Shown one piece after another: positions 1 through 64,000 of a stretch of DNA of 64,000 bases (within the stretch, counting starts at the first letter, position 1; each line of letters opens with the position of its first letter). The notes beneath the pieces were generated by a model, which worked only from the letters and a program-made list of their open reading frames with translations, did no database searches and was not told the DNA's origin. The position numbers and the translations under genes are program-made. The stretch comes from Flavobacteriales bacterium. GTDB taxonomy: Bacteria > Bacteroidota > Bacteroidia > Flavobacteriales_D > Parvicellaceae. The stretch spans positions 1-64,000 of the forward strand of contig JAGYKU010000004.1 in assembly GCA_018401455.1 (NCBI GenBank), in the 5' to 3' direction.

Positions 1-17
1 ACATCAAACCACGACTA

Positions 18-2714
18 CTAAACGCGAACACCGATAATACAGACATCATCTACCTGCTCGTGCTCACCTTTCCAATTTGTAAAAACATCATTTAATTTTT
101 GATGTTGTTCTTTCATGGATAAATTAGAAATGGAGATTAAATATTCTCTCATTTTTTTAACCATAAACTTTTTGCCTTTTTCTCCGCCAAACTGATCTTG
201 AAAACCGTCTGTTATGGTGTAGATTAAATCTCCTTTTTGTAAATCAACTTCTCCTCCAATAAATGGTTCTTTGTCATTTTCATGTTTACCAACGGGCATT
301 TTCTCTGGCTTAATTTCAATAAGTTCTTCATTTCGGATAATCCAGATAGGATTTTGAGCTGCTACATAAGTCATTTTCGTTTTATCAGGATTTATACTGA
401 TTAAACTTGCGTCCATTCCATCTTTTCCTCCTTCTGGGCTGCCGTCTTTTTTGAGGCGCTCAATGATTGTTTTTCGGGTATCGTTAAAAATTTCATTGGG
501 TTGAACCAGTCCTTTGTCAACTGCTTTTTCTATGGAGGAAATATTCAAAATACTCATAATAGCGCCTGGCACTCCGTGCCCAGTACTGTCTGCGTTTACG
601 ATTGCGAAATTTCCGTTTGTAAGTTTCCCAGCCCAGTAGAAATCTCCACTTACCACGTCTTTGGGTTGGAAGAAGACAAAATAACCGGGTTCGCTTCTCG
701 ATACATCCCGCTGTTGCGGTACACTCGAAGTGACCCCTAGGTTTGCGTCAAGCATCTCTCGTGATGCCAAAAAACTTCTTTGAATACGTTCAGCGTAGTT
801 AATGGAGTCGGTGATTTCTTTATGTTTTTCTTCTACTAAGTGTTTTTGTTGTTCTACAACTATATTTTTTTGAACCAATTCTTCTGTACGTTCTTCTACT
901 GTTTTTTCTAATTCTTTTTGGCGTTTGATAAGAGCGGCTGTTCGCCATTTGATCAGAATGAGTATGAGAATGAGAGCGAGGAGAACGCATAGCGATCTAA
1001 ACCACCAAGTGTGCCACCAAGGAGGATTTATAGTAAACGTATATTCAAACGGTTCACTCCATTCACCACTTTCACCAATGGCTCTGATTTGGAAAGCATA
1101 AGTGCCATACGATAAGTTACGATACTCTGCTTTGGCTTCTTTTGAAGGGTTACTCCAATTATCATTAAGCCCTAGCATTCGATAACTGTATTGTATTTTA
1201 TGCGGAGCAGACCAATCTATGGCAACAAAATGAAAGGTGAGGTGGTTTTTATCGTACGATAATTTTAAATTCAGTGGATAATTTTCAAATTTTTGTACAC
1301 CATTAAAGGTTATTTCATTTCCAAGGCTGTCTGTTATATTTCTATAATCAATAAATTGCTCGTTGATATCCAATTGCTTTAAATAAATGGCAGGTGGAAT
1401 TTGTGCTATGCTAAATTTATTCAAATCCAGCATTTCTAACCCTTTGCCTCCTCCCCACCAAGCGCGGTTTTTACTATCTATAAAGGCACTATTTGCAAAG
1501 AAGTCTAACGCCTTTAATCCATCTCCTTTTTCAAAAGTATGTATGGATATTTGTGGATTTTTTGAAACTTTTGTCGTTTCTTTTACTCCTGACTGTCGGT
1601 CAGGCAGGATTTGCGATTGCGTCCCAATATCAAGCGCAATAACGTTAAGCCCTTTTTCTGTCGCAATATATAGATTTCCGTTCCGATGACTATCGGAATT
1701 ATCTTCTAAGATGGACTGGACCCTATTATTTGAGAGACCTTCCTTTTCGGTATAATGCTTAAAGGTTTTACCATCGTATTTCGATACGCCTCCGCCAGAT
1801 GTACCGAACCAAATCCCTACACCGATCGGGACGCTTTTATCTTCTAAGATGGCCCAAACGTAATTATTTGAGAGGCCTTCCTTTTCGGTATAATGCGTAA
1901 AGGTTTTACCATCGTATTTCGATACGCCTCCGCCATCTGTACCGAACCAAAGGTTTCCACTTTTATCTTCTAAGATGGCCCTGACCCTATTATTTGAGAG
2001 GCCTTGCTTTTCGGTATAATGCGTAAAGGATTTTCCATCGTATTTCGATACGCCTCCGCCATATGTACCGAACCAAAGGTTTCCGCTTTTATCTTCTAAG
2101 ATGGACAAGACGTATGAGGAGTTCATGCCTTGGTCCACATCTAAGTATTGGAGGTTGGCAATGGCAGCATCTTTAAAGGCAGGAGGGAGTGCGGGCGTGG
2201 GTTGGGGCTGGATGGTGGGCACGGTTTTACCTTTGGCTGGAATAGGTATTCCTGTTTTTACCGTGTCGCCAGTGGAGTTAATAAGGTAATGTGTGGTGTC
2301 AATCCCTGCTACCGCCAAATGGGGGAGAGAAATCGGGATTGTGGTTAATGAGTCTTTGTTTACTGAAATTTTCGTAAGATTTTCGGGTATCTTATGGCGG
2401 TTGGGGTGGGCGTTGTAGGTGCTGCTAGAAGGTATATAAGGCACCACTTTGGGTTGTGTTACGCTATCGGGATGTATAACTTTTCCCATTGCAGGGATGG
2501 GTACTCCTGTAATCAAGGTGTCGCCACTTTCTAAAATGATGGGTTGTATGGTATCGCCTGATACGGGGTTAACTATATAACCACCTTCGGGTTTGGCATC
2601 AACACTTTTGGGTTGAGGAAAAAGCGGTGCGGGTGATGTTCCATCATCTTTTGGGCTGCGGTTGCAGGCTGCTGCAATGAGTAGTAATAGTATTGGGTAT
2701 GCTAATTTTTTCAA
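18..2714 (-). CDS. Lipoprotein sensor: two-component-regulator beta-propeller repeats, Y_Y_Y-like domain, TM, coiled coil, SpoIIE/PP2C-type phosphatase
   Basis: Lipobox-like LLLIAAACN; repeated ILEDKSGNLWFGTxGGGVSKYDGKxFTHYTEKxGLSNN; TM segment LCVLLALILILILI; C-terminal FQPKDVVSGDFYW...ADSTGHGVPGA...DGMDASL...DGFQDQFGGEKGKKF. Confidence 0.88.
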   Translation of the reverse strand: MKKLAYPILLLLIAAACNRSPKDDGTSPAPLFPQPKSVDAKPEGGYIVNPVSGDTIQPIILESGDTLITGVPIPAMGKVIHPDSVTQPKVVPYIPSSSTYNAHPNRHKIPENLTKISVNKDSLTTIPISLPHLAVAGIDTTHYLINSTGDTVKTGIPIPAKGKTVPTIQPQPTPALPPAFKDAAIANLQYLDVDQGMNSSYVLSILEDKSGNLWFGTYGGGVSKYDGKSFTHYTEKQGLSNNRVRAILEDKSGNLWFGTDGGGVSKYDGKTFTHYTEKEGLSNNYVWAILEDKSVPIGVGIWFGTSGGGVSKYDGKTFKHYTEKEGLSNNRVQSILEDNSDSHRNGNLYIATEKGLNVIALDIGTQSQILPDRQSGVKETTKVSKNPQISIHTFEKGDGLKALDFFANSAFIDSKNRAWWGGGKGLEMLDLNKFSIAQIPPAIYLKQLDINEQFIDYRNITDSLGNEITFNGVQKFENYPLNLKLSYDKNHLTFHFVAIDWSAPHKIQYSYRMLGLNDNWSNPSKEAKAEYRNLSYGTYAFQIRAIGESGEWSEPFEYTFTINPPWWHTWWFRSLCVLLALILILILIKWRTAALIKRQKELEKTVEERTEELVQKNIVVEQQKHLVEEKHKEITDSINYAERIQRSFLASREMLDANLGVTSSVPQQRDVSRSEPGYFVFFQPKDVVSGDFYWAGKLTNGNFAIVNADSTGHGVPGAIMSILNISSIEKAVDKGLVQPNEIFNDTRKTIIERLKKDGSPEGGKDGMDASLISINPDKTKMTYVAAQNPIWIIRNEELIEIKPEKMPVGKHENDKEPFIGGEVDLQKGDLIYTITDGFQDQFGGEKGKKFMVKKMREYLISISNLSMKEQHQKLNDVFTNWKGEHEQVDDVCIIGVRV

Positions 2715-3227
2715 ACTATAAATATTTTGATAGGTAAAAGTAGTTTAAAAATTTAAAAAGCAAAAATAAGTTAATGTTTTAGTGATTAAGGGTTGGCTAT
2801 TTAGTAGTTTAGTTATTGGCGGTTAGCTGTTAGTTTTTAGCAGTTGGCAGTTGGCTTTTGACTTTTAGTTATTTGCGGTTAATTGGGGCTTAAATAAAAT
2901 GATATCTCTAATACAGTTTTATGTCCTATCTCTTCAGTAACAATGAAAAGAAACGATATTACGAATAGTTCCCGCAGATTACGCAGATGTGCACGCCAGA
3001 ATAAATCGGCGAGATTTACGGGAGAAAAAATTTCCTCCCCCTTTATTACTCTACAAATGGGAATTAATATTCATGTCATTTTAACTTATGATGTAAATAT
3101 GAAATATTTACTCGATGTGACATTCAAATCTCTCTGTCCACTTCTACTTATAAATAAAGACCAAAGCGTCTTTGCTTGTGGAGAAGTCGCATAATGAAAG
3201 TTGGTTACCCAAAAATCAAAACCACGA

Positions 3228-5391
3228 ACATCAAGCCACGACTACTAAACGCGAACACTAAATGCGCACGCCTATAACACACACATCATCAATCTGTTCG
3301 TGACCTTGCACATATTCTTCAAGACATCGTCAATCATTTTTGTGATTTTGAATGGGTGCTTCTTGAATATTTAAGAATAACTTTTGAAATTGGCGCCTAA
3401 GAATTTTTTTTTGCCTTTTTCTCCACCAAATTGATCGGCATATCCATCAGTGAAAATATATACAGTGTCCTCTTTTTTTTCAATTCCAATGATTCCAACA
3501 TGTGAATGGATAAGGATTGGTATATTTTCCGATGGGCTGTTTGTCTGCTTTTATTTCAAAAAGATTGTAAATTTCTTGCTCTGTTTTATTGGGTTCCCAA
3601 TGACTTGGGCTGTTTTCATTGAGATTAGTGGCTGTTAGATTTCCTTCCGAAATTTTTCTTACAATCCAAATAGTTATGCACCAGCCCATTCTAACTTTGA
3701 AATATCATTTCCTTTTGGAATGCACAAATAGAAATATCCATTCCGTCTTTTACTTCGCTTTCACTTTTTTCAAATTGCTCAATTACTAATTCTCTTGTTT
3801 TATCTAAAACTTTAGCAGGATTTAATAATGAAAATTCTCGCACACTTCTGTTGAGTGCATTGTTGCATACAACACTTACCATAGCGCCAGGCACTCCATG
3901 TCCTGTACAGTCTGCTGCAGCGAAAAGTATTTTATTTCCTGTATCTTCCAACCAGTAAAAATCTCCTGCAATGATATCCTTGGGTTTGTATAGAACGAAA
4001 GCTTCGGGAAGTTTTTCTTGAAAAAATCTGTCAGAAGGCAAAATCGCTGTTTGGATTCTTTTGGCATAAGTAATACTGTCCATAATCTCAGTATTCTTTT
4101 CTTCCAAAACGTGTTTTTGCTCTAAAAGCACATGTTTTTGTTGCTCGATAATATGGTTTTTTGCCTCCATTTCGGCATGAGCCTTTTTCTTTTCAGTATA
4201 TCTTTTATATATTGCTCCAGCACCCAAAAGAATCATCAACAATATGAAAATTCCAGCCCAGACATAAATTTTGAACATCATTTCGCTGTGTTCTTTTTCT
4301 TGCTCCATCATCAAGATTTGGTCTTCTTGAATTTTTTGAGCCAACTGGTTTTCCATTTCTGCAATTTTCTTCGAAGCCTGATCGTTTCTCATCGCTTCGT
4401 TGATTTCGATAAACTTTGTTTGAAAATTAAAAGCAGTATTATACTCTTCTTTAATTGCGTGCAATTTTGCCAATTCGCTCAATGACAATCTCATTTCTTC
4501 ATTAGCACCAATCGATTCGGCAGTTTCGTAAGATTGAGTAATATAATGCAAAGCAGTATCAATCTGATTGAGTCCTTTGTAATTCAAACCAATATAATAC
4601 AAAGTTGCCGAAGTTCCTTGATCATCTTGTAAAGCCTCTTTTAAAGTTAGGGATTCAAACAACTTATTTAAAGATGCTTCATATTTTTTATCATGTGTCA
4701 AAACTTGACCTAATAAATCTAATGAAGAGGCGATAACATAATTATCTCCATTTTCTTTTCCTAATTCAAAGGCTATTTCTGCATATTTATTAGCTTCTGC
4801 AAAAGACTCTAAACTCATATATATCTGACTCATATTTACATAACTGTCAGATTGAGTTACTTTATCGCCATATTTTAATGCTTTTTCGAAATATTCTAAT
4901 GCTTTTTCGTAGTGCTCTTGCATGTAATTTATAGAACCCATTACATTATAACATTGAGCTAAACCATTGTAATTTTTGATAGCTTCAAACACCTCAATTC
5001 CTATAGTTAACTTTTCAAGCGCATCAGAATATTGCCCTTTTAAAAGAAAAATATACCCCATCGTTAAAGCTCCTTCACCCAAACCATTTTGATAGTTGAT
5101 TTTCTCAGCAATTTCCATTGATTTAGAGAGAATTTCTTCTCCTTTTTCGTATTCGTCAAGGTAGTAATATACGTTACCCATGTCGTTCATAGCATCCACT
5201 CTTTCGGGAGTATCGTCTTTGGAGATTTCCATTCCTTTTAAGGCATATTTTTGTGCTTCTAATGGGTCGTTGTTAATAGTATTTCCTACCAATTCGTGCA
5301 ATTCACTTGCTGTTTGGGCTATTAGGTAAACGGGCAATAACAACAGTATTGTCAAACCAATTTTAGAGGTGTAAAATTTAATTTTCTTCAT
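3228..5391 (-). pseudogene. TPR + TM + SpoIIE-type phosphatase sensor, 3' end decayed by frameshifts
   Basis: ORF 3691..5391 has TPRs and FVLYKPKDIIAGDFYWLEDTG...ADCTGHGVPGA...DGMDISICAFQK then stops; remainder continues in other frames (3480..3689 ...EIKADKQPIGKYT) and ends with a DDVCVIGVRI-like end near 3260. Confidence 0.75.
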
Positions 5392-5782
5392 TCTTTTTTA
5401 ATCTTTTTCTTATGTGATACCACAAAACAAAACCTATTCCCACAGCAAACAAAGTGAGCGCTGTGTATCTAGAATATTCATAATAAATTTGCAATGGTGT
5501 TTCATCAAAATACAACTCTCCCAACATCCATAACGAGTTGGCGGTAATCCAACAAACTACAGCCATGTTGTGATAAAAATCTACTTTTGAATGACGAGTT
5601 ACCCAAGCAATATATATTGCCATTGAAACTGTAGGAACAATCATAATTGTTCCCATTACTGCCTGTCCAGTAACCCAACAAATGTCTTTTAATAACCAAA
5701 GAAGAATATGAAAATTTTCATAAACCTTTACATCACGTTTTTCACTCATATAAATATTCCATCTTTTAAAAAGCAAATGCAA
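5378..5782 (-). CDS. Small multi-TM membrane protein
   Basis: 134 aa ORF, several hydrophobic segments; overlaps start of downstream sensor ORF. Confidence 0.6.
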   Translation of the reverse strand: MHLLFKRWNIYMSEKRDVKVYENFHILLWLLKDICWVTGQAVMGTIMIVPTVSMAIYIAWVTRHSKVDFYHNMAVVCWITANSLWMLGELYFDETPLQIYYEYSRYTALTLFAVGIGFVLWYHIRKRLKKNEEN

Positions 5783-6354
5783 GATAAGAATATTTTAGAT
5801 TGGCAAATATTTTTTTTGTTTAGTGCAAAAGAATTTGAAATTAAGTTGTAGTTTAATAGGACGAAAATGAAATCTTTACATCAATCAAAAGGTTGTCTCT
5901 TTACAGCTTTCTATTTTGTAATCGATTTTGTAAAAATCAATACAAAATATACGAAAATCTATACCCACGACATAATTACATATATTATTGAATAATAATT
6001 TGTTAAATTTACCACAGAGACACGGAGGACACGGAGGTAAAATGTAATTTTAGGAGTAAACAGAATAAGTCTTTTTAAGTTTATTGATGTTGTAAACGTA
6101 TAATTAACGAGATATATAGTCAACTCTGTGCTCTCTGTGCCTTTGTGGTTCAAAAAAATACGATAAAAGAGTTAGATGAAGTTTGAAATCAAAATTTTAG
6201 TAAAATAAATTTATATTTGTTTAGAAATGAAATTACTATAAATAAACCACAGAGACACGGAGGACACGGAGCGTCTAAGTGAAATACTAGTGATAAGTTT
6301 TATTTATTTTTAGCAACATAAAATTCTAAAAAGGAATTACATTTTAACTATGAA

Positions 6355-7743
6355 TCACTTCTTCTTATTCAGAGGATAAATTGATTGCTCCAAAATTGTT
6401 TTAGGAAAGTTTTCTTCATCATCAAATCCCAATTCGATATCTCTTCCATCATGAGGAATGTGTGCTGTTTTGAAAATATAATCCCAAATACTCAATGAAA
6501 TTCCGAAATTCATTCCGTTTTTGAAATCCTTGGGCAATTCCTTTGCATGATGCCATATATGCATTTTGGGATTATTGAGAATGTATTTGAAAGGTCCATA
6601 ATCCAAATTCAGATTCGCATGATTGAGATGTCCGATGGCAATACTAAAGAAGTGAACGATAAATGCTATTTGAGGTTCAACTCCAAACAAAACTAGAACC
6701 ACCAATGTTTTGAGAGGTTTATACAAAACATTTTCCATCCAATGATAACGAAGATGTGCTGCAAACCCCATTTCTTTGACAGAATGATGCACTTTGTGGA
6801 ACTCCCAAAGGGCTGGATATTTGTGCAATAAATAATGCGTAAACCATTGCACAAAATCATTAGCAATAAAGAAAATCAACAAGGCTGCCCAAATTGGGAA
6901 TTTACTGAGATCCAACAATGAAAAAGAAACCATATCAACGCCTGTATATGCAATCAATTGACCTATCAAAACATAAAAACCTGTAAGAAAAAAAGCGAAA
7001 ACATAAAAATTGAGAAACATATAAGTAAAATCCATCCAGAAGTCTTTTCTGAATATTTTTTGGTTTTTTCGCCAAGGAAAAATAATTTCGAGAGCAAACA
7101 CAATTGCAGAAATCACCAAAAGCCACAAAAAATAGTTTTGATACCAAACTTCTGTCTGAAATGTAACTTCACTGAAAACCCATCCAGCAAAGCCTTTGTA
7201 CGAATTGATAATATTATCCCACATATCTATTAATTTTAAATCTCCTGTTACTATTGTTATTTTGTCTTTATCGAGCCAAATTGACCATCTTTGTGCGTAA
7301 CCATGCACTTCATTTGTCAAATTTTCTCCTTTGTAAACTGGAAAATCATTATTTGCCCAATTAAAAATTCCACCATATAAATTAAATACTTTTTGATAGC
7401 CTTTTGCCATCAACTGCTCCCCTACTTTCTCGCTTCTGTATCCTATACTACAATAAACAACTATTGGTTTATCTTTGTTTATGGTATCCAAAACATTCCA
7501 AAGTATTTCATCATAACCAATATAAATGGCATTGGGCAAATGAGACACTTCAAACTCTTCTTTGGTTCTTGCGTCTAGAAAAATAAAATTTTCATCAGCA
7601 ATTTCAATCGGTTTTTTAGTAGGAACTGTTTCTGAAAGATAACTTTTTACCATTTGATCAAAACCTTCAGGATTTTGAGCTGTTTTTGCCGTTGTAAAAA
7701 GCAAAAATGATATGAAAATCAAAAAGTAAAGATTCACTTTCAT
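6355..7743 (-). CDS. Signal peptide + rhodanese domain + membrane fatty acid hydroxylase/sterol desaturase domain fusion
   Basis: FLDARTKEEFEVSHLPNAIYIG...IVVYCSIGYRS (rhodanese) followed by TM helices and HYLLHKYPALWEFHKVHHS...HWMEN...HLNHAN...MHIWHHAKE histidine boxes. Confidence 0.85.
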   Translation of the reverse strand: MKVNLYFLIFISFLLFTTAKTAQNPEGFDQMVKSYLSETVPTKKPIEIADENFIFLDARTKEEFEVSHLPNAIYIGYDEILWNVLDTINKDKPIVVYCSIGYRSEKVGEQLMAKGYQKVFNLYGGIFNWANNDFPVYKGENLTNEVHGYAQRWSIWLDKDKITIVTGDLKLIDMWDNIINSYKGFAGWVFSEVTFQTEVWYQNYFLWLLVISAIVFALEIIFPWRKNQKIFRKDFWMDFTYMFLNFYVFAFFLTGFYVLIGQLIAYTGVDMVSFSLLDLSKFPIWAALLIFFIANDFVQWFTHYLLHKYPALWEFHKVHHSVKEMGFAAHLRYHWMENVLYKPLKTLVVLVLFGVEPQIAFIVHFFSIAIGHLNHANLNLDYGPFKYILNNPKMHIWHHAKELPKDFKNGMNFGISLSIWDYIFKTAHIPHDGRDIELGFDDEENFPKTILEQSIYPLNKKK

Positions 7744-7868
7744 GATGCAAATTTAGAAAATGAAAAGTTATCCATGCGTTACAAAAGTTACATTCGTTTA
7801 TTTTTTCACATAAAAAAACATTGGTATTATTTAATAATATTTATATATTTGATGACTCACTACTACAA

Positions 7869-8252
7869 ATGAAAACTAAAACTGCTGAATTTGAATACGA
7901 TGAAAGAGGTTTTTTAAGAGTCACTTTTCTTGAAAACAACGAAACTTTTGATTTAGAAGAGGCTTTGGAACATCTTAAAATGTGCGATATAATATGCAAT
8001 GGCAAAGCAATGCCTGTGTTGATTGATGCCTCAAAAAGTTTTCATGTACCGACAATAGAAGCAAAGAAGGAGTTGGCAAACTTTGATTTAAAAACCGCTG
8101 AGGTAATTTTAGTAAATTCTCTTCCACAAAGAATCATTGTGAATTTCTATTCCAAAATGGTACAACACAAAAAAAAGCCAATACCAATAAAGTCATTTCT
8201 AAAATCAAAAGAAGAAGAGGCAATAAAATGGCTTATGAGTCAGTCGAAATAA
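7869..8252 (+). CDS. Small cytosolic protein of the DUF7793/STAS-like type
   Basis: ORF 7821..8252; likely start ATG 7869 (MKTKTAEFEYDERGFLRVTF...PVLIDASKSFHVPTIEAKKELAN). Confidence 0.5.
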   Translation: MKTKTAEFEYDERGFLRVTFLENNETFDLEEALEHLKMCDIICNGKAMPVLIDASKSFHVPTIEAKKELANFDLKTAEVILVNSLPQRIIVNFYSKMVQHKKKPIPIKSFLKSKEEEAIKWLMSQSK

Positions 8253-8430
8253 ATTAGGTTTTACAAATATTTTATGTTTAAAATTAGAGTCATCAAATTT
8301 TGAATAATATGAATTTCACTTCTTTAATCTTACGTAAATTTCACACCCTCAGTTTAACACCTTGCCTTCATTCAACATGCTATTTATCATAAATATAAGG
8401 ATGATTAATTATAGTTTTAAATTTTAGTTT

Positions 8431-9291
8431 TCAAACCTTTATTCTATTCATTTTTAACAACAAAACCAGAGGAATAATAAAGTGTGGAAGCCTTACTAAA
8501 AATTGAAAAAAATACTGATCAAAAGAATGAATAATCATATCTCCATTAAAAGGGATGTAAATTCTTGCAAGCGCAGTCAAACCGCCCCATATCAAACCAT
8601 AATATAAAAAGATTTTCAACAACAAGTGTAAACTTACATGAATTTTATTCCCAAATAGAACATATAAATTAAGCAGTACAATACCAGCAAAAACAAAATC
8701 TAAAACTCCAATAATTTTTAATGTATATCTCGCAGTATCTTCATTCATTTTGAAACCGAGAATCATCATATCCACAAAACTACCGGGTTGAGGATAATAT
8801 CCATAAGCATAAAGTCCATGAGCAAAAAAAGTAATTGCAATCGCAATAGTTCCCCAAAAATGCACTCTAAACTCCTTTTTTTCATATTGCCAAATAAAAG
8901 CAAATGGTATTATAAATTGAGCGGCATGCTCTACAAACATTCCATATTGATCTAAATTCTTTCCATACAAATAACCAAAATATGTCAATAATAAAAAGTA
9001 TGTTGCTACATAAACCAACCATTTTAATTTGGAAAGTTTTTCGTAAAACAAAATCACTATTGCCGCCAAAAGATATAAAATACCTACCCCATCAGAAAAA
9101 TAACTTACTGCATTTTCATAAAAATGGTCATTGTAAATTTCATTTAAAGGTTTATCAACAAAATTAGCAAACCAACCACCAAAGCCTTGTGGATGATAAA
9201 AGATATCTCTAAATGGTCCAATCCACCTTATATGCTCGTAAGCCCTTCCCAAAAACATTAAGAAAACACTTACTCTAAGTAAAGAAAACAT
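8431..9291 (-). CDS. Multi-TM integral membrane protein, unknown function
   Basis: 286 aa, many hydrophobic segments. Confidence 0.6.
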   Translation of the reverse strand: MFSLLRVSVFLMFLGRAYEHIRWIGPFRDIFYHPQGFGGWFANFVDKPLNEIYNDHFYENAVSYFSDGVGILYLLAAIVILFYEKLSKLKWLVYVATYFLLLTYFGYLYGKNLDQYGMFVEHAAQFIIPFAFIWQYEKKEFRVHFWGTIAIAITFFAHGLYAYGYYPQPGSFVDMMILGFKMNEDTARYTLKIIGVLDFVFAGIVLLNLYVLFGNKIHVSLHLLLKIFLYYGLIWGGLTALARIYIPFNGDMIIHSFDQYFFQFLVRLPHFIIPLVLLLKMNRIKV

Positions 9292-9385
9292 TAAATTTTA
9301 TTTATATAAAGGTTAATATAATGTTATTATTTTTTTATTTTTGTACTATATTCAACAACAAAAGTAATTTTTTAATTTTATTTGT

Positions 9386-11716
9386 ATGAACCTATTTAAA
9401 AGTTTAATGCTATTTACCATTTTGTTTTCTTCTATAACAGAATCTTTGGCTGCTACCAGAAGATACAGACTTTCGCTAAGAGATGACCCTTCATCTTCTG
9501 TAGTAATTGGTTGGGATCAAAACGGTGGTTCTGGTGCTATGGTTTATTATGGCACTACAGATTTTGGACAAAATTGGGCTTCTTACCCTTTGTCTCATGG
9601 TGTAGATAGAAGTGTTTCTGCAAATGGGATGAACAATACTTTTTCTAGACTTACAGGTCTTTCTCCTAATACTGCTTACTATTTTGTAATTGTTGATAGC
9701 GATGGCGTTTCTCCTAGATTTTGGTTCAAAACAACTCCAATGGGAAATTCTGAACCCATTTCTGTGTTAGCAGGTGGAGACAGTAGAGCATATTTGGATA
9801 ATAGCCCAAGAGAAGCGGCCAACTTAATGGTTTCAAAATTAAGACCTGATTTGGTAATGTTTGGTGGAGATTACACTTGGCTCAACACAGGATTGGAATG
9901 GGGAACATGGATGGATGATTGGCAATTGACAACAACTAGTGACGGAAAAATGGTAGCAACAGTCTGGGAAAGAGGCAATCACGAACTATCAGCAGGGACA
10001 GTCATTGATATGTTTGATATTCCTGGAACTGATGAATACTTTGCTTTGTCTGTTGGAGGTAATTTTTTAAGAATTTACACCTTAAATACTGAAGTATCCG
10101 TTGCAGGAAATCAATCTACTTGGCTAGAAAATGATTTAATTGCCAATGCCAATAATCACGATTGGAGTATTGCTCAATATCACACCTGTATGAGACCTCA
10201 TACGAGCGAAAAATCTAATGGTGATGCTCATTACAATGCTTGGGCTCAATTGTTTTACGATTATGGAGTACAACTTGTTGTTGAAAGTGATGCACACGAT
10301 GTAAAAACGACTTGGCCCGTTAAACCAAGTACCGGTCCCAACAGTGAAGATGGTTTTGAATTGGACACTTTAAGAGGTTCTGTTTATATCGGAGAAGGTT
10401 GTTGGGGAGCACCACTAAGGACAAATGATTGGGATAAATATTGGACAAGAAATTCAGGAAGTTTTAATAGTTTTCATTGGTTAAAAATAGGAAAAGATAC
10501 GATTGAAATTAGAACTGTTGCCACAGATAATGCAGCAAGTGTGGGAAGCGTATCAGACAATGATAAATTTACCCCGCCAAGTGGAATTAATATTTGGAAT
10601 CCCTCCAATGGAAATGTGGTCTATATTGTAAATCACAAAACTATTGACAGACCTAATATAGATGTTACTTACCCTTTTCACCAACAATTTTTCAGTCAAC
10701 CTCAAAATGTAACCATTACAGCTGATGCAAGTTCAATGAGTAGTTCAGTTCAAGAGGTGAAATTTTATGTCAATGATGTTTATTTAGGAAGTGATTTATC
10801 AAGTCCTTATGAATTCAATTGGACAATTCCTAATAACGGACAATATGTAATTACTGCGTGGGCAATTGATGCTGAGGGTTGGCATAATGTCTCAGACGAA
10901 GTAAAAGTGTATGCAGGTGAAATCGAAATTACCGTTCCTTTATCATCAAATAATGATGATGCGGAAGAAAATAAAGACGATGGAAGTGTTGATTTGACAA
11001 GTTCTGACATTGAAATTATAGTGGAACAATTGACTTGGCCTATTCCAGATAATAATCAATGGTGTGGATTTAGATTTAGTGGAGTTGAAATTCCTCAAGG
11101 CGCTAATGTAATTGAAGCGTATATACAATTTACAGCTGATGAAAATCAATCAGGTACTTCTGACGTAATTATCAAAGGAGAAAATGTAGATAACTCTGTA
11201 GGTTTCGCCAGTATCGATTACAACATCTCAAGTAGAACACTTACACAATCTGATGTAAATTGGATAGCAGCACCTTGGAGTAATAATTCAAGTGGAATTA
11301 ACGAAAGAACACCTGATATTTCTAATATTGTAACAGAAATTACTTCAAGACCGGGATGGCAAATAGGAAATGCCATGACTTTTATATTGGAAGGTTCGGG
11401 AACTAGAAGTGCTTATTCAAGAGATGAAGACGCTTCTAAATCTGCAAAATTGTTTTTGAAATATACACACAACACAACAGTAAGCATCAATGAAAATATT
11501 GATAATACATCTGAAAATAAAATAACCATCTACCCCAACCCAGCAAAAGATTTTGTGAATGTTGTTCTTGAAAACGATAACAAATATCAATTGCAAATAT
11601 TTAACTTGGAAGGAAAAATGGTTTACAACAAAACCGACCTTCAAGGTGAAACTAGAATAAATTTATCAGAACACAATATTTCTACAGGAGTATATATTTT
11701 AAAATCAATAACATAA
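9386..11716 (+). CDS. Secreted calcineurin-like/purple-acid-phosphatase-type metallophosphoesterase with Big/FN3-like domain and T9SS sorting domain
   Basis: Signal peptide; GGDSRAYLD, GGDYTW, RGNHE motifs; C-terminal ITIYPNPAKDFVNV...LQIFNLEGKMV. Confidence 0.8.
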   Translation: MNLFKSLMLFTILFSSITESLAATRRYRLSLRDDPSSSVVIGWDQNGGSGAMVYYGTTDFGQNWASYPLSHGVDRSVSANGMNNTFSRLTGLSPNTAYYFVIVDSDGVSPRFWFKTTPMGNSEPISVLAGGDSRAYLDNSPREAANLMVSKLRPDLVMFGGDYTWLNTGLEWGTWMDDWQLTTTSDGKMVATVWERGNHELSAGTVIDMFDIPGTDEYFALSVGGNFLRIYTLNTEVSVAGNQSTWLENDLIANANNHDWSIAQYHTCMRPHTSEKSNGDAHYNAWAQLFYDYGVQLVVESDAHDVKTTWPVKPSTGPNSEDGFELDTLRGSVYIGEGCWGAPLRTNDWDKYWTRNSGSFNSFHWLKIGKDTIEIRTVATDNAASVGSVSDNDKFTPPSGINIWNPSNGNVVYIVNHKTIDRPNIDVTYPFHQQFFSQPQNVTITADASSMSSSVQEVKFYVNDVYLGSDLSSPYEFNWTIPNNGQYVITAWAIDAEGWHNVSDEVKVYAGEIEITVPLSSNNDDAEENKDDGSVDLTSSDIEIIVEQLTWPIPDNNQWCGFRFSGVEIPQGANVIEAYIQFTADENQSGTSDVIIKGENVDNSVGFASIDYNISSRTLTQSDVNWIAAPWSNNSSGINERTPDISNIVTEITSRPGWQIGNAMTFILEGSGTRSAYSRDEDASKSAKLFLKYTHNTTVSINENIDNTSENKITIYPNPAKDFVNVVLENDNKYQLQIFNLEGKMVYNKTDLQGETRINLSEHNISTGVYILKSIT

Positions 11717-11756
11717 CGCAAAAAGTAATCATTCAATAAAAAAATAAAACCAAATT

Positions 11757-13607
11757 ATGAAAAAACTTCTACTTGCCTTAACTATTCTAATTACTGGGGT
11801 TTCTAGTATTGCTCAAGATGACTTTTTACGAGAGAAAAACCTTTCAGAACTCTATCCTTTTTATCACGGAGTGGCTTCAGGAGACCCATTGTCTGATAGA
11901 GTTATCATTTGGACAAGAATAACAGATGATACACTTACTACAAATAGCGTAACAGTAGAATGGAGAATAGCGACAGATACCAATATGACTAATATTGTGA
12001 ATTCTGGTATCGGAACTGCATTTGAAGCAAATGATTGGACATTCAAAGAAGATGTTACAGGTTTGCAACCCAATACTTGGTATTATTACGATTTTAGAGC
12101 TTTGAACCACTTCTCTATAAGAGGTAGAACCAAAACTGCACCAGTTGGAGATGTTGATAGTTTAAGATTTGGTGTAGTATCTTGCTCCAATTATGAGCAT
12201 GGATATTTTGGTGCTTACAGACATTTAATGAACAGAAATGACATTGATTGTATTTTACATTTAGGAGATTATATTTATGAATACGCTGTTGGAGGTTATT
12301 CTTCGAATATAGCAGGAAGAGAAAATGAACCACCAAATGAAATTATTACTTTGGAAGATTACAGAGTTAGACATTCTCATTATAGACTAGATCAAGATTT
12401 AAGAAAATTACACCAACAATATCCTTTTATAAATGTTTGGGACGATCACGAAAGTGCTAATGACTCTTATAAAGATGGTGCTGAAAATCACGATCCTGGT
12501 ACAGAAGGTAGTTGGGCTGATAGAAAAGTAAGTTTTTCACAAGCATATCACGAGTGGCTTCCTATTCGTTCTCCGCTCCCTGGAGATTTGAGAATTTATC
12601 GTTCTTTCGAATTTGGAGATTTGATAAATATGCCAATGATTGATACTAGAATTGAAGGAAGAGACGAACAAGGTGGCGCTGCTGAAGCAAGTGACCCAAC
12701 TAGAAGTCTATTAGGTTCAGTACAATACAATTGGTTGACCAACAATTTAAGTAATTCAAATAAACAATGGAATATAATCGGTAATCAAGTGATGATGGCT
12801 CCTCTTGAGTTAGTGGGTGTAGTTTTAAACTACGATCAATGGGATGGTTATGATTATGAACGTCAGCAACTTTTGGATCATATTATAAATAACAATATTG
12901 AAAACATCATAGTTTTGACTGGAGATATTCATACTTCTTGGGTAAATGATATTCCTCATAGCAATTACAATGCTGGTAATTGTACTGGTTCTGCTGGAGT
13001 TGAATTTGTAACAACAAGTGTTACTTCACCAGGAGCTCCAATTGGAGTCCCTAATTTTGTTATACAAAGTTCCAACCCACACAATCAATACTTTGAATTA
13101 ACCAAAAGAGGTTATGGAATTTTGGATGTTAACAAACAAAGAACTCAATTTGATTTTTACTATTTAGATGATATCTTAGACCCAAACACCAATCAATATT
13201 TTGGTGAAGCATATTTAGTAAATGATGGAGAAAGATGCGCAAATCAAGCGAGTGGTTTTTCTGTGAGACCTGCTAATAGTATAGTACCTTTGGCTCCCGA
13301 ATTACCTTTACCAATTAATGCTGGAATTGAAAACCTAGATTACCAACAATTTATTGTATTTGGTGCTTATCCAAATCCCGCTTATGATGAAGTAACCTTC
13401 CAAATTTACTTAAACAAATATGAAGAATTAACGATTCAAGTATTTGATATGCAAGGAAAAGAAGTGTTTACTGATGTTATGAGTAATCTTCACATAGGCG
13501 TAAATTATGCTAAATTAAATATTTCAACATTAGCACAGGGAACATATAGTTTCGTGATTAAATCTGAAACTAATGTAGTTTCCAAAAGTATCGTTAAAAC
13601 CAACTAA
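11757..13607 (+). CDS. PhoD-like alkaline phosphatase, secreted, T9SS sorting domain
   Basis: YPFYHGVASGDPLSDRVIIWTRI; VSCSNYEHGYFGAYRHL; LHLGDYIYEYAVGGY; WDDHESANDSYKDGAENH; C-terminal AYPNPAYDEVTFQI...VKTN. Confidence 0.88.
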   Translation: MKKLLLALTILITGVSSIAQDDFLREKNLSELYPFYHGVASGDPLSDRVIIWTRITDDTLTTNSVTVEWRIATDTNMTNIVNSGIGTAFEANDWTFKEDVTGLQPNTWYYYDFRALNHFSIRGRTKTAPVGDVDSLRFGVVSCSNYEHGYFGAYRHLMNRNDIDCILHLGDYIYEYAVGGYSSNIAGRENEPPNEIITLEDYRVRHSHYRLDQDLRKLHQQYPFINVWDDHESANDSYKDGAENHDPGTEGSWADRKVSFSQAYHEWLPIRSPLPGDLRIYRSFEFGDLINMPMIDTRIEGRDEQGGAAEASDPTRSLLGSVQYNWLTNNLSNSNKQWNIIGNQVMMAPLELVGVVLNYDQWDGYDYERQQLLDHIINNNIENIIVLTGDIHTSWVNDIPHSNYNAGNCTGSAGVEFVTTSVTSPGAPIGVPNFVIQSSNPHNQYFELTKRGYGILDVNKQRTQFDFYYLDDILDPNTNQYFGEAYLVNDGERCANQASGFSVRPANSIVPLAPELPLPINAGIENLDYQQFIVFGAYPNPAYDEVTFQIYLNKYEELTIQVFDMQGKEVFTDVMSNLHIGVNYAKLNISTLAQGTYSFVIKSETNVVSKSIVKTN

Positions 13608-13608
13608 A

Positions 13609-14769
13609 ATGAAATTAAATCACTACCTTTTAAGTTTCACACTATTAATTACTTCTAATTCGCTTGTAGGTCAATTTACAAAAGAATACGAATATCTTTC
13701 AATGAATCCAGCAATTGGTTTTGGTCTTGGATCTACCAACTATTATGGCGACTTAAATAGTGTTTATGAATTTTCTGGTGCACGAAGTGCTACTTCTAGT
13801 GCGCATTTGTTTTATATGCACCCTTTTTCTAAAGCTATGTTTGGTAAAGCAAATATCAACTATAATAAATTGGGTCATATAGGAATAGATAGCAATATTG
13901 TTAAGAATTTCAGTACTTCTATTTTTGGTGGTGATTTAGGTGTTTTCTATAGATTGGACAACGACAAAGTTTTTAGCCAGCAACAAAGCATTTCTATTTT
14001 TGGTGGTGGTGGTCTAGGATTCTCAGTTTTTAATGTTAAAACTGATTTAATGGATGAAAACAAACAAACATACCACTATTGGTCTGACGGAAATATTAGA
14101 AACATTGAAGAAAACAGTCCGAATGCTGCTGAAGCAATATTATTGAATAGAGATTATGATTTTGAAACAGAAGTGATTACTGAAAAAAGTAATTTTCCAT
14201 ATTTATTTCTTGAAGCAGGAGTTGGTTTAAAAGTAACACACAATCTTTTTGTGAATTTGAGTTACAAACACTTTTTTACCTTTTCCAATGAAATAGATGG
14301 TGTGACTTCTAACGATAAGAAAGATAGATTTGACAATATTAATTTATCGATAGGCTGGAGTTTTGGAAAACCTTTCCGTACTGCTGACGAAATCATTAGA
14401 GACAAAGAAGCAGAAACCATTGATATTAGTGATGCTGATGAAGATGGTGTCTATGACTTATCAGATTTATGTCCAAAAACTCCTCTAGGTTGGGAAGTTG
14501 ACGCAAATGGATGTCCTTTGGATAGTGATGGTGATGGTGTACCTGATGCAATAGATGAAGAACCCAACAGTGCCAAAGGTGCTATTGTCAACAAAAAAGG
14601 AGTGACAATGTCTGATGAAGAAATTGAAGTAAACTATTTACTGATGACTGGTCAAATGGGAGATCACGAAAGATTCAATGAGTGGTCTGAAAAATACCCA
14701 GAATTATTTGTAAAATATTTTGGAGAAACTAAAGTTTCTAAAAGTCAATCCGAAAGCGAGGAGGAATAA
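13609..14769 (+). CDS. Outer-membrane beta-barrel protein with thrombospondin type-3 (Ca-binding) repeats
   Basis: Signal peptide; barrel-like N-terminus; DADEDGVYDLSDLCPKTPLGWEVDANGCPLDSDGDGVPDAIDEEPN. Confidence 0.7.
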   Translation: MKLNHYLLSFTLLITSNSLVGQFTKEYEYLSMNPAIGFGLGSTNYYGDLNSVYEFSGARSATSSAHLFYMHPFSKAMFGKANINYNKLGHIGIDSNIVKNFSTSIFGGDLGVFYRLDNDKVFSQQQSISIFGGGGLGFSVFNVKTDLMDENKQTYHYWSDGNIRNIEENSPNAAEAILLNRDYDFETEVITEKSNFPYLFLEAGVGLKVTHNLFVNLSYKHFFTFSNEIDGVTSNDKKDRFDNINLSIGWSFGKPFRTADEIIRDKEAETIDISDADEDGVYDLSDLCPKTPLGWEVDANGCPLDSDGDGVPDAIDEEPNSAKGAIVNKKGVTMSDEEIEVNYLLMTGQMGDHERFNEWSEKYPELFVKYFGETKVSKSQSESEEE

Positions 14770-14772
14770 CTG

Positions 14773-14870
14773 TTTGGTGTTTGGAGTTCGGAGTTTGTTG
14801 TTCGGAGTTTGGTGTTTGGAGTTCGGAGTTTGTTGTTCGGAGTTTGTTGTTCGGAGTTCGGAGTTTGATA
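14773..14870 (+). repeat. Heptameric tandem array TTYGNNG (14 units, 13 matching exactly) 3 nt after a stop codon
   Basis: TTTGGTG TTTGGAG TTCGGAG TTTGTTG TTCGGAG, the same five again, then TTTGTTG TTCGGAG TTCGGAG TTTGATA. Confidence 0.95.
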
Positions 14871-14928
14871 ATTTGATATTTTTCCTTCTTTAAAAACCAT
14901 CAAACGACATTAGACAACAAAAAGTCAT

Positions 14929-15200
14929 TTAACCGCAAAGCACGCACTTGTATAGACCAAAGCGTCTATAAAGACTATTCGCAAAGGTTCACAAAGTTTT
15001 TTTTACCTAATATCATTTTCAAATTATTAACTCTAGTTTTTAGACTTCTCCACTTCGGTCGAAGTGACAAAAACATTATCAAATTAACAACTAAACATTA
15101 ACAATTAAACATTAACAATTAACCATTAACAATTAATCATTAACCATTACCTAATTATCTCATTTTTCCTATTTCAACTTTCAGATTTCTGTTTTCCCAT
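14929..15200. repeat. Intergenic composite repeat block, copy A (paralogous to 32069..32540)
   Basis: Shared order: TTTAACCGCAAAG, ACTTGTATAGACC[A/G]AAGCGTCT, TATCATTTTCAAATTATTAACTCTAGTTTTTAGACTTCTCCACTTCGGTCGAAGTGACAAAAACATTATCAAATTAACAACTAA, TAANNAY array, TTCNNAT array. Confidence 0.85.
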
Positions 15201-15262
15201 CAACCATCTGTACCTTTTTATTATGTTTGCATTACACTAATTGAATTAATACAACTCATAAG

Positions 15263-15820
15263 TTGAAGGAGCAGACCAAAAGGATATCAGTTACAGAAAA
15301 GCAACTCATTGCAGCTGCCAAACTCAACCCTGCACGGTTTGCTCCTCTTTATGATTTCTATTACAAACCCATCTTTATATTCATATTCAAAAAAGTAAGA
15401 GACGAAGAAACGACAGCAGATATAACATCTAGAGTTTTTCTTAAAGCATTGCTCAATCTCAAAAAATATGAAGACAGAGGATTTCCATTCTCTTCTTGGC
15501 TCTACAGAATTGCTTCCAACGAGGTAAATATGTATTACAGAAAAGCCAACAAAAAACAAGAAGTTGAACTTAATGAAAATGATTTGAAAAGTCTGTTGAC
15601 GGAAGTAAAAGAAGATGCAACTGATGAAAAACTAGAATTAGTTATTGAAGCTTTAAATCAATTACCTTTGGAGCAGATGGATTTGATAGATATGCGTTTT
15701 TTTGAAAAAAAATCTTTCAAAGAAATCGGAGAAATCATAGGAACAACAGAAGGAAATGCAAAAATAAAACTATACAGAGCGATTGATAAACTTAAAAAAA
15801 TCATACTATCCCAAAAGTAA
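15263..15820 (+). CDS. RNA polymerase sigma factor, sigma-70 (ECF-like) family
   Basis: 185 aa; DEETTADITSRVFLKALLNLKKYEDRG-FPFSSWLYRIASNEVNMYYRK; LPLEQMDLIDMRFFEKKSFKEIGEIIGTTEGNAKIKLYRAIDKLKK. Confidence 0.9.
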   Translation: MKEQTKRISVTEKQLIAAAKLNPARFAPLYDFYYKPIFIFIFKKVRDEETTADITSRVFLKALLNLKKYEDRGFPFSSWLYRIASNEVNMYYRKANKKQEVELNENDLKSLLTEVKEDATDEKLELVIEALNQLPLEQMDLIDMRFFEKKSFKEIGEIIGTTEGNAKIKLYRAIDKLKKIILSQK

Positions 15821-16080
15821 TGAAATTCTATAAATTAAATAAAGACAAAAAAGACAAGTTGCCATCGGACGAAGTCATTTTGAAGTACAAAAACTTCAAC
15901 CAGCTTCGCACGACCTATGAAGACATCACCAAACGTCCTGCGCAACCTCTCTACAAAAACAGAAAGTTGTTTATGCTCTTGCTTTTGATTGGACTCACTA
16001 TCTGGATGATGTATGAATATAATGAAGAACAAAAGAAAGAAGAGCAAGACTCCCCTACTCCTTCGGAGGAAACAAAGTAA
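15820..16080 (+). CDS. Small single-TM protein overlapping the sigma factor stop
   Basis: 86 aa, one TM (LFMLLLLIGLTIWMMYEY), charged C-terminus. Confidence 0.55.
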   Translation: MKFYKLNKDKKDKLPSDEVILKYKNFNQLRTTYEDITKRPAQPLYKNRKLFMLLLLIGLTIWMMYEYNEEQKKEEQDSPTPSEETK

Positions 16081-16496
16081 AGAAAGGATAATTCAAAATA
16101 TCAAAAACTAGATTTTTGTAATAAAAATTAATTTCACTTGAATTAAAAGTTAAGTGCAAGTACTAAAATTCGTGTGCAATTCAAAAGAAAAAAATTATAT
16201 TTACGTCTTCAAAGCGATTTTGGTCTTGTGACTGAAGGGGCGAAGCTTTTCAACCTTCGCTAGTGCTTCGGTTGATGAAAGGGGTTCTGGGTTTGAGGTT
16301 CGGTGTTCGGAGTTTTCAACCTTCGCAATTACTTCTTCACTGTTGTTTTGAAGTACGAAGTGGTTCGGTTGATGAAAGATATTTGGAGTTTGGTGTTCGT
16401 AGTTCGAAGTTGACTTGTCATATCGACTGGAATACAAAGCGATAGCGAATGTATGTTCCGAAATTTAGGAGAAGATATCTTTGAATTAAAATAAAA

Positions 16497-17630
16497 ATGA
16501 AAAAAGTAGTTGTAAAACCAATTGATTATAAAGGAAATCCTAGTATAGCTTTGGAATTCGAGCGTGACAATGATTTGAAAGAATTATTAAAATCTCATTT
16601 TCCGTTGATGCGTTGGAGTCAAACATACAAATTGTGGCACCTTCCTTATGATGAAAAAATTTCGCAGCAAGTTTTCCAGGTATTGAAAGGCAAAGTATGG
16701 GTTGATTACAGTGCTATGAAAAAAGAAAATATGGTTGCAAACCCAACTATCAATACAACTACAGCCAAAATAGAATTGCCAGCTTTGACAGAAGCACAAC
16801 AGAAGGACATTAAAACATATATTAGATATTTAAAATCTAAGCGATACAGCGAAAACACTATAAAAACCTACAGCGATGCCATCAAATTATTTTTGCGATA
16901 TTTTCATTTCAAAAATACAGATGAAATTTCCAACGAAGACATTATTGCTTTCAACAATGACTACATTTTGGCAAATCGGTATTCATCTTCCTATCAAAAT
17001 CAATTTGTAAATGCAGTAAAGTTGTTTTTTGCGAAGATTCAAAACAAACAATTGAACCCAGAATTGATCCATAGACCAAAACGAGAGCGTAAATTACCCA
17101 ATGTACTGAGCAAAGAAGAAGTAAAAGCGATATTGGAAAGTACAAACAACATCAAACACAAGGCAATGTTGAGTTTGATCTATGCTTGTGGATTGAGGAG
17201 AGGTGAATTATTAAATTTAAAATTTAATGATATAGACAGCAAGAGAAACCTACTAATAATAAGACAATCAAAAGGAAAAAAAGATAGAATTGTTCCAATA
17301 AGTGATAAAGTTATTGAAATGCTGAGAACGTATTACAAAATGTATAAACCTAAAAACTGGTTATTTGAAGGGCAGTTTGAAAATACGCAATATTCTGAAA
17401 AAAGCATTCAAAGTGTTTTAAAACAATCTTTAGAAAAAGCAAAAATTAAAAAACCAGTTACTTTACACTGGTTACGGCACAGTTATGCTACTCATCTGCT
17501 TGAAGGAGGAACAGACTTACGTTTTATCCAGGAATTATTAGGGCATAATTCTAGTAAAACGACAGAAATATACACACACGTAAGCACAAAGAGTTTGCAA
17601 CAAATAAAAAGTCCTTTTGATGATTTGTAA
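16497..17630 (+). CDS. Tyrosine recombinase/integrase with about 75 aa N-terminal extension; XerC/D-like spacing
   Basis: LSLIYACGLRRGELLNLKFNDID; SKGKKDRIVPIS; LHWLRHSYATHLLEGGTDLRFIQELLGHNSSKTTEIYTHVS; SAM-like core-binding domain YIRYLKSKRYSENTIKTY. Confidence 0.93.
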   Translation: MKKVVVKPIDYKGNPSIALEFERDNDLKELLKSHFPLMRWSQTYKLWHLPYDEKISQQVFQVLKGKVWVDYSAMKKENMVANPTINTTTAKIELPALTEAQQKDIKTYIRYLKSKRYSENTIKTYSDAIKLFLRYFHFKNTDEISNEDIIAFNNDYILANRYSSSYQNQFVNAVKLFFAKIQNKQLNPELIHRPKRERKLPNVLSKEEVKAILESTNNIKHKAMLSLIYACGLRRGELLNLKFNDIDSKRNLLIIRQSKGKKDRIVPISDKVIEMLRTYYKMYKPKNWLFEGQFENTQYSEKSIQSVLKQSLEKAKIKKPVTLHWLRHSYATHLLEGGTDLRFIQELLGHNSSKTTEIYTHVSTKSLQQIKSPFDDL

Positions 17631-17660
17631 AAAAATAAAATTATATTTGTAATGAAATAA

Positions 17661-17738
17661 GTCTGACAACAGCTAGACCAAGCCAACCATATTTAGTTAG
17701 ATTGGACTGATAGCGTCAGACGTATATATAAGTTAGGT
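17661..17738 (+). other. Candidate integron attachment site (attI-like) with GTTAGGT core
   Basis: Inverted repeat GTCTGAC(17661)...GTCAGAC(17715-17721), then core GTTAGGT (GTTRRRY) at 17732-17738, 101 nt after the integrase stop. Confidence 0.5.
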
Positions 17739-18669
17739 ATAATTAAAAAAATGCAGAATCACGAATTATTCGATAAAGCACCTAAAGGAAATTTCAAATC
17801 ATTTGAAGAGTTCTATCTAACAGAAAAAAGAGGAAGTTGGATAGCAAACCAATTCATTGACAAGGAAATATATGAATATGATTCATTAGGTAGATTGATC
17901 GCTCAAAAATCGATTAACCCTTTAAATAATGAAATTAATAGTGAGTCTTTTTATAAATACAAAAATGATTTAATTGAGAGTATTATTCAAAAAACAAAAT
18001 GGGGTTCATCTACAACAAATAATTTTTATGATGAATTTAAACGTTTAACCAAGAAATACATTAAGAACTCTTCGGGGGACAATCATTCTCACAGATATGA
18101 ATATGATGACCTCAATCGATTAACTAAAACCATATCTGAATTTAGAAATCGTAAAGACATATACTTATTTGAATTTTCTATTGATTGTGAGATTGAAATT
18201 AAAACAACTAAATTAAATGATGTTGTGATTTCTACAGAATATTTTAAAAACGGTTTAAAAATCAAGTTAAGAAATAAGGACAACGAATATATTGAATTCA
18301 AATATAATCCTGATGGACTTTTGCTCAGTGAAAAAAAAGTAGACATAACCAGAACATTTAATTACTACAAAAATGGTTTTCCTTCGAGTTATTATAGTTT
18401 TATTAGTGAATCTGATTATAACAAAGAATTCTACGAGTACGATTTTGATGAATATGGAAATTGGATAGAAATTAGATGCTTTAAAGAGAACGAAAATTTC
18501 CCTAAACATTTAAAAACAATTAAAAAGAGAAAAATAAACTATACCTAACAAGACGCTATATTTAATTGCCGGTTCTGTGCGGATTAAGAAACAGTCTGCC
18601 CCGCTTCAATCTCGGTGTGTTTCGACAGGAAAGCGGCCCGCAATCGGCAACTAATTATAGCGCTTACCG
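17733..18669 (+). mobile_element. Integron-like gene cassette 1
   Basis: Starts within GTTAGGTATA (17732-17741); exact reverse complement TATACCTAAC at 18540-18549; one ORF; ends in hairpin site 18543..18675. Confidence 0.75.
17751..18548 (+). CDS. Cassette 1 ORF: YD/RHS-repeat-like protein
   Basis: 265 aa; YEYDSLGRLIAQ..., YDEFKRLTKKY..., YEYDDLNRLTKTI..., YDFDEYGNWIEI; stop codon lies inside R'' core ACCTAAC. Confidence 0.75.
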   Translation: MQNHELFDKAPKGNFKSFEEFYLTEKRGSWIANQFIDKEIYEYDSLGRLIAQKSINPLNNEINSESFYKYKNDLIESIIQKTKWGSSTTNNFYDEFKRLTKKYIKNSSGDNHSHRYEYDDLNRLTKTISEFRNRKDIYLFEFSIDCEIEIKTTKLNDVVISTEYFKNGLKIKLRNKDNEYIEFKYNPDGLLLSEKKVDITRTFNYYKNGFPSSYYSFISESDYNKEFYEYDFDEYGNWIEIRCFKENENFPKHLKTIKKRKINYT

Positions 18670-18675
18670 TTATGG
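18543..18675 (+). other. attC-like recombination site 1 (133 bp)
   Basis: R'' ACCTAAC; arms GACGCTATATTTAATTGCCG / CGGCAACTAATTATAGCGCT; R' GTTATGG. Confidence 0.78.
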
Positions 18676-19762
18676 TGCATTTTAAAAAGACAACAGTGAG
18701 ACAACTAACATTCATATTGACCTTTATCATTTTGACAACTTTTTCGGCTTGCGGACATACAAAGACTAAATCGAATTTTGAGAAATAAATATCGACATTG
18801 AAACAGTTGACTTTATTGAAATAAAAAACAGAGCAGAACATTCCGACACATTGGAAAATAATACAAAACAACTGACAATCGACCAGAAGAAACTATTTGT
18901 TGAGAATTTTAATAGTTCAAAATCAAACGGACTGAGAAAAGCAATTCCACTTTATTTTATTGAAGTTCATTTGAAGGACGGAACTAAAAGAAGTTTTAGA
19001 ATAAACGGACAATACATAAAGGAGAACAACGATTACTGCTTTGACTTGGGTGACAGCAAGTTTATAGAAACAATTTGGAATGAATTAAATCCAAGCCAAT
19101 CAAATACAAAATTCTTCATTAAAGACGAGTCAAGATACTCGCAGACATTTTTAACTGAATTTAAAGCACGACATAGTGTTTATGAGACTGTTTCACTCAT
19201 TGACGACACAATAATCGTAAACAATGACCGAGTTGGGCATATAATCATTCCGACAGATTTACCATTAAATCAACAAGTAACTTATCAAAAGACTGAGAAT
19301 AGCAAGAAACAAGTTTTGACAGTTAAACGAATTAACTACTCGACTTTAGAATATAATTATTACGAAGAATCTAACGGACAGAAAACAAATCAAAGACAAG
19401 GAACAGCAGACCTTGAGCCTGTATTTTATTTTGGAGCAGAAGGAACATTTGAAGACGAAAACGAAAATGTTTATGGAATGAATGAATACATAGACAGTTC
19501 TGAAAAAGACTGTTGGACAAACATTTATTTAGGGGTTGGTAGCATTGAGAAATCTCAAATAACATACGGTTGCGAAACGGACAGAAATTTATTTAACTCA
19601 AAACTATTGACACGGACGAAATGAGAAAAACGCACCATAACATCACCTACACGCAAGCAGGGGTTTCGTGCTTCGTAGGACAGGAAAGTGCTAAATTTGA
19701 AGTTCAGTTCTTCGTAGGAAGTTCAGTGGTAAAAATCCCTGCCTGCGTGTAGCTGAAAAACG
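18670..19762 (+). mobile_element. Integron-like gene cassette 2
   Basis: Starts within GTTATGGTGC (18669-18678); exact reverse complement GCACCATAAC at 19632-19641; ends in hairpin site 19635..19768. Confidence 0.75.
18672..19624 (+). pseudogene. Cassette 2 ORF: probable lipoprotein, interrupted by a one-base frameshift near 18780
   Basis: ATG 18672 gives MVHFKKTTVRQLTFILTFIILTTFSACGHTKTKSNFEK* (stop 18786-18788); remainder continues in another frame (NIDIETVDFIEIKNRAEHSDTLENNTKQLTIDQKK...), annotated as ORF 18851..19624. Confidence 0.6.
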
Positions 19763-19768
19763 TTACAG
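19635..19768 (+). other. attC-like recombination site 2 (134 bp)
   Basis: R'' CCATAAC; arms CTACACGCAAGCAGGGGTTT / AAATCCCTGCCTGCGTGTAG (2 mismatches in 20); R' GTTACAG. Confidence 0.78.
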
Positions 19769-19806
19769 CCAATATTTACAAGACAAAGTTTTGAACACTC
19801 AGAAAA

Positions 19807-21471
19807 ATGAAAAATTATCACATTTTCCCATTTATCATTTCTTTCTTTATTTTCAGTTCCACTTATACTCAACACTCAATTTTGGACAGTGCGTTTCATT
19901 ATGAAGAGATTGAAAATTACTCAAAAGCTGCCAAATTTTACGATTTGTATCTAAAAAATGCAGGTAACCAAGATTCAATGTTTGTCGAAACCAAATTAAA
20001 ATCTGCTGCTATTCAATATATCCTGAACGATTACAAAACTACATTTTCACTGCTTACAGATGCCATTCAGATTAGCAAGAAAATAAAAAATGAAGAGTTA
20101 ATTTTTAAAGCAAATGTTCAATTAGCCAACTTCTATATCATGGAATCAAAATTAAAGCAGGCACAGAAAATTTTTGATGACAATCGACCGATATCAACTT
20201 TTAGTCCTCAAAATGTTTGTTCGTATTATCATCGAAAAGCATTTTTTCACAATCAAAAAAATGAGTTAGATTCTGCCATTTACTTTTCAAACGAAGCCCT
20301 GGAAATTGCTTCACAATATCATCTTCAAGATGCAAAAGGAACAATATTTAATGAACTAGCCAATATCCATCAAAAAAAGGGCGATTATCAAAAAGCTATT
20401 GAGTACTATGATAAAACTTGTTTTATCTATAAAAATAAATTACGCTATTATGCTAACGCCTATTTTAATAAAGCTACGATTTATTATCTACAAGAAAATT
20501 ATACATCTGCTATTCATCACCTGAAAATAAATCTGGAATCAATACAAAACACCAACTGGTCAACCGTTAAAGGACCAATTATGGACTATCTTTCAAAGTC
20601 TTACTTCGCTTTAGGAGATTCTTTAAACGGATACAAATATTTAGCTTTATATAATGAGCAGGTATTGGAAACTAATAATATTGAAAGTAATAAAATTCTT
20701 AATAAACTTCAGGTTGAATATGAAACTGAACAAAAAAGTAAAGAAATTTTAGAACAAAAAGCAATCATTGATTCACATAAAAATTTCAGAAGAAATATTC
20801 TGTTTATTTTCATTTTTTTGCTTGTTCTTATTATTACTTCTTTATTGTTTTATTTTAATATACATAAGAAAAACAAAACATTATCTAATCTTTTAAATGA
20901 AAATGAATTTCTAATGGGAGAAGCCAACCATCGTATTAAAAACAATTTGCAATTAATCGTTTCTTTATTGGCTCATGAAAATGAAAAAATTGAAAACCAT
21001 GATATGAATTCTTTGAGAAGTATTACAAGTAAGATAGAATCTATATCCACACTTCATCAGCAACTCTATATGAATGAAGAAAAAGACACAATAGAATTAT
21101 CTGTTTATTTGAATAATATTTGTTCGAATTTACATTCGATTTTAAGAGCAAAAGAAATTAACCTAAATATAAACTTAAAAGCAATTTCATATGATATTAA
21201 TTCCTCCGTTTATATTGGTTTATTGATTAATGAACTAATCATAAATTCTATAAAACACGCCTTTAATAATAAGCAAATAGACAAAGTTATAAATTTGATT
21301 TTGGAGGTCAATGGAAAAAACGCGAAATTGATTTATCAAGATAACGGTGTAGGTATTTCAAACGATACAAAGCCTCATTTAATTCATTTACTTTGTGCAC
21401 AACTAAAGCAAAAATCATTTATTGATAACAGAAATGGTTTTTATTTTGAAATCTCACTAAACCCTGTGTAG
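19807..21471 (+). CDS. TPR-containing sensor histidine kinase (HisKA_2-type)
   Basis: Signal peptide, TPRs, TM, EANHRIKNNLQLIVSLLAHE, LLINELIINSIKHAF, LIYQDNGVGI. Confidence 0.88.
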   Translation: MKNYHIFPFIISFFIFSSTYTQHSILDSAFHYEEIENYSKAAKFYDLYLKNAGNQDSMFVETKLKSAAIQYILNDYKTTFSLLTDAIQISKKIKNEELIFKANVQLANFYIMESKLKQAQKIFDDNRPISTFSPQNVCSYYHRKAFFHNQKNELDSAIYFSNEALEIASQYHLQDAKGTIFNELANIHQKKGDYQKAIEYYDKTCFIYKNKLRYYANAYFNKATIYYLQENYTSAIHHLKINLESIQNTNWSTVKGPIMDYLSKSYFALGDSLNGYKYLALYNEQVLETNNIESNKILNKLQVEYETEQKSKEILEQKAIIDSHKNFRRNILFIFIFLLVLIITSLLFYFNIHKKNKTLSNLLNENEFLMGEANHRIKNNLQLIVSLLAHENEKIENHDMNSLRSITSKIESISTLHQQLYMNEEKDTIELSVYLNNICSNLHSILRAKEINLNINLKAISYDINSSVYIGLLINELIINSIKHAFNNKQIDKVINLILEVNGKNAKLIYQDNGVGISNDTKPHLIHLLCAQLKQKSFIDNRNGFYFEISLNPV

Positions 21472-21477
21472 AAAATT

Positions 21478-22125
21478 ATGAAAGTAGTTATAATAGAAGA
21501 CGAATATATTGTTGCAGATCACCTCTCTAAAATACTAAAGAAGCATGGTTTTGAAACTATTGCTATGGCTGACAATTTAGTAGATGCCGTTGAAACATTG
21601 AAGCAATTGCCTGATTTATATTTGCTGGATATACGGTTGGCTAATAATCATAACGGAATTGATTTTGGAAAAACACTTCAAACAAAAGTAATTCCTTTCA
21701 TTTATATTACTGCCAACAACGAGTTAGAAGTCATTAAAAAAGCAATAGCAACTCATCCTGAAAGTTATATTACTAAACCATTTAATGAAAGGGATGTAGT
21801 TGCTGCAATTGAATTAGTCAAGTTGAAGAACTTAACTAAAAATCGAATTAAAATTATCACCCCAAAGGGAACCATCAGCCTATTGGAAAAAGAAATATTG
21901 TATTGTAAAGCGGATGGCTCCTATACGAACATCATTACCGCTAATAAAACCTATATTCAACGCCTCTCCCTCAAAGAAATTTCAGAAAAACTAAGTAATA
22001 ATTTTGTACGAGTTCACCACTCGTATTTGGTAAACAAGAATAAAATTACCTCCCAAAAAGCGACCTCACTCTATATAGAAGCTATAGAAATACCTATCTC
22101 TCGTAGCTACAAAAAAAAAATGTAG
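21478..22125 (+). CDS. Response regulator with LytTR DNA-binding domain
   Basis: MKVVIIEDEYIVAD...LYLLDIRL...ITKPFNERDV; LytTR: ILYCKADGSYTNIITANKTYIQRLSLKEISEKL...FVRVHHSYLVNKNKI. Confidence 0.92.
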   Translation: MKVVIIEDEYIVADHLSKILKKHGFETIAMADNLVDAVETLKQLPDLYLLDIRLANNHNGIDFGKTLQTKVIPFIYITANNELEVIKKAIATHPESYITKPFNERDVVAAIELVKLKNLTKNRIKIITPKGTISLLEKEILYCKADGSYTNIITANKTYIQRLSLKEISEKLSNNFVRVHHSYLVNKNKITSQKATSLYIEAIEIPISRSYKKKM

Positions 22126-22233
22126 CGCATTTTTTTATGTCACTTACAACAAAAATCGGTTAGTTGCAACATTTATTTTGGGAGTCTGATTAAAATGTTG
22201 AAAATTTGATCATAGAAAACTTTATACAAGTGA

Positions 22234-23298
22234 ATGATAGAAACATTACAGCCCTTCAGTCTAGTTAACTCTCCGCAATTACCAGAATTATTATTCAAGT
22301 TAAATTGCTCTATTGTATTGTCAACGCATCAGGCTGGAAAAGTTGTGATGCTTAGTCCCAGTGAAGATGGTGAAAGGTTAGTCACATTGCCAAGAAGTTT
22401 CTATAAGCCAATGGGGATTTCTGTTAAGGGTGATAAAATGTTAATTGCGTCCAAAGATGAAGTCATTCTTTTGGAAAACTCGAGAGAACTAGCAGTTCAT
22501 TACCCAAATAAACAAAATACCTATGATAGTCTTTGGCTGCCAAGAGTTACTTTCTATACTGGACAAGTAGATATGCATGATGTTTCTTTCGGTGACGATG
22601 GAATTTACGCTATCAACACCTCTTTTTCTTGTTTATGTAAAGTAGATGGCAACTATAATTTCAATCCTTTATGGACTCCTCCTTTTATTGATAAATTAAT
22701 TTCGGAAGATAGATGCCATTTAAATGGACTAGTTATGCTAAACGGAAAGCCAAAATATGTTACAGCCTTAGGAAAATCGAATACTCAGGAAGGATGGAGA
22801 GACAATATTGTAAATGGAGGTGTTTTAATGGATGTTACTAATGATGAAATTATATTGTCAAATCTTGCCATGCCTCATTCTCCAAGATTTTACAATAACG
22901 AATTGTATCTATTATTATCTGCTTCTGGAGAATTTGTAAAAGTTGACTTAAAAACTAAGTCTTATGAAGTTTTAAAAAAATTTGATGGATTTTGCAGAGG
23001 ACTTTCTTTTTATAAAGATTATGCATTTATTGGTTTCTCTAAACTCAGAAAAAACTCCAGCACTTTTGCTAAACTTCCTTTTAGTGATAAAGCCAATTTT
23101 GCAGGTGTCAAAATTATTCATTTACCAACAAATGCTGAAGTGGGAGAAATGATATACCAAACTAGTGTCGATGAAATATACGATGTAATAGTTCTGGAAG
23201 ATATGATTCGACCTAATATTTTAAACACTATTAATTCTATTCATAAATATTCACTTTCCATACCTGGAAGCACATTTTGGGCTAATCCAGAAACTTAA
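22234..23298 (+). CDS. TIGR03032-like (DUF4915-type) protein
   Basis: STHQAGKVVML...LPRSFYKPMGI...MHDVSFGDDGIYAINTSFSCLCKVD...RCHLNGL...TALGKSNTQEGWR...MPHSPRFYNNELYLLLSASGEF. Confidence 0.75.
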   Translation: MIETLQPFSLVNSPQLPELLFKLNCSIVLSTHQAGKVVMLSPSEDGERLVTLPRSFYKPMGISVKGDKMLIASKDEVILLENSRELAVHYPNKQNTYDSLWLPRVTFYTGQVDMHDVSFGDDGIYAINTSFSCLCKVDGNYNFNPLWTPPFIDKLISEDRCHLNGLVMLNGKPKYVTALGKSNTQEGWRDNIVNGGVLMDVTNDEIILSNLAMPHSPRFYNNELYLLLSASGEFVKVDLKTKSYEVLKKFDGFCRGLSFYKDYAFIGFSKLRKNSSTFAKLPFSDKANFAGVKIIHLPTNAEVGEMIYQTSVDEIYDVIVLEDMIRPNILNTINSIHKYSLSIPGSTFWANPET

Positions 23299-23326
23299 AT
23301 TCTAAAAAAATAAGAAAACTAAAAAA

Positions 23327-26300
23327 ATGAAACAAAACAATTACAACTCTCTGGTTAGTTTGTATTGCAAATACATTCTTAAAAGGAAAAGATTATTTCT
23401 TGCTAATAAAAACGAAAGAAGGCAAGCAATTCTGACAAAGCACATTGATCGCTTATACAAGAGATTAATGGCCATGTCTTTTACAGTAAAGAAGAAAGCA
23501 ATTGCTTCAACATTTGTTTTTGGATCGTTGATTTTTAGTGCTAACAGTTTAAATGCACAAGTTTTTGCTCCTCAAACTTTAAATCCCTTTGGTTTTATTC
23601 AACAACCCGCTAATCAAACAATGAACCCGGCTTTTGTTGATTTAGATGGAGATGGTGATTTAGATTTAGTAAGTGGACAAAATAATTTTTACCAATTTTG
23701 GGAAAATATTGGGTCTGCTTCAAGTATGAATCTTAACTCTCCATTATCAAATCCATTTGGGTTAACTTGGCCTGGAGGTGTTTTTGGACCAGCGCCAACT
23801 TTTGCAGATTTAGATGGGGATGGTGATTTCGACATGATGAGTTCTGGATCAGGAGGAGCTTCTGTAAATGGTGTTTTTTTATATTATGAAAATATTGGCA
23901 CAGCTACAGCGCCCAATTTTGCACCATATGTATCCAACCCTTTTTCATTGACAACCCAAACTGGTGCTTTCAGAATGCACCCAGAGTTTATCGATTTAGA
24001 TAATGATGGAGATTTCGATATAATAATGAGTAGTTATCTTGGAGATATGACATACTTTGAGAATATAGGATCTGCGAGTGCACCATTATTTGGCCCTGCT
24101 CAAGTAAATCCATTTGGGCTTGTTAATGTGAAAGATGCCGTGACAGGATCTGGATCTGGATATTGCGTGCCAACTTTTGGAGATTTAGATGGAGACGGAG
24201 ATTATGATATATTAGTTGGTAGCAACAAAGGGCAACTCTTGTATTATTTTGAGAATATAGGCTCAACAAATTCACCTTTATTCACCACTGGATTAATCAA
24301 CCCCTTTAACTTAGATGCAGGAACATCTTTCCCATCTCCTTGCCTAGTTGATAGTGACAACGATAATGACCTTGATTTATTTTTAGGAGAATTTGATGGA
24401 AATTTAGCTTGGTTTGAAAACATAACTCCTTGTATTGCAGACCAAACAGTAACGGCAACACAATTAACCTTATGTGATAATGGTTCAACCACTATTGATT
24501 TAGGATCTACTGAATTAGGAGTAGATTATTACTTAAGAAATGATTTAAACGATACCGTTGTCGATGGTCCAATAGCTGGAACAGGATCAGGTATTTCTTT
24601 AAATACAGGTACTATTTCCACAACTACTACTTATAATGTTTATTCAGAAGCAGGTTTTTCAGGTGCATTAGCATTTGATGGAGTCGATGATGAGGTTGTA
24701 ATTAGTGGAGGAGGTGCCGCTTATGCGGGTCTAAATATTTGGACAATCGAAGCCTGGGTTAGAGTGCCAATTAACGCCTCAATAACACCATTGTTTTACA
24801 CAAACACCTCTACAATTAGTTATGTAGGGCCTACTATTATGCAAGTAAGAGATGGAAATGGCACTGCTTTAAATACGGCTGGGTTGCCAAACGATGGTGA
24901 ATGGCATCATGTAGCATTCGTTAGTTCTGGTCCTAATAACGCAGTAGCTTATGTCGATGGAGTTTCAATTGCTGTAACACAAAATTTACATGGAGGATTT
25001 AATTCTAGCATGAGTACTAGCGATTTTACTTTAGGAGCCTATAGCGCATCCAATTTTGGATTAATTGATATTGCTGAATATAGATTTTGGACAATTAATA
25101 AGTCACAAGTTGAAATTCAAACTGATATGAATTCAACTTTAGCCGGAACTGAACCAAATCTTGAAATGCTTTTTGAATTTGAAGATGGAACAGGGTCTAA
25201 TATCGCAGTGGACAAAACAGGATCATGGCCAAATGGTGTACTAACTAACATGGACCCTAGTTCTGATTGGATATCCGCCATGCCATCTTGCTCTCTCGAA
25301 ATGACCCAAACAGCAACCGTAACTATTAACAATTCAAGTAGTGGAACAGATACCAGAACTGAATGTAACTCTTACCTGTGGATAGATAACAATACCTACA
25401 CAGCAAGTAATAACATAGCAACGTTCAACATCGTTGGTGGTGCAGCTAATGGTTGTGACTCTTTGGTTACACTTGATTTGACAATTATCAATTCAGCAAC
25501 AGGAACAGATACAAGAACTGAATGTAACTCTTATACTTGGATTGATGGAATCAACTACACTGCAAGCAACAATACTGCAACATATAACATTGTAGGGGGT
25601 GCTGCTAATGGTTGTGATAGTTTGGTAACCCTTGACTTAACAATAATAAACTCTGCTACAGGAACAGATACAAGAACTGAATGTAATTCATACACGTGGA
25701 TTGATGGTGTTAACTATACATCTAGTAACAACTCAGCGACCTTTAACATTGTCGGTGGTGCTGTAAACGGGTGTGATAGTTTGGTAACCCTTGACTTAAC
25801 AATCATAAACTCTGCAACAGGAACAGATACAAGAACAGAATGTAATTCATACACGTGGATTGATGGTGTTAACTATACATCTAGTAACAACACAGCGACT
25901 TTTAACATTGTCGGTGGTGCTGTAAACGGGTGTGATAGTTTAGTAACCCTTGATTTAACAATTAATAATGTTTCAGACCTTACAACAACTACTTCTGGAA
26001 TAACTATTTCTGCTAACAATACAGGAGCAACCTATCAATGGTTGGATTGTGATAACAATAATGCAATTATAACAGGAGAAACAGGACAATCATTTAATGC
26101 TACAATAAATGGTAATTACGCAGTAGAATTATCTGAAAATGGCTGTGTAGATACTTCTGCTTGTGTGGCAATTACAACTGTAGGAATTGTTGAGAATAGT
26201 TTCGAACATAAGCTTACAGTTTATCCAAATCCAACATCTGGAAATTTCTCAATAGATCTTGGTGCAATATATGAATCTTCAGCAGTTTCAATTACTGATA

Positions 26301-26440
26301 TTTCGGGTAAGTTAATTGTTTCAGAAACCATGTCTAAATCACAAGTTCTAAATTTTAATTTAAAAGAACCTGCTGGGATATATATTGTTTCTATTCAATC
26401 TGGAGACAAGAAAGCTATTATTAAACTAATAAAAGAATAA
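23327..26440 (+). CDS. Large secreted T9SS protein: FG-GAP/VCBS-like repeats, LamG-like domain, four tandem 53-aa repeats
   Basis: Repeated DLDGDGDxDxx; LamG-like FDGVDDEVVISGGGAAYAGLNIWTIEAWVRV; GTDTRTECNSYTWIDG... x4; C-terminal LTVYPNPTSGNFSIDLG...IKLIKE. Confidence 0.85.
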   Translation: MKQNNYNSLVSLYCKYILKRKRLFLANKNERRQAILTKHIDRLYKRLMAMSFTVKKKAIASTFVFGSLIFSANSLNAQVFAPQTLNPFGFIQQPANQTMNPAFVDLDGDGDLDLVSGQNNFYQFWENIGSASSMNLNSPLSNPFGLTWPGGVFGPAPTFADLDGDGDFDMMSSGSGGASVNGVFLYYENIGTATAPNFAPYVSNPFSLTTQTGAFRMHPEFIDLDNDGDFDIIMSSYLGDMTYFENIGSASAPLFGPAQVNPFGLVNVKDAVTGSGSGYCVPTFGDLDGDGDYDILVGSNKGQLLYYFENIGSTNSPLFTTGLINPFNLDAGTSFPSPCLVDSDNDNDLDLFLGEFDGNLAWFENITPCIADQTVTATQLTLCDNGSTTIDLGSTELGVDYYLRNDLNDTVVDGPIAGTGSGISLNTGTISTTTTYNVYSEAGFSGALAFDGVDDEVVISGGGAAYAGLNIWTIEAWVRVPINASITPLFYTNTSTISYVGPTIMQVRDGNGTALNTAGLPNDGEWHHVAFVSSGPNNAVAYVDGVSIAVTQNLHGGFNSSMSTSDFTLGAYSASNFGLIDIAEYRFWTINKSQVEIQTDMNSTLAGTEPNLEMLFEFEDGTGSNIAVDKTGSWPNGVLTNMDPSSDWISAMPSCSLEMTQTATVTINNSSSGTDTRTECNSYLWIDNNTYTASNNIATFNIVGGAANGCDSLVTLDLTIINSATGTDTRTECNSYTWIDGINYTASNNTATYNIVGGAANGCDSLVTLDLTIINSATGTDTRTECNSYTWIDGVNYTSSNNSATFNIVGGAVNGCDSLVTLDLTIINSATGTDTRTECNSYTWIDGVNYTSSNNTATFNIVGGAVNGCDSLVTLDLTINNVSDLTTTTSGITISANNTGATYQWLDCDNNNAIITGETGQSFNATINGNYAVELSENGCVDTSACVAITTVGIVENSFEHKLTVYPNPTSGNFSIDLGAIYESSAVSITDISGKLIVSETMSKSQVLNFNLKEPAGIYIVSIQSGDKKAIIKLIKE
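25343..25968 (+). repeat. Four tandem copies of a 159-bp (53-aa) coding repeat
   Basis: GGAACAGATAC at 25343, 25502, 25661, 25820 (exact 159-bp spacing). Confidence 0.95.
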
Positions 26441-26447
26441 AACGATT

Positions 26448-26500
26448 TGCTAACATTGTATAAGTCCCATTAAAACGGGGCTTATACTTGACCGTTATGC
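26448..26500 (+). other. Isolated attC-like hairpin (alternative: terminator of the upstream gene)
   Basis: TGCTAAC ... GTATAAGTCCC / GGGGCTTATAC ... GTTATGC; 11-bp stem with one G-T wobble; no T-tract. Confidence 0.5.
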
Positions 26501-26554
26501 AAGTCTAAATAACAAACCATTGAAAAAAAGTTATGATAAATATTAACAGAACCT

Positions 26555-26923
26555 ATGGACGAAAACGTAAAATTTAATTCTGTAGAAGAGTACTTTAATG
26601 CACAACCTGAAAATGTAAAAAATGTTTTACTTCAAATGAAGCGTTGTATTTTGAAGGTTGTTCCGGAGGCAAAAGCATTATTGAATTATAACATTCCAGC
26701 ATTTGCCTTGATAGAAGATGGAAAAAGAGAACAACAAATTATGATAGCAGGGTATAAAAATCATGTTGGACTTTATCCACACCCAACAACTATCGAAAAG
26801 TTTGAAGCAGAACTAAATGATTACAAAAAAGGTAAAGGTTCTGTTCAATTTCCAATAGACAAACCTTTGCCTGTTGAACTAATTGAAAAAATGGTTGAAT
26901 ACAGATTAAGCCTTTTAACCTAA
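26555..26923 (+). CDS. DUF1801-family protein
   Basis: 122 aa; SVEEYFNAQPENVKNVLLQMKRCILKVVPEAKALLNYNIPAFAL...HVGLYPHPTTIEKF. Confidence 0.8.
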   Translation: MDENVKFNSVEEYFNAQPENVKNVLLQMKRCILKVVPEAKALLNYNIPAFALIEDGKREQQIMIAGYKNHVGLYPHPTTIEKFEAELNDYKKGKGSVQFPIDKPLPVELIEKMVEYRLSLLT

Positions 26924-26925
26924 TT

Positions 26926-27552
26926 ATGAATCCACAAGTAGACAAATATCTCAATGACGGCTGTATGCGATGCAAGTATGGTGGAACACCACAATGTAAA
27001 GTCAATAATTGGCGTGAAGAATTGGAAATGCTTAGACAAATTGTTTTAGAAACTAAATTGACCGAAGAAATAAAGTGGGGCGTACCTGTTTACACCCATA
27101 AAGGTAAAAATATAGTAACTGTAAACGCCCTTAAAGAATCAGCAAACATTGGCTTTTTTAAAGGTGTTTTACTTGAGGACAAACATAAAATACTTCAACA
27201 GCAAGGAAACTTGCAGTCCGACAGGATTATTAAGTTTACTAATACAAAAGATATTGAAAAAGTGAAAGATCTTTTGAAAGTTTACGTTTTGGAAGCGATA
27301 GCAATTGAAGAAAGCGGAAAAAAAGTAGAGTTCAAGAAAAATCCTGAACCAATTCCTCACGAACTAATTAAAGCATTTGAACAAGACATTGTATTTAAAA
27401 AAGCATTTTACGATTTGACACCTGGAAGACAAAGAGGGTATGTCATTCACTTTTCACAACCCAAACAATCACAAACAAGAATAGCACGTATTGAGAAATA
27501 TAAAGAACAAATTTGTAACGGAATAGGACTTAATGACAAGTATAAATCCTGA
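26926..27552 (+). CDS. YdeI/DUF1801-like protein
   Basis: EEIKWGVPVYTHKGKNIVTVNALKESANIGFFKGVLLEDKHKIL...F.DLTPGRQRGYVIHFSQPKQSQTRIARIEKYKEQI. Confidence 0.8.
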   Translation: MNPQVDKYLNDGCMRCKYGGTPQCKVNNWREELEMLRQIVLETKLTEEIKWGVPVYTHKGKNIVTVNALKESANIGFFKGVLLEDKHKILQQQGNLQSDRIIKFTNTKDIEKVKDLLKVYVLEAIAIEESGKKVEFKKNPEPIPHELIKAFEQDIVFKKAFYDLTPGRQRGYVIHFSQPKQSQTRIARIEKYKEQICNGIGLNDKYKS

Positions 27553-27679
27553 TATAAAATCCTCAGTATAATAAGCAGACTTATAATATCACATTGTTTT
27601 AAAAGCAAAATATTTTACAATTAATGTATTAATTTTCAAGAAAATAGTTAATTTAGTAAAAATTTCTAATTCTAGATGT

Positions 27680-29260
27680 ATGCATTTTAAAAGTCTTTCA
27701 TTACTGCTAATGGTGTTCTTTTTTTCAAATATGAAAATAGTAGCACAAACTCCCAATCAGAATATTTCGAATGGAAATGTTTTTGATGGAGAACCATACA
27801 TTGCCATAAATCATAATAATCCACAACATTTAGTCGTGGCTTGGATGGGTTTTAAAGTTGGAAATTTAGTTGTCATCAAAACAAAATATTCAATGGATGC
27901 GGGAGTAACGTGGTCTCAAGAAAATTTTATTCCGCATACAGTAGCAACTTTTTCTTCGGCAGATCCTTCAGTTCATTTCGACAATAATGGAAATGTATTC
28001 GTTTGTTTTATAGATTACGACAACCAAAATTTCACAGAAGGAGCAATTTTCACTTCAAAATCTACGGATGGTGGCGCAACTTGGCAAACACCTGTTGAGG
28101 TTATTTCGCTTTTGGACTGCCCGAACAAATATTGTATTGACAGACCTTGGATGGTAATTGATAATTCTGGAGGAGCAAATGATGGCACTATTTATATCAC
28201 TTCGATGAATGCAGATCAAAATGTAATAGCACCTTACAATCCTTATTTAACAGTGAGCCTTGATGGAGGAACTTCTTATGAGATACCCAGATTTTTAGAT
28301 ACTTTGGGATATTACACTGGAAATCTTATTGCACAACCAATGCCAGCTCCAGCCGTTTCAAGTGATGGGGTTTTTTATGCAATGTATCCTAGTTATTTGC
28401 CTACACAAAGTCCTTTTGCGCATTATTATTGTGCCAAAAGTACGGACAAAGGAATTTCAATGAGTTATACCAATGCCATTCAAAGTAATGGAAGTCAAAA
28501 TGTAACTGATGTTTATGCTAAAAAAGGATATTTGTTAAAAACCAACCCAGCGAATTCAAATCATCTAGCGTTTTTTTATTTAGCGCAGGTTTCAACTGAT
28601 GCAGATATTTATATGAGAGAATCTTTGGATGGCGGAAGTACTTGGTCATCTGCCATAAGAATCAATCAAGATCCAATAGGAAATGGAGCGTTGCAAGATT
28701 TGGTTTGGGCAGATTTCGATGAAGATGGTGATTTAGCAGTGGCTTGGAGGGATAGAAGAAATGCAGGTGCATCAGGTTATCAAGTGCCATCCGAAATTTG
28801 GGGAGCCATTAGGTATAAAGACTCGTCTAATTTTTCTCAAGACTTTATGATTTCCGATGCACAAGCCATTCACGATGTAGTTTTGGAGGGAAGCGGAAAC
28901 GATTTTATGTGTGTGGTCTTGCATCAAGATATTTTATACGCAGTTTGGGGAGATGTGAGAACTTCTAAAGTAAATATTTGGTTAAACAAAATTGATATTC
29001 AAACAGGGACATCTTCCATAAGTGAAGTTTACTCCAAAAACACACTTCAATTGTTTCCTAATCCTACGCGTGACTTTTTTACCATCAAGACAGATGCACT
29101 TGAAATATCCTATACGATATATGACCAACAAGGAAAAATTTTGAACAAAAGCAAAACTTCCGACAAGAATATTGATGTATCAAATTTACCGATAGGAACA
29201 TATATCTTGGAAGTGGAAATCGATAATAAGTTATATCACCAAAAAATTGTGAAACAGTAA
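27680..29260 (+). CDS. Secreted sialidase/BNR-repeat-like protein with T9SS sorting domain
   Basis: Repeated S.DGG.TW motifs; C-terminal LQLFPNPTRDFFTI...HQKIVKQ. Confidence 0.8.
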   Translation: MHFKSLSLLLMVFFFSNMKIVAQTPNQNISNGNVFDGEPYIAINHNNPQHLVVAWMGFKVGNLVVIKTKYSMDAGVTWSQENFIPHTVATFSSADPSVHFDNNGNVFVCFIDYDNQNFTEGAIFTSKSTDGGATWQTPVEVISLLDCPNKYCIDRPWMVIDNSGGANDGTIYITSMNADQNVIAPYNPYLTVSLDGGTSYEIPRFLDTLGYYTGNLIAQPMPAPAVSSDGVFYAMYPSYLPTQSPFAHYYCAKSTDKGISMSYTNAIQSNGSQNVTDVYAKKGYLLKTNPANSNHLAFFYLAQVSTDADIYMRESLDGGSTWSSAIRINQDPIGNGALQDLVWADFDEDGDLAVAWRDRRNAGASGYQVPSEIWGAIRYKDSSNFSQDFMISDAQAIHDVVLEGSGNDFMCVVLHQDILYAVWGDVRTSKVNIWLNKIDIQTGTSSISEVYSKNTLQLFPNPTRDFFTIKTDALEISYTIYDQQGKILNKSKTSDKNIDVSNLPIGTYILEVEIDNKLYHQKIVKQ

Positions 29261-29291
29261 TAGATTCATTATTACATTTCTTAAGCAGATA

Positions 29292-30683
29292 CTAACAAAT
29301 CGCTTTAATCATATCTTGTCTGGTAATGATGTGATGTTTGTCTCCATCATAATTTACCAAAATTGCAGATACATTAGTACCAAAAAGACTAGAAATATTA
29401 GCAATTGGGGCATCACTTTTTACAATCGGGAATGCCGCTTCCATTATCGTTTTTACAGGAAGCTCTTTCAATTCTGGTTTATCTAGAAGCGCAGAAAATA
29501 ATTTTGTATCTGAAAGAGATCCAACATATTCAGCGCCATCGTTAACAGGGATTTGTGAAATTTTGTAGTGATGCATCAGTTGAATCGCTTGTGAAATAGG
29601 AGTATCTAAAGAAACCGTTACTAAGTGTTTCCCAGAGTGATCTTTGATTAAGTCCATTGCAGTGACTTTCTTTTCATCCAAAAAACCTCTATCTCTCATC
29701 CAGTCGTCATTAAACATTTTGCCCACGTATCTACTTCCATGATCGTGAAATAATACCACAATCACGTCATCTTCTTTGAAATGATCTTTGAGTTGCAAAA
29801 TTCCTTTGATTGCTGAACCAGCAGAGTTCCCGACAAAAATCCCTTCTTCTTTTGCCAATCTTCTTTGATATACAGCAGCGTCTTTATCAGTCACTTTTTC
29901 AAATCCATCAATCACACTAAAATCTACGTTTTTGGGAAGAATATCTTCTCCAATTCCCTCAGTGATGTATGGATAAATTTCATTTTCATCAAATATACCT
30001 GTTTCGTGGTATTTTTTGAATACAGAACCATACGTATCAATTCCCCAAATTTTGATGTTTGGATTTTTTTCTTTTAGATATTTTCCTACTCCAGAAATAG
30101 TTCCACCTGTACCAACACCCACTACAAAATGAGTAATTTTTCCTTCTGTTTGTTCCCAAATTTCAGGACCAGTACTCAAATAATGCGCTTTGGTATTAGA
30201 AGGATTGTCATATTGATTTACATACCAAGAATTTGGAATTTCCGTTGCCAATCTTTTAGAAACACTGTAATAAGATCTAGGGTCAGTAGGAGCCACATTA
30301 GTAGGGCAAACATAAACTTCTGCACCCACAGCTCTTAGAATATCCATTTTCTCTTTACTTTGCTTGTCGCTCAAAACACAAATCAACTTATAACCCTTAA
30401 TTATACAAGCCAAAGCCAATCCCATTCCTGTATTTCCTGAAGTACCTTCAATAACTGTTCCTCCAGGTTTTAATCTTCCATCAGCCTCAGCATCTTCAAT
30501 CATTTGCAGCGCCATTCTGTCTTTTACAGAGTTCCCCGGATTGGTCGTTTCTACTTTTGCCAACACAAGACCTTTCACATCCTGACACATTTTATTGATT
30601 TTGACAAGAGGTGTATTTCCAATGGTTTCGAGAATGTTGTTGTAATATTTCATATGAGGATTTTCTAATTTAATTTTTGACAA
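29292..30683 (-). CDS. PLP-dependent cystathionine beta-synthase/cysteine synthase family protein with CBS domain pair
   Basis: NILETIGNTPLVKINKM...NPGNSVKDRMALQMIEDAE...EGTSGNTGMGLA...GTGGTISG; C-terminal CBS pair. Confidence 0.9.
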   Translation of the reverse strand: MSKIKLENPHMKYYNNILETIGNTPLVKINKMCQDVKGLVLAKVETTNPGNSVKDRMALQMIEDAEADGRLKPGGTVIEGTSGNTGMGLALACIIKGYKLICVLSDKQSKEKMDILRAVGAEVYVCPTNVAPTDPRSYYSVSKRLATEIPNSWYVNQYDNPSNTKAHYLSTGPEIWEQTEGKITHFVVGVGTGGTISGVGKYLKEKNPNIKIWGIDTYGSVFKKYHETGIFDENEIYPYITEGIGEDILPKNVDFSVIDGFEKVTDKDAAVYQRRLAKEEGIFVGNSAGSAIKGILQLKDHFKEDDVIVVLFHDHGSRYVGKMFNDDWMRDRGFLDEKKVTAMDLIKDHSGKHLVTVSLDTPISQAIQLMHHYKISQIPVNDGAEYVGSLSDTKLFSALLDKPELKELPVKTIMEAAFPIVKSDAPIANISSLFGTNVSAILVNYDGDKHHIITRQDMIKAIC

Positions 30684-30726
30684 AAATACATTTTATTATG
30701 GTTTTTGGGGTGTCATTTATCAAAGT

Positions 30727-31476
30727 TTATTCTTTTCTTAATGAATAAACTTTACATTTAATGGGATAAATAATTGAATCTTTAACTTTTAAATTTTGAT
30801 CTACACGCCAATCTTTTCCTCTGCAACAAGTCACTTTTTGATGGTAACAAATCAAAGAATCTTCTGATTTTACAGAAACATTCAAAAGGTCTATTTCCTC
30901 TGATTCGATATAATAATCTTCCCCAAGTTCTGTATCTTCTTCAATTGAAGTGTAAAAACCTTCAGTTCCCAAATTCAAAGCAGTATTAAACGTACCGTCA
31001 AGGTTGTAATTCAAAATCCATAAGTCTTGAAATTCTCCTTTTTCATCCTCTGTTTTTTCAATGATAGAAAGACAAATTAGAACGTTTTTTTTAGTTTCAA
31101 TTTTAAAATTGGCATTGATTTTAAATATGCATGTGTCCTTCATTTTCCACCAATTGTCTTCTATAAACTGAGACAGTTCTGTATGTGGTGCAGCAAGAAT
31201 CAGCCAATCCTTAACAATGCTAGAATCCAAAAGCAAAGAGGAAGTGTAATGTGTTTGCTTTGCATCTATTTCTAAAGGAAAGTTTTGTAAAGGAAAATGG
31301 TTTGTAAAAGCATCAAAAGTAGTTGTTTTTCCTTTGGGAATATTGTAATCGATTTTCGAATTAGAATCCACAAATTCTTCACTGTTTTCAACTCGATTTT
31401 CACTACAACTCCATAGCAAAATTATCACAAAACAATTTAACATATTTAGATTTATTCCTCTCATTTTTTTATTCAA
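30727..31476 (-). CDS. Hypothetical protein with lipobox-like N-terminus
   Basis: NCFVIILLWSCSENR. Confidence 0.6.
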   Translation of the reverse strand: MNKKMRGINLNMLNCFVIILLWSCSENRVENSEEFVDSNSKIDYNIPKGKTTTFDAFTNHFPLQNFPLEIDAKQTHYTSSLLLDSSIVKDWLILAAPHTELSQFIEDNWWKMKDTCIFKINANFKIETKKNVLICLSIIEKTEDEKGEFQDLWILNYNLDGTFNTALNLGTEGFYTSIEEDTELGEDYYIESEEIDLLNVSVKSEDSLICYHQKVTCCRGKDWRVDQNLKVKDSIIYPIKCKVYSLRKE

Positions 31477-31537
31477 CTATTTTTCAAGTTATTTGGTTTA
31501 CAATGTATTATGTCCAACGTATTATGTCCAACGTAAA

Positions 31538-31644
31538 GTTCTAAATTTACCCTAATTTTAAAAATACATTGTACGTAAGACATTGTACCTTGTACAAAAT
31601 GTAAGTCTTAAAATCTTTTGTCTTCCAGTCTTGAATCTTTCAGT
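31538..31644. repeat. 107-bp intergenic direct repeat, copy 1
   Basis: GTTCTAAATTTACCCTAATTTTAAAAA...TCTTCCAGTCTTGAATCTTTCAGT. Confidence 0.9.
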
Positions 31645-31886
31645 CCCCCATCACCCATATTCTAATCTAACAATTTACCAATGTACCAATTATTTCATAC
31701 TTTCATATTTCTGATTTCTGATTTCATATTTCAACTTTCTAAATTTTATCTATCAACTCCGAACCACGAACTTCAAACTTAAACAGACTAACTTCCAAAA
31801 TACTTTGTACATAAGACAATTTATTATATACAAAAAAAGTCTTACAATCTTTTGTCTTGTAGTCTTTCGTCTTATTAAACCACTAA

Positions 31887-31993
31887 GTTCTAAATTTACC
31901 CTAATTTTAAAAACACGTTGTACGTATGACATTGTACCTTGTACAAAATGTAAGTCTTAAAATCTTTTGTCTTCCAGTCTTGAATCTTTCAGT
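31887..31993. repeat. 107-bp intergenic direct repeat, copy 2
   Basis: Near-identical to 31538..31644. Confidence 0.9.
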
Positions 31994-32284
31994 GAAAAAT
32001 ATTCTTCTGTAACAATTTACCAATTATTTCATATTTCAGTTTAACATCAAACATTATGTAATCTTTATTTAACCGCAAAGGACTCAAAGAATTTACGCCA
32101 AGTCCACACTTGTATAGACCGAAGCGTCTGTAAAGTTTTTTTATCTAATATCATTTTCAAATTATTAACTCTAGTTTTTAGACTTCTCCACTTCGGTCGA
32201 AGTGACAAAAACATTATCAAATTAACAACTAACCATTAACAATTAACCATTACCTAATTACTTCATTATCTATTTATCTCATTT

Positions 32285-32536
32285 TTCCTATTTCAGATTT
32301 CAGATTTCCTATTTCAGATTTCAGATTTCCTATTTCAGATTTCCTATTTCAGATTTCAGATTTCCTATTTCAGATTTCAGATTTCAGATTTCAGATTTCC
32401 TATTTCAGATTTCCTATTTCTGATTTCAGATTTCCTATTTCCTATTTCCTATTTCCTATTTCTGATTTCAGATTTCAGATTTCCTATTTCAGATTTCAGA
32501 TTTCCTATTTCAGATTTCCTATTTCAGATTTCAGAT
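32285..32536. repeat. 36-unit perfect-phase heptameric array TTC(AG/CT/TG)AT
   Basis: 252 nt = 36 x 7; only two central positions vary: AG (20), CT (14), TG (2). Confidence 0.97.
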
Positions 32537-32641
32537 TTCCCCAACTCCCATAAACCATTGAAGTTTTTTTTTAGGTTTAATCAAGACAAGTTTTGCGTCC
32601 AGAAACTACAAACTCCGAACTCCGAACAACGAATAACAAAC

Positions 32642-33262
32642 TCAAACCCATCCATAATTAAAACTTATACTGATACGTTCTTCTTCAGCCATATTCATAG
32701 GCACTTCGTGACGAAGCCAGCTTTCCCAAAGTAAAATTTCTCCCACTTCTGGTTGCACATACACAAAACTTTTTAATTCTTCACGTGCATTGGTTTTTCG
32801 ATTAGGCGCTGCCATCATCATACTGTGGCGTGGGTCTTCAAACTTTATAGCGCTGGCTCCTTTGGGAACAGCAACGTATGTTGTGCCACTAATCACACTA
32901 TGTGGATGCAAATGCGAAGTATGAATTCCACCTTCTGGTAAAATATTAATCCAAATGGAATCTAGTTTTATTTTTTTGTCGCCTAAATCAAATTGTAGGT
33001 CTTTTACAAATGCTGCAACGTGTTTATCGATTAATTTCACCAAATCTTCAAAAATCGGAAAACGCCATCTCAAATCATCCAAAGAAGCATAACTAGTATA
33101 GCCCATATAGTTATTTTCTTCACACCACTTCTGCCCTGCTTCATCATCTTCTGCAATCACCAAACAAGAATTCTCAAGCACAATAGTGTCAGGTGCTTCG
33201 CCCAACTCTGATAATTTAGCACGATAAAGTCGGGTCACGAATAAAGAAGCAATTTTTGACAT
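32642..33262 (-). CDS. 2OG-Fe(II) oxygenase family protein (TIGR02466-like)
   Basis: IWINILPEGGIHTSHLHPHSVISGTTYVAVPKGASAIKFEDPR...VGEILLWESWLRHEVPMN...RISISFNYGW. Confidence 0.85.
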   Translation of the reverse strand: MSKIASLFVTRLYRAKLSELGEAPDTIVLENSCLVIAEDDEAGQKWCEENNYMGYTSYASLDDLRWRFPIFEDLVKLIDKHVAAFVKDLQFDLGDKKIKLDSIWINILPEGGIHTSHLHPHSVISGTTYVAVPKGASAIKFEDPRHSMMMAAPNRKTNAREELKSFVYVQPEVGEILLWESWLRHEVPMNMAEEERISISFNYGWV

Positions 33263-33390
33263 ATTTTTTGGTTTTTTGATTTAAAGGCTGAAATTCATTA
33301 TAAAAATCCAAAAAACAAAGTTTTAAGGTTGAGAAATTTTATAAAAGATATATTTTAAGCAGTTGTGATTTGATTTCTAGAAAATATTAT

Positions 33391-33426
33391 ACATTTTGTA
33401 TAATACATTTTGTATAATACATTTTG
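33391..33426 (+). repeat. 14-bp tandem repeat (2.6 copies) 34 bp upstream of the ATPase start
   Basis: ACATTTTGTATAAT x2 + ACATTTTG. Confidence 0.9.
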
Positions 33427-33459
33427 TTAAGTATTTTTGCATAACAAAAAAGATAACAT

Positions 33460-34595
33460 ATGAAATCAAAAACATTAAACCCCTTTATATCTTCAGGTTA
33501 TGTTGCGCCAAATTATTTTTGCGATAGAGAGGAAGAAAGTAAACTACTTACTGAAATGATGCTAAATGGCACGAATGTAACGCTATTTGCTGTAAGAAGA
33601 CTAGGTAAAACTGGTTTGATTCACCATGTTTTTTTTCCTTTCCAAAACAGCAAAGAAATTGTTTGCATCTATGTTGATATACTTTCTACTGAGAATATCA
33701 CTTCTTTTACAAACAAAATAGCGACTGCTGTTTATAATAAATTTCCACCTCAAAATAGTCTTGGAAAAAAAATAGTTGAACTATTCAAACGGTTTCGACC
33801 TGTAATAAATTATGATGAATTGACTGGTTCACCTTCTTTGAGTTTAACTATTGAAACACAAGCCCAAAAAGAACAAACAATTGGTAATATTCTAAATTTT
33901 CTTGATAAACAAGGAGTGAAAGTTGTTTTTGCAATTGATGAATTTCAACAAATTTTGACTTATCCAGAGTCCAATACTGAAGCCATTTTGAGAACATACA
34001 TACAGCAGTTACAAAACACCTCATTTATTTTTTGCGGAAGTAACCAAAAGATGATGCACGAAATTTTCAATTCGGCAAAACGTCCATTTTTTGCAAGTTG
34101 TACCAATATGAGTTTGGATCCCATAGACGAAAAATATACAAAGATTTTATAAAAATAAATTCAAAGAAGAAGAGAGAAATTGATGAAGAATGCTTAAATT
34201 TCATTACCAGTTGGACTAAACTACATACTTTTTATACACAACATTTGTGTAACAAACTTTTTAACCAACACAAAAAGAAAAACACATTAGAGGATGTGCA
34301 TGAGGTTGCTTTTTCTTTGTTGAAAATTAATGATAATAACTTTTTTCAATATAAAAATTTTCTTACTGAAGCACAATGGAGTTTATTATGCGCTATAGCT
34401 AAAGAAGAACAAATTTTTCAACCTACTGCAAGGAAATTTATTCAAAAACATAAGTTAGGTACACCAGCCTTGGTAAAAAGAGGTTTAGATGCTTTAATTA
34501 AAAAAGAATTAATATATCATAATACTGCAGTAGAAAAGCCTTACTTCGAAGTCTATGACAAATATTTAATGCGTTGGATTCAGTCAAAATATTAA
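33460..34595 (+). pseudogene. P-loop ATPase (archaeal ATPase/Orc1-Cdc6-like), split by a one-base deletion
   Basis: Walker A-like AVRRLGKTGL, Walker B-like VVFAIDEFQQI; ORFs 33460..34152 and 34098..34595 overlap in different frames; one extra A at about 34133 restores DEKIYKDFIKIN. Confidence 0.8.
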
Positions 34596-34630
34596 AACAT
34601 TTACTACGGTCCGCCAAAAGCGGATCGTTT

Positions 34631-35632
34631 TTATTTTATAAAATAATCACAAGTAGCACTCCTCCCCGACTCTATAAGTTTTTGTACATCTTCTTCAGAA
34701 AGTTTTTTGATTTTGGGGCCTATGCCACAAGTACTGATAGAAATGGTGCGTTTCCAATCTTGTTCTGTGAGGGAGTTTCTGTTCAATTTCTCAATCACCA
34801 AATTGTAAAAAGCGCTGATATAATCTCTAAAATTTTCAATATTATGGGGTGCTAATTCATTGTTTTGAGATTTATCATAAACTATTTGCTCTTCTGAGTC
34901 TAATCTCAAACCAAGCGTTTCATCTTGAGCATATTTTTCATCAAATATATGAATGGGATAATTAGAGAAGAAACCACCATCTGCCATTACCCATGTTGGA
35001 ATGTTTTTGGGAGGCTTTTCATATACATTGCCTAATTCATCCATGAAAATGGCTTTGTAATAAATAGGAATAGAAGCCGAAATTCTCACAGCATCAGCAA
35101 TTCTCATTTGAGGAAAAGTCTCATAACTCAAAACTTGAAAATTCTGCAAAGACAAGTTCGTAGCAGTTACATAAAGGTTTTTGTATGGTTTACCTTCTTT
35201 TTGCAAACGGTTCAAATCTTCAAAAGTGAGATTTTCAATTCCTGTTTTCTCTTGAAGTAAGGCATTCATCCATTTCGTGATTTCCACTCCTCTATACCAA
35301 CCGAATTTTTTAATTGTTCGGGAAATTCCACCCACGAAAATACCTCTTCCATCATTAAAATCCTGAAACTTTATGGATTTTAACTCTTCCTCCAATTCTT
35401 TACTTGTATAGCCCACACAAAGCAAAGCTGCGGTAATTCCGCCAACAGATGTTCCTGCAACATTTTCAATTTCAAGAAGTAGATTCTCTTCTTCCAACAC
35501 TTCCACAGCACCACAATAGGCAATTCCTCTGATGCCTCCACCTTCCATTACCAAGTTTTTTATTTGAGAAGAACCCGGCAAAATATATCCCCAAAATAAA
35601 ATTAAAGTAAACAGATATTTTCTACTATTCAT
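34631..35632 (-). CDS. Patatin-like phospholipase family protein
   Basis: NLVMEGGGIRGIAYCGAVEVLEE; GTSVGG; DGGFFSNYPI. Confidence 0.92.
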   Translation of the reverse strand: MNSRKYLFTLILFWGYILPGSSQIKNLVMEGGGIRGIAYCGAVEVLEEENLLLEIENVAGTSVGGITAALLCVGYTSKELEEELKSIKFQDFNDGRGIFVGGISRTIKKFGWYRGVEITKWMNALLQEKTGIENLTFEDLNRLQKEGKPYKNLYVTATNLSLQNFQVLSYETFPQMRIADAVRISASIPIYYKAIFMDELGNVYEKPPKNIPTWVMADGGFFSNYPIHIFDEKYAQDETLGLRLDSEEQIVYDKSQNNELAPHNIENFRDYISAFYNLVIEKLNRNSLTEQDWKRTISISTCGIGPKIKKLSEEDVQKLIESGRSATCDYFIK

Positions 35633-35786
35633 GTAATCTCTAACTGCATTTACATAAAAAAATTGTTTGAATTTTAGAAAATGAAACCTTTTGGCAATAT
35701 CTAAATAGATAAGTTTTTTTTAATTAGTCAGAATTCAGGTTAATGCTTATTTTTGCTTTTTGAAAATTTCACACAAAAAGTAAAAA

Positions 35787-36947
35787 ATGCCAAAATATCC
35801 AAATATCATTCATTCAAAATTGCCCAATGTAAAGACTTCCATTTTCACTAAAATGTCTGCATTAGCAAACCAACACAATGCCTTGAATCTTTCTCAAGGA
35901 TTTCCGGACTTTCCTGTGGATAATGAAATTATAGAATTGGTATATAAACACATGAAAAACGGAGCCAACCAATATGCTCCTATGCAAGGGGCTATGGTTT
36001 TAAGAGAAGCCATCAGTGAAAAAATTGAAAAATTATACCAACTCAAATACTGTCCAGAAAAAGAAATAACGATAACCGCTGGTGCTACTGAAGCAATTTA
36101 CAGCACCATAGCCGCTTTTACAAAAGAAGACGATGAAGTAATCATTTTCACCCCTGCTTACGATTGTTATGACCCAACAGTAAAACTTCATGGAGGAAAA
36201 TCAATTTTTGTGCAACTTTCATCCAAAGACTACAGTATTGACTGGGCTTTGGTAAAAAAAGTCATTTCTCACAAAACCAAAATGATCATCATTAATACTC
36301 CGCATAATCCAACAGGAAGTATTTTGTCTTCAAAAGACATGATAGAGCTTGAAAAACTAGTCTCAGGTTCGGAAATCATTGTTTTGAGTGATGAAGTTTA
36401 TGAGCATATTATTTTCGACCAAAAAGCACATCAAAGTGCTTGTAGATTTCCTAAGTTAGCAAATCAAACTTTGGCAGTGTTTTCTTTTGGCAAGACTTTT
36501 CATGTTACTGGATGGAAATTGGGTTATATCGTTGGTCCAGAAAACTTGATGAGTGAATTTAGAAAAGTGCATCAATTCAATGTTTTTTCATGCAACAATC
36601 CTATTCAACTTGCTGTAGCGGAATATTTACAAAATGAAAATAACTATAATAGTTTGCAATCATTTTATGAGCAAAAAAGAGATACCTTTTTAAATGCTAT
36701 TAAAGGAAGTAAATTTGAACCTTTACAATGTTCGGGCACTTATTTTCAATTGTTGTCCTACAAAAATATAAGCAAAGAAAAAGATATAGACTTTGCAGAA
36801 AGACTCACCAAAGAATTTGGCATTGCCAGTATTCCTATTTCTGTGTTTTATAATTCACAAATTGATGATAAAGTTTTAAGGTTTTGCTTCGCAAAAGAGG
36901 AAGAAACAATAATAAAGGCTGGACATCTTTTGAAGTTAATTGTTTAA
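35787..36947 (+). CDS. Class I/II aminotransferase (methionine/kynurenine aminotransferase-like)
   Basis: LSQGFPDFPVD...NQYAPMQG...ITAGATEAIYSTI...INTPHNPTG...LSDEVYEHIIFD...SFGKTFHVTGWKLGY. Confidence 0.92.
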   Translation: MPKYPNIIHSKLPNVKTSIFTKMSALANQHNALNLSQGFPDFPVDNEIIELVYKHMKNGANQYAPMQGAMVLREAISEKIEKLYQLKYCPEKEITITAGATEAIYSTIAAFTKEDDEVIIFTPAYDCYDPTVKLHGGKSIFVQLSSKDYSIDWALVKKVISHKTKMIIINTPHNPTGSILSSKDMIELEKLVSGSEIIVLSDEVYEHIIFDQKAHQSACRFPKLANQTLAVFSFGKTFHVTGWKLGYIVGPENLMSEFRKVHQFNVFSCNNPIQLAVAEYLQNENNYNSLQSFYEQKRDTFLNAIKGSKFEPLQCSGTYFQLLSYKNISKEKDIDFAERLTKEFGIASIPISVFYNSQIDDKVLRFCFAKEEETIIKAGHLLKLIV

Positions 36948-37134
36948 TTCATAATAAAAAATTCTGATACTCCAAACACGTCACACCTCCTTTTTTTAAT
37001 ATCATAATTTATCAACTATTTCTAAAATTCTAATTTGGCATCCTAAAAAAGTAGCAAACATCAACTACAAGACAACATCAAGTTAATGCTTCTTTTAATT
37101 TTCAAATTACACAAAAAGTTTCCTTAAAAAAACT

Positions 37135-37165
37135 TTTGCCGTTAACTTTATTATCAATACCTTTG
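37135..37165 (+). promoter_or_regulatory. Bacteroidota-type promoter upstream of rpsA
   Basis: TTTG...TACCTTTG (TAnnTTTG, 37158-37165). Confidence 0.6.
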
Positions 37166-37255
37166 CAGCCCAATTAAAAAAGACAGGCGGTTCTGTTAAT
37201 ATAAATAACTCTCAATGATAACCGATAATTGAGATACAAGTAATACATTGCCAAA

Positions 37256-39091
37256 ATGGCTGAAGAAACAAAAAACGAAGAAGTAGTTGCACAAGAAGTG
37301 GAAACTACAACAACTTCAAAAACAAAAAAAGAGGAAGTTAAGGCTCCTGAATTTAACTGGGATGATTTTGAAAAAGAATCAGACGGTTACTCAAAAGATG
37401 AGAGAAAAAAGTACACTGATCTTTATGACGATACACTTAATCAAATCAACGAAGGTGAAGTGATTAACGGTACTGTTATTTCTCTTAACAAAAAAGAAGT
37501 TGTAATCAACATTGGTTACAAAAGTGAAGGTGTCGTTTCTAGAAACGAATTCCGTTACAACGAAGATTTAAAAATTGGTGATCCTGTTGAATTGTTAATT
37601 GAAACAATGGAAGATAAATCAGGTCAGTTGATTGTATCTCACAAGAAAGCAAGAATGCATTCTGCATGGGATAGAGTTAATGAAGTACTTGAAACAGGTG
37701 AGATCATTACTGGTTTTGTTAAATGTAGAACTAAAGGTGGTTTGATTGCAGATGTATTTGGAATTGAAGCATTCTTACCAGGTTCTCAAATTGATGTTAA
37801 ACCAATTAGAGATTACGATCAATTCGTAGGAAAAAATATGGAATTCAAAGTGGTTAAAATAAACCCAGAATTCAAAAACGTTGTTGTTTCTCACAAAGCG
37901 CTTATCGAAGCTGAGTTGGAAGAGCAGAAAAAACAAATCATGTCTGGTCTTGAAAAAGGACAGGTATTGGAAGGAATCGTTAAAAACATCACTTCATACG
38001 GTGTATTTATTGATCTTGGAGGTGTTGATGGTCTTATCCACATTACAGATCTTTCTTGGGGTAGAGTTAATCACCCAGAGGAAATCGTTACTTTGGATGA
38101 AAAAATCAATGTGGTAATCTTAGACTTCGATGATGATAAGAAAAGAATTGCATTAGGTCTTAAACAACTTCAATCTCATCCTTGGGATGCTTTGAGTGCT
38201 GATGTAAATGTTGGTGACAAAGTAAAAGGAAAAGTAGTTGTTCTTGCTGATTACGGTGCATTTATTGAAATTGCTCCAGGTGTAGAAGGTTTGATTCACG
38301 TTTCTGAAATGAGTTGGTCTCAACACTTGAGAACTGCTAATGATTTCTTGAAAATTGGTGATGAAGTAGAAGCTCAAGTTCTTACTTTGGATAGAGATGA
38401 AAGAAAAATGTCTTTAGGTATCAAACAATTGATGCCAGATCCATGGGAAGGAATTGAATCTAAATACGAAATCAATTCTAAGCATACAGCAGTTGTGAAA
38501 AACTTCACAAACTTCGGTGTTTTTGTTGAATTAGAAGAAGGTATCGATGGTTTGATTCACATTTCTGACCTTTCTTGGGAGAAAAAAATCAAGCATCCAT
38601 CAGAGTTTTGCGCTGTAGGTGACAAAATGGAAGTTACTGTTCTTGAATTAGACAAAGAAAACAGAAGATTGAGTTTAGGTCACAAACAATTGGAAGAAAA
38701 CCCTTGGGATACATACGAAACTATCTTTACTGAAGGTTCAGAACACGAAGGAACTGTTGTAAAAGTTAAAGATAAGTCAGGTATCGTTTCTCTTCCTTAT
38801 GGAATTGAAGGTTTCTGTCCAGTAAAACACATGGCACAAGAAAACGGTGAGAACCTAAAAACGGATGATAAAGTGATGTTCAAGATAATTGAATTTAACA
38901 AAGATGCTAAAAAAATCATCGTTTCTCACGCTGCAATTTGGGGTGAAGTAGCTGAAACTAAGAAAAAAGAAACAGCAGCAAGCACCAACAAAGCAGTTAA
39001 AAACCTTAATGACTCTTCGGAGAAAACAACATTAGGAGATTTAGACGCTTTGGCTGAATTGAAAGAAAAAATGGACAATAAAGGAAAATAA
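37256..39091 (+). CDS. rpsA: 30S ribosomal protein S1
   Basis: Multiple S1 motifs: GSQIDV, GVFIDLGGVDGLIHITDLSWGRVNHP, GAFIEIAPGVEGLIHVSEMSW, GVFVELEEGIDGLIHISDLSW. Confidence 0.97.
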   Translation: MAEETKNEEVVAQEVETTTTSKTKKEEVKAPEFNWDDFEKESDGYSKDERKKYTDLYDDTLNQINEGEVINGTVISLNKKEVVINIGYKSEGVVSRNEFRYNEDLKIGDPVELLIETMEDKSGQLIVSHKKARMHSAWDRVNEVLETGEIITGFVKCRTKGGLIADVFGIEAFLPGSQIDVKPIRDYDQFVGKNMEFKVVKINPEFKNVVVSHKALIEAELEEQKKQIMSGLEKGQVLEGIVKNITSYGVFIDLGGVDGLIHITDLSWGRVNHPEEIVTLDEKINVVILDFDDDKKRIALGLKQLQSHPWDALSADVNVGDKVKGKVVVLADYGAFIEIAPGVEGLIHVSEMSWSQHLRTANDFLKIGDEVEAQVLTLDRDERKMSLGIKQLMPDPWEGIESKYEINSKHTAVVKNFTNFGVFVELEEGIDGLIHISDLSWEKKIKHPSEFCAVGDKMEVTVLELDKENRRLSLGHKQLEENPWDTYETIFTEGSEHEGTVVKVKDKSGIVSLPYGIEGFCPVKHMAQENGENLKTDDKVMFKIIEFNKDAKKIIVSHAAIWGEVAETKKKETAASTNKAVKNLNDSSEKTTLGDLDALAELKEKMDNKGK

Positions 39092-39120
39092 GAAATTCCT
39101 TTATCCACAATAATTAAAAA

Positions 39121-39149
39121 CCTCAGTTGATTTTCAACTGAGGTTTTTT
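39121..39149 (+). terminator. Intrinsic terminator of rpsA
   Basis: CCTCAGTTGA TTT TCAACTGAGG TTTTTT, perfect 10-bp stem. Confidence 0.93.
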
Positions 39150-39167
39150 GTTTTATAAAAGAATAAC

Positions 39168-40262
39168 TTGAGTATAGAATTTGTATTTTCGCATTCATAT
39201 TTAAAAATCAATTTGCAAAAATCAAAACCAAAAATAGTTGTTGACCTAGACAGACTCAAGTACCCTAATACGGGTATGTATTTTTTTTGTGTTAGTTTAT
39301 ATCAAGCATTGATTCAAAACGGAGATTTTGACATTCATTTTTATGTTCATTCTCAAACTGAAATTGTTACTTCCAATAGATATTTGATAAAACCATTAGA
39401 TCGTTTTTATCTGAAGCCAAAATCTGATGTAAAAATTTGGCATACTACAAGTCAATTGTCTATCAGAATTCCATCTAGACCTGTAAAACTCGTTTATACC
39501 ATTCACGATTTGAATTTTTTATATTCCGACAAACCCAATTGGAAAAAGCTACTAGAACTCAAGAAAATTCAAAAAAGAATTGATCGAGCAGATTACATTA
39601 CTTGTATTTCTAACTTTACTTTGGAAGATGTTAGAAAACATTTGAGCCTTCAAAACAAAAAAGTGAAAGTCATTTATAATGGTGTATCTGTTCCAAACAT
39701 TGACGAGCAAAACTCATCTTTTAATATTCCAAAATCCAAATACATTTTATCTCTTGGCGTTATTGCTCCCAAAAAAAACATTCACACCATTGTTCCTTTG
39801 CTCAAGGATTTGAATTTTGATTGGTACATTGTAGGGCAAGTATTTGATGCTAGTTATCATGAAAAAATCATTCAATTGGCAAAAGAGCATCAAGTTTTAG
39901 ACAAAATTCATTTTACAGGTAGTGTAACAGAAGAAGAAAAATATGGTTACCTAGAACATTGTGAAGCTTTGATTTTCCCCTCTTTATCAGAAGGATTTGG
40001 TTTACCACCAATTGAAGCTATGAGAATAGGCAAACCAGTATTTTTGTCAAAACTAACCAGCCTTCCAGAAATTGGTGGAAATGTGGCTTATTATTTTGAA
40101 GATTTCACACCTAATAGTATGTTGCAAACCATTCAAAAAGGACTTGTAGATTATAAAGAAAAAAACAGAAAACAGGCTCTAATAGATTGGTCTTTACAGT
40201 TTACCTGGGAAAAAGCGGCTGAGGCCTATTTAGCTATATACAAAGAATTGCTAGTGACTTAA
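39168..40262 (+). CDS. Family 1/GT4-like glycosyltransferase
   Basis: YTIHDLNFLY...ADYITCISNFTLEDV...VIYNGV...ILSLGVIAPKKN...ALIFPSLSEGFGLPPIEAM. Confidence 0.92.
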   Translation: MSIEFVFSHSYLKINLQKSKPKIVVDLDRLKYPNTGMYFFCVSLYQALIQNGDFDIHFYVHSQTEIVTSNRYLIKPLDRFYLKPKSDVKIWHTTSQLSIRIPSRPVKLVYTIHDLNFLYSDKPNWKKLLELKKIQKRIDRADYITCISNFTLEDVRKHLSLQNKKVKVIYNGVSVPNIDEQNSSFNIPKSKYILSLGVIAPKKNIHTIVPLLKDLNFDWYIVGQVFDASYHEKIIQLAKEHQVLDKIHFTGSVTEEEKYGYLEHCEALIFPSLSEGFGLPPIEAMRIGKPVFLSKLTSLPEIGGNVAYYFEDFTPNSMLQTIQKGLVDYKEKNRKQALIDWSLQFTWEKAAEAYLAIYKELLVT

Positions 40263-40359
40263 TATCGATTAATTTCATATATTTGTATATACTTTAGTAC
40301 TTAGTTTGAATAAACCCCAGTTGTTTATGTTTAGTTAGATAATGTAGCGAATTAAAAAA

Positions 40360-40716
40360 ATGAAATTGTTGAGTCATATATTAGTTCTGGTCATTTTCAG
40401 TAGTTGTGTTACCTCAATTAATGGAAAATACTCAACTGTAAACGATGAATTTGGAGTTAATTCTACTATGAAAATTAAAAACTCTAACAGATTTACTATT
40501 TCATATTCCATTGGACTAAGAAAAGGAGAATCTTTCGGAACTTGGACACTTAAAGGAGATACGCTAATTTTAAATACATCTGCTAAATCTGATTCATTAC
40601 CTAACCAAATGAGTAATCTAAAAAATGAAAAGTGGATTATTGATGAATCGAAAATTTTCTGGACTAAGATGGGCGATAAAATGTATGACTCAACTTACTA
40701 CTATTTGAAACGATAA
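40360..40716 (+). CDS. Small putative lipoprotein
   Basis: 118 aa; lipobox-like VLVIFSSC. Confidence 0.6.
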   Translation: MKLLSHILVLVIFSSCVTSINGKYSTVNDEFGVNSTMKIKNSNRFTISYSIGLRKGESFGTWTLKGDTLILNTSAKSDSLPNQMSNLKNEKWIIDESKIFWTKMGDKMYDSTYYYLKR

Positions 40717-40728
40717 AAAAATAACACG

Positions 40729-40798
40729 TTACAACAAAGACTAAAATAAAGACCTTGCCTAAACAAACCGTTTCCTTATTTTAGCCAAGACGTTGGAT
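40729..40798 (+). other. Isolated attC-like site (70 bp) following ORF 40360..40716
   Basis: TTACAAC; GACTAAAATAAAG / CTTATTTTAGCC arms; GTTGGAT (GTTRRRY). Confidence 0.45.
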
Positions 40799-40809
40799 TT
40801 AATTTAAAA

Positions 40810-40929
40810 ATGGAGAAAAAACTATTTCACATATTGACACTTCTTCTGTTCGTTAAACTGTCATTCTCTCAGTTTACTGGTGTTTTAGATGCTAGTGTTG
40901 TAAACGAAAGATTCACTGTCAACATATAA
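40810..40929 (+). pseudogene. Truncated secreted-protein fragment (39 aa)
   Basis: MEKKLFHILTLLLFVKLSFSQFTGVLDASVVNERFTVNI*; signal peptide and short mature stub. Confidence 0.45.
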
Positions 40930-40956
40930 GCATACGCTTCTTAAAAAAACAAAATT

Positions 40957-41187
40957 ATGAGCCTACAATTTATAACAGATAGCACAGGTAAAACCACTGG
41001 TGTTTATATACCCATAAAAGAATGGGACAAGATTAAATCCAAATACAAAGTTATTGAACAGGATGAAATGGAAATTCCTGATTGGCAAATCAAAGAAGTA
41101 AAAAGAAGAATGAAAGCTCACAAAAAAAATCCTAACGAAGTTCTAGATTTTGACCAAGTTATGGATGAGATTGAAAAAGAGTTATAA
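40957..41187 (+). CDS. Antitoxin of a ParE/RelE-type module
   Basis: 76 aa; MSLQFITDSTGKTTGVYIPIKEWDKIKSKYK...VLDFDQVMDEIEKEL; stop overlaps next ORF start (TAATG). Confidence 0.75.
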   Translation: MSLQFITDSTGKTTGVYIPIKEWDKIKSKYKVIEQDEMEIPDWQIKEVKRRMKAHKKNPNEVLDFDQVMDEIEKEL

Positions 41188-41327
41188 TGTATAAATTAGT
41201 TATTCTACCTGACGCTAAGTCTGACATTAAAAAGGCAGCTCGTTGGTACTCGGAAAAGCAACAAATTATTATTTTTGCTGTTTTTCATACTTCTCCAAAT
41301 CCTGAAAACTGGGGAAATCGAAAATAA
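41187..41327 (+). pseudogene. ParE/RelE-family toxin with internal deletion
   Basis: MYKLVILPDAKSDIKKAARWYSEKQQ | IIIFAVFHTSPNPENWGNRK*; N- and C-terminal family signatures joined in frame, middle missing. Confidence 0.7.
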
Positions 41328-41411
41328 CACCATTCATTTAGTTAAGTTTATTGATAACAAATCAGATCATCATAAATACTAACCCTTTAAAAAAATATAA
41401 TTTTCTTCAAA

Positions 41412-41969
41412 ATGGCAAGAACACCCACCACAGAAATACCTTTAGGTTTTACGGCACCAAAATTTGAATTGCAAGATGTAGTTTCTGCTAAAACTTTCAC
41501 TTTTGAGCAACTAAAAGGCGAAAAAGGAACGGTTGTGATGTTTATTTGTAATCATTGTCCTTTCGTGATTTTGGTAAGAGAAGAAATAGTAAGATTAGCC
41601 CACGATTACCTTTCCAAAGGAATTGGTTTTGTGGTCATCAGTTCAAATGATGCGGAGAACTATCCAGAGGATGCTCCCGATAAAATGAAAACTCTAGCCG
41701 AACAGTTGCAATTCCCTTTTCCTTATTTGTATGACGCATCTCAAGAAGTTGCCAAAGCGTATGACGCAGCTTGCACACCCGATTTTAGTGTTTTTGATGC
41801 AGAAGATAAATGTGTTTACCGAGGACAATTAGATGACGCAAGACCAGGAAACAATATCACTCCAGATGGTGCATCTTTAAGAAAAGTTTTTGATTATTTG
41901 ATAGCCAACAAAACACTAGATTTTGAGCAAAAACCAAGTTTGGGCTGTAATATTAAGTGGAAAGGTTAA
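41412..41969 (+). CDS. Thioredoxin-family/AhpC-TSA-like protein
   Basis: GFTAPKFELQDV...GTVVMFICNHCPFVILVREEIVRLA...YDASQEVAKAYDAACTPDFSVFD. Confidence 0.9.
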   Translation: MARTPTTEIPLGFTAPKFELQDVVSAKTFTFEQLKGEKGTVVMFICNHCPFVILVREEIVRLAHDYLSKGIGFVVISSNDAENYPEDAPDKMKTLAEQLQFPFPYLYDASQEVAKAYDAACTPDFSVFDAEDKCVYRGQLDDARPGNNITPDGASLRKVFDYLIANKTLDFEQKPSLGCNIKWKG

Positions 41970-41973
41970 AATG

Positions 41974-42063
41974 TTCGAGGTTTGAGGTTTGAGGTTCGGA
42001 GTTTGAAGTTGTTCGGTGTTTGGGGTTTGTTGTTCGAAGTTGTTCGGTGTTTGTTGTTTGAAG
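41974..42063 (+). repeat. Heptameric TTYGNNG array with two TTG spacers, 4 nt after a stop codon
   Basis: TTCGAGG TTTGAGG TTTGAGG TTCGGAG TTTGAAG ttg TTCGGTG TTTGGGG TTTGTTG TTCGAAG ttg TTCGGTG TTTGTTG TTTGAAG. Confidence 0.95.
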
Positions 42064-42080
42064 TTCTTTACATAAAGTAC

Positions 42081-42192
42081 TAACTACTAACCACTAAGCG
42101 CTAACAACTAACAACTAACCACTAAGCGCTAACAACTAACAACTAACCACTAAGCGCTAACCACTAACAACTAATCACTAACAACTAATCAC
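42081..42192 (-). repeat. 16-unit heptameric array (TAANNRC-type on +), abutting the stop of the minus-strand gene
   Basis: TAACTAC TAACCAC TAAGCGC TAACAAC TAACAAC TAACCAC TAAGCGC ... TAATCAC. Confidence 0.95.
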
Positions 42193-42197
42193 TAAAA

Positions 42198-43160
42198 CTA
42201 CTCCTCACTCTCATCTGAAGTTTCAGGTTCTTGAAAACCGATATGATACAAGGCATCTCCCATATTGAGAATAGGAATATTATTGTGTCCGTAAATTACA
42301 CCTTTGTATGCCGATTTAATTCTTGATTCTTTCTCTCCATAAGGATCTGTAAGATGTCCTAAAACTTCACCTTTTTCAACAAAATCACCTGATTTTTTAT
42401 AGGTAATAAACAAACCAGACTGTGAAGCTCTCACCCATTTGGAGTGTTTGATATGAATACTTTTCTGACTCGGAATATCTTCATCTATCATTCCTTTTGC
42501 CTTCATCACTCTTTTGATTCCGTTGATGCCTTCTTGAATAGAATAATTATCCAAACGCAAAGATTCGCCACCTTCAAAAACTAATACGGGAATATTTCTA
42601 CGAAAACATTCTTTCCTAAGTGAATTGGGTATCATTTTACTTTCAATGATAAAAGGTGCGTTAAATTCTTTTGCCAAAAGCATACTTCTTGCATCATTTG
42701 GGCTCACTCTCACTTGAGGGAAATTATGTATACTTCTGCCTCCAGTATGAAAATCAATACAATAATCAGCCAAAGGTAAAATATGTTTGGTAAGCATATG
42801 CGCCACTTTTGAGGCTAAAGAACCTCTAATGCTACCTGGAAAACTTCGATTCACGTCTTTTCCATCTGGCAAATCTCTAGAAAAATTTATAAAACCATAT
42901 ATATTCAAGAGAGGAACAGCAATGACACTTCCAATTTTCAACCTTTTGAAATAACCTGCCTTTACAGCCCTTCTTACAATTTCTACTCCGTTGATTTCAT
43001 CTCCATGTACACCACCCAAAATTAATAAAGTAGGCCCTTCTACTTTACTTCTAAAAACATGCGCAAATAAATTAATCGGAGTGCCCGAAGGCAAGTCTCC
43101 TACTTTGATTTTAACAGTAACATTTTTTCCTTTTTTGATTTCTGTACCATTAATAATCAT
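42198..43160 (-). CDS. Succinylglutamate desuccinylase/aspartoacylase family protein
   Basis: LLILGGVHGDEINGVEIVRRA; DLPDGKDVNRSFPGS; DYCIDFHTGG; VLVFEGGE. Confidence 0.92.
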   Translation of the reverse strand: MIINGTEIKKGKNVTVKIKVGDLPSGTPINLFAHVFRSKVEGPTLLILGGVHGDEINGVEIVRRAVKAGYFKRLKIGSVIAVPLLNIYGFINFSRDLPDGKDVNRSFPGSIRGSLASKVAHMLTKHILPLADYCIDFHTGGRSIHNFPQVRVSPNDARSMLLAKEFNAPFIIESKMIPNSLRKECFRRNIPVLVFEGGESLRLDNYSIQEGINGIKRVMKAKGMIDEDIPSQKSIHIKHSKWVRASQSGLFITYKKSGDFVEKGEVLGHLTDPYGEKESRIKSAYKGVIYGHNNIPILNMGDALYHIGFQEPETSDESEE

Positions 43161-43166
43161 AGGCTA

Positions 43167-44045
43167 TTATTTTGAAAAACTTTGTTCTATAAAAATAATC
43201 ATTTCCTTAGCAACATCCAATTGGGTGTAACCTTCTATTCCCTCAATGCCAGGAGAAGAATTCACTTCTATTACCATTGCTCCGCTATCAGAAATTAACA
43301 TGTCAACTCCTGCAATATCCAACCCTAAGACCTTTGCCGCTAAAATAGCAGTTTCTTCTTGATCCTCTGTCAAAATTACTTTTGAACCTACTCCACCTCG
43401 ATGAATATTACTTCTAAACTCTCCTTCTTGAGCTGTTCTTTGCATCGATGCAATTACTTTGTCTCCTGCTACAATGGCTCTAATATCAGTTCCAGAACTT
43501 TCTTTGATAAATTCCTGAACCATTACTTTCGCTTCTAATTGTGTGAAAGCATCCAAAACCGTTTTGGCTCCAGATTCTGTTTCTTGCAACAAAACCCCTA
43601 AACCATGAGTTCCTTCTAATAATTTGATGATTACTGGAGCGCCTCCAACATAGTCTATCAATTGTTTGGAATCATTGCTTGAACTTGAAAAACCTGTTTT
43701 TGGAATTTTCACGCCATGCATACTTAAGACCTGCAAACACTTGAATTTGTTTCTAGAGTTTAACAATGCCTCACTAGCTACAGCAGTTTTCACACCCATT
43801 ACTTCAAAATGTCTGATTACTGTTGAACCATAATAAGTAAGATTAGCTCCTATTCTTGGTATCACATAATCAGGTTTTTCTAATATTTTATCTTCGTAAA
43901 ATATTTTGGCTTCTCCTCTTTCTATAACAAGGTTGCAAAGCATGTAATCAATAATGCGAACTTCATGTCCTCTAGAGCGAGCCGCTTCAATAATTCTTCT
44001 AGAGGAATACAATGTCTCATTTCTAGAAAGCAAATAAATTTTCAT
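43167..44045 (-). CDS. rimK: RimK-family ATP-grasp ligase
   Basis: MKIYLLSRNETLYSSRRIIEAARSRGHEVRIID; KLLEGTHGLGVLL; AGVDMLISDSGAMVIEVNSSPGIEGIE. Confidence 0.92.
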   Translation of the reverse strand: MKIYLLSRNETLYSSRRIIEAARSRGHEVRIIDYMLCNLVIERGEAKIFYEDKILEKPDYVIPRIGANLTYYGSTVIRHFEVMGVKTAVASEALLNSRNKFKCLQVLSMHGVKIPKTGFSSSSNDSKQLIDYVGGAPVIIKLLEGTHGLGVLLQETESGAKTVLDAFTQLEAKVMVQEFIKESSGTDIRAIVAGDKVIASMQRTAQEGEFRSNIHRGGVGSKVILTEDQEETAILAAKVLGLDIAGVDMLISDSGAMVIEVNSSPGIEGIEGYTQLDVAKEMIIFIEQSFSK

Positions 44046-44402
44046 CTAATAGGATGTGTATTGAAATATAATTTATGCGAATGTACAAGCTATTTGAATA
44101 TCAAAATAAACTTTTTGATGCAATATTGAAAATATTTTAAGTTAAAATATTTTTTTTAACACAAGAACAGAAATAAAAGATATTTTGAAAAAATACTTTC
44201 ATACAATATATTCTAAGACATTTTAACCCAGATTATTCATGAGTTTACGTTGTGAATAGTCAAAATATCAATAGATTTGGGAAGCTCAGAGATTTTTTAT
44301 GCTCGGAATTGCATCCCTTATTTTGGGTATGGAAAATTTTGAGCATCACAAAAGGTAGCAGATAGATTGGCTTTGTAATAGAAAACTTGTGAATAATTCA
44401 GG

Positions 44403-46154
44403 TTAAGAATCTTTTTTGGGATTCAAAGCCTCAAAAGTTTCTTGATTCATATTATTCAAATCCAAAATAATCAATCCATCTAGGCAATTATTGAATGCTG
44501 GATCTAAATTGAAACCGATAAACTTTGCGTTTTGCTTTAAATATTTCTTTATTAGAATTGGCAATTTGAAATGATTTGGTTCAATTCCTTCAACAATACT
44601 ATCTAATTTACTTAAATCATTTGCATCAAAATCATCAATATTCACATCAGGATTTTTGATAACATATCTAAACTTTTTTCTTGACTTTACATATTTCGCG
44701 TTATCGTTGTCGAAATAATTTGCTTTTAGATATTTAACAATCAAAGACTTTGAAACATTACTATATTCATTACTTATACTCACAGGTCCTACAAGATATC
44801 TGTATGATTTATTGCTCATTAAGTAAAAAAGAATTCCTTTCCACAATAAAAACAAACTTTGAGGGTGTTTTTGATAGGCAGGCTGAACAAAAGAACGTCC
44901 CAACTCCAAAGATTGAGACAATATATCATTGAAAGGTTTTTTCCATCTGAATAAACTATGAATATAAAAACCAGTTTTTTGGTAACTTTTCAAAATTGAA
45001 TTTCCATCTCCAAGTCTATAGGCGCCTACAATTTGTAAATTATCTTTATCCCAAATAAACATATGGTGATAATACAAATCATATTCGTCCAAATCTTTTG
45101 ACAAGCCTGTGCCCTCTCCTACCGCTCTAAAAGTGATTTCTCTCAACTTACCGATTTCGTCCATTATGATACCTAAATCTTCTGCTTTGGCACAATAAAC
45201 TTGAAATTTTCCACTTTCAAAGAGCAATTTATCTTTTTCAAGTCTTGTTATTTCTAAATTTACAATCTCAGGATGTTCAAGAGGTTCGATTTCTTGTTTT
45301 ACTCCAATTCTTTTGGGGAACTTAATATTGCTGTAGAACTTTTTATGTTCCAAATCCAAACCAAGCGCATAGGTTTTGGTTCTTAAATATTTTGAAAACT
45401 TATCTACTTTATCAAACGATTTTTGTTCCGACACTTTGATTGGTTTTCCAATAATCACTTTTATTTTTTTGTTCTTTTTATTGGTAAATTCAGAAGGTAA
45501 TTTTGCTGTTTGTAACAAAGGATGAATCGCTGAAAGGCTATAAAAAAATGCACTATTCAAACCTTCAAAATAAATAGGAACAATTGGTTTTTCTGCTTTT
45601 TTCAACATCCTCACAACCGTTTTGCTCCAGGGTTTGTCTGTAATTTTTCTTTTATCGCTGTGCCAACTAGAAACTTCGCCAGCAGGAAAAAATCCTACAG
45701 GAACATTTTCGTTCAACAGTTTCATAGCTTTTCGCATACCCGCCAAACTACTTTTATCAGAAATATCTTGCATTGGATTAACAGGAATCAACACTTCAGA
45801 AAGTGGTGTAATTCTTTGCAAAATATGATTTGCCATCAAGTGAAAATCTGGTCTTTTCTTTAGAATTAGATACAAAAGTACAATTCCATCAATTCCACCA
45901 AAAGGGTGATTAGAAATCGTGGCAAATCCATTTTCTAGAGGAATGTTATTCAAACTTTTTTCATCTACAACTACCTCAATATTTAGGTTTTCTAACAATT
46001 GAGAAACATACTCGAATGGAGACTGGTGAGGAACACTAGCGTATATTTTATTGATTTCGTCTAATTTTAAAGCTTTGAAAGTTAAATTTGCTATTTGTTT
46101 CTGCTTGATTCCAGAAGCACTTTTGAAGGCTTCAACAGTAATTAATTCTTCCAT
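44403..46154 (-). CDS. olsF: Bifunctional OlsF-like acyltransferase (PlsC-like + GNAT/OlsB-like), predicted ornithine-lipid synthase
   Basis: NHPFGGIDG...FPAGEVSSW (PlsC) followed by FRAVGEGTGLSKDLDEYDLYYHHMFIWD...IVGAYRLG...LELGRSFVQPAYQ (OlsB-like). Confidence 0.78.
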   Translation of the reverse strand: MEELITVEAFKSASGIKQKQIANLTFKALKLDEINKIYASVPHQSPFEYVSQLLENLNIEVVVDEKSLNNIPLENGFATISNHPFGGIDGIVLLYLILKKRPDFHLMANHILQRITPLSEVLIPVNPMQDISDKSSLAGMRKAMKLLNENVPVGFFPAGEVSSWHSDKRKITDKPWSKTVVRMLKKAEKPIVPIYFEGLNSAFFYSLSAIHPLLQTAKLPSEFTNKKNKKIKVIIGKPIKVSEQKSFDKVDKFSKYLRTKTYALGLDLEHKKFYSNIKFPKRIGVKQEIEPLEHPEIVNLEITRLEKDKLLFESGKFQVYCAKAEDLGIIMDEIGKLREITFRAVGEGTGLSKDLDEYDLYYHHMFIWDKDNLQIVGAYRLGDGNSILKSYQKTGFYIHSLFRWKKPFNDILSQSLELGRSFVQPAYQKHPQSLFLLWKGILFYLMSNKSYRYLVGPVSISNEYSNVSKSLIVKYLKANYFDNDNAKYVKSRKKFRYVIKNPDVNIDDFDANDLSKLDSIVEGIEPNHFKLPILIKKYLKQNAKFIGFNLDPAFNNCLDGLIILDLNNMNQETFEALNPKKDS

Positions 46155-46166
46155 AAGTAAAGTTTT

Positions 46167-47018
46167 TTAATTTACAGAAATATTCTCTTGGTTTATTCCC
46201 ATTTCAATTAGCAATTCTGTAAATAGAATTTTATTAGAAACTTGTTTTTTGGGAATTACCGTCTTTTTCATTGATGCAACATTATCATAATAGTGAAAAA
46301 TTGACCATTTGCCTTCATTGTATTCCAAAGAAGTAAGATTTTCTATCCAATCTCCACTATTCAAATACTGTACGCTTCCGTGATTGTTTTTTACTTTTCT
46401 AAATTCTGGTTGGTGAATATGTCCACAAACTACAAAATCATAACCTTGATCTATGGCAATATCAGCAGCTGTTTGTTCAAAATTATTAATGAATTTCACC
46501 GCACTTTTTACGCTATTTTTAATTTTCTTAGAAAGAGAAATCTTACCTTTTCCTAATTTTACGGAAAAGAAATTAATTACAGAATTCAACATTATCAATA
46601 AGTCATATCCTTTGCCACCAAGTTTTGCTAGCCATTTGGAATGTTTCATGGTCACATCAAATACATCACCATGAAAAAACCATGCTTTTTTACCATCTTC
46701 AAGAGTCAAGACTAATTTGTTTTGAAGTTTAAAGTTATTGAACTCTAAACCGACAAACTTTCTAAACATTTCATCGTGATTCCCTGTAAGATAATGCACT
46801 TCTTTACCAGATGATATCCACATCATCAAATGTTTGATGACCGCTGTATGGGAAGCAGGCCAATACCTTTTGCTAAATTGCCAAATATCCACAATATCAC
46901 CATTTAGGATGACTTTTTTGGGATTTACAGATTGAAGGTAAGTGAGTAATTCTTCTGCTTGACAACCATAAGTTCCAAGATGAATGTCGGAGATAACCAG
47001 AATATCAATATTTCTCAT
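46167..47018 (-). CDS. LpxH-like metallophosphoesterase (UDP-2,3-diacylglucosamine diphosphatase family)
   Basis: ISDIHLGTYGCQ; LNGDIVDIWQF; LTGNHDEMFRK; FHGDVFD; VVCGHIHQPE; YLNSGDWIENLTS. Confidence 0.85.
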   Translation of the reverse strand: MRNIDILVISDIHLGTYGCQAEELLTYLQSVNPKKVILNGDIVDIWQFSKRYWPASHTAVIKHLMMWISSGKEVHYLTGNHDEMFRKFVGLEFNNFKLQNKLVLTLEDGKKAWFFHGDVFDVTMKHSKWLAKLGGKGYDLLIMLNSVINFFSVKLGKGKISLSKKIKNSVKSAVKFINNFEQTAADIAIDQGYDFVVCGHIHQPEFRKVKNNHGSVQYLNSGDWIENLTSLEYNEGKWSIFHYYDNVASMKKTVIPKKQVSNKILFTELLIEMGINQENISVN

Positions 47019-47358
47019 GATTAGTTTTCTGCAAAACTATAGCATTAATGTATTCTAATTATGACGTGATTGTTATTTATAAATAAAATATTCAACACAT
47101 TATTTAACAGAATATTAAGTAGCCAAAACATTTTTTCTAAAAAAATTAATATTGTATTTACTAAAGAATACAAATTAAATAAAAATTAAATGTATATCCT
47201 TTTATACCAGTAAACAAATTTAACCAACATTAAGACTTTTATAATAAGACTCAAAATAGTTTAAAACAAAAAGCCAAGGTAAGGTCAGTGGGTTTCGTAT
47301 ATTTTACATTGAATTTAAAAAAATCGATTGTAAAATAGAAAGTTGTATCGAGACCAAC

Positions 47359-47517
47359 ATGAAAAGAGCCAAACTCCCCTCGCTTCTCGAAACAGTTCAC
47401 CAGTTGGCGCACCAATCGAAAGACCTAGCGTATTTAGTTTTATTTATTTTTTTCTTAGGAAATAGCTTGACGTATTCTAAAACATTTAAATATAATTTTA
47501 AAAACCATTACTGGTAA
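47359..47517 (+). CDS. Possible 52-aa small ORF or small RNA locus upstream of rpoD
   Basis: MKRAKLPSLLETVHQLAHQSKDLAYLVLFIFFLGNSLTYSKTFKYNFKNHYW*; locally GC-richer island in AT-rich intergenic DNA. Confidence 0.3.
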   Translation: MKRAKLPSLLETVHQLAHQSKDLAYLVLFIFFLGNSLTYSKTFKYNFKNHYW

Positions 47518-47707
47518 CTTTGCGGGGAATCATAAACAAAATTTAAAAAATCAAGATTAATACAATATAATTAAAAAAAACAAAGATACCTTTTATAAAA
47601 GTTTACATCAATTCATCCCTAAGAGTTAAAAAAAACAGAATCAAACTCTATAAACAAACAACTCCATAAAAAAGTTTAAGAAAACATAAATTATTTTTAA
47701 CTTTCAC

Positions 47708-47739
47708 TTGACTTGCATTAAACTTTTACAGTACCTTTG
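47708..47739 (+). promoter_or_regulatory. Bacteroidota-type promoter upstream of rpoD
   Basis: TTG (47708)...TACCTTTG (47732-47739). Confidence 0.65.
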
Positions 47740-47798
47740 CCTCCTCATTAACAAAAATGAGTTTCATTAACATTAGAATTATTCACTAAAACCGGCAA

Positions 47799-48662
47799 AT
47801 GAGACAACTTAAGATTACCAAGTCGATTACTAACAGAGAAAGTCAATCTCTAGACAAGTACTTACAAGAAATAGGAAGAGAGGAATTAATCACCGCAGAG
47901 CAAGAAGTAGAACTCGCTCAAAGAATCAAGCAAGGAGATCAAATAGCTCTTGAGAAATTGACAAAGGCAAACTTAAGATTTGTGGTTTCTGTTGCAAAAC
48001 AATACCAAAACCAAGGTTTAACATTACCAGATTTAATCAACGAAGGAAACTTAGGTTTGATTAAAGCGGCACAAAGATTTGACGAAACTAGAGGATTTAA
48101 ATTTATTTCTTACGCTGTATGGTGGATTCGTCAGTCTATCCTTCAAGCTTTAGCTGAACAATCAAGAATTGTGAGATTGCCTTTGAATCAAGTAGGTTCA
48201 TTAAATAAAATCAACAAAGCATTCTCTAGATTAGAGCAAGAATTCGAAAGAGCACCAAGCGCTGAAGAATTAGCTCAAGCTTTGGATTTGCCAGAAGATA
48301 AAATTAAAGATACTATAAAAGTAAGTGGAAGACACATTTCTGTGGATGCTCCTTTCGTTGATGGTGAAGACAATTCACTTTTAGATGTACTTGTAAATGG
48401 AGATTCTCCAAAAGCAGATAGAGAATTGATGCAAGAATCACTTCAAAAAGAAATTGAAAGATCATTATCTACACTTACAGAAAGAGAAAGAGATGTGATT
48501 AGACTTTTCTTCGGAATAGGAATGCAACACGGATTGACACTAGAAGAAATCGGAGGAAAATTCGACCTTACTAGAGAAAGAGTTAGACAAATTAAAGAGA
48601 AAGCAATTAGGAGGTTGAGACATACTTCTAGAAGCAAATTGCTTAAATCATATTTAGGATAA
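47799..48662 (+). CDS. rpoD: RNA polymerase primary sigma factor
   Basis: [43 protein letters not shown]...[30 protein letters not shown]...[30 protein letters not shown]. Confidence 0.98.
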
Positions 48663-48670
48663 ATTTTATA

Positions 48671-48706
48671 AAGGGTTGAAAATTAATTTTTTGACCCTTT
48701 TTTTTA
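48671..48706 (+). terminator. Probable intrinsic terminator after rpoD
   Basis: AAAGGGT...ACCCTTTTTTTT. Confidence 0.75.
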
Positions 48707-48747
48707 GTGTAATTTTTTAATTATTTTATACATAACACAAAACCATA

Positions 48748-50208
48748 ATGGAAGCAACATTATCTAAAAATTTTTATGAAACAGGTCTAAATGATTACAT
48801 TAGACAAGAAAGAGCAGCAGTTGATTTGATCAACTCAGTAGGGACATTAATGTACGAAAACGGTGTTGAACTTGTTTTGTTCAGAAATCACTTAGTAAAC
48901 GTAACCATCTCAGAAGTAATCAACTTAATTGGTTATGCAAAAGATGTGGTAAAAAAACCAATCGATTTATTTACAGCAGCAGAAATTGCTAAAGCAATGT
49001 TAAATTTAGATTTAGCACCTTCAAAAATCGACATTGGTAAATTAACAAAAGATTACACTGATGAAAAAAGTTCATTCGAATCAATCAATGATTTTTTGAA
49101 CAACAAATTAGCTAATTTTATTGGACAAGACAAACATACATTCAATCCTAAAGATGTTGTGCTTTATGGATTTGGACGTATTGGTAGATTAGTTGTAAGA
49201 GAATTAATTACACAAGCAGGAAAAGGACAACAATTGCGTTTGAAAGCTGTAGTCCTGAGAAAAGTAACCAATGATGAATTAGTAAAAAGAGCCGCTTTAT
49301 TGAGCAACGACTCCGTACACGGAGCATTCAAAGGTTCGGTTGTAGTAGATACTGAAAACAAAGCCATTGTAGTAAATGGACAATCTATTTTATTTATAGA
49401 AGCTGCTAATCCAGAAGATACAGATTACACACAATATGGAATTGAAGATGCTTTATTGATTGATAGCACAGGTGTTTTTGCAGACAGAACTTCTTTAAGC
49501 AGACACTTAAAATCAAAAGGAATTGCAAAAGTATTGCTTACTGCTCCAGGAAAAGAAATTCCAAATGTAGTATATGGTATCAATCACAAAGATTTGGACT
49601 TGGAAAATGAAACTATTTTTTCAGCAGCTTCTTGTACAACCAATTGTATTTCTCCAATTCTAAAAGTTATCGAAGATAATTTAACAATAGAAAAAGGACA
49701 TATTGAAACAGTGCATGCTTACACTAACGATCAAAACCTTTTGGATAACTTTCATAAAAAACCAAGAAGAGGAAGATCTGCAGCGATTAATATGGTCATC
49801 ACTTCTACAGGTGCTGGAAATGCAGTTACAAAAGTAATACCTTCACTAAATGGTAAACTTACAGCAAATGCGGTAAGAGTACCCACTCCTAATGGTTCAT
49901 TGGCTATAATGAGTATGAATGTTGCCAAAAAAACTACACTAGCCGAAGTAAATGGGATGATTAGAAAAGCGGCTTTGGAAGGAGAATTAGTAAATCAAAT
50001 CAATTATCAAATCAATGAAGAATTAGTTTCTAACGACATCATTGGAAATACATGTGCTTCTGTTTTTGACAGCAATGCAACAATTGTTTCAAATGACGGT
50101 AAAAATGTGGTTTTATACTCTTGGTATGACAATGAATTTGGATATACCAAACAAGTGATAAGATTAGCTAAACACATTGCTAAAGTGAGAAGATTAATTT
50201 ATTATTAA
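48748..50208 (+). CDS. gap: Glyceraldehyde-3-phosphate dehydrogenase, long form
   Basis: GFGRIGRLVVREL; FSAASCTTNCISPILKVIED; HAYTNDQNLLDNFHKKPRRGRSAAINMVITSTGA; WYDNEFGYTKQV; about 130-aa N-terminal extension. Confidence 0.95.
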   Translation: MEATLSKNFYETGLNDYIRQERAAVDLINSVGTLMYENGVELVLFRNHLVNVTISEVINLIGYAKDVVKKPIDLFTAAEIAKAMLNLDLAPSKIDIGKLTKDYTDEKSSFESINDFLNNKLANFIGQDKHTFNPKDVVLYGFGRIGRLVVRELITQAGKGQQLRLKAVVLRKVTNDELVKRAALLSNDSVHGAFKGSVVVDTENKAIVVNGQSILFIEAANPEDTDYTQYGIEDALLIDSTGVFADRTSLSRHLKSKGIAKVLLTAPGKEIPNVVYGINHKDLDLENETIFSAASCTTNCISPILKVIEDNLTIEKGHIETVHAYTNDQNLLDNFHKKPRRGRSAAINMVITSTGAGNAVTKVIPSLNGKLTANAVRVPTPNGSLAIMSMNVAKKTTLAEVNGMIRKAALEGELVNQINYQINEELVSNDIIGNTCASVFDSNATIVSNDGKNVVLYSWYDNEFGYTKQVIRLAKHIAKVRRLIYY

Positions 50209-50230
50209 TCATAGTTTATCATCAAAATTG

Positions 50231-50264
50231 AAAAAGTCATACTATTTAGTGTGACTTTTTTTTT
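50231..50264 (+). terminator. Intrinsic terminator after gap
   Basis: AAAAAGTCATAC TATTTA GTGTGACTTTTTTTTT. Confidence 0.9.
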
Positions 50265-50329
50265 GATTTTGTCATTTTTAAAGAAATATTATTTAAATTC
50301 GAAACGTAAAACTTAAAAACTCAAAAAAA

Positions 50330-50995
50330 ATGGCATTTTTCAAAAGAATAAAAGACATTTTCAGATCAAATGTAAATGACGCTTTAGACAAAGCAGAAGA
50401 TCCTGAAAAAATGATTAAATTGATGGTAGTTGATATGAAAGAGTCTATTACTCAATCAACAGCTGCATTAGCAAAAGCGATGGCGCATACCAAACAAATG
50501 GAAAAGAAAAGAGATTTCCATAAAGCACAATCAGAAGACTGGCAAAATAAAGCAATGGCTGCTTTGAAATCTGGAAATGAAGAATTAGCAAAGAAAGCTT
50601 TAGCAAAGAAAGCAACTGAAGATCAAAACTTTCAACAGTATGACAATATGTTTAATCAAGCCAATACAACTACCGAAAACTTGAAAGGACAATTAGATAA
50701 ATTGAAACAAAAATATGACGAAGCAAAAGCCAAAGAATCTATGTTGATTGCTAGATCTCAAAACGCTAAAGCTCAAGCCGACATCGCTAAGAATGTTGGA
50801 GGATTTAACGATAATGCATTTGCTAATTTTGATAAATTCGAATCTAAAATTCTTGAAAAAGAATCTGAAGCTGAAGCATACACAAGTATGAATGCTGCAA
50901 GCATTGAATTGGAGAATGAGTTTGCCGAATTGGAAACTAACAATGCTGTGGATTCAGAATTAGAAAAATTAAAAGAAATGATGAACAAAGGTTAA
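50330..50995 (+). CDS. PspA/IM30 family protein
   Basis: FKRIKDIFRSNVNDALDKAEDPEKMIKLMVVDMKESI...coiled coil. Confidence 0.92.
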   Translation: MAFFKRIKDIFRSNVNDALDKAEDPEKMIKLMVVDMKESITQSTAALAKAMAHTKQMEKKRDFHKAQSEDWQNKAMAALKSGNEELAKKALAKKATEDQNFQQYDNMFNQANTTTENLKGQLDKLKQKYDEAKAKESMLIARSQNAKAQADIAKNVGGFNDNAFANFDKFESKILEKESEAEAYTSMNAASIELENEFAELETNNAVDSELEKLKEMMNKG

Positions 50996-51042
50996 TCTTT
51001 GATTCATTCCTATTAGATTATAAATATTAAAAAAATAAAGTC

Positions 51043-51486
51043 ATGCCTAAATTTCAAAAATTAATACCTGGTGAAAATCAAGAATTAACCAACGCTACTT
51101 ACAAAAAAGTAGAAGGTTATATAAGTCAATTGTTCCATGATGACGAAATCATAAAATTAGACGATATGTTTTCATTTTCTTTTGGAACTGTATCAGTAAA
51201 CATCCTAATTAGACCATGGCATACAGAAGATGTTTTGGTAGATGTATTTTCTTACATAGCAGAAGATGTTGAGCTTTCTAAAGAAGAACTAGATGAATTA
51301 TTGAGATTGAATGCTACTATTCCTTTTGGAAGTTTTGGAATTTCTATGGAAAATTCAGTAAAATTCTCATATACGCTAGCAGGAAGAAACTTAGACTTCA
51401 ATGAATTTAGCTTGCTGTTCAAATATTGCGCTTCTATTGCGTATCAGTATGATGAAAAATTTGTCGTGGATACTTTTGAATCATAA
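51043..51486 (+). CDS. Hypothetical protein, YbjN/DUF2170-like, in PspA cluster
   Basis: 147 aa; size and position next to pspA; family call tentative. Confidence 0.5.
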   Translation: MPKFQKLIPGENQELTNATYKKVEGYISQLFHDDEIIKLDDMFSFSFGTVSVNILIRPWHTEDVLVDVFSYIAEDVELSKEELDELLRLNATIPFGSFGISMENSVKFSYTLAGRNLDFNEFSLLFKYCASIAYQYDEKFVVDTFES

Positions 51487-51515
51487 AATTTAATTACAAT
51501 AAATTTTTATAAATT

Positions 51516-52292
51516 ATGTGGGTTTTTGGAGTTATTTTAATTGCTGCTGAGTTGGATTATTTTTCTATAAAAAGAAGCCTAGATGATAAGTTGATGAATC
51601 TTAAATATTTTGATTTAACAGACATCAAAAGTGTTTTGGATACTTGTCTTGGAATATCCAAAGATTTAGGAACAGGTCATTTTTCACAAATGGTAAAAGT
51701 AAAAGCTAAAGCTTTTTCTGACAATCCTATAAATGGGGTTTTCAGTAAAACACCTTGCGTTTATTACGAAGCCTGTAACTCATGAATTTGAAAAATTAGT
51801 TGAGGTAAAAGATAACAACAATAAAACATCTTTCAAGTGGGTAAAACTTCTGAGAATCTTGGCAACACCAAAGAAGGTGGTAAGTTCTTAGTCGATGACA
51901 ACTCCGAAAAAGTTTTAATAGATATCGAAGGAGCAGATTTGACTATTAAAAAAGTAATTAATAGATACGTTCCTTCAAATTCTATGGTAACTTTTGATTT
52001 TGCTACATTCAATCCTGTAATGTCTAGAGAGAGAAAATCGCTTGGATATACCGAAAATGAAAGTAGTATTTCTGTTGGTACTGAATTATTTATTGTTGGT
52101 GAATTCCATGATAGAAATGGAACTCCAACAATTACAAAACCTCAAAACAAAGAAAATCCTTTTGTAGTTTCTATTCACTCTGAAGAAAAGGTGCTTTCAA
52201 ACCTAGAATCAAAATCTAAAAACACATTATATGCATCAATTGCCTGTATGGTAATTGGTGCTATTTTAATTGTAGTGGGATTTGTACAATAA
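51516..52292 (+). pseudogene. GIDE-domain-like membrane protein split by two compensating indels
   Basis: ORF 51516..51785 (...KTPCVYYEACNS*) and 51837..52292 (...SENLGNTKEGGKFLVDDNSEKVLIDIEGADL) share a frame; the segment between reads PVTHEFEKLVEVKDNNNKTSFKWVK in another frame. Confidence 0.7.
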
Positions 52293-52345
52293 ATTCGTTT
52301 ATATCTAACAAATAAATGATAATTTTGTCCTAAATCTAACCAGCA

Positions 52346-52519
52346 ATGAATAAAGGAATAATAAGAATTTTAATTGGTGTATTATGCGCAGCCTATGCTT
52401 TTTACGCTATTTTTTCATCTAAAGAAGAAACCGATGCCATATTATATGTGCTAGGTGCATACGGACTTTTCTCTATTGGTCTGGGGATATATTTCGTTCA
52501 AAGAGAAAAAGGTAAATAG
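52346..52519 (+). CDS. Small two-TM membrane protein, 57 aa
   Basis: MNKGIIRILIGVLCAAYAFYAIFSSKEETDAILYVLGAYGLFSIGLGIYFVQREKGK*. Confidence 0.6.
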   Translation: MNKGIIRILIGVLCAAYAFYAIFSSKEETDAILYVLGAYGLFSIGLGIYFVQREKGK

Positions 52520-52649
52520 ATTTTCCATTTATATATCCAAAGTTTCAAATTAAAGTCACAATACAACTTATACTAAAAAGTTTTTGAATAAAATTTCGTA
52601 ATATTCAAAATAAAAATTATCTTCGAAGTGTAATATTAAAATTTAGAAC

Positions 52650-52940
52650 ATGACATTTTACGAACAAGTAAGAACTTTCTTCAAAAAGTACGACCCATCA
52701 AGAATAAGATTGGCAAGAAAAATTGCGGCTACTTATAAATCACCTAAAAGTCAAAAAGCAGTGATGAAAAGATTAAATGAAGTGTATGCTGCAGGAGGTC
52801 CAAGTAAATTTGATTTTTCTAAAACTATATCATCTCCAAAAGAAAAACCTAAGAAAATTGAAGCAGTTGAAGAAACTGAAACTGTTGAAATTGAAGAGAC
52901 AAAAGTTGAAAACGAACTTGATAATAACTGCAAGAAGTAG
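52650..52940 (+). CDS. Hypothetical protein, 96 aa
   Basis: MTFYEQVRTFFKKYDPSRIRLARKIAATYKSPKSQKAVMKRLNEVYAAGG + acidic tail. Confidence 0.6.
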   Translation: MTFYEQVRTFFKKYDPSRIRLARKIAATYKSPKSQKAVMKRLNEVYAAGGPSKFDFSKTISSPKEKPKKIEAVEETETVEIEETKVENELDNNCKK

Positions 52941-53050
52941 TTTAATTTTCTATTATTTTAAACATATTTTTATATTTAAAACCATCTACTAAATCGTGGG
53001 TGGTTTTTCTTTTATTTTACTTTTGTATTTACAAATTATTAATTCATTCT

Positions 53051-54160
53051 ATGAAAAATATCATTTTATATCTTCTTATTTCTATCTTTTTTTTGGCATC
53101 TTGTAACTCAGAAGAAACTACTTCAAATACAAATGAAACAAACAAAACAAAAACTGAAGAAAAATTAAAAGAAGATTCAACTTATGCTCAATACATTGCC
53201 AAAAATAAAATAGCACAACTTACTGCAAAAGGTTTTGCATATAAATTTGGCGAACCAGATGGCGAAGGCAGCATTCTTTACAGCGTTAAATACAACGAAA
53301 ACGGTAAGATACTAGATTCATTGATTTACAACGACAATAAAGTTATTGCAATGCTATCCAATGAATATGATGTAAATGGAAACCTTCTGCTTTCGATGAT
53401 TAAAGATAGTGCTGGAAATACACAACAAAAAATCGAAAAAACTTATGATGAAAATGATCAAGTCTTAACTTTTAGGCTGGTTAAAGGAAATGAAGTCATA
53501 TACAGTCAGAAAATGACTTATGAAGATGACAAGATGACTAAAATCGTAGAGTTTGATGAGTTAGGTAACCCCAGAATTGTAACACAATATGAATACAACG
53601 AAAATGGCAAATTGATTACCAATAAAGAATCTAAAGAAAATGGTGATTTACTTAAAAAAACATCTTTTGTTTATGATCAAGATGGAAACAATTCTGTACA
53701 AACCATCTACAATTCTTTAGGTCAAGTGGCTGAGAAAAACTTTTTGAAAAATTACGACAAAAATGGAAACGCCCGTTTAGTAGAAAAATACGATAAAAAC
53801 GACAGCCTCATTGTTACCTATCAATACGAATACAATGATAAAGGTGATGAAATCAAAAGCATTATTTACGATGGGATTGGACAAATCATAAGACAAAGTA
53901 TGTCATCTTTTGATAGTAATGGCAATCAAATTGGTTTTGAAATTTACGAAGGAGGAAAAGGTTTTGTAGGTAAAGATAAAATCAAATACAATGAACAAAA
54001 TCAAGAAATTGAACTGCTAGTGATTGACAAAAATGACAAACAACTCAAAAGAAAAGTATCTTCTTACAACGAAAAAGGATTATTGAAAGAAGTCATCAAT
54101 TACGACAAATTGGATGAACCCAATTTTAAAATTTCTTTTGAATATCAGTATTTTAAATAA
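53051..54160 (+). CDS. Lipoprotein with YD/RHS-like repeats
   Basis: LISIFFLASC lipobox; repeated YDxNG/YNExG motifs. Confidence 0.75.
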   Translation: MKNIILYLLISIFFLASCNSEETTSNTNETNKTKTEEKLKEDSTYAQYIAKNKIAQLTAKGFAYKFGEPDGEGSILYSVKYNENGKILDSLIYNDNKVIAMLSNEYDVNGNLLLSMIKDSAGNTQQKIEKTYDENDQVLTFRLVKGNEVIYSQKMTYEDDKMTKIVEFDELGNPRIVTQYEYNENGKLITNKESKENGDLLKKTSFVYDQDGNNSVQTIYNSLGQVAEKNFLKNYDKNGNARLVEKYDKNDSLIVTYQYEYNDKGDEIKSIIYDGIGQIIRQSMSSFDSNGNQIGFEIYEGGKGFVGKDKIKYNEQNQEIELLVIDKNDKQLKRKVSSYNEKGLLKEVINYDKLDEPNFKISFEYQYFK

Positions 54161-54272
54161 GAATCAATTTTTATAAGTTAATTAATTTTTTCAACATTTA
54201 ACCTGTTAAGTTCATACTTAAATATATTTAATTAAAAAAATATGTAATTTTGAATTACATTACAAAAAGCCA

Positions 54273-56276
54273 ATGAATACACTTGAAAAATCTCAAATAA
54301 AATTTGACAGACAATTGCTAAGCGATGAGGAACTTAAAGCGATTTACTACAAAATAAAACTTCCTCGTTTGATTGAGGAAAAAATGCTCATTTTATTGAG
54401 ACAAGGAAAAATTTCAAAATGGTTTTCTGGGTTTGGTCAAGAAGGAATTTCTGTAGGAAGTGCTATGGCAATGGATGCTGATGAATTTATTTTGCCGATG
54501 CACAGAAATTTAGGTGTTTTTACTTCAAGAGACATTCCACTCAGAAGATTATTTGCTCAATTTCAAGGAAAAGAATTAGGATTTACCAAAGGTAGAGACC
54601 GCTCTTTTCATTTTGGAACTATGGAGTATAAAATTGTGGGAATGATTTCACATCTTGGTCCTCAATTGGGAATTGCAGATGGAATTGCATTGGCAGATTT
54701 AATCGATGAAAACAAAAAATCAACTTTGGTTTTTACTGGAGATGGTGGTGCCAGCGAAGGAGATTTTCACGAAGCGTTGAATGTTGCTTCTGTTTGGAAT
54801 TTGCCCGTAATTTTCACCGTAGAAAACAATCAATGGGGATTGTCCACACCTTCTTCTGAGCAGTTTAATTGTAAACAATTTATCGACAAAGGTATCGGAT
54901 ATGGAATGGAAGCCATTCAAGTGGATGGAAACAATATTTTGGAAGTTTATAACACCATTAAAAAAATTAAAAATTCTCAAGCAAAAAAACCTAGACCTTT
55001 CTTATTGGAATGTATTACTTTCAGAATGAGAGGACACGAAGAAGCTTCGGGAACTAAATACTATCCAGAAGGATTGCAAGACAAATGGGCTATCAAAGAC
55101 CCAGTGGCAAATTACGAAAATTACCTTTTACAAGAAGGAATTATTTCCGAAAGCGAACAATTGAGAATTGAAACAGAAATCAAAAAATTAATTTCTGATG
55201 AACTTGAAATTGCTTACGATGCTCCTGCAATTGAAGTAAATACAGAAAAAGAATATGAAGATCTTTTTATGCCTTTCGAAAGCAAAGCTACACCACCAAA
55301 AAGTGATGAAAAAGCAGAAATGAGATTGATTGATGCTGTAAGAGATGGTTTGCAACACGCAATGAGAACGCACGAAAACCTTGTCATTATGGGGCAAGAC
55401 ATTGCTGAATATGGTGGTGTATTTAAAGTAACAGAAGGTTTTGTAGAAGAATTTGGAAAAGCTAGAGTAAGAAATACACCCATTTGTGAATCCGCTATTG
55501 TTGGAGCTGCATTAGGACTTTCATTAAAAGGTAAAAAAGGATTGGTAGAAATGCAGTTTGCAGATTTTGTGACTTGCGGTTTTAATCAAATTGTAAATAA
55601 TCTTGCGAAACTTCATTACAGATGGAATCAAAATGCTGATGTTGTAGTGAGAATGCCAACTGGAGCGGGAGTTGCGGCAGGACCTTTTCACTCACAAAGT
55701 AACGAAGCTTGGTTTTTTCACACACCAGGTTTGAAAATTGTATATCCTTCTTCTCCAAGTGAAGCAAAAGGTCTTTTATTGGCTGCTATTGAAGATCCAA
55801 ATCCTGTAATGTTTTTCGAGCACAAAGCCATGTATAGAAGCATTTCTGAAGAAGTAAATACAGATTACTTTACGATAGAAATTGGAAAAGCAAATCTTGT
55901 GACTGAAGGAGATCAAGTTTCTATTATTACCTACGGAATGGGGGTTCATTGGGCAAAATCCTATTTAGCATCACACCCAGAAGTAAAAGCAGATTTGATT
56001 GATTTAAGAACTTTGCAACCTTTGGACACTGAAGCGATTTATAATTCTGTAAAGAAAACAGGTAGAGCAATCATTCTTCATGAAGATTGTTTGACTGGCG
56101 GTATCGGTGGCGAAATTTCAGCTTTGATTTCTCAAGAGTGTTTTGAATATTTGGACGCTCCAGTTGTAAGATGTGCAAGTTTAGATACTCCCGTTCCTTT
56201 TAATGCGGAGTTAGAGATTAACTTTTTGCCCAACAAAAGATTTGAAAATCAAATCAATGATTTACTAAACTACTAA
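54273..56276 (+). CDS. Thiamine-dependent dehydrogenase E1, fused alpha+beta subunits (branched-chain 2-oxoacid type)
   Basis: GFGQEGISVGSAMAMDADEFILPMHRN...GDGGASEGDFHEALNVASVWNLPVIFTVENNQWGLSTP (alpha); MGQDIAEYGGVFKVTEGF...FHEALNVA..., MQFADFVTCGFNQIVNNLAKLHYRW (beta). Confidence 0.95.
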   Translation: MNTLEKSQIKFDRQLLSDEELKAIYYKIKLPRLIEEKMLILLRQGKISKWFSGFGQEGISVGSAMAMDADEFILPMHRNLGVFTSRDIPLRRLFAQFQGKELGFTKGRDRSFHFGTMEYKIVGMISHLGPQLGIADGIALADLIDENKKSTLVFTGDGGASEGDFHEALNVASVWNLPVIFTVENNQWGLSTPSSEQFNCKQFIDKGIGYGMEAIQVDGNNILEVYNTIKKIKNSQAKKPRPFLLECITFRMRGHEEASGTKYYPEGLQDKWAIKDPVANYENYLLQEGIISESEQLRIETEIKKLISDELEIAYDAPAIEVNTEKEYEDLFMPFESKATPPKSDEKAEMRLIDAVRDGLQHAMRTHENLVIMGQDIAEYGGVFKVTEGFVEEFGKARVRNTPICESAIVGAALGLSLKGKKGLVEMQFADFVTCGFNQIVNNLAKLHYRWNQNADVVVRMPTGAGVAAGPFHSQSNEAWFFHTPGLKIVYPSSPSEAKGLLLAAIEDPNPVMFFEHKAMYRSISEEVNTDYFTIEIGKANLVTEGDQVSIITYGMGVHWAKSYLASHPEVKADLIDLRTLQPLDTEAIYNSVKKTGRAIILHEDCLTGGIGGEISALISQECFEYLDAPVVRCASLDTPVPFNAELEINFLPNKRFENQINDLLNY

Positions 56277-56288
56277 AAACCAATATAA

Positions 56289-57161
56289 ATGAGATACTTT
56301 TTCATTTCACTTTTTATTATTATAAACTTTATAAAACTTACAGCTCAAGAAAATCAAAAATTTTTTGCAGGAGTTAATATAGGTGGCCATTTTGCCAATA
56401 AAAATACTTCTATGAAATATAGTGGTTTTTCTCCTCAAACACTTGGAGTTGAATGGTATTTTAACAACCCTTTAAATCAGCAAAAATTAAATGAATTCTT
56501 TGATGGGCTAACTTATAATATAGACCAAACAGATTTAGTAGATTTACCTAACAGAATGAGGTATTTACCTTCGATAGAAATTGGAGGAATTGCAGGTATA
56601 TTTCTAAATGATGGCGTAAGTTTATTCATTGAAGCAAATGTGGCTCAATTGAGAACCCAAAATGTTTTTGTAGTTGAAGTGACCCCCTCTGCCAATACTA
56701 GCAACATAGATGCTGATAGATTCAGACAAATTCCTGTCTTTGGAAAAGAAGAAAGATTGAATATGAACTTAGGTTTTAAGTTTGAAGTCTTTGAAAATAA
56801 CGGTTTAAAAGGTTACGTGCCACTTTTCGGAAATTTCAACACTGTAAAATTGAAAGAAAATTATTTCGTTTTAGAAAAAAACAATCAAATTGAGCAAATT
56901 CCTATTTTGCACAATAGCCAGAACATTTTACAAAGTGGAGGGAATGTAATTTCTAACAATAACGTTCAACCTCCAGGAGGAAGTGGCTTCGGATTGGGGT
57001 CAGGATTTGGAATTTCATATCCTTTGATGGATCATATTTCTGTAGAAATCAACTACAATCTTATGTATTCGAAAGTAACTGTAGATAGATTCTTAGACCC
57101 TCCTTTTGCTTTCAGCGGGCTTCATCACAACGCATTATTTAGAGTAATATGGGGGATGTAA
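56289..57161 (+). CDS. Putative outer-membrane beta-barrel protein
   Basis: Signal peptide; FGLGSGFGISYPLMDHISVEINYNLMYSKV...HHNALFRVIWGM barrel-like C-terminus. Confidence 0.65.
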   Translation: MRYFFISLFIIINFIKLTAQENQKFFAGVNIGGHFANKNTSMKYSGFSPQTLGVEWYFNNPLNQQKLNEFFDGLTYNIDQTDLVDLPNRMRYLPSIEIGGIAGIFLNDGVSLFIEANVAQLRTQNVFVVEVTPSANTSNIDADRFRQIPVFGKEERLNMNLGFKFEVFENNGLKGYVPLFGNFNTVKLKENYFVLEKNNQIEQIPILHNSQNILQSGGNVISNNNVQPPGGSGFGLGSGFGISYPLMDHISVEINYNLMYSKVTVDRFLDPPFAFSGLHHNALFRVIWGM

Positions 57162-57167
57162 AGAAAT

Positions 57168-57202
57168 GGTTGATGTGTGATGGTTGATGGTTGATGTGTG
57201 AT
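57168..57202 (+). repeat. Heptameric array (GGTTGAT/GTGTGAT, 5 units) 6 nt after a stop codon
   Basis: GGTTGAT GTGTGAT GGTTGAT GGTTGAT GTGTGAT. Confidence 0.9.
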
Positions 57203-57240
57203 GGTTTTTAAGTAATGAAATTTATCAAGAGTTAACTATA

Positions 57241-57386
57241 CAAATTCTGTCGCTAGACATCTCCATTTCAGACGATGTGACAAATGTTTTTTAGTAAGGA
57301 AAATTATCAAATTATCAATACAAATTCTGTCGCTAGACATCTCCATTTCAGTCGATGTGACAAATGTTTTTAAGTAAGGAAAATTA
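57241..57386. repeat. 80-bp tandem duplication containing a palindromic element
   Basis: CAAATTCTGTCGCTAGACATCTCCATTTCAG[A/T]CGATGTGACAAATG at 57241 and 57321. Confidence 0.95.
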
Positions 57387-57477
57387 ACCAATTATCAAAT
57401 TATCAAATTTTCAAATCATCAAATTAACCAATTATCAAATCATCAAATTATCAAATTTTCAAATTTTCAAATTAATT
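57382..57477 (-). repeat. 12-unit octameric array overlapping the stop codon of a minus-strand gene
   Basis: AATTAACC AATTATCA AATTATCA AATTTTCA AATCATCA ... AATTTTCA AATTAATT. Confidence 0.92.
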
Positions 57478-58390
57478 AATGCAAAGGTCTTTTCTTAATC
57501 ATCCCTCCTTTGGTATCTCTGATGGCATGTTGAACCACAAAAGCATCTTCGTCTATTTTGTCTATTTCCAAAAGTAGTTTGGTTACTTCTAAACGCGTCA
57601 CAACGCAAAACAAAATTTTATTTTCATCATAATTCAATCCTGTTTTACCGTATCCACTTTCTGCTTTATACACAGTAACTCCCCTACCTAAATTTTCGGT
57701 TATGGCTTGTTTTACATCAGATGCTTTTCTGGAAATGATGGTAACACCAATATATTCTTCGATTCCATTGATAATAAAATCTACTGTTTTGGACGCTGCA
57801 AAGTAGGTCAACATGGAATACATTGCTGTTTCTACACTTACTAAAAAAGCAGCAAGAGAAAAAAGAATGATATTAAAAACTGAAATAAAATCACCAACAG
57901 TCAAACTTGTTTTTCGATTTACATAAAGCGCCAAAACCTCAGTTCCATCTATGACAGCCCCACCTCTTATAGAAAATCCTATACCAGCACCTAAGAAAAA
58001 TCCTCCAAACACAGAAATCAATAATTTATCCTCTGTAATGGCAGGAAAATGAATAAAATGAACTAAAAGAGATAAAGCAATAATGGCTAGTGTACTTTTA
58101 ATCGCAAAACCATAAGAGACTTGCCTAGCTCCAATTATGATAAATGGAAGATTTACAAGAATAATAAAAATGGACAAATCTATATGTCCAAACATTTTAT
58201 TGAGCAAAAGCGAAACACCCATTGCGCCTCCATCTAAAAATTGGTTAGGTAAAAGAAATTCTTTCAATCCAATGGTAGCCATTGTAACACCTATTGATAT
58301 CAAAACAAAATCTTTAAGATGCCTCGTGTAAACGATTCTTGTTATTCTGCTACTTTCCTTATAAACATTGGAAAAAAACGTTTTTACCAT
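57476..58390 (-). CDS. YitT family (DUF2179) membrane protein
   Basis: GLKEFLLPNQFLDGGAMGVSLLLNKMFG...GGAVIDGTEVLALYVNRKTSLTVGDFI...GRGVTVYKAESGYGK. Confidence 0.92.
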   Translation of the reverse strand: MVKTFFSNVYKESSRITRIVYTRHLKDFVLISIGVTMATIGLKEFLLPNQFLDGGAMGVSLLLNKMFGHIDLSIFIILVNLPFIIIGARQVSYGFAIKSTLAIIALSLLVHFIHFPAITEDKLLISVFGGFFLGAGIGFSIRGGAVIDGTEVLALYVNRKTSLTVGDFISVFNIILFSLAAFLVSVETAMYSMLTYFAASKTVDFIINGIEEYIGVTIISRKASDVKQAITENLGRGVTVYKAESGYGKTGLNYDENKILFCVVTRLEVTKLLLEIDKIDEDAFVVQHAIRDTKGGMIKKRPLH

Positions 58391-58660
58391 AAATTTGAGA
58401 TATGTAGCAAAATTAATAAATAAAAACCAAAAGCATATAAAAGAAATGGTTCTAACATAAATATTTTTTCCTTAAAGAAGTCCTTTCGTATTTTATCTTT
58501 ATGATTGGTAAGCGTCATTTACAATTTTTATTCAATCAAGGAATTAATTTTCAAATAAAATTTTCACTTTAATATTTTTGCTATTTATATGGTTAGATTA
58601 ATATTATGTAAATAAATCTAACTTTTAAACAAAGAAATAATGTTAATCCATTAAACTTTC

Positions 58661-58668
58661 TACCTTTG
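58661..58668 (+). promoter_or_regulatory. Bacteroidota-type -7 element upstream of typA
   Basis: TACCTTTG (TAnnTTTG) 24 nt before the ATG. Confidence 0.55.
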
Positions 58669-58691
58669 CACGCTAAATTTTAAAACATTTT

Positions 58692-60449
58692 ATGTCATCT
58701 ATTAGAAACATTGCGATTATCGCACACGTTGATCATGGTAAAACTACCTTGGTTGACAAAATCATTTACGCTTGCCAAACTTTAGACACAAGAAAAGAAT
58801 CCGTAGAATTAATATTAGACAACAACGATTTGGAAAGAGAAAGAGGAATTACAATTCTTTCTAAAAACGTTTCCGTAAACTATAAAGGAGTAAAAATCAA
58901 CATCATCGACACTCCAGGCCACGCTGACTTTGGAGGAGAAGTAGAAAGAGTACTCAAAATGGCTGATGGTGTTTTACTTTTAGTAGATGCTTTTGAAGGA
59001 CCAATGCCACAAACAAGATTTGTATTGACCAAAGCAATTGAATTGGGATTAAAACCAATCGTTGTGGTTAACAAAGTAGATAAAGACAACTGTACACCAG
59101 AATTGGCGCAAGATAATGTTTTTGACTTGATGTTTAACGTTGGAGCCAATGAAGAACAATTAGATTTCGTAACAATTTTTGGGTCTGCCAAAAACGGTTG
59201 GATGAGTACTGATTGGAAAAAACCAACAGAAGATATGTTTCCTCTTTTGGATGCTGTATTGGAAAATATTCCTGAAGCACCTTACAATGAAGGAACACCT
59301 CAAATGCAAATTACTTCTCTAGATTTTTCTGCATTTACAGGAAGAATTGCAATTGGAAGACTTTTGAGAGGAGACTTAGAAATCAACAAAGACTATATGC
59401 TTTGTAAAGCAGATGGTAACAAAAAAATAAGAATCAAAGAACTTCACGTATTTATCGGTCTTGGAAAAGAAAAAGTAGATAAAGTGAGAAGTGGTGATAT
59501 TTGTGCTGTAGTAGGAATCGAAGATTTTGAGATTGGAGATACCATTACAGATTTGGAAGCGCCAGAAGCTTTGACAAGAATTAAAGTAGATGAACCTACT
59601 ATGAGTATGTTGTTTACTATCAATAACTCTCCATTTTTTGGAAAAGAAGGAAAATTCGTTACTTCACGTCACTTGAGAGATAGATTGTACAAAGAAACTG
59701 AGAAAAACCTTGCTTTGAGAGTTGAAGATACAGGAAGTGAGGATAAATTCAACGTTTTTGGTAGAGGTATTCTTCACTTGTCAGTTTTGATTGAAACCAT
59801 GAGAAGAGAAGGTTATGAACTTCAAGTTGGAAAACCACAAGTAATCGAAAAAGAAATTGATGGCGTAAAATGTGAACCAATAGAATTATTGGTAATTGAT
59901 GTTCCAGAAGATTTTTCAGGAAAAGCGATTGAATTGGTGACGCAAAGAAAAGGAGATTTATTAGTAATGGAACCCAAAGGTGATTTGCAACATTTAGAGT
60001 TCGAAATTCCTTCTAGAGGTTTGATTGGTTTGAGAAACAATATTCTTACTGCAACTGCTGGACAAGGAATTATGACACACGTTTTCAAAGAATTTGCACC
60101 TTACAAAGGAGAAATTCCAGGAAGAATGAAAGGTTCTTTAATTTCTACAGAAATGGGGCCTGCAACTGCATTTGCTATCAATAGATTGCAAGATAGAGGT
60201 AAATTTTTTGTTGGACCACAAGATGTTATCTACAAAGGACAAGTAGTTGGAGAACATTCAAGAGACAATGATTTGGAAGTAAATCTTGTAAAAGGAAAAC
60301 AATTGACCAATATGAGAAAATCTGGTTCTGATGAAGCGATGAAAATTGCTCCTAAAACAGTTTTCTCTTTAGAAGAAGCAATGGAATACATCGCAGAAGA
60401 CGAATACTTAGAAGTAACTCCAGTAAGTTTAAGAATGAGAAAAATCTAA
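58692..60449 (+). CDS. typA: Translational GTPase TypA/BipA
   Basis: NIAIIAHVDHGKTTLVDKI; ERERGITI; DTPGHADFGGEVERVL; NKVDKDNC; GRGILHLSVLIETMRREGYELQVGKPQVI. Confidence 0.97.
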   Translation: MSSIRNIAIIAHVDHGKTTLVDKIIYACQTLDTRKESVELILDNNDLERERGITILSKNVSVNYKGVKINIIDTPGHADFGGEVERVLKMADGVLLLVDAFEGPMPQTRFVLTKAIELGLKPIVVVNKVDKDNCTPELAQDNVFDLMFNVGANEEQLDFVTIFGSAKNGWMSTDWKKPTEDMFPLLDAVLENIPEAPYNEGTPQMQITSLDFSAFTGRIAIGRLLRGDLEINKDYMLCKADGNKKIRIKELHVFIGLGKEKVDKVRSGDICAVVGIEDFEIGDTITDLEAPEALTRIKVDEPTMSMLFTINNSPFFGKEGKFVTSRHLRDRLYKETEKNLALRVEDTGSEDKFNVFGRGILHLSVLIETMRREGYELQVGKPQVIEKEIDGVKCEPIELLVIDVPEDFSGKAIELVTQRKGDLLVMEPKGDLQHLEFEIPSRGLIGLRNNILTATAGQGIMTHVFKEFAPYKGEIPGRMKGSLISTEMGPATAFAINRLQDRGKFFVGPQDVIYKGQVVGEHSRDNDLEVNLVKGKQLTNMRKSGSDEAMKIAPKTVFSLEEAMEYIAEDEYLEVTPVSLRMRKI

Positions 60450-60478
60450 TTTTCTCTTTAAATTATATACTTTTTTTT

Positions 60479-60512
60479 AAAACCGGTTTAAACATTTTAA
60501 ATCGGTTTTTTT
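60479..60512 (+). terminator. Intrinsic terminator after typA
   Basis: AACCGGTTTAA ACATT TTAAATCGGTTTTTTT. Confidence 0.85.
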
Positions 60513-61059
60513 ATTCTTAAAATTTTCAGATATACTCATATTAAGAACTATGTTGTATAATTTCATATTAGATTAAAATACAATAAAAAAATCTGCGTCA
60601 TCTACGTGCTATGGGAAATGAGAAGTAAGTTCTAAAACAAAAAAAAGGTTGAATGACGAGGGAAATGAAACCGTTACAAATTGTAACGCTTTGAAAATGC
60701 GAGCACCTGATGGAAAAATGAGAATTACTGATATTTCTGATAAAGCAGTTATTCACTAATTAATTTAGTATAAATTATAACGTTATTATCTCCAAAACCA
60801 ACTCCCCCTTTCTCAGTTTAATCTTATTGAATTTAAAACTCCTAAATTAAAATCCGCTTAAATCATAAAAATCTGCATCATCTGCGTTGCATTGGATTTA
60901 TGAAAATTTGAAAAGATTTAAAATTTAGAACAAAATTCTCAATTCGCTAAGAAATTTTATTTTATCCCAATTATTTCAATTTCCCCACAAAAAACATCTT
61001 CCTAAAGGCAATATATTGATGGAGTTTTCTAATTTTGTAACCTCAAATCAAACAAAACA

Positions 61060-63693
61060 ATGGAAATTCCTAAAATATACGAATCAGACAAGACAGAGAG
61101 CAAGTGGTATGACTACTGGATGAAAAATGGTTTTTTTAATTCTCAACCTGATGAAAGAGAAGCCTATACCATCGTAATCCCGCCACCAAACGTAACGGGA
61201 GTATTGCACATGGGGCACATGCTCAACAACACGATTCAGGATGTTTTGGTGAGAAGAGCACGTATGTTGGGAAAAAACGCTTGTTGGGTTCCTGGTACAG
61301 ACCACGCTTCCATTGCTACCGAAGCAAAAGTAGTAAACAAACTTAAAGCCGAAGGTATTGAAAAATCAAATTTGTCGCGTGATGAATTTTTGGAACATTG
61401 CTGGGAATGGACGCACAAACACGGTGGAATTATCTTAGATCAGTTAAAAAAACTAGGTGCATCTTGCGATTGGAATCGTACGCATTTTACCATGGACGAA
61501 GGGTATTATAAAGCCGTAATCCAAGTATTTGTTGATTTGTTTGAAAAAGGAATGATTTATCGTGGTGTGCGAATGGTGAATTGGGATCCACAAGCACTCA
61601 CCGCTTTGAGCGATGAAGAAGTAAACTACAAAGAGGTTAACTCTAAATTATATTACGTTAGATACAAAATTCAAGATGCAGAAGATGAGTGGGTAACGAT
61701 TGCTACCACACGTCCAGAAACTATTTTGGGAGATACTGCAATTTGTATCAACCCTAACGATGAAAGATACAAACACTTGGTTGGTAAAAATGCCATCGTT
61801 CCTATTGCCAACAGAGTTATTCCTATCATCACAGATGAATATGTTGATCCAGAATTTGGAACAGGTTGTTTGAAAATTACACCTGCTCACGATCCCAACG
61901 ATTATGAAATAGGCATCAAGCACAATTTAGATAGTATTGATATTTTCAACAATAACGGAACACTGAATGAAAACGGTGGCGTTTATGAAAATAATGACAG
62001 ATTTGATGTAAGAAAAAATATCGCAAAGGATTTGGAAGCACAAGGCTACCTTATCAAAACCGAAGACCATATCAATAAAATTGGATTCTCAGAAAGAACT
62101 GATGCAGTGATTGAGCCTAAATTGTCTTTACAATGGTTTTGTAAAATGGAAGATTTGGCAAAACCTGCTTTGGACAATGTGATGAACGACAATATTGCAT
62201 TCCATCCGCCAAAATTCAAAAATTCTTACAAACATTGGATGGAAAACATCAAAGATTGGTGCGTTTCTAGACAATTGTGGTGGGGACATCAAATTCCTGC
62301 TTACTTCTACGGAAAAGGAATGAACGATTATGTAGTTGCAAATTCTATTGTAGAGGCTTTGGAAAAAGCAAAAGCGATTACTGGCAACACAAAAATGACC
62401 GTTCATGATTTGAAACAAGACGAAGATGTAATGGACACTTGGTTTTCGTCATGGTTGTGGCCTATCGCTGTTTTTGGAGGATTCGACAAAGACAATGATG
62501 GAAAGGAAATAGATTACTACTACCCTACCAACGACTTGGTGACTGCTCCAGAAATTATGTTTTTCTGGGTAGCCAGAATGATAATGGCAGGTTACGAATA
62601 CAAAGGTGAATTGCCTTTCAAAAACGTATATTACACAGGAATTGTTAGAGATAAGTTGGGTAGAAAAATGTCCAAATCTCTAGGAAACAGTCCTGACCCA
62701 ATAAGTTTGATAGAAAAATATGGTGCCGATGGTGTTCGTGTAGGAATGTTGTTGAGCAGTCCTGCTGGAAACGACTTACCATTCGACAGTGCGCAATGTG
62801 AGCAAGGGAGAAACTTTACCAACAAAATTTGGAATGCTTTCAGATTGGTTAAATCTTGGGAAGTGAAAGATTTTGAACAACCAGAATACGCCAAAAAAGG
62901 AATTGAGTGGTTTGAAAATCAAATGAATGCTAGATTGGTGGAAATCAATTCGAGTTATGACCAATTTAGAATTTCGGAAGCGTTGATGTCCACCTACAAA
63001 TTGATTTGGGATGATTTCTGTTCTTGGTATTTGGAAATCGCAAAACCCGCTTATGGACAACCGATTGACAGCACTACTTACCAAAAGACATTAGAGTTGT
63101 TCGAAACTTTATTGAGAATCATTCATCCTTTTACACCTTTTATCGCAGAAGAATTGTGGCATTTGATCAAAGAAAGACCAGATAAAGATTGTGTAATTGT
63201 TGCCCAATGGCCAGAAGCGAAAAAAGTGGATGAAACAATTACCAAAGGATTTGAAATCGCTGAAGAAGTAATTACCAACATCAGAAATATCAGAAAAGAG
63301 AAAAACATTGCCAACAAAGTAGAAATAGATTTAAGAATCAAGAAAAATCAAAATACAGATGCTTCTTTTGATGCAATCATTCAAAAAATTGGCAACATCG
63401 CCTCTTTCGAATATATTGAAAACAAAGTAGATAATGCTTTTTCGTTTATCGTGAAATCCAATGAATTTTTCATTCCATTCTCTGAAGATATAGATGTAGA
63501 AGCTGAAATTGCAAAATTGAAAGAAGAATTGCAATACACCAAAGGATTTTTGAAAAGTGTAGAAGGAAAACTCAACAATCAGAAATTTATGGCAGGTGCT
63601 CCAGAACAAGTAGTAGCCAACGAAAAACGCAAACAAGAAGATGCTTTGAATAAAATTAAGGTTTTGGAAGAGAAGTTGGGGAGTTTTGTATAA
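61060..63693 (+). CDS. valS: Valine--tRNA ligase
   Basis: [22 protein letters not shown] (HIGH-like), [27 protein letters not shown] (KMSKS), C-terminal coiled coil. Confidence 0.97.
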
Positions 63694-63742
63694 TCAAAAG
63701 TATATTTTAGTAAAATAAACCTTGAGTATAAAATATATCGAA

Positions 63743-63982
63743 TTATGAATTTACCAGTAACTCAAACTTCTGGTATACTTCACCTTCAGTAATATAACAG
63801 CCTTTTTGCATCATTTCGAAAAGTTCGTCTTCTTTTTCTTTTTGGTAAGGTTTGGAAGTTTTTCTTACATCCAGTGCAGAAATAGGAATTTCTGAAAGAG
63901 GTGTTTTGGTAAAATCAATTGAGGGTTCATAAGTTTGTAAATGAATTAAAGAAATGCATTCTTCTTCAAGCTTGAAAAGCAT
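63743..63982 (-). CDS. Hypothetical protein near window edge (N-terminus may extend beyond)
   Basis: 79-aa ORF; ends in YITEGEVYQKFELLVNS. Confidence 0.4.
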   Translation of the reverse strand: MLFKLEEECISLIHLQTYEPSIDFTKTPLSEIPISALDVRKTSKPYQKEKEDELFEMMQKGCYITEGEVYQKFELLVNS

Positions 63983-64000
63983 CCATAATTGTGGTTCGCA

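Follow-up and report, generated by a model that had tools for sequence, protein, structure and literature searches.

A sensor-phosphatase gene in a Bacteroidia draft genome has very probably been lengthened by small palindromic elements, similar to REPs and Rickettsia palindromic elements (RPEs), which were inserted in frame and are tolerated in disordered loops. The gene lies in the window, that is, the whole stretch of 64,000 nucleotides that was analysed, which forms the start of contig C86 in an assembly of 3.06 Mb (82% complete, 151 contigs). The gene, its inserts and the repeats used for comparison are as follows.

18..2714, minus strand: host gene, encoding a protein of 898 aa (open reading frame and Pfam).
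688..735, minus strand: site A, a 48-bp in-frame insert, GGTCACTTCGAGTGTACCGCAACAGCGGGATGTATCGAGAAGCGAACC, adding 16 codons (homologue length excess, repeat family, tree and structural model).
1588..1608, minus strand: site B, the CTGCCTGACCGACAGTCAGGA region (LPDRQSG) in the linker after the propeller, with a 17-bp perfect palindrome at 1588..1604.
1681..1698, minus strand: site C, TTCCGATAGTCATCGGAA, a palindrome of 18 bp that takes the place of 3 bp in propeller repeat 4 (net +15 bp).
1814..1831, minus strand: site D, TCCCGATCGGTGTAGGGA, an imperfect palindrome of 18 bp that takes the place of 6 bp in propeller repeat 3 (net +12 bp).
1923..2105, minus strand: propeller repeats 1 and 2, with the empty sequence GAAGATAAAAG[C/T]GGAAACCTTTGG (repeat alignment).

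The host protein consists of a Reg_prop beta-propeller, a Y_Y_Y domain, a coiled coil and a phosphatase domain of the SpoIIE/PP2C type, with Pfam matches to SpoIIE (2.5e-20, residues 700-898), Reg_prop (1e-18) and Y_Y_Y (2e-13). The assignment of the phosphatase domain is backed by the presence of the invariant GDF, D.TGHGVPG, DGMD, DG..DQ and DD motifs. The initial annotation had reported palindromes at four places in this gene, and all four sequences were found where it had placed them and in frame; the one at site A, however, given as 694..734, belongs to an element with the larger span of 688..735. Their palindromic nature held for sites B and C, which have perfect stems, whereas site A folds only moderately and site D forms a poor hairpin (single-strand DNA fold z of -1.85, -2.8, -3.6 and -0.5 for A, B, C and D, respectively). 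As the fold of site A is moderate, this element is recognized by its family and not by perfect pairing. Hairpin counts were rejected as support, since the window contains about as many hairpins as shuffled sequence, with no excess over chance, and the case for the inserts therefore rests on comparison with homologues, sister repeats and repeat families. Homologues and repeat families provide this comparison for sites A, B and C, and sister propeller repeats provide it for sites C and D.

The site A element, which reads GGTCACTTCGAGT...TATCGAGAAGCGAACC, follows the linker helix and precedes the first strand of the phosphatase domain. From RIQ to GDFY the host protein has 51 residues where most homologues have 35, an excess of 16 codons, or 48 bp. 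In agreement with the proposed in-frame insertion, the closest homologues of the gene lack the insert; these insert-free relatives are homologues ~55-78% identical in the phosphatase domain and not strains of the same species. The palindrome belongs to a family of the form TTCGAGT...TATCGAGAA, and a search with the pattern TTCGAGTN{4,24}TATCGAGAA identified it in 57 of the 395 genomes of the class, with a maximum of 212 copies in G420 and only 0 or 1 match per genome for the reversed-pattern control. Four copies are present in the genome of the window (contigs C57, C66, C86, and C110), the three besides site A being located outside long genes. The initial annotation had named absence of the palindromes elsewhere in the genome as a refutation; this does not apply to site A, given its other copies, and very nearly applies to the exact sequences of B, C and D. 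The copy on C110, GGTCACTTCGAGTAATTCGCCAGTTGGCGAATTGTATCGAGAAGCGACC, has an outer frame almost identical to that of site A (GGTCACTTCGAGT...GTATCGAGAAGCGACC), with an inner stem that is different and yet complementary. Copies in G150 and G420 are mostly intergenic and often arranged as inverted pairs, and none of 31 copies fetched by pattern was clearly within a gene of at least 200 aa. The tags that precede the TTCGAG arm in this family are GGTC, TGTC and CGTC.

The same point of the phosphatase gene is occupied by inserts of several kinds. Members of the site A family are found there in L043, L050, L125 and L132, shorter TTCGAGC...GTCGAGAA elements in L126 and, as a tandem pair, in L128 and L134, a different palindrome family (GTCATGCTGAACTTGTTTCAGCAT) in L137 and L138, and CCACCTCTCCCCCTCCTCTGGAGGGGTCGGGGGAGGTGG in a paralogue from the same genome as the window (L024/L136). 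At this one point, the peptides are as unrelated as the palindrome families that encode them. A tree built from 102 phosphatase domains places the window protein beside the insert-free L029, L030, L107, L112 and L121 and apart from the L043/L050/L125/L132 clade, with the other insert types elsewhere again. Read from the sequences and this tree, insertion at this codon position of site A would have happened independently at least three to four times. The peptide VTSS...SRSE does occur literally in distant orthologues, namely the four carriers of the site A family, but because these form a separate clade their sharing of it speaks for a hot spot that has taken up inserts repeatedly. The recurrence of similar VTSS...SRSE peptides at site A in several genomes could also be taken to mean that these loop peptides are functional and were inherited from an ancestor of the phosphatase family, their palindromic DNA being incidental. 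We regard this as very improbable, given that the DNA matches intergenic repeats in this and other genomes, that the nearest homologues have no insert, and that unrelated palindrome families with unrelated peptides occupy the same point.

Longer inserts in the phosphatase domains compared were confined to three loops. Among 103 homologous domains, 39 of 39 inserts of at least 8 residues fall at site A (13), in the loop after GDFYWA (6) or in the loop between WIVRN and ELIEI (20). When scored for inverted repeats against dinucleotide shuffles, 15 of the 39 had p<=0.05 (2 expected) and 10 had p<=0.01 (0.4 expected); the others have either decayed or arisen in another way. The predicted structure of the host domain (mean pLDDT 89.4) has a pLDDT of ~53 and no predicted secondary structure across the site A insert, which has a helix (12-19) before it and the first strand (38-43) after it, and models the other two loops as turns between strands 51-57/63-71 and 150-154/157-161. 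The model is consistent with insertions surviving where the structure permits. The paralogue L024 (G000:C91:1-1064) has a Gly-rich site-A palindrome (GGVGGGGG) and a second insert of 29 residues in the ELIEI loop. Longer repeats of the CGTCATTGCGAG...CGCAATGACG type, partly decayed, were observed in the ELIEI or GDFYW loop of L075, L076 and L056, where translation continues through them in frame and yields 25-39 residues.

The 39-insert set was drawn from phosphatases and alone cannot demonstrate a preference for them. In G271, the pattern TTCGAGN{4,26}TCGAGAA has 13 matches genome-wide, reduced to 11 by leaving out two long-loop matches that are probably due to chance. Eight of the 11 are inside SpoIIE phosphatase genes, the phosphatase domains amounting to ~0.7% of this genome (34 domain matches, each ~720 bp long, against 3.4 Mb), and the other three comprise one match at C54 and two that cluster between genes where contig C94 ends. 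Some of these inserts are copies made by paralogue duplication, and the independent events are fewer than eight. That the SpoIIE loops of Bacteroidia are preferred homes of several unrelated palindrome families, either via targeting or through selection for a signal-tuning peptide, appears to us unlikely. If it were true, phosphatase genes would be a reservoir in which the elements outlast their loss elsewhere, as the share of G271 matches in these genes would illustrate.

Site B contains CCTGAC-TGTCG-GTCAGG (1588..1604), with a perfect 6-bp stem, and its exact pattern, CCTGACTGTCGGTCAGG, has a single match in this genome, which is site B itself. The proposal of in-frame insertion was corroborated here by the fact that LPDRQSG is present in no aligned homologue and by a related in-frame palindrome, CTGCCTAGTCGGCAGACAGGC, in a phosphatase of another genome (L128/L249 in G299), which encodes LPSRQTG versus LPDRQSG at site B. 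The G299 palindrome is nested inside an A-type element (TTCGAGC...GGAGTCGAGAA) in the loop after GDFYW, and CCTGCCAGCGGCAGGCAGG is found between genes in the genome of the window (L012:14792). Site B is probably a member of a dispersed family. Other homologues have sequences of their own between propeller and sensor: at L037:430 and L048:4907 the linker contains CCCTCTCC-AAAAAA-GGAGAGGG (SALSKKGEGE), and in L031 it contains the peptide LRPAQGD, which suggests that the site-B region, too, has been hit repeatedly. A search of viral contigs for exact B- and D-like strings returned few matches and was uninformative.

Sites C and D had been said to sit at the same point of successive propeller repeats, and the repeat alignment placed them within a few bases of each other, at a nearly identical point. 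Against the empty sequence of sister repeats 1 and 2, repeat 3 reads GATAAAAGCG-TCCCGATCGGTGTAGGGA-TTTGG, with 18 bp in place of GAAACC, and repeat 4 reads GATAA-TTCCGATAGTCATCGGAA-CGGAAATC, with 18 bp in place of 3 bp; the reading frame is kept at both. Site C has a perfect 7-bp stem (TTCCGAT-4-ATCGGAA), and its family (TTCCGATAGNNATCGGAA, with at most one mismatch) was identified in 108 of the 395 genomes of the class, including 97 matches in G425 with both strands counted, while the reversed pattern almost always gave 0. Nearly all inspected places of this family look intergenic. One member, TTCCGATAGTTATCGGAA in G425 (L199:1870-2856), is in frame in a housekeeping gene (NCBIfam ADP-glyceromanno-heptose 6-epimerase, E 6e-112) and encodes SDSYR versus SDSHRN at site C. 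The genome of the window has no exact copy of site C elsewhere. Site D, in which only 4 bp of the hairpin pair, had no close relative in the 1.9 Mb of sequence compared and no second copy in a 696-kb sample of the genome; it is the weakest of the four, an insertion or replacement with no family assigned. Both C and D are exactly 18 bp long and lie in nearly identical tandem repeats, a setting in which template switching is to be expected, and together with the lack of relatives for D this could indicate that replication made the palindromes on the spot, through template switching or duplication errors. Such an origin is improbable in our estimation, as families A and C are dispersed across many genomes with reversed controls near zero and the C110 copy has the outer frame of site A.

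The composition of the host gene is extreme for its genome: a GC content of 40.6% versus a mean of 34.0% (sd 2.5%) places it in the top 0.35% of 284 sampled ORFs, and its GC3 is in the top 1.1%. Taken with the absence of exact B and C elsewhere in the genome, and of D elsewhere in the 696-kb sample, this makes it possible, if doubtful, that horizontal transfer brought in the gene, or its 5' half, from a relative rich in these palindromes, where the insertions happened, and that this genome is a mere carrier. However, the nearest homologues by identity are from the same order and family, the paralogues L022 and L136 are GC-rich as well, and family A has other copies here. Horizontal acquisition would in any case alter where the insertions happened and not their nature. 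As exact B and C are single-copy in this genome, any activity of theirs here is putative, and import of the gene together with its inserts is possible.

Other repeated sequence was observed in the window. A second, tandem TPR-phosphatase gene (3236..5391, minus strand) has a truncated SpoIIE domain, with C-terminal SpoIIE matches that run on in other frames with stops, and has the appearance of a copy in decay; the sequence at its 3' flank (about 3219-3290) is similar to the contig start (1-50). The sequence CACTTCGGTCGAAGTG occurs twice, at 15051..15066 and 32189..32204, both intergenic and both embedded in a longer near-identical stretch of >60 bp.

Insertion of mobile palindromes remains the reading we favor, and a likely course of events would be that small, non-autonomous REP/RPE-like palindromes entered the gene at several separate times, with or without the loss of 3 or 6 bp, in such a way that the reading frame survived. 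The persisting copies would be those in surface loops and linkers, namely the pre-phosphatase linker (A), the post-propeller linker (B) and the turn of the propeller repeat (C and D), where they would be translated as short disordered peptides that are tolerated and possibly neutral. The same elements, as well as unrelated palindrome families, would have independently entered the same three SpoIIE loops in other Bacteroidia. Their mobility was presumably driven by a transposase. Canonical REPs accompany Y1 transposases with a YIxxNP motif. Three matches to PF01797 (Y1_Tnp) were identified in this genome, which is 82% complete, and the two of these proteins that were read (G000:C68:18309, L167, and C108:7196, L177) have the motifs YINNQ and YIKNQ instead. 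These two proteins resemble the subclass 1.2 Y1 enzymes (YIKNQKEHH), for which no link to REPs was made (PMC6006769). One of the two genes has GCTCCAGAGGAGC hairpins downstream, and as hairpins of this type are unrelated to the inserts, the Y1 transposases read from this genome are unlikely to be the mobilizer. PF01797 had no match in the element-bearing genomes G271, G299, G348 and G202.

Most descriptions of in-frame palindromic elements come from Rickettsia, and elsewhere such elements are described as rare oddities. Here, a single protein family provides, across many Bacteroidia genomes, naturally occurring sites in empty, fresh and decayed states at three defined loops and from several repeat families, which would allow tests of how selfish DNA becomes protein, of the rate at which a palindrome decays once it is coding, and of the effect of linker length in a signaling phosphatase.

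The host phosphatase domain belongs with the SiaA-type/SpoIIE PP2C phosphatases (PDB 6k4e, 5mqh), from which it would differ in its insert-bearing loops. RPEs are short palindromic repeats found in frame within genes and translated (PMC3733652), and the elements described here share with them the presence of an in-frame palindromic insert in a coding gene whose homologues are without it. The likeness to RPEs that the initial annotation saw holds for behavior, a short palindrome turned coding in a loop, but not for abundance: RPEs have many copies, many of them intragenic, whereas this genome has four copies of A and one each of exact B and C, and the elements are shorter or composite, mostly intergenic elsewhere and concentrated in one enzyme family. 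Family A in other genomes has the character of REP elements, in being a short, dispersed, mainly extragenic palindrome that forms inverted pairs, although its four copies in this genome fall short of the high copy number of REPs. With regard to mobilization, Y1 transposases of the TnpA-REP (RAYT) subclasses 2.4 and 2.6 of Bacteroidetes mobilize such palindromes, and REP insertion within tnpA-REP genes is reported for subclass 2.4 (PMC6006769); the two Y1 proteins read here include no YIxxNP-type enzyme. The GTAG/CGTC-tagged REPs are dispersed hairpins with hosts that include Bacteroidetes, and some lie inside ORFs (Di Nocera 2013, PMC3733652). The CGTC-tagged ones have a CGTC or TGTC tag beside a stem of 8-9 bp with a loop of 4-5 nt, and differ in arm and loop layout from family A, with its variable inner stem and longer outer frame. 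REPs at about the same site in recB of two Xanthomonas species (PMC3733652) are a small precedent for shared insertion positions. Unlike the GTAG/CGTC-tagged REPs, the elements considered here have hit three loops of one phosphatase family repeatedly, and several families have done so. In the literature searched, with few subscription journals covered, palindromes were nowhere described from the loops of SpoIIE phosphatases: REPs and RPEs that lie in frame are already known, and it is the loop hot spot that is new to that literature.
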